Below, piece after piece: positions 1 through 31,528 of a stretch of DNA of 31,528 nucleotides. The DNA comes from a virus. Position 1 is the first letter of the stretch. The number at the start of each line of letters is the position of its first letter. The stretch is from positions 1-31,528 of the IMG/VR virus record IMGVR_UViG_3300009183_006602. One strand, 5' to 3'. The translations under genes and the position numbers were made by a program. The notes under the pieces were generated by a model, which saw only the letters and a program-made list of their open reading frames with translations, was not told the origin of the DNA and made no database searches.

Positions 1-27
1 AGTTGCCCCGCCGCACGAAGAGCGGGC

Positions 28-79
28 GCGCACTTGCTGGATTGTTTGGCGCACTGTTACGCGCACTTTGACTGTGCGC
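28..79. repeat. GCGCACT iterons upstream of the terminase genes
   Basis: Three direct copies of GCGCACT start at positions 28, 49 and 61 (steps of 21 and 12 bases), and an inverted GTGCGC lies at 74-79. They occupy the leader of the small terminase gene. In tailed phages the small terminase subunit binds repeated sites near its own gene, so this could be a cos/pac recognition region. It could also be an operator. The repeats are seen directly; the role is inferred. Confidence 0.45.
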
Positions 80-86
80 CCAAGGT

Positions 87-968
87 ATGCAAAATGCCTT
101 GACCCTTGAAGAATCCGCTGAATTGGCGGGGCTGCGGGCCTATGCGGCCAAGGGCAAACTTGTCCCCGGCTCCGATGACCAGCGGCGAATGCTGGAATTA
201 GTGCGCGTTGAAGGTGGTGGTGATCGGGTCACTGCCGCCCCTCCCAAATGGGACCGTGAGCGTATTCAGGAATTCTACGGAGTGAAACGCCGCTTCACCT
301 TTGAGATCCAGGAGATTGGCGAAAAAATGGGCATCCCGCCTCCATGGGAGACTCCTATTGAGTTGGGCAAATGGTTTGCCCAGGCCCGGGCCAAGGGTCT
401 GCGCCATCGATCCCCTCCTCCTTCCATCCAATCCCGCATCCGGTCCGCTGAATTGACCTCCCTCAAAGCCGCTGGTCTGCCCCATGAGGAGGAATCCCCT
501 CCTCCCATCCTTCCGCCTCCCGCCTCCAAGTCCCCCGCCAAGCTCAAACTCGCCCAACCTGACCTACCTGATATCGGCACTGGCCATTCCAAGGCAGCGG
601 ACACCCTGCAATATCTCGAAAAGCGGGCCTATTTCCTTGAGCAGCAGATCCTCGCGGGCAATGACATGGCCGGACTGCTATCGTCAGAATTAAAGGACAT
701 CCACAAATCCAAGCGCGAGTGGTCCGTCTCCATAGCAAAAATCCAGGCCAATGACGAGGAAACTCAGGCGCAAATAAAAGCACAAATCGCCGTCTTCGCG
801 GGGGGCCTCTGGCAAATCCTCCGCCGCGCCTTCCTCCAGGGGTGTTCTCCTACTGAAAAACCCCTCCGCGAAGCCGTCCTCAACAACATCGCCACTGACC
901 TTCCTGACTTATTGGAAGAGCACTTTGGCGCATCCTCTGGCGAATCCCCCTTCAATCTCGCCGCCTAG
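87..968 (+). CDS. Probable terminase small subunit
   Basis: The 293-aa product lies immediately before the large terminase gene, where phages usually encode the small subunit that recognises viral DNA and recruits the packaging ATPase. I recognise no definite family motif. The N-terminal half contains short helical stretches; residues about 135-155 are a proline-rich linker, and residues 170-240 look strongly helical with many Glu, Gln and Lys, compatible with an oligomerisation coiled coil. At 293 aa it is longer than typical small terminases (about 150-200 aa). The ATG at 87 follows a GCGCACT repeat cluster that may be its binding site. The role rests on position, so it could instead be another DNA-binding packaging protein. 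Confidence 0.5.
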   Translation: MQNALTLEESAELAGLRAYAAKGKLVPGSDDQRRMLELVRVEGGGDRVTAAPPKWDRERIQEFYGVKRRFTFEIQEIGEKMGIPPPWETPIELGKWFAQARAKGLRHRSPPPSIQSRIRSAELTSLKAAGLPHEEESPPPILPPPASKSPAKLKLAQPDLPDIGTGHSKAADTLQYLEKRAYFLEQQILAGNDMAGLLSSELKDIHKSKREWSVSIAKIQANDEETQAQIKAQIAVFAGGLWQILRRAFLQGCSPTEKPLREAVLNNIATDLPDLLEEHFGASSGESPFNLAA

Positions 969-994
969 CCTATGTTCCGCCTCATTTCCCTCCT

Positions 995-3229
995 GTGAGC
1001 ATTCGCAATCCACTCGACCCCCGCATCCTCCGCAGTCTCATCGCTGGCGTCTGCATGGCCATCCGTCCTCGCTTCTCTGGCGGCATCGGCGCATGGGCCA
1101 AGGCGCAAAAAGTCCCCATCACCAGCACCCAGAACACCACCTACTCTGGGGAAAAATACGACTTCGACCGTTTCCCTGTCGTTGCCAGCCTCATGTTTGG
1201 CTTTTTCGAGCACCCCACCGCCCGGGAACTCTTCGTCGCAAAATCCGTTCAGACCGCCTTCACCACCGTTGCCTTCTTTGCCTGCGCCTGGCAACTCACA
1301 GAGGGAGATCCTGGCAATATCATCTACGTCATGCACACCCGGGATGCCGCCCGGGACAAAATGAAAGACGTCATGAATCCCATCTTCTCCGCCATCCCCG
1401 CCCTCCGCACAGGCGAGCGGTTGAACTTGGTAGGAGCCGATGCTGAGAGCACCGCTGAGGCCATGCGATTCAGCGGCGGCACCCTTTATGTCGGTGGCGG
1501 TCAGTCCGCCAGCATCCTCACCAGTACCCCCGCTCGCATCGTCCTCCTTGATGAGGCAGAGCGTCACGCCTTCATGGGGAAATCCACCACCTTTGAGCTT
1601 GCCCGGGGCCGCATGACCGGAGCCAATGATGGAAAACTCGTCGCCTTCTCCAAGCCAGAGCAAATGTCCACCTGGAGCATGGACGCCCGCACCGGGCAGT
1701 GGAAAGTAGAGCCCCGCCTCCTCTCCCTCATGGATGCAGAGTGGGTCAGTGGAGATCAGCGGGAATTCCACTGCCCCTGTCCTCACTGTCAGGCATGGCA
1801 CCCTATCCATTGGGAAAACATCCACTACCGCCACCTCAATGAAGCCCTCCCTGGCATGAAACAAGCCCTCTGGAACTGGGACCGTTTCGAGAAAGAAGTC
1901 TACTGGCAGTGCCCCACCTGTGCGGGCCGCGTCCATGAGGGACCGGAAAAACACGCCATGATCCTTGCTGGATCCCGCGCCCCTCTTGATCAGTGCTGGC
2001 CCCCCGCCCCCCTTGAGCACCGCCGGGAAAAAGGAGCCAAGCCCCGCGCCGAACCTCACAAATGGTCCGCCACCGTCTCAGCCCTCACCGACATCGCCTT
2101 CTCCTATATCACTTGGGGGAAGCTGGCCATCCGCTGGATCAATGCCCAGGGCGACTCCACCAAAATTGTCAACTTCATCAACGAAGTCCTCGGCAAGCCC
2201 GAGCGTCCCCTCGCCGCAGAAGACACCACCATCGAGCACCTGCGGAAGCTCATCCCCAGCACTCCCCCGCGTCCAAACTCCCAGGACCCTCTGCCTTGGA
2301 AATACCGTCAGGAAGACGGCACCCCCACCTTCCAGATCCCCCTCCTTGCCGCGCAACTTGGCGGGCAATTTGATCATGACACCCTCACCTGGGGCCCTGT
2401 CCGTGATCAGTCCCTCCGGTGTGATCTCTGCATCGGCATGACCGTTGACCGTCAATCTGGGAAAAAGGATGAAAGCGGCTACCTCCCCTACCGTGTCCGC
2501 GCCTATCACTATGATGGACGCTCCTTCCTCCTTGATCAGGGCAGCTTTCCCTACCATGAGCAGGGCGACTTCACCGCCCTTGTCGAGTATATGCAGTCCG
2601 CCCAGTTCCGCACCCTTGATGATCAGTGGTTTGGCATTGATGTCGTCTGGATCGACCTTGGTGGGGATGACGTCCCTGACGCCTATGACCTCTGTTATGA
2701 CTACGGTGAGGGTAATGTCCCCCGCCTGGAAGGCGTCCGGGGCATCGGTATCGGGGCCAATGGCCGGATGCCTGTCGAAAGTGAGGGAAAAAACCTCTGG
2801 ATAGGCACCCGGAAAGACTCACCAAAACCCGTAAATTATTGGAAATCCAATGGCCAATACTGGGAAAAATACCTTTACGAGACCGTCATCCAGCGGTTCA
2901 CCCCCGCCCGCCACCGTCCATGGGCACCCGCCCTCTACTTCCCCATTGATATTGAGGAAGACTACCTGCGCGGCCTCTGCGCCATGCGTGTCGTCGATGT
3001 CCCTATCCGCAAAGGCGACCCCCGCAGCCCCACCCGCCCCATGTACGAGAAAAAAACCACCTCTCATGTCAACGATCCCGGTGACCTTGAAAAAATGGGC
3101 TGCCAGATGCACCACCACTATCGTCTCCAGCACCTCCGCCGGGGTCTTCAGACAGAGGAGTCCTTTGATCCCATGGAAGACGCAGAGCCCACCCCGGAAT
3201 CCACCGGAAAGGACTACCTCCTGAAGTAA
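995..3229 (+). CDS. Terminase large subunit, GpA family
   Basis: This is the packaging motor ATPase and nuclease that cuts concatemeric phage DNA and pumps it into the prohead. A GpA-type phosphate-binding loop (VAKSVQTAFT) lies at residues 81-90 and a Walker B strand ending LLDEAER at 184-190. A zinc-binding insert has CPCPHC at 260-265 and CPTC at 306-309. The C-terminal nuclease region has the first acidic strand in TVDRQ followed by YRVRAYHYDG, and later WIDLGGDDVPDAY. The 744-aa length is a little above the lambda A protein. The start used is GTG 995; ATG 1055, twenty codons inside, is an alternative. It stands 26 bases after the small subunit gene. Confidence 0.9.
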   Translation: MSIRNPLDPRILRSLIAGVCMAIRPRFSGGIGAWAKAQKVPITSTQNTTYSGEKYDFDRFPVVASLMFGFFEHPTARELFVAKSVQTAFTTVAFFACAWQLTEGDPGNIIYVMHTRDAARDKMKDVMNPIFSAIPALRTGERLNLVGADAESTAEAMRFSGGTLYVGGGQSASILTSTPARIVLLDEAERHAFMGKSTTFELARGRMTGANDGKLVAFSKPEQMSTWSMDARTGQWKVEPRLLSLMDAEWVSGDQREFHCPCPHCQAWHPIHWENIHYRHLNEALPGMKQALWNWDRFEKEVYWQCPTCAGRVHEGPEKHAMILAGSRAPLDQCWPPAPLEHRREKGAKPRAEPHKWSATVSALTDIAFSYITWGKLAIRWINAQGDSTKIVNFINEVLGKPERPLAAEDTTIEHLRKLIPSTPPRPNSQDPLPWKYRQEDGTPTFQIPLLAAQLGGQFDHDTLTWGPVRDQSLRCDLCIGMTVDRQSGKKDESGYLPYRVRAYHYDGRSFLLDQGSFPYHEQGDFTALVEYMQSAQFRTLDDQWFGIDVVWIDLGGDDVPDAYDLCYDYGEGNVPRLEGVRGIGIGANGRMPVESEGKNLWIGTRKDSPKPVNYWKSNGQYWEKYLYETVIQRFTPARHRPWAPALYFPIDIEEDYLRGLCAMRVVDVPIRKGDPRSPTRPMYEKKTTSHVNDPGDLEKMGCQMHHHYRLQHLRRGLQTEESFDPMEDAEPTPESTGKDYLLK

Positions 3230-3230
3230 A

Positions 3231-3295
3231 TCCGTCCCCTTCATCAACTTTACATCAATCTGACTTTTTAACAATTATGCTTTTCACAAATACTA
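3231..3295. promoter_or_regulatory. AT-rich leader of the methyltransferase gene
   Basis: This 65-base gap is far richer in A and T than the flanking genes and contains runs such as CTTTTTAACAATTATGC. It could carry a separate promoter for the methyltransferase, but I cannot place -35 and -10 boxes with acceptable spacing. A change in composition at a gene boundary is typical of an inserted accessory gene. Confidence 0.3.
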
Positions 3296-4033
3296 ATGAA
3301 CAACCAAGGAAAATTCAATGAGTTGGCACTTTTCGCGGGGGCTGGTGGCGGCATACTCGGAGGCAAATTGCTTGGATGGAGAACTGTTTGCGCCGTCGAA
3401 TGGGATGATCATGCCCGAAAAATTCTACTCGCCAGACAAGACGATGGATGTCTTGAGCCCTTCCCTATCTGGGATGACGTGCAAACCTTTGATGGACGAC
3501 CGTGGCGCGGATTGGTGGATATCGTCTCTGGGGGATTCCCATGCCAAGATATCTCAACCGCAGGCGGACCAAATCGAAAAGGACTCGCTGGAGCGCGAAG
3601 CGGACTTTGGGCGGAAATGGGGCGAATCATCAGGGAAATATCACCTCGATTTGTGCTTGTGGAAAACTCGCCAGCATTGGCTTTTCGGGGGCTTGGAGTC
3701 GTGCTCGGAGACCTGGCCGCGATGGGGTATGATGCGAAGTGGGGAGTGGTGGCCGCTTCCGATGCTGGCGCACGACACGAGCGTGAGAGGATATGGATCG
3801 TGGCCTATAATTGGGACGCCGATAAAAACGCAGCGGGGACGCAGCGAGGCTTTTATCAGCCCTGCCAAGAATCCATTCGAGCTTTGTCTGAAGGGGTATC
3901 TCCCGCACCCATCATGGGTCGAAGGGCTGATGGGGTGGCCGGATGGATGGACAGACTTGAGCGGCTCGGCAATGGACAAGTTCCAGCTGTGGTTGCGAAA
4001 GCATGGCATCTTCTCGCTCCCCCCATCACTTGA
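3296..4033 (+). CDS. DNA (cytosine-5) methyltransferase
   Basis: The enzyme transfers a methyl group from S-adenosylmethionine to C5 of cytosine in DNA. Motif I is ALFAGAGGG at residues 11-19, motif IV is GGFPCQDIS with nucleophile Cys83, motif VI is VENS at 122-125, motif VIII is RHERERIW at 160-167, and motif X is LGNGQVPAVVAKAW at 224-237. The target-recognition segment between motifs VIII and X is only about 55 residues, so the 245-aa protein is shorter than host enzymes (over 300 aa). No restriction partner is near, so it is an orphan, probably protecting phage DNA from host restriction. It interrupts the terminase-portal order and has an AT-rich leader. A long open frame runs inside it (see the overlapping entry). 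Confidence 0.92.
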   Translation: MNNQGKFNELALFAGAGGGILGGKLLGWRTVCAVEWDDHARKILLARQDDGCLEPFPIWDDVQTFDGRPWRGLVDIVSGGFPCQDISTAGGPNRKGLAGARSGLWAEMGRIIREISPRFVLVENSPALAFRGLGVVLGDLAAMGYDAKWGVVAASDAGARHERERIWIVAYNWDADKNAAGTQRGFYQPCQESIRALSEGVSPAPIMGRRADGVAGWMDRLERLGNGQVPAVVAKAWHLLAPPIT

Positions 4034-4076
4034 GCAAAAAAACGTGCTGGATAATGCACAGACGTCGAATCCGTAG
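3318..4076 (+). CDS. Candidate overlapping gene in the +1 frame of the methyltransferase
   Basis: A 252-codon frame, shifted by +1, begins 22 bases inside the methyltransferase gene and runs 43 bases past its stop. Other shadow frames in this window are dominated by Pro/Ser or Gly; this one has balanced composition with many Trp, Glu and Asp. It begins MSWHFSRGL, contains ETWPRWGMM in the middle, and near the end has GLMGWPDGWTDL. From memory, proteins starting MSWHFS and carrying WPRWGMMR and LMGWPxGWTDL motifs recur in phages that have this methyltransferase type, which would mean both frames are conserved. I cannot verify that here. Function is unknown. The alternative is a chance open frame imposed by conserved methyltransferase motifs. 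Confidence 0.5.
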   Translation: MSWHFSRGLVAAYSEANCLDGELFAPSNGMIMPEKFYSPDKTMDVLSPSLSGMTCKPLMDDRGADWWISSLGDSHAKISQPQADQIEKDSLEREADFGRKWGESSGKYHLDLCLWKTRQHWLFGGLESCSETWPRWGMMRSGEWWPLPMLAHDTSVRGYGSWPIIGTPIKTQRGRSEAFISPAKNPFELCLKGYLPHPSWVEGLMGWPDGWTDLSGSAMDKFQLWLRKHGIFSLPPSLEQKNVLDNAQTSNP

Positions 4077-4130
4077 CGATTCAAAAGACCTATTTCGTCC
4101 CCTCCTTGACCCCGCCTCCCAAGCAGCACC

Positions 4131-4469
4131 ATGGCCACCTCACTTCCCTCCTACGCCCCGGATCCCGCCATCATCGCGGCTCGCCTTGCTGTACTCGTCC
4201 CATCTCCCACCTCACAGATCACCAGCCTCTGGAACAAGCTGCAATCCGCCCTCGACGCTTACGATCTTGCCGTCGTCTCCTCCCTGTCCAGCGAGGGCAT
4301 TAGCCGCTCCATGAATTTCGATGCCGCCGCAAAACAGGTAGCTGAAATCCATGCCGCCTATCAGTCCGCCACCGCCACCGCTGCCCTCCCTGCCGGGGCA
4401 GATCTCGTCCTCACTGGTTCCGCCATGGGGTTCCATGTCTCCCACTCCAGCGTATCCCTGCGGAGTTGA
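4131..4469 (+). CDS. Small protein between terminase and portal, head-joining (gpW-like) candidate
   Basis: The 112-aa product is mostly helical by appearance, with Ala-rich stretches (SLWNKLQSALDAYDLAV and AKQVAEIHAAYQSATATAA). In lambda-like phages the gene between the large terminase and the portal encodes gpW, a short head-completion protein. The length and position are compatible with that, but I see no diagnostic residue. The ATG at 4131 is preceded by AGCAGCACC and has no Shine-Dalgarno sequence, like most late genes here. It is probably part of the head operon, 97 bases after the methyltransferase stop and 32 before the portal. Confidence 0.5.
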   Translation: MATSLPSYAPDPAIIAARLAVLVPSPTSQITSLWNKLQSALDAYDLAVVSSLSSEGISRSMNFDAAAKQVAEIHAAYQSATATAALPAGADLVLTGSAMGFHVSHSSVSLRS

Positions 4470-4501
4470 TTTATTGCTAGTTGATAGAAAAATCCTCTCC
4501 C

Positions 4502-6103
4502 ATGTCCCGTTCCCGCAAATCCCGTCTCCGTCTTTCCGCCTCCGGCCCTGCCGTTCTTGCCGCCCCCCTTCCGGCTCCCGCCGCCATCGCCACCATCCTT
4601 CCCAGCAGTGGCTCCTCCAGCATCGGTTTCGCGCAGACTCACGATGCTCATAACTTCGTCCCCCCACTCTACCGCCGGGAGCAGGATCAACTCACTGGTT
4701 TAGACCTCCGCACCGTCCATGACAAAGCCACCCGCCTTGTCATGGAAAACCCCTACGCCCTTGGTCCTATCGCCAGCGTAGCAGACTACCTCGGCCCCGC
4801 CATGCCCCGCGCCGGGACAGATGACACAGAGTGGAATCAGATTGCAGATCAGTGGTTTACAGAAGCCTACTGGGACCGGGGCCTCTGGGACGCCAGCCGG
4901 AAATTCACCAGCCCTCACGCCCAGCGGCAGATGAATATCTACTCAGACACCCATGGGGATGTCCTCAACGTATTCACCCATGACGCAGAAGGCATTCCCT
5001 GCATCCGCATGATCCCCGCCCCCTCCATCGCCAGCCCTTATGAGGGCGGTTATGGTCCAAACCGTGTCTGGCGGGATGGCGTCAAAGAGGGCCTCCACCA
5101 CCGTCACATTGCCTGGCACGTTCTCGCAGATGAAGACGCCCCCATCAATCTCGCCACCTTCCAGAGAAAAGGTTATATCGTCAATGAGGCAGATGCCGTC
5201 ATGATCGGTAACTTCAAGGAAGGGGCCGCCCGGGGCTTCTCCCGTCTCATCCCCACAGGCAGCACCATCGTCCAGATGCAGATGTATGATAACAGCACTC
5301 ACGACCTGTTGAATCTTGCCAGCAAAATCGGGATGTCCCTTGAGACAGAGGGCGGGCAGCCCGCCGCCACCAACGTCAAGCCCATTGGCGGCGTCCTGCG
5401 CGGGCAGACCACCAGCGTCCCCGTCAATGACGCTGGCACGGAGACCACCCTCCGCCGCTACAAAGAAGAATTCCTCAGCGATGGTCCCGCCGTCATCTCC
5501 ACCGCCCCTGGGCAAAAGATCAACCTGCACAACCTTGATCGTGACCTCCCTGACCTCGCCAGCCTGCGGGGTTCTGACTACGAGCGCATCGCCATGTGTT
5601 ATGGTCTCCCTGTCACCATCCTCTTCTGCATCCAGTCCGGTCTTTTCAATATCACCGGACCTAATGTCAGGCTCGCCCTTGGCCGCGCCAAAACCTGGCG
5701 GGATCAGGAACTCCTCAAACGCGAGCCCCTCATCCGCCGCCATTACGCCCGCGTCATCCAGTGGGGCCTCGACACCCGCCAGATCCCCCAGCCCCGGAAA
5801 GACCTCCGCTACTGGCGTTGCCAGATCCAATGGGCGAAAAACTACACCATCGACGAAGCCCGCGATGTCTCCAACGATCAAAAGCGTCTCGCCATGGGAG
5901 CCACCACCCCGCAGGAAATCGCCGCAGAGTACGGCACCTCCGCCGCCCAGAATATCAAAGATCAGGTCGCCTGGGTAGAAGACATCTACCGCCGCCTTGA
6001 GGAAAAGAACCTCCCTACCACCTTGCACTTCCCTGGCTGGTCCCCGCCCTGGCAGTCTGCCGCCGCCGTGCCTGACAAATCCGCCCCTGCTAAAATCGCA
6101 TAA
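4502..6103 (+). CDS. Portal protein, lambda gpB type
   Basis: This is the dodecameric portal at the unique capsid vertex through which DNA passes. After a basic, Ala/Pro-rich N-terminal extension, the body carries features typical of the lambda-type portal family: THDAHNFVPPLYRREQDQL near the start, MENPYALGPIASVADYLGP, and a central basic or polar segment with FSRLIPTGSTIVQMQMYD. A C-terminal region ends RHYARVIQWGLDTRQIP. The order portal, S49 protease, capsid supports the call. I chose ATG 4502, giving 533 aa; a TTG at 4481 would add seven residues. The C-terminal segment after residue about 470 is Ala/Glu rich. The strong C-preference at third codon positions matches the neighbours. Confidence 0.85.
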   Translation: MSRSRKSRLRLSASGPAVLAAPLPAPAAIATILPSSGSSSIGFAQTHDAHNFVPPLYRREQDQLTGLDLRTVHDKATRLVMENPYALGPIASVADYLGPAMPRAGTDDTEWNQIADQWFTEAYWDRGLWDASRKFTSPHAQRQMNIYSDTHGDVLNVFTHDAEGIPCIRMIPAPSIASPYEGGYGPNRVWRDGVKEGLHHRHIAWHVLADEDAPINLATFQRKGYIVNEADAVMIGNFKEGAARGFSRLIPTGSTIVQMQMYDNSTHDLLNLASKIGMSLETEGGQPAATNVKPIGGVLRGQTTSVPVNDAGTETTLRRYKEEFLSDGPAVISTAPGQKINLHNLDRDLPDLASLRGSDYERIAMCYGLPVTILFCIQSGLFNITGPNVRLALGRAKTWRDQELLKREPLIRRHYARVIQWGLDTRQIPQPRKDLRYWRCQIQWAKNYTIDEARDVSNDQKRLAMGATTPQEIAAEYGTSAAQNIKDQVAWVEDIYRRLEEKNLPTTLHFPGWSPPWQSAAAVPDKSAPAKIA

Positions 6104-6127
6104 ATTCCTCCTCTCCCCAGGTTCCGT

Positions 6128-6151
6128 AAAACCTGGCCCAAAACCTGGCCC
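6128..6151 (+). repeat. Tandem 12-mer AAAACCTGGCCC, first location
   Basis: Two perfect tandem copies of AAAACCTGGCCC fill most of the gap between the portal and the protease genes, 19 bases before the protease ATG. The identical tandem pair, plus the following T, recurs at 10500-10524. No inverted repeat is present, so it is not a simple hairpin. The function is unknown. Confidence 0.85.
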
Positions 6152-6170
6152 TTACCGCTCCTGAAATAAA

Positions 6171-7088
6171 ATGTCCTACGATCCTTTTTCTGATTTACCC
6201 CACATCGCCACCAAATTGCTCCATGAGCCCTGGCTCATTTACCCTGCCCATCATCTTTCCATGGTAGAGCAGTTGGAGGCGTACCGCTCCCAGCCCCTTG
6301 AGGCGCGGCGGGCCGCCGTTGAGAAAAAGAACGACAGCAAAAAATCCGCCGCCCCCCCCCTTCCAGAGGGGCAGATCAATAATGTCACCTTTTACGACAA
6401 AGCATCCGGCATCGCCATTATCGCCATCGAGGGCACCATCGGGAAAAAATTGGGAATGTTGGAAACCCTCTGCGGCGGCTTTGATCTGAATGCCTTGGAA
6501 GACGGACTCACCCAGTTGGCTGCCCTCCAGCCCACTGCCGTCCAGTTATATCTGGATACCCCTGGCGGCACCGTCACTGGCATCACTGAGGCCGCCGCCA
6601 TGATCGAGCAGTTCGCTGCCACCGTTGCCCCCGTCTGGGCTTATGTCGATATCATGTGTTGCAGTGCCGGAGCCTGGCTCGCCTCAGCCGCCACCACCAT
6701 CATGGCCGCCCCCTCCGCCCTCCTCGGCAGCATTGGCGTCTACAATGCCATGTACGATCAGTCCGCCCGGTATGCAGACATGGGTATAGGCGTCCACCTG
6801 AAATCCAGCGGCCCTCTCAAAGGGGCCGGATTCCCTGGCACCCGCCCCACTGACCGTCAGTTGGAAGCCATGCAGCAGGAAGTGGATCGTCTCGCCCAGG
6901 ACTTCTTCAGCCAGATGCAGCGCAGCCAGAAAGCCGCCAGCCGCCCCGCCTTGGATCCCGCCATCCACTTCACTGGCGGCACCTTCCGCGCCAGTTCCGC
7001 CGCCGGGAGTGCCCTTGTAGACGCCGTCATCCCGAACCGTGCCCTCCACCTATCTCTCCTCGCCCATCAATATCGCAAAGCTGCCTGA
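6171..7088 (+). CDS. Prohead protease, S49 (SppA/ClpP-fold) family
   Basis: This serine protease resembles lambda gpC and matures or degrades scaffold and portal N-termini during prohead assembly. The ClpP-fold core starts near residue 80 (AIIAIEGTIG), followed by YLDTPGGTVTG at 127-137, the nucleophile region CCSAGAWLAS with Ser165, and GSIGVYNAM at 186-194. Lys211 or Lys217 in HLKSSGPLKGAG is the candidate general base of the Ser-Lys dyad. Length (305 aa) is normal for the phage S49 group. In lambda the scaffold is an in-frame C-terminal part of this gene; here a separate Ala-rich gene follows, which may hold that role. Confidence 0.88.
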   Translation: MSYDPFSDLPHIATKLLHEPWLIYPAHHLSMVEQLEAYRSQPLEARRAAVEKKNDSKKSAAPPLPEGQINNVTFYDKASGIAIIAIEGTIGKKLGMLETLCGGFDLNALEDGLTQLAALQPTAVQLYLDTPGGTVTGITEAAAMIEQFAATVAPVWAYVDIMCCSAGAWLASAATTIMAAPSALLGSIGVYNAMYDQSARYADMGIGVHLKSSGPLKGAGFPGTRPTDRQLEAMQQEVDRLAQDFFSQMQRSQKAASRPALDPAIHFTGGTFRASSAAGSALVDAVIPNRALHLSLLAHQYRKAA

Positions 7089-7151
7089 CAATCTACCCTC
7101 CTTGACATCCACCCCCAAGGAAACTTCCACCTCGCTCCGCCCCCTTCTTTC

Positions 7152-7895
7152 ATGAAATCCTACCACTCCCGGTTCCCCCGGATTTTTTCCTCCTCTCTCT
7201 TTCTCTTTCTGTCCTGTTTTCTGACTTGTTTCATGTTCCTTGGTAGAAGCAGTGTGCTGGCACAGTCTGCGGGGGCGCTTCCCGCCCCTCTTACTGTTGC
7301 CAGCACATTACCTCCCGCAGAGCCAGCCCCCGCCCCCGCCCCCGCTCCTGCCAAGGTCACCGCCCGCATTGAGGAAAAAGAAGAAGAGGAAAAGGAAACT
7401 CCCGCCCCTATCAATGCAAACCTCAGCTTCCTGCAAAATACCCTCGCCAGGCTCACTGGCATCCCCACTGAGACCAGCAATGCCGCCACCATCGCCGCCC
7501 TCACAGAAAAGCTCACCCTCACACAGTCCGCCCTTGAGGAGCGGGATGCCGCCTATGCCGCCTCTGACTTCGCCCTCGCCGCCGCCAACGAATCCCTCGC
7601 CGCCGCCCAGGCAGATCTTGCTCAGATGAATACCTTCCTCACGCAGATCCGCGAGGCTGGTCCCCAGGCCTTTGCGGCATCTCCTCCTGCCGCTCTTGCT
7701 CCCGCCACCGCTGCCGCCGTCGATGCCATCACCGCCGGGGTTGCCGCTCAACTCCGGGGCATTGGTCAACCTGCTGCTCAACTTCCTGGCCCCGGGGCCA
7801 CCGCTCCAGAATCATCCGCCTCCACCTCCACCCCCACCCTTGCTAATGTGGCTGACCGTTATTGGAAAGCCCGCAAAGCCCCCTGGGCTAACTGA
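7152..7895 (+). CDS. Scaffold-position protein with a signal-like N-terminus
   Basis: The 247-aa product sits between the prohead protease and the capsid gene, where a scaffolding protein is expected. From the ATG at 7152 the first 37 residues look like a signal peptide: basic start, then LFLFLSCFLTCFMFL, then SVLA followed by Gln. An alternative ATG at 7233 (residue 28) would remove most of it. Residues 55-75 are a Pro/Ala tract followed by a Glu/Lys cluster. Residues 105-165 form an Ala-rich, heptad-like helix suited to a coiled coil, and the C-terminus is short and basic (YWKARKAPW), as in scaffolds that bind capsid. I infer a scaffold, but an exported protein is possible. Confidence 0.5.
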   Translation: MKSYHSRFPRIFSSSLFLFLSCFLTCFMFLGRSSVLAQSAGALPAPLTVASTLPPAEPAPAPAPAPAKVTARIEEKEEEEKETPAPINANLSFLQNTLARLTGIPTETSNAATIAALTEKLTLTQSALEERDAAYAASDFALAAANESLAAAQADLAQMNTFLTQIREAGPQAFAASPPAALAPATAAAVDAITAGVAAQLRGIGQPAAQLPGPGATAPESSASTSTPTLANVADRYWKARKAPWAN

Positions 7896-7944
7896 TCATC
7901 ATCCACCGTCCTGAGACTCCACCCCTTCCCCTCCCCCCACCTCC

Positions 7945-9027
7945 ATGCCTACCGTAGCTGATATTGCCCAAACCTCCGGAAACGAATTCTTCGGTTCCCT
8001 CTTTGATGTCACCCGCTCTTCCACTCCTATTTTCAGTGCCCTGGAAACCATGGAACTCATGGGAGACCGTTACCTCAGCCTCGGGCTGAACACCCTCCCT
8101 ACCGCCGCCGGATTCCGTGATATCAATCAGGGAGCCCCTGCCGCTGAGGTTGGTCTGAAGATGGGTGAAATGAAAGCCCGCCGCCTCAAATTGCTCGTCC
8201 GCACCGCCAAGGATTCCACCGACCTCTGGAACGCCCGCTCCACCTCTCCTAGCGGACAGCGTGTCGGAGTCGATTGGTTCACCCTCCAGACCCGCGCCCG
8301 CCTCAAGGCGGAGCTCCTCAACGTCGAAAAATGCATCATTTATGGAACTGCCATTGATGCCAAATCCTTCCCTGGGCTGAAGCAACTCACCTCCACCGCT
8401 GTTGCCAGCAACACCCTCGCCCTCACGGATGATGCTGCTGGCACCGGCTATGTCAGATCCTGCGTCAACATGGGTGGCGTCACTGCCAGCGTTGCCTCCA
8501 GCGTCTATTCCGTCTGTGAAGGCGAGTTGGATGTCCACCTCAAAGTAGGGGGTCTCTCCGGCATGGCCGGATTCCTCGCCATGTCGCCTATCGAGACTCA
8601 GTACGATGCTGATACTGAAGATTCCACCCTCCGCCAGCAGTATTACTTCTCCAGTGGGGAAGGGTTCATGGGTCTCAGCGTCATGGGTTCTGATGAAATT
8701 GAGGCCAGCCGCCAGTTCATCCAGTACTCCCTGCGTCGTCTTTGCAATATCACCCCGCTCGTCCCCCTCACGGATGCCGCCATGGATGCCCTCTATGACG
8801 CTCACCCCAGCGATCACAAGCCCACCAAGTTCCTCATGTCCATCCGCAGTGCCAAGCAACTCCGCAGTTCCCGCGTTGCTAACCGCACCGTCTTCATCAA
8901 TGCCGGGGGCCCCGCCATGAACAATCAATACAGCAACACTGGTGGCATCCCTGACAACTTCAACGGCATTCCCATCATCGCCAGCGAGTGGATCCTCAAC
9001 AACGAAGCTATCGAAACCCCCGCCTGA
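7945..9027 (+). CDS. Major capsid protein
   Basis: The 360-aa product has the size and position expected of a major capsid subunit: downstream of portal, protease and scaffold candidate. The N-terminal segment is polar and helical (QTSGNEFFGSLFDVTRSS), followed by a mixed alpha/beta body with RLKLLVRTAKDSTDLW and a C-terminal half ending GIPIIASEWILNN, typical of phage capsid proteins where the last strand describes the natural-sequence peptide. I assume an HK97-like fold from context. Codon use is strongly C-biased, as expected for a highly expressed late gene. The start ATG 7945 has no Shine-Dalgarno sequence and follows a pyrimidine-rich leader. Confidence 0.78.
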   Translation: MPTVADIAQTSGNEFFGSLFDVTRSSTPIFSALETMELMGDRYLSLGLNTLPTAAGFRDINQGAPAAEVGLKMGEMKARRLKLLVRTAKDSTDLWNARSTSPSGQRVGVDWFTLQTRARLKAELLNVEKCIIYGTAIDAKSFPGLKQLTSTAVASNTLALTDDAAGTGYVRSCVNMGGVTASVASSVYSVCEGELDVHLKVGGLSGMAGFLAMSPIETQYDADTEDSTLRQQYYFSSGEGFMGLSVMGSDEIEASRQFIQYSLRRLCNITPLVPLTDAAMDALYDAHPSDHKPTKFLMSIRSAKQLRSSRVANRTVFINAGGPAMNNQYSNTGGIPDNFNGIPIIASEWILNNEAIETPA

Positions 9028-9084
9028 TCCTTCCTTTGGTTCCTCTGTAATCAATAACCAGTAACTCCCCAACTTTTCTTTCCC

Positions 9085-9474
9085 ATGCAGGACGTCAAAA
9101 CCAAAACCACCGTAGCCTTCCCCTCCGGGGCCGCTACCACCACCTCCGCCGCTGTCGATATCCAGGGTGGTGGATCCCATATTGCCAGCCGCCTCTTCTT
9201 TGAGATCCAGGCCCCCGCCACTCCATCCTTGGCCAATGGATCCACCCACACCTTCGCCCTCACGGATTCTGCCACTCTTGGTGGCACATACACCACAGTG
9301 GAAGGCTATGGAAACATGGTCAACACTGGAGGTGCCAGTGGCGGAGCTATCAAAAACTTCCGCCTCTGCGTCCATCCACACGTCAAGCGTTTCGTTAAAC
9401 TCACCATCACTGGCATCACCTCTGGTGGCGACTCCAGTGCCATCAGTTGCACCTTCGCCGCAGCCCTCGGCTAA
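9085..9474 (+). CDS. Probable capsid decoration or head-stabilising protein
   Basis: The 129-aa product directly follows the capsid gene. It looks all-beta, rich in Thr, Ser, Gly and Ala, with alternating strands such as FFEIQAPA, THTFALTDSA and FVKLTITGI. Small beta-sandwich proteins next to the capsid gene often decorate the mature head (the role of lambda gpD or of trimeric cement proteins). I see no diagnostic motif, so this rests on location and composition. It is separated by 57 bases from the capsid stop and followed by a 288-base gap with a hairpin. It could instead be a head-fibre or a minor tail component. Confidence 0.45.
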   Translation: MQDVKTKTTVAFPSGAATTTSAAVDIQGGGSHIASRLFFEIQAPATPSLANGSTHTFALTDSATLGGTYTTVEGYGNMVNTGGASGGAIKNFRLCVHPHVKRFVKLTITGITSGGDSSAISCTFAAALG

Positions 9475-9762
9475 GAAGAAAGAAGGGAGCACGGGCGTCC
9501 CGCCCGTGTATCTCAAAACCCCTGCTGCCAGTGGCGGAACGTGTGAGCGAGGCGCAACGTAGCTCCCCCTCCGCCCTGGCAGCCCCCTCTCTCTGCCGAT
9601 ATCAAAAAACCAACCCCGGCAGGGCAGGGAGCAACTGAAACCGTAAACCGTAAACCGTGAGAGTGTGGGAGGGGTCTGATATGCCCCGTTTTGTTCAGCC
9701 CCGGCCCTGAATCCCTATCCACGGAGGCCGGATCCCTTTCAAATCTCAAGTCTGAATCTCAA
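9475..9762. other. Gene-poor gap after the head-decoration gene
   Basis: This 288-base stretch contains no convincing gene. It holds the hairpin at 9490-9508, a mixed-composition middle, and about two and a half tandem copies of CCGTAAA at 9641-9661. A TTG-initiated extension of the following gene to 9691 is open but reads as a poor protein. It resembles inserted intergenic repeat DNA more than phage coding sequence. Confidence 0.5.
9490..9508. repeat. REP-like hairpin CACGGGCG-TCC-CGCCCGTG
   Basis: Eight-base perfect arms with a three-base loop follow GGGAG just after the decoration gene stop. No T-run follows, so it is not a standard Rho-independent terminator. From memory, hairpins of this ACGGGCG/CGCCCGT kind are dispersed in many verrucomicrobial and planctomycete genomes, where they generate the peptide TGVPPV or TGGTPVLP when read through. 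If so, it is a host-derived interspersed repeat. Confidence 0.55.
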
Positions 9763-9993
9763 ATGCCCCCCTCTGATTCCATCGTCACCTATTACGGTCC
9801 ATACCTCACCCTCACCCCGCTCATCATCCGCGCCACAGATGAGAGCACTGGTCTCGTCTCCCTCTCCCGCCCTGACAGTGATGAAATCATCGTCACGGAT
9901 GTCCCCCTTGTCCTCACTCCCGCCATTGGTTGCGCCGTAGCAGAGTCTCCTGCCGCTCCTCTGGAAAAGCCTAAAAAAGCCAAACGGGAATAA
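9763..9993 (+). CDS. Small head protein of unknown function
   Basis: The 76-aa product starts at ATG 9763 (a TTG at 9691 is an alternative). It begins with a beta-rich segment (TYYGPYLTLTPLIIRAT), continues with an acidic region SRPDSDEIIVTD, and ends in a Lys-rich tail (KPKKAKRE). It lies between the decoration candidate and the neck genes, the place of the lambda FI gene, but the sequence alone does not support that identity. A strong terminator follows 30 bases after its stop, marking the end of the head operon. Confidence 0.5.
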   Translation: MPPSDSIVTYYGPYLTLTPLIIRATDESTGLVSLSRPDSDEIIVTDVPLVLTPAIGCAVAESPAAPLEKPKKAKRE

Positions 9994-10022
9994 CAGTTTC
10001 CACCACCTCATAGCCTTGCCGC

Positions 10023-10057
10023 CGCCCGGTCCGGAATCTGCCGGACCGGGCGTTTCC
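10023..10057 (+). terminator. Strong hairpin terminator at the end of the head module
   Basis: CGCCCGGTCCGG at 10023-10034 pairs perfectly with CCGGACCGGGCG at 10041-10052 across the six-base loop AATCTG. A short T-stretch follows (TTTCC, then ATTATTTG). The 12-bp GC-rich stem makes a transcription stop likely, although the T-run is weak. It separates head genes from neck and tail genes. Confidence 0.7.
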
Positions 10058-10076
10058 ATTATTTGATATTCCCCTC

Positions 10077-10463
10077 ATGAACTCCCTCCTCCAACGTGCC
10101 TTCCGTGCCGCTCACTCCGGTGCCGTCAGTGAGTTCACGGACCCCCTGCAAAAAGTGTGGTGGCCCACCGTCAGGGATGGCACCACCTACGTCTTTTTCT
10201 CCGCCATGCGCGGATCCCTCCGTGCCAAGCAGCAGGATCTTTCCGGCATCCTCACCATGGCGGCAGATGGCATCACCCTGAATGCCCTGAAATCAGACTT
10301 CCCCATCCTCCCTGTTCTGGATGAGTTATTCCTTATCGGTCCCGCCTCCCTTGCAGACCGCGCCCTGCCAGATCCCGCCGCCTGCAAGACCTACCGCCTC
10401 ACCGCCTGCACCTCTGACGATATCGCCGCTCACTATCACCTCACTGGCGAGCTTCATGTCTGA
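10077..10463 (+). CDS. Head-tail connector candidate
   Basis: The 128-aa product is the first gene after the head terminator. It starts MNSLLQRAF and contains a central beta-rich part (GTTYVFFSAMRG, then GITLNALKSDFPILPVLDELFLIG) and a C-terminal part ending YHLTGELHV. Its size and place match the lambda FII/neck region, which joins head and tail. I recognise no specific family motif, so this is a positional guess. It stops 36 bases before a repeated tandem 12-mer. C-rich codon use agrees with the neighbours. Confidence 0.4.
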   Translation: MNSLLQRAFRAAHSGAVSEFTDPLQKVWWPTVRDGTTYVFFSAMRGSLRAKQQDLSGILTMAADGITLNALKSDFPILPVLDELFLIGPASLADRALPDPAACKTYRLTACTSDDIAAHYHLTGELHV

Positions 10464-10499
10464 AATCCGTCTCCACTTTCCCCCATCTCCCCTCCTGCG

Positions 10500-10523
10500 A
10501 AAACCTGGCCCAAAACCTGGCCC
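10500..10523 (+). repeat. Tandem 12-mer AAAACCTGGCCC, second location
   Basis: Two perfect tandem copies, identical to the pair at 6128-6151 and again followed by T, lie in the gap before the next gene (ATG 10575, 51 bases downstream). The exact recurrence 4.4 kb away in another gene gap suggests a functional or mobile short element rather than chance. Confidence 0.85.
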
Positions 10524-10574
10524 TGTCCTCCGATTCTAAATTTCCCGCCACCCTTATTCTTCAAGCTCCCTATC

Positions 10575-11312
10575 ATGGAAGACTTCGTCAAACTCAAGAT
10601 AGACCTGAAACTCCTCCCTGCCCTGGAGCTATGGGCAGCCTCCGCCTCCATGCGGGGGAAGACCATGCAGGACATCTTCCGCAAAGCCATGCGCTTCGCT
10701 GTCGATTTCGCCATCGCGAAAACGCCCCGGGGCGACCGGGATAAAATCAAATCCGACCTCTCCCAACTTACCCAGGAATACATCATCGCCGAAAACACCG
10801 CCACCCGCGTCCGCCCCCGGGTGAAAACTGCCAGTGCCAACAAATGGCGCGGCACCATAGCCGCCGCCCTTGTCTTCCTCATCAACTACAAAGGAGCCCG
10901 CGCCTTTGCCCGCACCCGGGATCCGGGCTTCTATGCCCTCGTTGGAAAATTCGCCTCTGGTCGCCAATACGCCACCAACCTGCACAAGGCCGGATTCAAG
11001 CCCGCCCAGCAGGAATTGCGCGGCCCTTCCCCCGGCGTCCGCCTTCCCATCTTCCATCATCCCCCCGGCGGCATCACCCAGCATTTTGATTCAGACGCCG
11101 TTGCTGGCATCCTCGTCCAGAACTGGGCCTCCTCCGCTCAGATCCCTGGCCGTAGACCTCCTGACGGAGTCGCTGGTCTCATCGGAGATAAAATCAATGA
11201 CGTCCTCCCAGAACTCAACACCCTCTTCACCCGCTTCATTGAGGATGACCTCATCATGTCCGCCACCAAAATCGGATTCCGTGAACTCAAAGCCTACCGG
11301 GCCGCCGCCTGA
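10575..11312 (+). CDS. Neck or tail-completion protein candidate
   Basis: The 245-aa product is rich in basic residues and helices in its N-terminal half (FRKAMRFAVDFAIAKTPRGDRDKIKSDLSQLTQEY). The pattern KTPRGDRDK resembles the N-terminal part of HK97 gp10-like or lambda gpZ-like tail-completion proteins, in which a basic region is followed by a segment on self-association. The C-terminus ends with AYRAAA after FTRFIEDDLI. Position, right after the connector and before the tail-terminator candidate, fits such a role. The similarity is impressionistic, and a different minor structural protein remains possible. Confidence 0.45.
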   Translation: MEDFVKLKIDLKLLPALELWAASASMRGKTMQDIFRKAMRFAVDFAIAKTPRGDRDKIKSDLSQLTQEYIIAENTATRVRPRVKTASANKWRGTIAAALVFLINYKGARAFARTRDPGFYALVGKFASGRQYATNLHKAGFKPAQQELRGPSPGVRLPIFHHPPGGITQHFDSDAVAGILVQNWASSAQIPGRRPPDGVAGLIGDKINDVLPELNTLFTRFIEDDLIMSATKIGFRELKAYRAAA

Positions 11313-11351
11313 TTTCCGCCCCTTCTCCAACCTTCTTCCTCCTATCATCTC

Positions 11352-11933
11352 ATGTATTTTTTAGGTCGCCCTCCGGAGCGTGAGCTCATGCTCGCCCTCG
11401 CCCATCTCTTTCGCATTGGCTGCCCGCCTCTCCTCACCGCTCCCGCCTGGCTCCCTGGCACCCCGTGCCCTGCCGGGTATGACCTCCTGCCGGAAGGCAC
11501 CCGCCTCTACACCTTTGATGAAAAGCAGGAGTACGCCACCCCCGCCCTCATCGTCTCCATTGGTAGCGAGTCCCAGCCCCTATCCAAAAATCCCATCGCC
11601 CGCCACCACTGGAAAATCCCCGTCCTCGTCAACTTGGAACTCACCACCCGGCAGGACGCCCGCTACGCCAGCACCCTCCAGTCCCGCTTCCTCCGGCTCC
11701 TCAGCGAAGATCTCCCCACTGGGAATCCCGCCACCGTCAGTCCTGCTGATCGTCTCACCGCTGCCTCCCTCGCCGCCACCGCTGCCCAGTCTCCCGTCCC
11801 CACAGAGTCCTGTCATGTTTTCTTCATCACAGACGTCCGCTGCCAGCCCCTCCGGTATGAGAAAGGCCATCCCGGCCTTGAATTCAAGGCCACCATCACC
11901 TGTGGCACCCGCACCACCCTCGCCCCCCTCTGA
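11352..11933 (+). CDS. Tail terminator-like protein candidate
   Basis: The 193-aa product lies in the order occupied by lambda gpU, which caps the tail tube. It has a mixed alpha/beta appearance: an N-terminal helix (RELMLALAHLF), then beta strands such as PALIVSIGSE, KIPVLVNLELTTRQ and LEFKATITCGT at the C-terminus. A helix-rich middle with ASTLQSRFLRLLSED follows. The alternation of a conserved strand plus a closing C-terminal strand is typical of minor tail proteins of this size. No motif proves it. The start ATG 11352 is chosen as the first in frame. Confidence 0.45.
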   Translation: MYFLGRPPERELMLALAHLFRIGCPPLLTAPAWLPGTPCPAGYDLLPEGTRLYTFDEKQEYATPALIVSIGSESQPLSKNPIARHHWKIPVLVNLELTTRQDARYASTLQSRFLRLLSEDLPTGNPATVSPADRLTAASLAATAAQSPVPTESCHVFFITDVRCQPLRYEKGHPGLEFKATITCGTRTTLAPL

Positions 11934-11986
11934 GTTTTCAGTATTTCCACCTATCACCCACCGCTGAAACTTCTCCCTCCCTTTCC

Positions 11987-13051
11987 ATGCCTGCCCTAGC
12001 CCTCAGCCTCAGTAAAAGCGCCATCCTTGCTCATCTCAGCGTACCCTTCTCCCCTGCTGTCCTTGAGATGCTCCAGCCAGATGACTTCCTCCTCATCCAC
12101 TCCTGCACAGACATCTGCACCCGCACCAAGGAGCGTCGCGTCAATCCCAACACCGGAGAATGCTACGCCATCAGCTATAGCGACCTCCAGCTTCGCTACC
12201 AGATCACCGCAGAAGCCCTCGGCAACTACGGTCTCGCCAACTACCATCCCGGCCTTCAGGTGACCAGCAATGGCACAAGTGGCGTCCTCCCCTTTATCAA
12301 CGCCATTGATACCTTTGGGTGCACTGGCGGCACCCTCATTTACGAAGATCCCGTCCGCACCCGTCTCTCTGGAGACTTGCCTGGCATCACCTTCACCGTT
12401 GCCCGCGAAAATGCCACCTACGAGGCAAAACTCATCCCCCGCGTCTCCGTCGATTCCGTCACCGTCATCAGCACCACTCCGGACATTGCTCCACCCGCCG
12501 CCCCTGCCTCCACCGTCCTTTACGCAGACATCTATCTCCGCGCCGCCATCTGGATCCGCGTCCTCACCCTCACTGGTCCCGTCTCCAGCATCCCTTATTT
12601 CACCTCCCGCCGCATCTACTACTCCACCGCCCGCTCCAGTGGTGCCCCCGCCACCGCCGCTGCCTTCCGCGCCCAGGCATATGCTGGGGCAGAAGGCACT
12701 GGCAACTCCTTTGAGGAACTCATGGTCCTCACTAATACCACCGGAGTGACCGCCATCCCTGGCGGCACCCGCCTCATCAATGGCACTGGCCTCCTTCCTC
12801 CGCTCCTTGCCGCTGGCACCGCTATCCCCGCAGTCAATGCCAGTGCCAATCTCGGATTCGGTAGTGGTGCTGACTTCTATTTTTACTACACCCTCATCGG
12901 AGATACTGCCGCCCGCCAGCACATCCGTACTGGGAATGGCTACCCCACATTTGTTGATAAGGCTGGTTTCCTCACCCTTGCAGGTCTCAGCCCCACCACT
13001 GCCATCAGGGAGGTCTACGATGTCCACCGTGCCACCTGGTACACCACTTGA
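11987..13051 (+). CDS. Unknown structural protein
   Basis: I do not recognise this 354-aa protein. It starts with a helical segment (LSLSKSAILAHLS), contains a Cys-rich patch (HSCTDICTRTKERR) near residue 40, and the remainder is mainly beta with Thr, Ser, Gly and Ala. The stretches FTVARENATYEAKLIPRVSVD and GSGADFYFYYTLIGD suggest strands. It lies between the tail-terminator candidate and the tail-tube candidate, so a virion protein such as a tail component is likely. Its size would be unusual for the usual terminator-tube order, in which these two genes are adjacent. Confidence 0.6.
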   Translation: MPALALSLSKSAILAHLSVPFSPAVLEMLQPDDFLLIHSCTDICTRTKERRVNPNTGECYAISYSDLQLRYQITAEALGNYGLANYHPGLQVTSNGTSGVLPFINAIDTFGCTGGTLIYEDPVRTRLSGDLPGITFTVARENATYEAKLIPRVSVDSVTVISTTPDIAPPAAPASTVLYADIYLRAAIWIRVLTLTGPVSSIPYFTSRRIYYSTARSSGAPATAAAFRAQAYAGAEGTGNSFEELMVLTNTTGVTAIPGGTRLINGTGLLPPLLAAGTAIPAVNASANLGFGSGADFYFYYTLIGDTAARQHIRTGNGYPTFVDKAGFLTLAGLSPTTAIREVYDVHRATWYTT

Positions 13052-13093
13052 CACATCCTCCCAAGTCTACCGCCTCTCCCTCCCACTCCCCCC

Positions 13094-13546
13094 ATGCCCG
13101 CCCTTACCTCCCCGCAGTCCTCCGCCGCCATGATCGGTCATATGCAAGTCGATACGGACGCCTCCTTCGGCATCCAGGACGCAGAGACTGGCATGATCCT
13201 CACCTCCACCTCCATCGATCCTAACCGTACCGTCAAGCCCAAGATGGACCACCTCGGGCGTGATATCGGAGCCCTCTTCACCACCCCCATCTGGACCATC
13301 GGGCTGGAATTTGAGACCACCATGGAGGCTGCCCTCATCCCCAATGCCCACCCCGGCACCGCCCTTACCCTCGCGGAACTCGCTAACTTTAACGCCAACA
13401 CCCAAATGGGCTTCCCCACCAGTGGATTCCTCTCCCTCCGCCAGCAAAAACGCAATGGCTCCCAGGGCGACTTCTACAAAGGCTCCGTCACCCTGCAACT
13501 CTGCTGGCTGGCAGACGCCGGATCCTACATGGTCCGTGCCGCGTAA
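13094..13546 (+). CDS. Tail tube (major tail) protein candidate
   Basis: The 150-aa product is predominantly beta in appearance, with strands such as WTIGLEFETTMEAAL and GSVTLQLCWLADAG and a loop rich in Thr and Asp. It lies two genes upstream of the tail-assembly chaperone and the tape measure, which in siphophages follow the major tail protein. A strong transcription terminator follows 60 bases after its stop, in keeping with a highly expressed structural gene. It is short compared with the lambda V protein (246 aa), and I see no diagnostic residue. The start ATG 13094 is the first in frame; ATG 13130 is an internal alternative. Confidence 0.5.
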   Translation: MPALTSPQSSAAMIGHMQVDTDASFGIQDAETGMILTSTSIDPNRTVKPKMDHLGRDIGALFTTPIWTIGLEFETTMEAALIPNAHPGTALTLAELANFNANTQMGFPTSGFLSLRQQKRNGSQGDFYKGSVTLQLCWLADAGSYMVRAA

Positions 13547-13606
13547 TCCGCTTTCTATCATTTTCTGCCAGCCGGAGTGATGGCCGGACCCCCACAGAAA
13601 GCCCCG

Positions 13607-13644
13607 CAGGGACATCGTTTGACCCGGTGTCCCTGTTTTATTTT
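13607..13644 (+). terminator. Rho-independent terminator after the tail-tube candidate
   Basis: CAGGGACA at 13607-13614 pairs perfectly with TGTCCCTG at 13628-13635 across a 13-base loop and is followed by TTTTATTTT. Stem plus T-tract is a standard intrinsic terminator. The rest of the gap (13645-13798) shows no gene. Confidence 0.75.
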
Positions 13645-13756
13645 CAACCCTTCCCGCCATGGTAATCATGGGGGACGCCACCAGCCCCGGCGGTAACTAT
13701 GGAAAAGCGTCCGCCCGGGGCTGGGGCATCACCCCTCATTCCCTCCCGTTCATCAT

Positions 13757-13784
13757 CCATCACCCCACCTCCATCACCCATCAC
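13757..13784 (+). repeat. CCATCAC heptamers in 7-base register before a start codon
   Basis: CCATCAC occurs at 13757, 13771 and 13778, all in the same seven-base register with a degenerate unit between, 14 bases before the ATG at 13799. Similar heptameric tandem repeats precede the starts at 23935 and 24359. Confidence 0.6.
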
Positions 13785-13798
13785 CCCTCCTCCTGGCC

Positions 13799-14638
13799 AT
13801 GCGCTTACCTATCACAGATCCTCTCGACGCCATCGCCCTCTACACCATCCTCCCGCTTCTCCATCCGGCCCCACCCTCCGGCACCCTCCTGCCAGAGATC
13901 GTCCATCATATCGACACTGGAGCCCGCCACCTCACCTTCTGGTTTCAGGCTCCTCACGCCGCCCCCGCCTCCTCCCTCATCCAGGCGCATCGCCACCCCC
14001 GGGCCGCTGAAAACCTCCAGATCACCCAGCCCGCCCATCCCTTCCTCGCCGCCCGCTACGCCTTGGAGACCTACGCCCGCCTCCTTGATTGGCAGCAGGG
14101 CCGCACTGGCACCCCGCCCGCCATCTGCCGCACCCATGGCCCCCTCCTCGCCTCCGCCGCCACCGCTGGTCCGGATTACGATCTCCTCCACCACGCATGG
14201 AAAGACGGATCCCTCCTCACCGGGGCCATGCGTCTCGCCTGTCCCCTCCTCACTGCCGCCCTCATCACCGTAGGCTTTCCCATCCACCCCCAGCGGGGGG
14301 CTCATGCCGCAGAAACTGGCCTCCCCACCTTCATCGTCCCCGCCCAGTCCCTCACCTTTCCTGGCCTCACCTTTGCAGACATCCTCACCCTCCTCTCCAG
14401 CCCTCTCTGCACCCAGCCCCTCCCTGGTTACCCCATCGGAGAGCATCCCTTCCATTACGCTCACGCCGCCGTGCAAAATAGTCTCGTCCTCCCCCAGTGG
14501 ATCACTCTTGCTAACAAATCAATCAAAATCTGCCAGCGGGGCGGCACTCAAAACGGCGGCATCTTCGCCAGTGCCTCCCTCCTTGAGGAATCCTGCCCTG
14601 ACTCAACCTTCCGTGATCGTGTCCTCAACTTCCTTTAA
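13799..14638 (+). CDS. Unknown protein upstream of the tail-assembly chaperones
   Basis: I do not recognise this 279-aa product. It is rich in Ala, Leu, Pro and His, with helical stretches such as LAARYALETYARLLDWQQG and PLLTAALITVGFPIH. It has no clear signal peptide or long membrane segment. It lies between the tail-tube terminator and the frameshifting chaperone gene, in the tail assembly cluster, and shares their C-rich codon use. Its strand and spacing (18 bases to the next gene) suggest a shared transcript with the chaperone and tape measure. A tail-associated role is inferred from position only. Confidence 0.6.
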   Translation: MRLPITDPLDAIALYTILPLLHPAPPSGTLLPEIVHHIDTGARHLTFWFQAPHAAPASSLIQAHRHPRAAENLQITQPAHPFLAARYALETYARLLDWQQGRTGTPPAICRTHGPLLASAATAGPDYDLLHHAWKDGSLLTGAMRLACPLLTAALITVGFPIHPQRGAHAAETGLPTFIVPAQSLTFPGLTFADILTLLSSPLCTQPLPGYPIGEHPFHYAHAAVQNSLVLPQWITLANKSIKICQRGGTQNGGIFASASLLEESCPDSTFRDRVLNFL

Positions 14639-14656
14639 CCTCCATCCCCTACCATC

Positions 14657-15382
14657 ATGAACCTCCAAGACATCCCAGAAGCCTTCCTCCCCAGCGTTCC
14701 CCCGCTTGCCCCCTCTCCCATTCCCGCCCTCTCCCCCGCGCCTCCTTCTCCCTCCTTCGGCCCCTCCTCCCTCACCCTATCATATCACCTTCCGGACGGC
14801 ACTCCCCTCCTCCACACTCTCGCCACAGAGTTCCACCTGAACCAACTCTTCGCCGGAGATCAGATGGCTCTCCCTGGCATTTATGACTTCTACCAGGCTG
14901 CCGTCTTCCTCTGGTTTTGCGCCCATCCTCCCGCCCCCGGTCAGCCTCCTCTCTGGAATGCCCCGGGCCCGAACCACGATGGCACCATCCTCCCCCTCTT
15001 CCTCCGTCCTGCGGACATCATCACCACCGCCCTCACCTGGCTCTCCCAGCGTCTCCCCGCCGGCGACTCCCTCGGTCTCATGATCCTCGCGGATAAAATC
15101 TGGCAGGGGCACAATGCCGCAGACGTCATTCCAGATCCCTCCCATGACACGGATGCCCCCAATGTCCCCCTAAAAAAAAACGGGGACAGCAACCCCCTCC
15201 CATTGAGCAGTTCCTCCATCTCCTCACCGGAGGAAACCCCCTCCATCGGCATTTCTGCCTCTACCTCCTCCCCCTCCATACCGCCCTCACCATCCGGCAC
15301 TGTCACCTTCTCCAGCTTGGACTCGCCGTCATCACCCCCGCCGCCTATCGTGCCCGCCGCGCCAGTAACGCCGCCAAACTAG
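14657..15382 (+). CDS. Tail assembly chaperone, unshifted (G-like) product
   Basis: Without frameshifting, ribosomes from ATG 14657 would read to the TAG at 15380-15382 and make 241 aa. The first 175 residues are shared with the fusion. The last 66 are almost only Ser, Pro, Thr and Glu. In lambda the unshifted product G is the abundant form and ends soon after the slippery site; here the tail is unusually long, though a low-complexity tail need not stop it functioning. Confidence 0.6.
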   Translation: MNLQDIPEAFLPSVPPLAPSPIPALSPAPPSPSFGPSSLTLSYHLPDGTPLLHTLATEFHLNQLFAGDQMALPGIYDFYQAAVFLWFCAHPPAPGQPPLWNAPGPNHDGTILPLFLRPADIITTALTWLSQRLPAGDSLGLMILADKIWQGHNAADVIPDPSHDTDAPNVPLKKNGDSNPLPLSSSSISSPEETPSIGISASTSSPSIPPSPSGTVTFSSLDSPSSPPPPIVPAAPVTPPN

Positions 15383-15423
15383 CCGCCGCCCTGAAGGCAA
15401 CTCCCGCCCTCCCCTCCGTCTAA
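14657..15423 (+). CDS. Tail assembly chaperone, G/GT-type -1 frameshift fusion
   Basis: Just before the tape measure, siphophages encode two overlapping chaperones, the second made only by a -1 ribosomal frameshift. Here the zero frame from ATG 14657 is a plausible protein to residue 175 (helical, PGIYDFYQAAVFLWF and LGLMILADKIWQ). It then meets CTAAAAAAAAAC, whose in-frame heptamer A AAA AAC is at 15175-15181. After a -1 slip the frame reads a natural helical 80-residue segment (IEQFLHLLTGG, then ARRASNAAKLAAALKA) to TAA 15421-15423, giving a 255-aa fusion. The zero-frame continuation to TAG 15380-15382 is Ser/Pro-rich, like the shadow frames of this C-rich genome. I therefore infer that the fusion is genuine. 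Confidence 0.72.
15163..15188 (+). promoter_or_regulatory. Slippery A9 run inside an inverted repeat (-1 frameshift site)
   Basis: Nine As at 15172-15180 followed by C form the zero-frame heptamer A AAA AAC at 15175-15181. The arms TGTCCCC (15163-15169) and GGGGACA (15182-15188) are perfectly complementary and flank the run, so it could form a hairpin loop. The A9 run could alternatively cause transcriptional slippage. Confidence 0.7.
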
Positions 15424-15493
15424 CACCCTCCCGGTCCATCCGGTATTCCTCCACGGCTGCCCTGTTCCCTCTTCCTCATCCCCCACCCCGCTC

Positions 15494-17383
15494 ATGAATA
15501 ACACCGGAGTCAGTGTAGAAATCGCCGCCAATAGCGCCCCCTTCCTCAAGGCTATGGAGGAAGTCAAGGCCACCGCCAAGGCCGCCGCCAGCGATATGCA
15601 ACGCGCCATGGCTGCCGCCAAAGTCCCCGTTCCTGACATCGCGGCTCTTCTCAATGTCCAAAAGCAACAAGTCTTCAAAAACAACCAGGCCATCCTTGGC
15701 GATACCAAGGCCACCGTCACCAAGCTCAAAGCCCTCCTCGAGCAGGAGGCCGCCGCCTATCAAGCCGCCGCCCGCCAAACCATGCGCCCTCCGGACATCA
15801 ATCGCATGGCCCTCAGCGGATCCCGCCCCTCTGGTGCGCCCGGCCAATGGGATCACCTCCAAGGCACCGCCTTCCAAGGCGGAAAAAACCCCTCCGGATC
15901 AAATGCAGGCTCGGCAGGCAGCAGAAATATGTATGGGTTTGGAATAGCCTATAATGTTGTCCAGGATGCCGCCCAGGGTGGGCTGCCCGCCCTCGCCAAT
16001 AACGTCCCTCAAATCATCGACCTCGTTGCCAAATCCCCCGCTCTAAAAAGGCTGGGAGCGGTAGGTGTTGCTGCTGCCAGTGGTTTCTTTGCTTATGATC
16101 AAATGAAAAAGGCAATCGCCACTTTCACCGGAACGGATACTTTAAAAAATGCAGAGCAATCCGGAAAGCAATTCCGTAACGACGAAAGGGAATACCGACT
16201 CTCTCAAAATGTAGACGACTCCTCTTTGAGGGGGCGAAAAGATGCAGAAGATATTCAGGAAAATCTTAAATTGTCCCAGAGGGCTGACCAAATAAAAAAA
16301 CAGGGACAGCAGCAAGACTTGGAGTTTGCAGCCTTGCAGCAGCAGGAGAGGATTGCCTCCATTACCGCCCAGGAAGACAAGGTGGCGGTAGAAAAAGAAC
16401 TTGCCGCCTTTCAGATTAAAACCATGCGGGATCTTGTTGAGCTTGAAGAAAAACGAGCTAAAATCCAAGCTTCCAAAGATTTTAATGCCGCCAGTGAAGC
16501 GCGTAATGAATACGAGCAGGCCAAAAATGAAATGGAGAGCATCGTGGAAACCAACCGCCGCGATGGCACGGAGCTTTCTGACAAGGAAAAAGTCAGAATG
16601 GCTTACCTGCAAGAGACCATGCCAGCCCTGAGTTCCCGTAGTGCTACTACCGCCGCCAATGCTCAGGGTTCATCAGATGCCGCCAGCCAGGCAGGTGACC
16701 AGAAATATCAACTGCCCATCCGGGAGCGGCTCATCAACCAAGCCTCTGAGGAAAAAATCGCGGAGATACAAAAACAGCGGAACCGTGATCGGGAAGAGGG
16801 AGAGGTGAATTTCAACAAGACCTATTTTCAGTTCCATCAGATGAGGATGGACGCAGAACGGGAGATGGCCAAAAAGTACAAAGAGACTCAACGGCAAAGA
16901 GAACAAATCAACAATTCCCGCGAAATCAACAAACTCAGCGCCGGAGGCCACAACCGCAAAGCAGATAAACTTCAGCGGAAGGAGGACGAAACCGCCCTCG
17001 CCACAGAATACGAAAAAACCCATCCCGGCCAAGGCAAGCGCATGGCCGCAGAGGACATGGATATCAGAGATCGTGCCGCTCACCCGGGCCGCATTCGTGG
17101 AGCAGGTCACAAGGGTTCCTCCCGCCCTGAGAAAGCCTCTGCCTTGGACTACTTCAAGCCTGGGGACATGAAAAAAGCCAGCACCAGCAGTCTGGATGAA
17201 TACGAAAAACGCCGCAATATCCCCGGTGTGGGGCACAAGCTGGACCACGATCTCGCCGCCAATAAAGCCAAAGAAGAAAGCGCCAACGCCAACTCCGCTC
17301 CCAAGGGTGACAGTATTACCCACCTCCTCCTTCAGAAAGTGATCGGATTACTCAGCGGCGACAGCACCGTTAAAGCAAAATAG
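15494..17383 (+). CDS. Tail tape measure protein
   Basis: Tape measure proteins set tail length and are threaded through the tail tube; they follow the frameshifting chaperones, as here. Residues 1-90 resemble the family start (VSVEIAANSAPFLKAMEEVKA). A hydrophobic central patch near residues 155-205 (NVVQDAAQGGLPALANNV, then LGAVGVAAASGFFAYDQMKKAI) is typical. The rest is a long Gln/Glu/Lys-rich helical region with coiled-coil character (residues 240-500). At 629 aa it predicts a short tail compared with lambda H (853 aa). From about base 15900 on the codon use becomes less C-biased and more A-rich than neighbours, which may reflect the long charged helix or mosaic exchange. Confidence 0.78.
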   Translation: MNNTGVSVEIAANSAPFLKAMEEVKATAKAAASDMQRAMAAAKVPVPDIAALLNVQKQQVFKNNQAILGDTKATVTKLKALLEQEAAAYQAAARQTMRPPDINRMALSGSRPSGAPGQWDHLQGTAFQGGKNPSGSNAGSAGSRNMYGFGIAYNVVQDAAQGGLPALANNVPQIIDLVAKSPALKRLGAVGVAAASGFFAYDQMKKAIATFTGTDTLKNAEQSGKQFRNDEREYRLSQNVDDSSLRGRKDAEDIQENLKLSQRADQIKKQGQQQDLEFAALQQQERIASITAQEDKVAVEKELAAFQIKTMRDLVELEEKRAKIQASKDFNAASEARNEYEQAKNEMESIVETNRRDGTELSDKEKVRMAYLQETMPALSSRSATTAANAQGSSDAASQAGDQKYQLPIRERLINQASEEKIAEIQKQRNRDREEGEVNFNKTYFQFHQMRMDAEREMAKKYKETQRQREQINNSREINKLSAGGHNRKADKLQRKEDETALATEYEKTHPGQGKRMAAEDMDIRDRAAHPGRIRGAGHKGSSRPEKASALDYFKPGDMKKASTSSLDEYEKRRNIPGVGHKLDHDLAANKAKEESANANSAPKGDSITHLLLQKVIGLLSGDSTVKAK

Positions 17384-17413
17384 CCCGCCTCGTTTGACAC
17401 TGCCTCCCAAGGG

Positions 17414-18109
17414 GTGGCCGCCGATACCATCTCCTACGCATTCAAAACCAACTTGCAGGTTCTGCAAGAAATGACTCCCCAGGGACTCCCTGGGGAGGGG
17501 GGGTTCCAGAGTGCTTCCATGAAAGTGGATTTTTATGGTGATAAGGCGGCATTCCTTGCGCTCTTCCCCGATGGCGGCAGTTCCACGACCTATGGCGGAA
17601 GTAAAATGTATTTCAGTGGAACCCTCATTGAATCTCAGGGGAATGGATGGATTCGCGCCACCGTTTATAGCGAAGGATTTTGGGGTGATGAACCTCCCGC
17701 AGTCTTGGACTACCATGAAGAAGTTGAGGAAATCGTCTTTCCATTTACAAATGCTGGTAATGTAACCGTCTACTACACTCCACCATCGCCAAAAACCAAA
17801 ATTAATCCAGCAACGGGTAAATTCTGGAATGTTAAAATTCTTCAATCAAAAGCCTCAGGCACTAAAAAAGGAGTTGTTATAGGAGTTGCTGGCACTCCCC
17901 TTTCTCCTGTTTCTACTGCATCGCCATTTACTACAGCTTTTGCCCGTGGAGTAGCTGTTACTGAGGGTCTTCCTGATCCTATGCTTAACTATCCCTTTGG
18001 TTGGGTCCGCACCGCATTTGATTCATCAGATATCAAAACTCTCGGAACTGTCGTCTTCCGGTCCTACACTGAAAAGTGGAGCTACATTGACGCAGAAACC
18101 ATAGGATAA
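17414..18109 (+). CDS. Unknown distal tail protein
   Basis: This 231-aa protein follows the tape measure and is probably a tail-tip component. It appears mainly beta (MKVDFYGDKAAFLALF, GNVTVYYTPP, WIRATVYSEGFWGD), with Tyr and Trp scattered as in tail-tip proteins; no family is recognised. The best start is GTG 17414; ATG 17471 is an alternative, and I am unsure which is used. Inside the 5' end lies a perfect 23-base palindrome (17475-17497) that could fold in the mRNA. The second half (from about 17700) is more AT-rich than adjacent genes. Confidence 0.6.
   Translation: MAADTISYAFKTNLQVLQEMTPQGLPGEGGFQSASMKVDFYGDKAAFLALFPDGGSSTTYGGSKMYFSGTLIESQGNGWIRATVYSEGFWGDEPPAVLDYHEEVEEIVFPFTNAGNVTVYYTPPSPKTKINPATGKFWNVKILQSKASGTKKGVVIGVAGTPLSPVSTASPFTTAFARGVAVTEGLPDPMLNYPFGWVRTAFDSSDIKTLGTVVFRSYTEKWSYIDAETIG
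17475..17497. repeat. Perfect palindrome within the 5' end of the distal tail gene
   Basis: CTCCCCAGGGA at 17475-17485 and TCCCTGGGGAG at 17487-17497 are exact reverse complements around a single C. A G-run follows, not a T-run, so it is not a terminator. It lies 61 bases after the GTG start and just after the in-frame ATG 17471, and may influence which start is used. Confidence 0.7.
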
Positions 18110-18169
18110 CAAAAACTTCATTCCCCCAACCCCTCCCTATCTCCTCCAACCCTGCACCTCCCTGATATT

Positions 18170-18751
18170 ATGCCAGTCTCCCACCGTACCGTCCTCACCC
18201 ATAGCGCATTCCAGAACTCCTTCGACAGTGATGGGGCAAATGCCAGCAGCAACAACATCGTTGCCACCTCCCAGCTTCACGCCAGCAACACCCGCGTCAA
18301 TAAAATCCTCATCGTGCCGGGGTCTGGCACTGCTGCCGCTATCACCGCAGGAGGAGCGGCAGGCTCCACCACCGTCTTCAATGATAGTGCCAGCGGCACC
18401 AATGCCGCAGGAACCACCGTCACCACCACCTTCCCGCTTGGAGGCACTGGCAACCCTGTCTTCACCGGGCTTCTTTCCTTCTCTGCCGTCCTCCGCGCAG
18501 ACTCCATCACCAACGCTGAAAAAATTGCCGGGGGATCTCCCCTATCACGCACCTCCACCGCCCAGATCACCATCCGCGACAGTGCCGGGGTTGACTACAT
18601 CTTCCCCCAATTGCGTGTCCTCAATCCGGCGGACTCTGCCCTCTGCTGCTGGCATAGCATCGCTATCGGTTCCAACATCACCAAAATCACCGTCACCTTT
18701 TTCGCCTTTTCCGCCCGCGCTAATCTCACCCTCCACCTCGCCAGCGCATAA
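18170..18751 (+). CDS. Unknown virion protein
   Basis: The 193-aa product is rich in Thr, Ala, Ser and Gly, with alternating strands (TGLLSFSAVLRADS, ITVTFFAFSARANLTLHL) characteristic of phage tail-tip or fibre-associated beta proteins. I do not recognise a family. It lies between the distal tail protein and the 332-aa protein. A CCWHS motif near residue 160 is notable because Cys is rare in these virion proteins. Codon use is again strongly C-biased. The start ATG 18170 follows a pyrimidine-rich leader without a Shine-Dalgarno sequence. Confidence 0.55.
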   Translation: MPVSHRTVLTHSAFQNSFDSDGANASSNNIVATSQLHASNTRVNKILIVPGSGTAAAITAGGAAGSTTVFNDSASGTNAAGTTVTTTFPLGGTGNPVFTGLLSFSAVLRADSITNAEKIAGGSPLSRTSTAQITIRDSAGVDYIFPQLRVLNPADSALCCWHSIAIGSNITKITVTFFAFSARANLTLHLASA

Positions 18752-18826
18752 CTCCAGCGGCTTTGATCTTGGTTCCTCTCCAGGATTTTATATACCCATC
18801 CACCATCAACCCCATAAACCAGCCCC

Positions 18827-19825
18827 ATGGCCGTTCGCTTTACCATCAATACCGCCTTTGACGTCACCCCTGCCGTTATTGCACCTGGCATTTCAAGTGC
18901 CTCCCCGGGATTGAAAGCCTTTGAGCCATGGGGCCTCACCATTGAGGAAGGGGAGAAATGCTTCCACCGGGTATTGGATCCCGCCAATGCCAACAACAAC
19001 TATGGAGGGGTAAATCTGGATTCCTTTAAATTTGGCACCTTCCCTGATTTCAGGGACAGGGCCAGCAGCATTGGGTACGCCGTGCGGCAGCTTGATGCCC
19101 AAGGTCTTCCTATCAACTTTAACACCTTGCGCCTCATTGCCGTCCGTGTCCAGCCCCGTATCCCCTATCTCGTCAGTGCCGCCGCCACCATCCTGACATC
19201 AGATGGAACCAACTCTGCCGATGGGGAAACCATCACCATCGACAGCAAAACCTACACCTTCAAAACCACCCTCACCTCCGTTGAAGGTCAGGTCAAAATC
19301 GGCACCACCGCCCTACTTACCCTCACCAATCTTCAGCGGGCCATCCTCCACACAGGCACCTCCGGCACAGACTACTACTGTGCTGTCATCCACCCCACCG
19401 TCACCGCTGGCACCATCACCACCATCACCTCTCCCAGCACAGAGCACTACCTGCCCCTCACCGCCCTCACCACCGGGTCCGCTGGCAACTCCATTGCCAC
19501 ACTCAGCACCGCCCTACACCTGAAATTCCCCTACTATAGCCTCTATTCAGGCGGCGTCTCCAGCAATCCTCCCACCGCTGCCCCCTTCAATGGCAGCGTC
19601 ATCATCAAAATCGAAAACGGTCTCCTTCCGGGTTCCCCAGCCGGGTCTCCCCTCGCTTCAAATCTCGCGCTCCTCAGCACCGCTCCCGGTCTTCACCTCT
19701 TCGCCCTTGAGTCCCCCTGGACCCCGGAAACCAACGGCAGCATCACCATCGCCTTCAAGGGCGATAGCGGAACTGCCGATCTTGATACCAACGCCATCGT
19801 CACCCTCCTCCTCATCGGAAACTGA
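18827..19825 (+). CDS. Virion protein with an inserted phage beta-repeat domain
   Basis: The 332-aa protein has an N-terminal part (about residues 1-115) and a C-terminal part (about 230-332) that read as one beta-rich fold. An inserted domain at about 122-228 has a pattern I recognise from many phage structural proteins: DGETITIDSKTYTFKT, VKIGTTALLTLTNLQRAI, GTDYYCAVIHPTVTAG and GSAGNSIAT. This domain appears as a mobile module, often attached to capsid, tail or fibre proteins. Removing it would leave a protein of about 225 aa. The gene lies immediately upstream of the fibre (10 bases apart), so the protein likely belongs to the tail tip or fibre-attachment apparatus. Confidence 0.65.
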   Translation: MAVRFTINTAFDVTPAVIAPGISSASPGLKAFEPWGLTIEEGEKCFHRVLDPANANNNYGGVNLDSFKFGTFPDFRDRASSIGYAVRQLDAQGLPINFNTLRLIAVRVQPRIPYLVSAAATILTSDGTNSADGETITIDSKTYTFKTTLTSVEGQVKIGTTALLTLTNLQRAILHTGTSGTDYYCAVIHPTVTAGTITTITSPSTEHYLPLTALTTGSAGNSIATLSTALHLKFPYYSLYSGGVSSNPPTAAPFNGSVIIKIENGLLPGSPAGSPLASNLALLSTAPGLHLFALESPWTPETNGSITIAFKGDSGTADLDTNAIVTLLLIGN

Positions 19826-19834
19826 TCTCCTCCC

Positions 19835-22177
19835 ATGTCTACCGCCAACAAATCCATTGCCATCGCCCTCACCCGGGATGGCACCCAGCCCCTCACTCGA
19901 TCCGCCTTTGTTGCCAATCCGCTGGATATCACCCTCACCTTTGCGGAAACCGCCGATGGCAACACCTTCACTGGCGCAGATTTTGTCTATCTGGAACTCC
20001 ATCCTGACAGTCTCTTCAATCCCGCCCGCGTCCCTCTTGCTCAATCCAGTTATGACGACCCTCAAGGCACCACCCTCGCCGCCACATTCAGTGCCGCCCA
20101 GTTGAACCAGGCCCTCCTTGGAAACCCCTCCCGCGACTTTGGACTCGTCATCTACGCCACCTATCCCAATGAATCGGCAATTCAAGTCTTCCAAAACATC
20201 ACCCTCACCCTCCATGCCCATCCTGCGAGTTTAACCGCCCCATCCCCCCCTAACGCCGCACTGGCCCTCACCAAGGCCCAGGCGGATCTCCTCTACGCCT
20301 CCCTCGGCAGCAGTGCCCCCACTCTCACCACTGCTCGCACCATCGCCCTCACCGGAGACGTCACCTACACCTCCCCTCCCTTCAACGGCTCCGCTAACGT
20401 AACCTCCGCCGCCACCCTCGCCACCGTCAACTCCACCCCCGGCAGCTTCGGTGGCACCACCGCCATCCCCGTCATCACCATTGACGGCAAAGGCCGCATC
20501 ACCGCCGCCACCACCGCCGCCATCGCCAGCAGCGGCCCCACCGTCCAAATCCTCGGCGACAGCGATGCCACCATCGCCCCTGGCACCACCGTCGCCCGCC
20601 TGGTGACCGCCGGTGGCCTCACCGCCGCCCGCACCTACACCCTCCCCAGCCCCGCCGGTTACCCCACCGGCAGCACCCTTACTTTTGTTGATGCCACCGG
20701 CTCCCTCTACTCCTACCCCGCCACCCTATATGCCGGATCCTCCAACACCATCAACGGCGGCAGCAGCATTATCCTTAATACCCCCTATGCCGCACCAGTC
20801 TTGATCACTAACGGATCAAACGCATGGAGCCTTGACATTCGCGGCATCACCCGAGGCGGCACCGGAGCAACTGATGCCGCCGGGGCGCGGACCAATTTGG
20901 GGCTAGGCACGGCGGATAGTTTAACGGTTGCTGGAATTGTAGCGTCAGGCAAAATTGGCATTGGAACAACTGCCCCACTGGCAAAACTTGATTTAGCTGA
21001 AACGTGGAATGCTCCTGCCATCACGGTTATTGGAGCCAGCGGAAATGGAACCACAGCAACCATCACGTTTGCAACTCAGACAGAAGTCATTCCGGTTGGC
21101 GTAATTATTTCAGTAGTAGGTATTACCCCAACTGGATATAACGTAACCGCTGTCGTAACGGCATCGACACTAAATTCAGTCTCGTATTCAAATGCAACTA
21201 CCTCCGCTGGGTCTGGAGGAACAGTTCAGCGCATACTTACTGCTGTTAAAGCAAATATTACCGACACGGCAAGTAACGCGGCAAGCGACCTGATGGACTT
21301 GCAGGTAGGCGGGGTAAATAAGTTTTCAATAAGAAAAGATGGCTATATTACTACAAGTGCAGGACTTACAATTAGTGGGTCAATCGTGCAATCCTCTGGA
21401 AATGTTATTCCATCGGCATCTTTGATTTTGGATTATTTTAATCAGGATGTTAAACTCAGCCGAGACGCCGCCGGAATCCTAGCCCAGCGGAACGGAACCA
21501 TCGCGCAGGCGTTTCGGGTTTATAACACTCTTCCAAGTAGCGGATCAACTGCTGGAGAATGGTTTGAGGTGGACTGGCAGAGCACTGTTAGCACAGTTAA
21601 AATTGGTTCTAATAGAGGGGTTACTGGAACTCGCAGGGCCTTTAATTTGTGCGTTGATGGCAACGCATATTTCGGTCTATCAAAAGACGGCGCATCATCT
21701 GGAGCTTGGTGGTGCATTGCCAATTCCGGCCATTTGATTACCAATATCCACAACGCCTACGACATTGGCGCTACTGGCGGGGTGAGTTGTCCGAGGAATA
21801 TTTATGTGGGAACGGAAATTATCACTCCAAAAATTACCGTAAACGCAGGTAATTTATCAAGCTTAGGAATTACGTTTGGCACTCAATCCAGACTAGTGAG
21901 CAATGGTGATGGAATACTACTTTTTGGAAATAGCGGAATAACAACCTTTGATAGGTTGCAGCTTGGCGGTACTACCTCCGCATTTCCCGCGATCAAACGA
22001 AATGGGTTCGGCATTGATATTGTGCTGGCAAATGATTCAGGGTTTGCTCCGATTAAAGGCAAAATCACCACGGATGCCGCTTACAATGCCACTGTAGTTG
22101 CCGATACTGGCTACATCGTAATCTACGACTCAACCGGGACACCATACCGTGTGCTCTGCGCTCCAATGGGTACTTAA
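19835..22177 (+). CDS. Tail fibre protein (receptor-binding candidate)
   Basis: The 780-aa protein probably forms a trimeric host-recognition fibre. Residues about 1-130 resemble the N-terminal baseplate-attachment domain of BppU-type upper fibres (PLDITLTFAETADG, FVYLELHPDS). A typical fibre shaft follows: LTGDVTYTSPPFNGSANVT, IDGKGRITAAT near 215-225, and the fibre repeat GGTGATDAAGARTNLGLGTADS near 340-362. Residues from about 365 begin with KIGIGTTAPLAKLDLA, another recurrent shaft-end motif, followed by a long Ser/Thr/Asn-rich tip. No intramolecular chaperone domain is visible at the C-terminus. From base about 20900 the sequence turns AT-rich with different codon use, so the tip half looks acquired by recombination. 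Confidence 0.85.
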   Translation: MSTANKSIAIALTRDGTQPLTRSAFVANPLDITLTFAETADGNTFTGADFVYLELHPDSLFNPARVPLAQSSYDDPQGTTLAATFSAAQLNQALLGNPSRDFGLVIYATYPNESAIQVFQNITLTLHAHPASLTAPSPPNAALALTKAQADLLYASLGSSAPTLTTARTIALTGDVTYTSPPFNGSANVTSAATLATVNSTPGSFGGTTAIPVITIDGKGRITAATTAAIASSGPTVQILGDSDATIAPGTTVARLVTAGGLTAARTYTLPSPAGYPTGSTLTFVDATGSLYSYPATLYAGSSNTINGGSSIILNTPYAAPVLITNGSNAWSLDIRGITRGGTGATDAAGARTNLGLGTADSLTVAGIVASGKIGIGTTAPLAKLDLAETWNAPAITVIGASGNGTTATITFATQTEVIPVGVIISVVGITPTGYNVTAVVTASTLNSVSYSNATTSAGSGGTVQRILTAVKANITDTASNAASDLMDLQVGGVNKFSIRKDGYITTSAGLTISGSIVQSSGNVIPSASLILDYFNQDVKLSRDAAGILAQRNGTIAQAFRVYNTLPSSGSTAGEWFEVDWQSTVSTVKIGSNRGVTGTRRAFNLCVDGNAYFGLSKDGASSGAWWCIANSGHLITNIHNAYDIGATGGVSCPRNIYVGTEIITPKITVNAGNLSSLGITFGTQSRLVSNGDGILLFGNSGITTFDRLQLGGTTSAFPAIKRNGFGIDIVLANDSGFAPIKGKITTDAAYNATVVADTGYIVIYDSTGTPYRVLCAPMGT

Positions 22178-22204
22178 ATTATCACTCAATAACTTAGCAA
22201 AAGC

Positions 22205-22393
22205 ATGGATAAAACATATAGAATTAATCTTATAACTAGTCGCAACACTAACATCGCAGAGCAGTACGACCTGCGGGAAAGGTTGAAACAGCTCGAAACT
22301 GAAGAGACTCAAATCAAAGGAGCAATTGCAATCCTGACTCAAATTGAGCAAGCCGAAACTGAAAAGTCCAACACCCAATCCCAACCACGATAA
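22205..22393 (+). CDS. Small coiled-coil protein after the fibre
   Basis: The 62-aa product contains one helix with strong heptad character (EQYDLRERLKQLETEETQIKG) and a charged, Gln-rich tail. It has no signal or membrane segment. It lies directly after the fibre gene, so it could be a fibre assembly chaperone or a fibre-associated trimerisation peptide, as in other phages with a small gene after the fibre; that is inference. Codon use is AT-leaning, like the end of the fibre gene, which suggests both were exchanged together. Confidence 0.55.
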   Translation: MDKTYRINLITSRNTNIAEQYDLRERLKQLETEETQIKGAIAILTQIEQAETEKSNTQSQPR

Positions 22394-22396
22394 CAT

Positions 22397-22741
22397 ATGG
22401 CCACCATTACCATCCCCCTTGATACTCCTGCCGAACGTCAAGAGGTAACCCCTAAGACGTTTTCCGAACTCTACATCATGGACCTTGCCATCTCCGCACG
22501 GTCTATGGGTGAGCAGGATTCTGTTTACGTTGAGTACGTCCCATTCGACCAATCTACTGGTGATCGACTCCTATCGGATCGGAGGGAAATCCGGCTCCCG
22601 TTCTGGGAAATTGTTAATGACGTCCCATCCGCTGCGGCAGCTTTTGCGGCGGTTGCGGCTGCAATTCCAGATCTCATTGCCTACCAAACAAGCAAGGATG
22701 CAGCGCCCGCAGCCCAACCCAACGCAGAACTCACCTCATAA
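22397..22741 (+). CDS. Unknown small protein after the fibre
   Basis: The 114-aa product begins with beta-like TITIPLDTPAE, has a central acidic segment (YVEYVPFDQSTGDRLLSD), and then an Ala-rich helix (SAAAAFAAVAAAIPDL). I do not recognise a family. It starts three bases after the preceding stop, so the two genes are probably co-translated, and it ends eight bases before the holin candidate. A structural or fibre-assembly role is possible. Its composition is intermediate between the AT-rich fibre tip and the C-rich lysis genes. Confidence 0.55.
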   Translation: MATITIPLDTPAERQEVTPKTFSELYIMDLAISARSMGEQDSVYVEYVPFDQSTGDRLLSDRREIRLPFWEIVNDVPSAAAAFAAVAAAIPDLIAYQTSKDAAPAAQPNAELTS

Positions 22742-22749
22742 CAAAACCC

Positions 22750-23130
22750 ATGGAACTAAAGCTGACCCTTGCCGCCCTCAGTCTCAGCCTCCTCAGCATG
22801 GCCACCGCCAACGAGCAGGCCCAGATCCTCATCGCCAGCATCATCGGGGCTGGCCTCGGCGGATACATGGGCAGCTACTATTTCCAGGGGAAGTCCGCCA
22901 ACGGCCAGCTAACCTTCCGCAAACGCTGGGCCGCCAACCTCGCCACCGGAATCATCCTCGCCCCTTCCGCCACCGTCTGGCTCACCCCCCGGTATCCTGA
23001 CATCCCCCCCAGTTTCCTCGCCCTCGCCGCCGCCGGAATCCTCGGCGGCATCGGCGTCCTTTTCCTCACCATATTTGTCCCCACCCTTTTCCGATGGATT
23101 CAAAACCGCCTCCCTCCGCCCCCTCCATAA
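22750..23130 (+). CDS. Membrane protein, holin candidate
   Basis: The 126-aa product carries several hydrophobic segments: LTLAALSLSLLSMA near the N-terminus, ILIASIIGAGLGGYMG at about 26-41, NLATGIILAPSATVWLT at about 62-79, and FLALAAAGILGGIGVLFLTIFV near 87-109. A basic segment sits between segments two and three, and a Pro-rich tail ends the protein. Small multi-span proteins next to the endolysin are commonly holins, which permeabilise the inner membrane at the time of lysis. No family is recognised. The position, five genes upstream of the endolysin, supports the lysis assignment. Confidence 0.55.
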   Translation: MELKLTLAALSLSLLSMATANEQAQILIASIIGAGLGGYMGSYYFQGKSANGQLTFRKRWAANLATGIILAPSATVWLTPRYPDIPPSFLALAAAGILGGIGVLFLTIFVPTLFRWIQNRLPPPPP

Positions 23131-23135
23131 CTGCT

Positions 23136-23330
23136 ATGGAATCCCGCATCACCGCTCTTGAATCCAGCCTCCACCAGCATGGCCGCACCCTCCGCACCAT
23201 CCTCATCATCAGCAGCATCTCCTGCCTATTCGGTCTCCTGAAATTCTTCCTACCCCTGCCGCTAACTTTCCCACCATCCGGTCTCAAGTCTCCGCCATCA
23301 GGTCTCCCCCACCCCCTCCCCCCGCCATGA
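23136..23330 (+). CDS. Small membrane protein with a helical N-terminus
   Basis: Starting at ATG 23136 the product has 64 aa: a short amphipathic helix (ESRITALESSLHQHGRTLR), one membrane segment (ILIISSISCLFGLLKFFL), and a Pro-rich tail. An ATG at 23094 would add 14 residues but overlap the upstream gene by 37 bases; ATG 23136 lies five bases after the upstream stop. The topology, a coiled coil followed by one membrane segment, resembles XhlA-like lysis accessory proteins, which are membrane-bound and cooperate with the holin. That match is only topological. The end overlaps the start of the next gene by four bases (ATGA). Confidence 0.5.
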   Translation: MESRITALESSLHQHGRTLRTILIISSISCLFGLLKFFLPLPLTFPPSGLKSPPSGLPHPLPPP

Positions 23331-23695
23331 AAACCACCAAGGAAACCACCGACCCTTTCCTCGCCTTCGCCAGACTCTGGCGGGAGATGCACGAGGCCAA
23401 AGACCCCCTCACCCACAAAGTCCACACCATGGCCGCTGTCTGGATCCTCACCCGCGCCGTCCCTGACATCGCCTCCGCCCTCCTCGGCCTGGCAGAAATC
23501 CCCGGCGAACTCCTCGACCTCACCACCGGGGAACTCGACACCCTCTACAACACATTCCTCACAGAACTGAACTGGACCCCCTCCGACAACACCCGCGACC
23601 TCTTCGCCGCTAGCTTCGCCATCTTCCGGGATCTCTACACCAACCTGCTCCGCCTGCGAAACACCCTCCACCCTCCCCGGCCAGAGCTAGCATGA
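23327..23695 (+). CDS. Unknown soluble protein in the lysis region
   Basis: The 122-aa product is helical and has no signal peptide or long membrane segment. It contains FLAFARLWREMHEAKD near the N-terminus and FAIFRDLYTNLLRLRNTLH near the C-terminus, with several acidic residues between. I do not recognise a family. It overlaps the neighbours at both ends (ATGA-type junctions at 23327-23330 and 23692-23695), so translation is coupled to the small membrane protein and the lipoprotein. A lysis-related or cell-envelope role is plausible by context. Confidence 0.55.
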   Translation: MKTTKETTDPFLAFARLWREMHEAKDPLTHKVHTMAAVWILTRAVPDIASALLGLAEIPGELLDLTTGELDTLYNTFLTELNWTPSDNTRDLFAASFAIFRDLYTNLLRLRNTLHPPRPELA

Positions 23696-23874
23696 AACCC
23701 ATCCGCCTCCTCTGTCTCCTCCCCACCCTCCTCACATTCCCTGCCTGCTCCACCCTCCCCACCCCCTACCAGCAAGCCCGCCTCGCCGCCCGCCTCCTCT
23801 CCCTATCACCCCCGGAAGGCAAAGCCAAATCCAACCGCCCCCGCTACACCCTCAGCCACACCATCCGGTTCTAG
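23692..23874 (+). CDS. Small lipoprotein, o-spanin (Rz1-like) candidate
   Basis: The 60-aa product begins MKPIRLLCLLPTLLTFPACST, a lipoprotein-type signal with the lipobox cysteine at residue 19; the -1 Ala fits, but Pro at -2 and Phe at -3 are unusual. After it comes a short Pro/Ala/Arg-rich body. In Gram-negative hosts, phages use a small outer-membrane lipoprotein (Rz1) with an inner-membrane partner to disrupt the outer membrane. An Rz partner with an N-terminal membrane anchor and periplasmic coiled coil is not evident here, so the role is tentative. It implies a diderm host. Confidence 0.5.
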   Translation: MKPIRLLCLLPTLLTFPACSTLPTPYQQARLAARLLSLSPPEGKAKSNRPRYTLSHTIRF

Positions 23875-23890
23875 CTAGCCCACCTCCCAA

Positions 23891-23918
23891 CCATCAACCA
23901 TCAACCATCAACCATCAA
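23891..23918 (+). repeat. Four tandem CCATCAA heptamers before a start codon
   Basis: Four perfect copies of CCATCAA lie in the gap before the ATG at 23935, 16 bases upstream. The period is seven, the same as the CCATCAC repeats before 13799 and the TCTCCCC repeats before 24359. Confidence 0.9.
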
Positions 23919-23934
23919 CCCCCCCGACTCCCCC

Positions 23935-24231
23935 ATGAACCTCTCCTCACTGAAATTCTGGCTCATCCCCCTCCTCCGTTTCCTTGAGGCCCGGTTCCTC
24001 CGCCTCACTCAAGCCGACGGCAAGCCCGGCCTATCCGTTGCCGACTTTCAGCAAACCGTCCGCCAAGTGATAGAAATCAACCGCACCTACCAGGGAAAGT
24101 CAGGATTAACCAAAGCCAAAGCCGTGGGGGCTTGGCTCTTCGCCGAGTTCGAGGGCGAGATCAACACCTACCTCATCCCCGCCCTCGTCAGCAAAGCCTA
24201 CGAAACCGCCACCCTAAAAGGCCTCCTGTAA
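23935..24231 (+). CDS. Small protein in the lysis cluster, LLH-type holin-like
   Basis: The 98-aa product starts with a hydrophobic segment (FWLIPLLRFLEARFLRL), then a helical charged region (VADFQQTVRQVIEINRTY) and a C-terminal part with KSGLTKAKAVGAWLFAEFEGEINTYLIPALVSKAYETATL. The last segment recalls the C-terminal half of LLH-family phage holins, which carry Lys/Ala-rich and acidic segments and end with a hydrophobic stretch; the resemblance is weak. The position in the lysis region supports such a role. The alternative is an unrelated membrane-associated accessory protein. Confidence 0.45.
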   Translation: MNLSSLKFWLIPLLRFLEARFLRLTQADGKPGLSVADFQQTVRQVIEINRTYQGKSGLTKAKAVGAWLFAEFEGEINTYLIPALVSKAYETATLKGLL

Positions 24232-24325
24232 TCCTCCCCGTCACCGCAATGGTCTCTTTGACGTCTGCCCTTAGTCCGCCTAACTTTATCAAGTCCAAGC
24301 CACCTTCCCTCTCCACCCCTCCCAT

Positions 24326-24353
24326 TCTCCCCTCTCCCCTCTCCCCTCTCCCC
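24326..24353 (+). repeat. Four tandem TCTCCCC heptamers before the endolysin gene
   Basis: Four perfect copies of TCTCCCC end five bases before the endolysin ATG at 24359. Length variation of such a repeat between start codon and upstream elements could tune expression. It also follows the pyrimidine-rich leaders of this region. Confidence 0.9.
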
Positions 24354-24358
24354 TCCCA

Positions 24359-24889
24359 ATGTCCACATTCCCCCTCCGGCAAAAACTCATTGACATCGCC
24401 GTCACCCAGGTGGGAGTCCTCGAAATCCCCCGCAACTCCAACACCGGCCCTGGCATCCTCAAATACCAACGCGCCACCACCCTAACAGGAACCCGTTGGC
24501 CCTACTGTGCCGCATTTGTCTGCTGGTGCATCCGCGAGTGGGGCCGCGACCCCGAAGTCCTCAACGCGCTCAAGCTCACCCCTGATACCTTCGCTGCCTG
24601 GCGTCCCCGCACCGCCGCTGCCTACGGATTCCACGAATGGGCCACCCACCACGACCTGACCACCTTCGATGAGAACGAATCCCCTGGCCAGGCTACCCTC
24701 CACACCGGAGACATCGTCACTTTCGACACCAGTCACATCGGCCTCGTCCGCACCGACTCCCCCATCAAGCAAATTGTCTACACCATTGAGGGCAACACCG
24801 ACTCCGCCGGATCCCGCGATGGAGGCGGAGTCTACGAAAAAACCCGTCCCCGCCCCTACCTCCGAAAAGTGATCCGCCTCCTCCCCTGA
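24359..24889 (+). CDS. Endolysin, CHAP/NlpC-P60-type cysteine peptidase or amidase
   Basis: The 176-aa enzyme probably cleaves peptidoglycan at the end of infection. The single domain shows CHAP-like order: an N-terminal helix (LIDIAVTQVGVLEIPRNSNTG), the nucleophile in WPYCAAFVCW with Cys50 preceding the hydrophobic helix, the His strand GDIVTFDTSHIGLVRT with His126, and IEGNTDSAGSRDGGGVY with Asn146 as the third residue. It has no signal peptide, so it needs a holin. No separate wall-binding domain is present, as usual for Gram-negative phages. The gene ends the late operon, and the attachment region follows. Confidence 0.85.
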   Translation: MSTFPLRQKLIDIAVTQVGVLEIPRNSNTGPGILKYQRATTLTGTRWPYCAAFVCWCIREWGRDPEVLNALKLTPDTFAAWRPRTAAAYGFHEWATHHDLTTFDENESPGQATLHTGDIVTFDTSHIGLVRTDSPIKQIVYTIEGNTDSAGSRDGGGVYEKTRPRPYLRKVIRLLP

Positions 24890-24940
24890 CCACCAGCCTC
24901 AAAAACCCACAAAAACAAATTCCCGCAAAATTCACAGACC

Positions 24941-25144
24941 AGAATAGGTATAGAATAGGTAAACTTTACCCCCTCCTCAAAACCCCTTGAAAATCAACGA
25001 CTTACAGAGGAGTGCGTTGTGCAGGGATTGAACCTGCGATTCCATTGTCAGGGGTTTTAGAGGGGGTTCTACGGGGGATTTTAGGGGGCGGATGGGCAAA
25101 AACGGGTAAAAATTAGATTGCGGTAGAATAGGTTTCAGAATAGG
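24941..25144. other. Probable phage attachment site (attP) with paired arm-type repeats
   Basis: AGAATAGG occurs four times, at 24941 and 24952 (11-base step) to the left and at 25125 and 25137 (12-base step) to the right of a tRNA-like core at 25013-25066. Paired repeats spaced about one helical turn on both sides of a core, next to an integrase gene, have the layout of arm-type integrase binding sites. AAAACCCCT (24979-24987) and AGGGGTTTT (25050-25058) also form an inverted repeat enclosing the core. Confidence 0.65.
25013..25066 (-). other. tRNA 3'-half-like attachment core
   Basis: On the minus strand GCAGG-TTCAATC-CCTGC (25037-25021) is a canonical T stem-loop, followed by ACAACGC and A as a possible acceptor 3' strand and discriminator (25020-25013). 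No CCA follows and no complete cloverleaf precedes it, so it is a partial tRNA, as expected for a phage that integrates into the 3' end of a host tRNA gene. I cannot name the amino acid. Confidence 0.6.
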
Positions 25145-25151
25145 GTGGGGG

Positions 25152-26351
25152 ATGGGAAGTTTGACGAAATCAAAGGATTCACGATTCTGGCGGGCGACAT
25201 TTTATGTGCCGGGGCCAGGGGGTACACGGCGGAAGGTGTTCCGCAGTACGGGAACGGAGGATAAGCGGGCGGCCCGCCGGATCATGGAGGTGTGGGAAGA
25301 TGCGGCGGGGGGGAAGGTGAGCGGAGAGCAGGCGCGGCGTGTGCTGTCTGATCTGCTGGGGGAGCAGGGGCACCGGGTGACGGTGCGGGAGTTTTTCACG
25401 GGGTGGCTGTCGCGCCAGGCGGGGGCGGTGGAGCGGGGGACGCTGGAGTTTTACGGGAAGGCGGTTTCGCGGTTGCTGAAGGTGTTGCCAGGTGGGGCGG
25501 ATCGTCCGCTGGATGGGCTGGGGGTGCCGGATCTGGAGAAGTGGCGCGAGGGAGAGGCGAAGGTGCTGTCGGTGACCACGGTGAATCATCACCTGAAATG
25601 TGTCAGGATGGTGCTGAAGGGGGCGGTGGATGCAGGCTGGATGCGGAAGAATCCGGCAGCGGAGTTGCGGCCTCTGCGTCGATCAAGGGAGGATGAGGCG
25701 GCGGTTTCGCGGCGTCCTTTTACGAGGGAGGAGTTGGAGCGGGTGCTGGCGGTGTCGCCTGCGGAATGGCAGGCTCTGGTGTTATTGGGGTTGTACACAG
25801 GGCAGCGGTTGGGAGATTTGGTGGCTCGACGGTGGAGCGATGTGGAGGAGGGGGCGGTGCATTTTGAGCGGACGCAGAAGACGGGGGCGGAGGTGTGGGT
25901 GCCGCTGCCTCAGCGGGCGTTGGCGGCATTGGCCCGGGTGCGGATTCCGGAGTGCGTTTGGTTATTCCCCGGGCTGCATGAGGATGTGGTGCAGAAGGGG
26001 AAGGGGAAGGTAAATGAGTTATCCCGGCAGTTTGCGGCATTGCTGGCGGCGGCGGGATTGCGGGAGGCGGAGGTGTATGAGTCGCCCAAAAAGCGGGAGA
26101 TGCGCCGTGCGGCTGAGGTGGCGGCGACTGGGGTGGTGAGCCGGAAGCGGCAGGGGCAGGCTCTGGTGTTTCACAGTCTGCGGCACAATACTCGCACCTG
26201 GTTGGAGGAGAGTGGAGCTCCGGCGGCGGTGATTGATGCGCTGATGGGGCAGGACGCAAGGACGGGGCGGCGGACCTATACCCATATCGGAAAAGATGCC
26301 CTGCGCCGTGCGGCGGAGGGCATCCATGGGGAGGGGAAGGCTGAAAGGTAA
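25152..26351 (+). CDS. Tyrosine recombinase (phage integrase)
   Basis: This 399-aa enzyme probably integrates and excises the phage at the adjacent attP. The N-terminal part (1-75) is basic and likely binds the arm sites, residues 80-180 form the SAM-like core-binding domain (REFFTGWLSRQAG, then VTTVNHHLKCVRMVLKGAVD), and 190-395 the catalytic domain. Catalytic residues visible are Arg219 in TGQRLGDLV, Lys243, His341 and Arg344 in HSLRHNTRTW, and Tyr376 in RTYTHIG. At the usual LGH position the sequence is MGQ, so His is replaced by Gln367. Unlike all late genes it has a G-rich coding strand. Its stop lies 25 bases from the end of the convergent repressor gene. Confidence 0.92.
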   Translation: MGSLTKSKDSRFWRATFYVPGPGGTRRKVFRSTGTEDKRAARRIMEVWEDAAGGKVSGEQARRVLSDLLGEQGHRVTVREFFTGWLSRQAGAVERGTLEFYGKAVSRLLKVLPGGADRPLDGLGVPDLEKWREGEAKVLSVTTVNHHLKCVRMVLKGAVDAGWMRKNPAAELRPLRRSREDEAAVSRRPFTREELERVLAVSPAEWQALVLLGLYTGQRLGDLVARRWSDVEEGAVHFERTQKTGAEVWVPLPQRALAALARVRIPECVWLFPGLHEDVVQKGKGKVNELSRQFAALLAAAGLREAEVYESPKKREMRRAAEVAATGVVSRKRQGQALVFHSLRHNTRTWLEESGAPAAVIDALMGQDARTGRRTYTHIGKDALRRAAEGIHGEGKAER

Positions 26352-26376
26352 ATCAGCTATTCCGGCGAGGGAGGCG

Positions 26377-26781
26377 TTACCATTTGCTGGAAAGTGTCTT
26401 GTACAGGCTGGTGAGCCAGGCGTAGGTTTCGGCATCGGTGCGGGCGGCCTGACGGAAAAACTCAAGGCATTCTGTGAGGAGATCCGGTGTTTCGGCTTTA
26501 TCCAAGGCGTCATCCTTGACGGTGATGCTCAGGTGGGGTTCCAGGTTGACTGGGGTAATGTCTCTGAGGTACGCAACAGTGAGTTGCAGGGCATCCTGTA
26601 ATGGGACGAGGGGACTCTCCAGGATTTTGTGAGTGAACTCCCGGGTGGGGGTCTTGGTGCCGGAGCGGACACGGGAGAGGTCTCCAGAGTGGACATCGCT
26701 CTTTTCAGCGAAAGTCATGGCAGTGAATGCCTCTTTGTTGGCGGTGAGGAATCGATCAAGCAGTGGGGGAAATCGTTTCAT
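26377..26781 (-). CDS. Repressor-type DNA-binding protein
   Basis: This is the only gene on the minus strand, 134 aa long, divergent from the early operon and convergent with the integrase, the position of a lysogeny repressor. Residues about 6-50 have helix-turn-helix character of the Cro/C1 sort: DRFLTANKEAFTAMTFAEKSD, then GDLSRVRSGTKTPT, which fits a recognition helix followed by the TPT-type turn. The rest is an acidic helical C-terminal domain with no sign of a LexA-like autoprotease. It probably represses the rightward early promoter and itself through operators at 26786-26852, the first lying only five bases upstream of its start codon. Confidence 0.75.
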   Translation of the reverse strand: MKRFPPLLDRFLTANKEAFTAMTFAEKSDVHSGDLSRVRSGTKTPTREFTHKILESPLVPLQDALQLTVAYLRDITPVNLEPHLSITVKDDALDKAETPDLLTECLEFFRQAARTDAETYAWLTSLYKTLSSKW

Positions 26782-26785
26782 GATC

Positions 26786-26869
26786 TTTGCATTTTACGCA
26801 AAAAGTAAAAATTTGCAAATTATTTCTTGCAATGATTTGCGTGATGTGCAAATATTCGCAATACGCAAA
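26786..26869. promoter_or_regulatory. Operator/promoter region between repressor and early operon
   Basis: Two inverted repeats of the form TTTGC-N7-GCAAA lie at 26786-26802 (spacer ATTTTAC) and 26836-26852 (spacer GTGATGT). A third palindrome ATTTGCAAAT is at 26811-26820 and a shorter-spaced TTCGC-N5-GCAAA at 26855-26869. The region is AT-rich in a GC-rich genome and must hold both divergent promoters; I cannot assign -35 and -10 boxes. Confidence 0.72.
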
Positions 26870-26880
26870 ACTTAACCATC

Positions 26881-27045
26881 ATGAAACAAGCAAAAATTTC
26901 CGTCATCCAGTCCCTTCTCGGGCAGTGCAGATTATTGGTAGGATCCACGGATCCGGAAGTGGCAGCGGCAGCCGCTGAAGTGCAGGCCAGCCTGAGTGCC
27001 CAACTGGCCAAGGTGATGCAGGAGCAGGAACCCAAGGCTGCCTGA
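26881..27045 (+). CDS. First gene of the rightward early operon
   Basis: The 54-aa product begins MKQAKISVIQSLLGQCRLLV and continues with an Ala-rich, Glu/Gln-containing helix (DPEVAAAAAEVQASLSAQL). I do not recognise a family. It is the first gene rightward of the operators, the position of cro or an antirepressor in lambdoid phages, but I see no helix-turn-helix in it. The ATG at 26881 follows an AT-rich leader without a Shine-Dalgarno sequence. The gene stops 33 bases before the next start. Confidence 0.6.
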   Translation: MKQAKISVIQSLLGQCRLLVGSTDPEVAAAAAEVQASLSAQLAKVMQEQEPKAA

Positions 27046-27078
27046 TTTTTCAACAATCAACTCTGACTATCATAAAAA

Positions 27079-27279
27079 ATGAGCTCATTGAAGAAACCTG
27101 GGATCAAACTGCTGGCGGCGGACCGACTGAAGCTGGAGAAGGCTAATGCTCTGCTGGCTGATGTCGTGGCTGACCGTTTCACAGATAAGAGTGCTAATGA
27201 GATTGGGAGTGCTGGTCTACGGATCTGGGAGATGATTTACAACGCCAAGCAGTCAATCGCTTCTGCTTTGCGAGACTAA
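27079..27279 (+). CDS. Small early protein
   Basis: The 66-aa product is helical and charged: PGIKLLAADRLKLEKANALLADVV, then FTDKSANEIGSAGLRIWEMIYNAKQSIASAL. No family is recognised, and there is no signal or membrane segment. Similar small helical proteins in phage early operons often modulate host replication or defence proteins, but nothing in the sequence shows a target. It precedes a tRNA-like element by seven bases. Its leader is AT-rich, and the coding strand is not C-biased, unlike the late genes. Confidence 0.55.
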   Translation: MSSLKKPGIKLLAADRLKLEKANALLADVVADRFTDKSANEIGSAGLRIWEMIYNAKQSIASALRD

Positions 27280-27285
27280 CCCTTT

Positions 27286-27375
27286 GGATGCGGCGGCATG
27301 GGAGGGCGCGAAAGCGCAACCATGGCGGCTCGGAACCTAACATCGTGCCAGTTCAAATCTGGTCCGCATCCACCA
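27286..27375 (+). tRNA. tRNA-like element with an 8-bp acceptor stem and encoded CCA, anticodon unassigned
   Basis: GGATGCGG at 27286-27293 pairs perfectly with CCGCATCC at 27364-27371, followed by A and CCA. Directly before the 3' strand is a canonical T arm, GCCAG-TTCAAAT-CTGGT, so the acceptor/T domain is 13 base pairs (8+5), as in selenocysteine tRNA. The middle does not fold as a standard D and anticodon arm: it holds a GCGC-GAAA-GCGC hairpin and a CTCGGAA loop (anticodon CGG) with only two stem pairs. No TCA anticodon is visible. At 90 bases it could be a degenerate phage tRNA or a tRNA mimic. Confidence 0.45.
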
Positions 27376-27395
27376 AATTTTACCAATAACTGATT

Positions 27396-27641
27396 ATGGA
27401 AAAACCATTCATGACGCCCCACTGTGCGACCGGGATCTTTCCGGTGTGGATCCGGGCATCGGAGGCACTGCCGGATAGCTGCCGGGATGTTCTTGTCACT
27501 GATGGCGGGTTCGTCCTGGTGGGAAGCTATCACGAAAGTTGGCATGGGGACGGATACCGCTGGGAGTGTACCGTTTCCGAATACGGGTTTGATAGCGTGA
27601 TCACGCACTGGATGGAGTTGCCTCCAATCCCTGAACTTTAA
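27396..27641 (+). CDS. DUF551-like small protein
   Basis: The 81-aa product matches the pattern I know for DUF551 phage proteins: an N-terminal WIRASEALPDS, a conserved strand DVLVTDGGFVLVGSYHES, and a C-terminal THWMELPPIPE, equivalent to the family ending THWMPLPEPP. These proteins are common in phage early regions and of unknown function; they are small, soluble and often near DNA modification or recombination genes. The residues preceding position 17 (MEKPFMTPHCATGIFPV) are outside the family core. The gene starts 20 bases after the tRNA-like element. Confidence 0.75.
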   Translation: MEKPFMTPHCATGIFPVWIRASEALPDSCRDVLVTDGGFVLVGSYHESWHGDGYRWECTVSEYGFDSVITHWMELPPIPEL

Positions 27642-27653
27642 CTAAAACAGGAT

Positions 27654-28049
27654 ATGACAGCGACAATGAAATTGCGCCCAGCTACGAAGGCGGGAGGGGT
27701 GGTGGTGAGTGAGGCAGCCCGGGCAGGGATGCTGGCTCTGCTGGGGATTGAAGAGGGGGCGATGCCTGCTGCGGTGGTGGGAGGACAGGTGATGGTGGTG
27801 GTGCCGGGATTCATCCGGGGGCCGCAGATGGGGGAGATCTGCCCATGGACGGGATTGAGCGGACGGGAGTTTTTCGATCTGCGGACGCTGGGGGTGGTGC
27901 TGGATGGGGTGAAGCTGTTGGAGCCTTTTGCGGGATGGTATGCCGCGAATGAGGCGGGGAAAGGCAGGAAGGTGGTCCATGTGGATACGGCAGCCCTGCT
28001 GGAATATCTGAAGGAGAGGACGCGAATCGCGGCGGAACGCCGGGGTTGA
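27654..28049 (+). CDS. Possible helix-turn-helix (excisionase-type) protein
   Basis: The 131-aa product has a possible winged-helix or helix-turn-helix segment in the middle: GEICPWTGLSGREFFDLRTLGVV, similar to excisionase-type or helix-turn-helix DNA-binding proteins with the pattern CPxTGLSRSxFYxL. It is followed by KVVHVDTAALLEYLKERTR, which fits the closing helix of such domains. An N-terminal extension of about 58 residues includes beta-like segments (AAVVGGQVMVVVPGF). Excisionase activity, binding attP with the integrase to promote excision, is a guess based on this pattern; another transcription regulator is equally possible. ATG 27666 is an alternative start. Confidence 0.5.
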   Translation: MTATMKLRPATKAGGVVVSEAARAGMLALLGIEEGAMPAAVVGGQVMVVVPGFIRGPQMGEICPWTGLSGREFFDLRTLGVVLDGVKLLEPFAGWYAANEAGKGRKVVHVDTAALLEYLKERTRIAAERRG

Positions 28050-28077
28050 TTTCACATTTTACCTTAATCCAACGATC

Positions 28078-28338
28078 ATGAAGACTATCAATTTAATTTC
28101 TGCCTTTTTACTGTTCTTTGTCTATTACTGGTGCTGCCTGGGTGCATTTATTTTGTTGCTGGCAGGCATCCCCATGGGGTTGGTGGCTCTTTTCACCTAC
28201 GGCAGTGGGTGGGAAATGGCAGGGTTGCCGGATTGGATGCGTCTGCTGGGACTGGGGTGGCTGACGCTGGCGGCCCTTTGGATGGCGCAGGGAGAACTGC
28301 GGAAGATGCAAGCTCAGGACTTTGAGAGTAACAGATAA
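28078..28338 (+). CDS. Two-span membrane protein of unknown function
   Basis: The 86-aa product has two long hydrophobic segments: ISAFLLFFVYYWCCLGAFILLLAGIPMGLVALF near residues 7-40, and LLGLGWLTLAALWMAQG near 55-72, then a polar C-terminus. It could form two or three spans. No family is recognised. Membrane proteins in early operons may alter host physiology, for instance by superinfection exclusion, but the sequence gives no evidence of it. It starts 28 bases after the preceding stop and is separated by 13 bases from the next gene. Confidence 0.55.
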   Translation: MKTINLISAFLLFFVYYWCCLGAFILLLAGIPMGLVALFTYGSGWEMAGLPDWMRLLGLGWLTLAALWMAQGELRKMQAQDFESNR

Positions 28339-28351
28339 CAAATCAAAAACC

Positions 28352-28873
28352 ATGAGTGAGATCAATCTGAAGTTTTGCCCGGTGCTGTATTTTTTTCGTG
28401 CGGGGGAGGCGTTTGCCTGGCGGGAGAGTCAGCGGCAGTTGACTGAGCGGCGGATGGAGTCGCGGGTGGTGGTGCAGAGTCTGCGGCGGGCGCGGCGGAG
28501 TTGGCGGCAGCCATCCATGCAACTGCTGGCGGCAGAGGAGCAGATCATGGAGCAGCAGGATGCCGTGGGGTTGATGGAAGAGGCGTTATGGCAGGCAGGG
28601 CAACGGCTGGAGATGGCGCAGGAGCAGGTGGCGTCTCTGGATACTCTGGTGCGGTTAATGCTGGAGGGGCCGGAAGGTCTGGCCCTGGGGGAGACTTATG
28701 TGAAGCTGAGGTGGCAGCGGATGCAGGCGGAACGGGCGGATGCCCTGCGGAAGGCGGAGGAGACCGCCCGGGTCTTGACGGCAGAGGAGCGGGCGCGGGA
28801 TGCGGCACTGACCCGGAAGATGGCGAGCTTTTCCTCCATCGCTCAAGGAGTGGCTGGGGTGGCGGCGGTGTGA
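28352..28873 (+). CDS. Unknown helical early protein
   Basis: Starting at ATG 28352 the protein has 173 aa (a TTG at 28322 would overlap the upstream gene). It begins with a beta-like segment (LKFCPVLYFF) and is otherwise helical with many Gln, Glu, Arg and Ala: ESQRQLTERRMESRVVVQSLRRARRSWRQ, EEQIMEQQDAVGLMEEALWQ, and ERADALRKAEETARVLTAEERARDAAL, which look like coiled coil. I do not recognise it. A charged coiled-coil protein in the early region may be a recombination or replication partner, but no domain shows this. Confidence 0.55.
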   Translation: MSEINLKFCPVLYFFRAGEAFAWRESQRQLTERRMESRVVVQSLRRARRSWRQPSMQLLAAEEQIMEQQDAVGLMEEALWQAGQRLEMAQEQVASLDTLVRLMLEGPEGLALGETYVKLRWQRMQAERADALRKAEETARVLTAEERARDAALTRKMASFSSIAQGVAGVAAV

Positions 28874-28902
28874 TTTTCTCAACAATAACTGAATAACTGA
28901 AT

Positions 28903-29142
28903 ATGAATATGATGAACCAAGGATACAATGTGGCTTTGCTGGCTGGTCTGGCGGGGGTAGCTCTGATACTAGCTTTGGACTGCCGGAGACAGCGGCGTCT
29001 GATGCAGAGGCGGCGGGAGATCCGCGAGGAGCAACTGGCCCGGGCGGAGCGTCTGGCGGCGGCATGGCGGGCACGGGATCCCCGAGGTGCTGCCTCTGAA
29101 TACAATGACGAGGCTTTCTATGCGGTCTTGAAGGATAACTGA
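28903..29142 (+). CDS. Small single-span membrane protein
   Basis: The 79-aa product has one membrane segment (NVALLAGLAGVALILAL, about residues 9-25), directly followed by a strongly basic cytoplasmic-type region (RRQRRLMQRRREIREEQLARAERLAAAWRAR). A short acidic tail with two Tyr residues ends it. No family is recognised. By the positive-inside rule the C-terminus would be cytoplasmic. Alternative start ATG 28909 or 28912 would only trim two or three residues. Codon use is G-rich as in neighbours. Confidence 0.55.
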   Translation: MNMMNQGYNVALLAGLAGVALILALDCRRQRRLMQRRREIREEQLARAERLAAAWRARDPRGAASEYNDEAFYAVLKDN

Positions 29143-29173
29143 TTTTAAATCCAATCCTCCAATCCTATCTGAT

Positions 29174-29428
29174 ATGAAAGTTCTGATTTTTCCTCCGCTG
29201 AAGGCGGGTGCTGGTGAGGTGCTTTCTCTGCGGGTCTCGCGGGGGCAGATGCTCAAACTGCAAAGCCAAGCCACTGAACTGAAGATCTACGGCAGGGCGG
29301 GGGGGGTATTGGCTTCTGTCCCGGCCTTGATCCGCGCCATCGGAGAGGGGGAGGTGCTGCTGGTGCGCCGGGATGCGCCAGTGCCGGAATCCGGTGGTGG
29401 CGTCCATCGGGGCTGCCCTGTGGATTAA
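29174..29428 (+). CDS. Small unknown early protein
   Basis: The 84-aa product starts with a beta-like MKVLIFPPL and continues with alternating beta and helix (EVLSLRVSRGQMLKLQSQ, TELKIYGRAGGVLASVPALIRAI, EGEVLLVRRDAPVPE). It ends in a short Gly/Pro tail with one Cys. I do not recognise it. It lies in the run of small early genes, 31 bases after the previous stop and 17 before the next start. The body looks like a compact soluble domain, and nothing indicates export. Confidence 0.55.
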   Translation: MKVLIFPPLKAGAGEVLSLRVSRGQMLKLQSQATELKIYGRAGGVLASVPALIRAIGEGEVLLVRRDAPVPESGGGVHRGCPVD

Positions 29429-29445
29429 ATTTCTTTCCTGACCGC

Positions 29446-30537
29446 ATGAATCCAATGAAACTGACGCAGGAGCAAATTGATAGCTTGTGTGATTACGCGG
29501 ATAGCTGCCGTGCCCGGGGGCAGGGATGGGAGGATATTGTGCAGGGGCTGCATGATCTGGACCGGAAGGGGGAACTGGAAGGGCTGACGGTGGGGCTACT
29601 GCGCGGATGGCATGGGACGCAGCAGAAGCAGAAATACGCGGCAATGAAAAAGCAGGAGCGGCAGGAACTCAGGCTGGATGTGCCTACTGCGTCGGATATG
29701 ACAGGGCGGGGCCAATGGGCGGAGCAAGGTACGGTCCAGGGGTTACCTGTGGTGGCCCTGCGTATTGATGATACGGCTGAGACTGAGGCAGAAGAGGGCC
29801 AGGCGCGGAGCTTTTCTGATGAGGCGCGGGAACTGGTGCGTTATCTGGGAGGTGATTTGATAGGGAAGGGCGCTCCCCGGTGGCAGTTCGCGGGGCACCG
29901 GGCTATGAAGGTGGGGCAGTATTTCGAGCGGCGGGAGGGGCCTGGTGAGTTGGAGGGCAGGCGGTGGTTGCGTAGTGCGGTGCTAATATGGTGTCATACG
30001 GCGAAAGGTGTGCCGGAACTGGTGGAGGTGTACCCGGAGCACCGGATCAAGCGGGTGATATCGCCCCAGCCTCCATGGCTCTGTTCTGAGACTCTGCGGC
30101 TGGAGGTATTTTCCCTGACAAATATTGGCCATGTGAAGTCAATGCAGGGTCTGCTGGAAGTGGAGGTGCGGCTGAAGGTGGAGGGGCTGCGGGAGCGGGA
30201 GCGGGAGGTGCTGGAGCGGCGGAAGCGGCGGCTGGAGGTCAAGTTGGCATTCGGCTCTGCGGAGGCGCAGATCTCTGTGCTGCGGGTGCAGCAGATCGTG
30301 AGCCGCCTGGCAACGGTGATGGACCTGCACTGTCCAGAGTTGACTGGTGCGGGAAGCGGGGCGGCCTTGGGGGCGGCTACGGCACGGACGCGGGCGGCAG
30401 AGAGTGCGGCGAGGCTGAAACTGGTGGAGGAACTGGCGGCCCGCACTGGGGGTCACGGAAAATATGCGGGACTGCGGGCGGGGGAGAAATACGCTGAGCG
30501 GGGCAGGGGAGCGGCGGCGGGAGAATCCATAACATAA
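29446..30537 (+). CDS. Unknown 363-aa early protein
   Basis: This is the largest early protein apart from the integrase. Residues 1-60 are helical (LTQEQIDSLCDYADSCRARG, then GWEDIVQGLHDLDRKG), residues 70-110 are polar, and residues 115-230 are a mixed domain with ARELVRYLGGDLIGKGAPRWQFAGH, RSAVLIWCHTAKGVPELVEVYPEHRIKRVI and RLEVFSLTNIGHVKS. From 235 on a long charged helix (EREREVLERRKRRLEVKLAFGSAEAQIS) and an Arg/Ala-rich tail follow. No polymerase, helicase or primase motif is visible. It occupies the position where phages carry a replication gene, but that identity is not shown. Confidence 0.55.
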   Translation: MNPMKLTQEQIDSLCDYADSCRARGQGWEDIVQGLHDLDRKGELEGLTVGLLRGWHGTQQKQKYAAMKKQERQELRLDVPTASDMTGRGQWAEQGTVQGLPVVALRIDDTAETEAEEGQARSFSDEARELVRYLGGDLIGKGAPRWQFAGHRAMKVGQYFERREGPGELEGRRWLRSAVLIWCHTAKGVPELVEVYPEHRIKRVISPQPPWLCSETLRLEVFSLTNIGHVKSMQGLLEVEVRLKVEGLREREREVLERRKRRLEVKLAFGSAEAQISVLRVQQIVSRLATVMDLHCPELTGAGSGAALGAATARTRAAESAARLKLVEELAARTGGHGKYAGLRAGEKYAERGRGAAAGESIT

Positions 30538-30546
30538 CTTTTATCT

Positions 30547-31359
30547 ATGAGCGATACAACAAAACGCGCCGAATGGCGAAAAATGGTCAGGGTGTCCCCA
30601 GGAGTGGTGCCGCTGGAAGACTTCAACAAACCAGTGAAACCGCCGGGGCGACCCCGGCGGCTGACGGATGAGGAGCGGCGGGAGCGGACGAAGGCGGCAA
30701 ACCGTGCCTGGCGGGAGAAGGAACTGCTGCGCCGCAAGGAGACGGAAGCTGCGACTGGCAGTGTGAGGAAAGGCCCGGGGCCAAGGCGGATGCCGCTGGA
30801 TGGCCGCGTTTTTGGAGAACTGACGGTGGTGGAGTATGCGGATACGATAGGAGAAGCGGGCTGCCGCAAGGCCCGCTGGAGGCTGCGGTGCAGTTGCGGG
30901 GTAGTGGTGGTGCTGCGGACAGATCAACTGATGGCCAAATATGGCAGGAAGCACTGCGGCCATGCCCGGGGCCGGAAGTTTACTCCTACGGAACCGCAAG
31001 CGGGTGATAGGCCCAAACGGGGTGGCCGTGGTCTGCTGCAAACGCCGGGAGCAAGGCGGCAATGGGGCCGGAAAGAGCATACTGCCCCCCGGGAGTCAAG
31101 TGCGGCGGAGGTGGAAGAGCAGGCCCTGCAAGCGGCGGAAAAGATAGCAAACCGGAAGCTGCGTCAGGAAAATGAGGCCCGCGCCCGCCGGGGGGAGCGG
31201 TGGATCCCTGCGCCAGTGAAGGAACTGGATGCGGCGGGCTGGATCCGACTGCTGCGGACGATGCGGCGGGCAGGAGCCCGGTGGTCTGAGCTTAGTATGG
31301 AGATGGAGAGTGCGGCGGCCTTTGGAGTGACGAGGGAAATGGTGGAGGAAGATACCTGA
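30547..31359 (+). CDS. Zinc-ribbon DNA-binding protein candidate
   Basis: The 270-aa product has three parts. Residues 1-70 are strongly basic, with PPGRPRRLTDEERRERTKAANRAWREKE, a pattern seen near AT-hook or HNH/HTH-associated phage proteins. Residues 85-142 form a putative zinc ribbon: GRVFGELTVVEY, WRLRCSCGVVVVLRTDQLM and KHCGHARG, with Cys115, Cys117, Cys137 and His139 as ligands. The pattern recalls the ribbon that precedes HNH or AP2 domains in phages, but no HNH is visible here. The C-terminal part is helical and basic. A regulatory or DNA-binding role is inferred. Confidence 0.6.
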   Translation: MSDTTKRAEWRKMVRVSPGVVPLEDFNKPVKPPGRPRRLTDEERRERTKAANRAWREKELLRRKETEAATGSVRKGPGPRRMPLDGRVFGELTVVEYADTIGEAGCRKARWRLRCSCGVVVVLRTDQLMAKYGRKHCGHARGRKFTPTEPQAGDRPKRGGRGLLQTPGARRQWGRKEHTAPRESSAAEVEEQALQAAEKIANRKLRQENEARARRGERWIPAPVKELDAAGWIRLLRTMRRAGARWSELSMEMESAAAFGVTREMVEEDT

Positions 31360-31528
31360 TCGACCATTTCCGGAGAAGGCTCTGCCCTATATTTTTGTGA
31401 GCCGAACGCACAAGCTGACCTATGACCACCGCGCCAACAGACTCCGAATCCACGCAGACCGTCAACGCGGTGGGCATTAGGTCCAGCGCCTTGTTCGGCT
31501 TTGTCGGTTTCGAGCCGGTGACGTTGGC
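31360..31528. other. Gene-free right end of the window
   Basis: After the last early gene no convincing coding sequence is seen in the final 169 bases. The stretch is occupied mostly by the attC-like structure; the 29 bases beyond it could be the start of another element running off the edge, and a minus-strand open frame crossing it would run into the structure. Whether it is phage or host DNA cannot be decided here. Confidence 0.5.
31401..31499 (-). other. attC-like integron recombination site
   Basis: On the minus strand the outer boxes are GCCGAAC and GTTCGGC, seven-base complementary ends at 31499-31493 and 31407-31401. The inner arms (31487-31466 and 31433-31414) pair over about 20 bases with one mismatch and two unpaired bases on the side adjoining GCCGAAC, including an extra G near the outer part. 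An extra base in the left inner box is the hallmark that orients attC sites. The boxes deviate from the RYYYAAC and GTTRRRY consensus at one position each. The length of 99 bases is normal for attC. Confidence 0.5.

Follow-up and report, generated by a model that had tools for sequence, protein, structure and literature searches.

M.EcoHK31I is a methyltransferase of two chains, and its beta gene is reportedly nested in the alpha gene in another frame and is said to code for about 176 residues. According to PMC3404938, the large polypeptide of this enzyme (YGGCCR; 1995) features motifs I–VIII and X, the small polypeptide features motif IX, and both polypeptides are required in vitro. The same source gives the TRD as predicted in the larger subunit and not in beta. 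M.AquI (CYCGRG) is also a naturally split alpha/beta C5-methyltransferase (PMC3404938). The locus described here lies in a window of 31,528 nucleotides (the whole stretch of DNA that was analysed). Judged from sequence comparison, and with a probability of about 0.87, it is a C5-cytosine DNA methyltransferase that is split naturally into two polypeptides, alpha and beta, which would be encoded by the same DNA in two frames. No phage description of this overlap was found in the literature searched, in which subscription journals are largely outside coverage.

The locus and its start codons

The sequence-only reading had reported a +1 open reading frame of 252 codons that crosses the methyltransferase gene and runs past its end, and this frame is present exactly as claimed (Table 1), with the beta ORF extending 43 nt beyond the alpha stop codon. 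The neighbours of the pair are a lambda-type terminase large subunit (995–3229) and a portal protein (4481–6103), and the window is therefore phage DNA. The methyltransferase pair (3296–4076) is placed within the packaging cluster, between these two genes, and not in the early region. The pair is an orphan methyltransferase, and none of the genes that flank alpha and beta was recognised as a restriction enzyme.

Table 1. Positions in the window of alpha, beta, and the features that they share
Feature	Positions	Strand	Description
Alpha, the catalytic chain of a C5-cytosine DNA methyltransferase	3296..4033	+	245 aa; motifs I–VIII and X, without TRD
Beta, overlapping gene in the +1 frame	3318..4076	+	252 aa; C-terminal part is a TRD-like segment and motif IX, putatively of the same enzyme
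Probable Shine-Dalgarno sequence of beta, AAGGA	3306..3310	+	Within the first codons of alpha, 7 nt 5' of the beta ATG; read from the sequence
Beta start codon, AATGAGTTGGCAC	3318..3320	+	Inside the Asn-Glu-Leu codons of alpha; alpha ATG 22 nt upstream
Variable stretch after motif VIII	3806..3905	+	Beta: TRD-like segment; alpha: poorly constrained linker, predicted to be disordered
Doubly coded conserved site	3906..3991	+	Beta 'HPSWVEGLMGWPDGWTDL' (motif IX) over the run of alpha into motif X ('RRADGVAGWMDRLERLGNGQVP'); conserved alignment columns and hhalign

Of 111 distinct loci, 88 have the alpha start upstream of the beta start by exactly 4 nt. This tandem-start pattern is xTGnATG, mostly xTGAATGAG, and usually one Shine-Dalgarno sequence lies ahead of both starts. 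In a minority of loci alpha begins further upstream of beta, and the window is among them with an offset of 22 nt and a separate AAGGA ahead of beta; L011, L016, and L052 are similarly arranged. A clear Shine-Dalgarno sequence for alpha was not found in this window, which is a point against the split-enzyme reading.

Division of the motifs between alpha and beta

Alpha matches the Pfam family PF00145 (DNA_methylase) over residues 10–190 with an E-value of 7e-31. The sequence-only reading had stated that the methyltransferase frame carries all canonical motifs, which holds for motifs I, IV (GFPCQ), VI (ENS), VIII, and X (LGNGQVP), found in this order in a Rossmann-type catalytic domain as in other C5-methyltransferases; however, the TRD and a canonical motif IX are absent from the frame. 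The AlphaFold model of alpha (pLDDT 81) has a confident methyltransferase fold and aligns with M.HhaI over 215 residues (VIA-align, Z 21.6, rmsd 4.0). The hhalign alignment of alpha with single-chain enzymes stops after motif VIII, and a TRD is not recognisable in the model because residues 185–209 are predicted to be disordered, with a pLDDT of about 45 over the variable stretch.

Beta gave no match in Pfam or NCBIfam. It matches PHROG_1008, annotated 'DNA methyltransferase' (1.7e-14), and two small PHROGs of unassigned function. An HMM of beta built from viral +1 proteins matches the C-terminal halves of single-chain actinophage C5-methyltransferases between motifs VIII and X (i-E about 1e-8), and the single-chain proteins matched by this HMM are Rita gp76, prophiGD91-2 gp27, Moonbeam gp69, and prophiFSAT01-1 gp6. 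Aligned onto one single-chain protein with hhalign, alpha falls on residues 4–161 (E 5e-37) and beta on residues 332–386 (probability 97.8, E 1.2e-12); beta residues 193–249 align with the motif IX region of the single-chain enzymes. This match cannot be a shadow of alpha, because the matched stretch of the single-chain enzymes shares a frame with motifs I–VIII and X. The beta HMM also matches +1 ORFs of single-chain genes (4e-13 to 3e-19). Similarity over motifs I–VIII may be a shadow of alpha and was therefore excluded from the evidence for beta, which was limited to counts of stops, classes of substitution, and what lies past motif VIII.

Three roles had been offered for the second product, namely an inhibitor, a partner, or part of the enzyme. 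The last is the best supported because beta shares homology, in its C-terminal part, with the stretch of single-chain C5-methyltransferases that holds the TRD and motif IX. Together with the lack of a TRD in alpha and the stronger constraint on beta in the variable region, this makes it most likely that beta belongs to the enzyme. It is improbable that beta is a genuine overlapping gene for a separate protein (an inhibitor, a regulator, or an anti-defence factor) next to an alpha that is complete as a methyltransferase and has a minimal TRD, since the homology of the beta C-terminus is to a segment inside single-chain methyltransferases, alpha is least constrained in its variable region, where it is also predicted to be disordered, and beta was found only together with alpha. 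A separate protein is favoured by the AlphaFold model of beta alone, which is poor (pLDDT 57), and by the N-terminal 150 residues of beta, which lie over alpha motifs I–VIII and for which no homologue was found outside the overlap; both are also points against a split enzyme. The predicted location of the M.EcoHK31I TRD in the large subunit, as given in PMC3404938, points the same way and likewise counts against the split-enzyme reading. Foldseek with the beta model found no PDB chain, and a profile search of the PDB with beta gave nothing significant.

Selection in the two frames

Substitution classes were counted over 31 independent pairs of homologues that are 71–95% identical. The rate of alpha-silent, beta-changing substitutions divided by the doubly silent rate (SN/SS) is 0.28 (0.22–0.37), 0.31 (0.25–0.41), 0.30 (0.20–0.45), and 0.41 (0.23–0.91) in four regions along beta; the ratios of 0.28–0.31 cover beta residues 1–163 and the variable region, and 0.41 is that of motif IX. 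The rate is below the doubly silent rate in all four regions, and therefore beta is constrained over its entire length. The corresponding figures for alpha in the same regions are 0.07, 0.11, 0.56, and 0.35, and alpha is strongly constrained in its catalytic part only. Over the variable region, the beta frame is under tighter constraint than that of alpha, with an SN/NS of 0.53 (0.40–0.68). An earlier count with non-independent pairs gave the same picture of selection. The codon-level alignment that had been proposed as a check of the second gene thus shows that both frames are under purifying selection.

Alternatively, ribosomes could undergo a programmed +1 frameshift close to motif VIII and make a single chain out of the N-terminal half of alpha and the C-terminal half of beta, in which case the two ORFs are not independently initiated. 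Single-chain enzymes of the same order exist and the relative frame of alpha and beta is always the same; nevertheless, such a frameshift is slightly less probable still than a separate protein, because beta is open and selected throughout, including residues 1–65 upstream of any such shift, because it possesses a conserved ATG and start layout of its own, and because the fusion would be without motif X, which remains in the alpha frame.

Stop codons in the +1 frame

For the stop counts, 80 viral loci were collected with the alpha protein as the sole bait and 75 distinct loci were used; expected numbers were obtained by shuffling synonymous codons within each gene (1000 shuffles). All 80 viral loci, which span a G+C content of 46–64%, keep the +1 frame open almost from one end of the gene to the other, whereas the +2 frame of the same loci contains 5–22 stops. 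The overlaps of the 75 distinct loci have 0 stops in the +1 frame against 354 ± 12.6 expected (lowest shuffle 316), and the +2 frame shows no depletion, with 1142 stops where 927 are expected. Counted by region in 87 viral and bacterial-genome loci, +1 stops number 0 against 53, 227, 58, and 69 expected. The sequence-only reading had named freely scattered +1 stops in methyltransferase homologues as the result that would speak against a second gene, and these 75 viral loci have none.

Control C5-methyltransferases, which are single-chain or unrelated, have +1 stops at chance numbers (Vibrio 21 against 20.9 expected, Rita 7 against 6.2, Moonbeam 9 against 10.6). Some relatives of alpha among the controls have stops only outside a central open block, and their nested +1 ORFs are shorter betas. 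That the open +1 frame is a mere by-product of the amino acids and codon usage of alpha is next to untenable. Taken by itself the window is no more than mildly surprising, with 0 stops where 2.8 are expected (one-sided P about 0.01), and shadow translation can yield HMM similarity, as in the +1 ORFs of single-chain genes; but the 0 against 354 expected stops refute the by-product reading, and the chance numbers in the controls and the two-frame constraint in the 31 pairs speak against it as well.

The MSW[HL][FY]S start and the motifs ETWPRWGMM and MGWPxGWTDL are strongly conserved among beta homologues, in agreement with the MSWHFS start and W-rich motifs that the sequence-only reading had named for many phages with this methyltransferase type. 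There is strong support for a genuine overlapping gene in the +1 frame from the avoidance of stops, purifying selection in two frames, conserved tandem starts, and presence across phyla.

Distribution and variant loci

When bacterial genomes were scanned with the beta profile, 67 loci were obtained, in Proteobacteria, Verrucomicrobia, Nitrospirae, Acidobacteria, Actinobacteria, and others. Alpha overlaps beta in the -1 frame in all 63 bacterial-genome loci with both matches, and in 2 of these a frameshift breaks both genes. The length of beta is about 230–290 aa and is greater in some loci. The extreme overlap is conserved in phages and in bacteria of many phyla, and annotation usually shows one gene.

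Several loci depart from the common arrangement. In an E. coli prophage copy annotated as a pseudogene with an internal stop (L160:2501–3262), both frames are stopped at nearly the same place, and therefore one lesion may disable both genes. Two MAG loci (L095:1427–2153 and L128:2461–3418) have a stop in the variable region of alpha, with beta intact and motif X in frame downstream; either decay or another way of sharing the work between the chains may lie behind this, and the two loci are a point against the split-enzyme reading. Unannotated nested +1 ORFs of 177 codons in a Bacteroides fragilis plasmid (L171:847–1377) and a Porphyromonas phage (L170:775–1305) match the beta profile and likely form a short-beta class.

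In L086 (1500–2810), the doubly coded motif IX/X site holds an inserted HNH-type ORF, whose Pfam HNH match is weak and falls short of the curated cut-off. The insertion interrupts both frames and is possibly a homing element aimed at the most conserved stretch. L088 (901–2118) has the same downstream +1 sequence as L086, and an Rfam search of the two found no intron at E 0.1. The +1 ORF of L086 and L088 (405–434 codons) ends in motif X, which was taken as motif X in beta; this was rejected after reading three frames, as the L086 insertion shifts the frames. In the variable stretches of the betas of L063, L024, L007, and L128, PTP-containing modules (e.g., GNYNRKGASKTSGDGLATAV) recur in differing combinations, and these sequences suggest an exchange of specificity modules.

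Proposed mechanism and significance

In the split enzyme proposed here, alpha would supply AdoMet binding and catalysis (motifs I–VIII) as well as motif X, and beta, started at its own ATG, would supply the target-recognition segment and motif IX. Both chains are presumed to be made from one mRNA region, usually with one Shine-Dalgarno sequence and two starts 4 nt apart, and would assemble into one active enzyme, a putative heterodimer in which both chains are needed. The enzyme may mark phage DNA against host restriction, which would be an anti-restriction role. A broader proposal appears reasonably likely, namely that these loci form a phylum-spanning class of C5-methyltransferases with both subunits encoded by practically the same nucleotides. 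One ribosome binding site and two starts 4 nt apart would set the alpha:beta ratio in this class, and specificity would be read in the beta frame only, with the exchange of TRD modules changing specificity and the alpha linker tolerating it.

The pair would rank among the longest well-supported same-strand gene overlaps of phages, with about 0.7 to 1.3 kb doubly coding. Because automatic pipelines mostly retain just one of the two genes, annotated genomes would usually lack the part of the enzyme that bears its specificity. A recoded alpha cloned as 'the methyltransferase' would destroy beta. The locus also poses an evolutionary question, in that motifs IX and X are consecutive in ordinary enzymes and are here superposed in two frames.

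Comparison with known split methyltransferases

The small subunit of M.AquI features half of the variable region together with motifs IX and X; in contrast, beta has motif IX only, motif X is left in the alpha frame, and the two genes overlap almost completely. The split methylases of mycobacteriophages (Phanphagia gp65/gp66 and Peaches gp77/gp76, PHROG_1008) are closer, as their second gene is likewise in the +1 frame and is homologous in the TRD/motif IX region; however, it also has motif X and its annotated overlap with alpha is only about 23–251 nt. Phanphagia gp65/gp66 and gp32/gp33 of the Streptomyces phage Lilbooboo are split in the same frames as alpha and beta with short overlaps, and these two actinophage pairs and that of Peaches are intermediate arrangements. 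In the Paenibacillus larvae phage Bloom, both nested ORFs (gp56/gp57) are annotated as DNA cytosine methyltransferase, and gp57 matches the beta HMM (1.4e-21); gp57 begins well within gp56, without the shared start that characterizes the class described here.

E. coli DNA was searched with a Klebsiella phage copy, and prophage homologues were found but no named EcoHK31I system. The likeness to M.EcoHK31I is one of description: alpha corresponds to the large chain with motifs I–VIII and X, and motif IX lies in the second chain. In both systems, for M.EcoHK31I reportedly, the second chain is encoded in another frame of the first gene, which is here the +1 frame over nearly the whole gene, and the nested betas of 177 codons from Bacteroides and Porphyromonas resemble the M.EcoHK31I beta of reportedly about 176 residues. 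The systems differ in that beta here reaches the start of alpha itself, with the starts 4 nt apart in most loci, and in that the pair is an orphan in a phage setting. In addition, selection here points to a TRD in beta, whereas PMC3404938 gives it as predicted in alpha for M.EcoHK31I. The earlier suggestion that the second product is undescribed does not stand, given the motif division of M.EcoHK31I, the 'DNA methyltransferase' label of PHROG_1008, and the annotation of both Bloom genes. The layout matches that of M.EcoHK31I, and the locus is therefore not undescribed in principle, but is an extreme and widespread variant.
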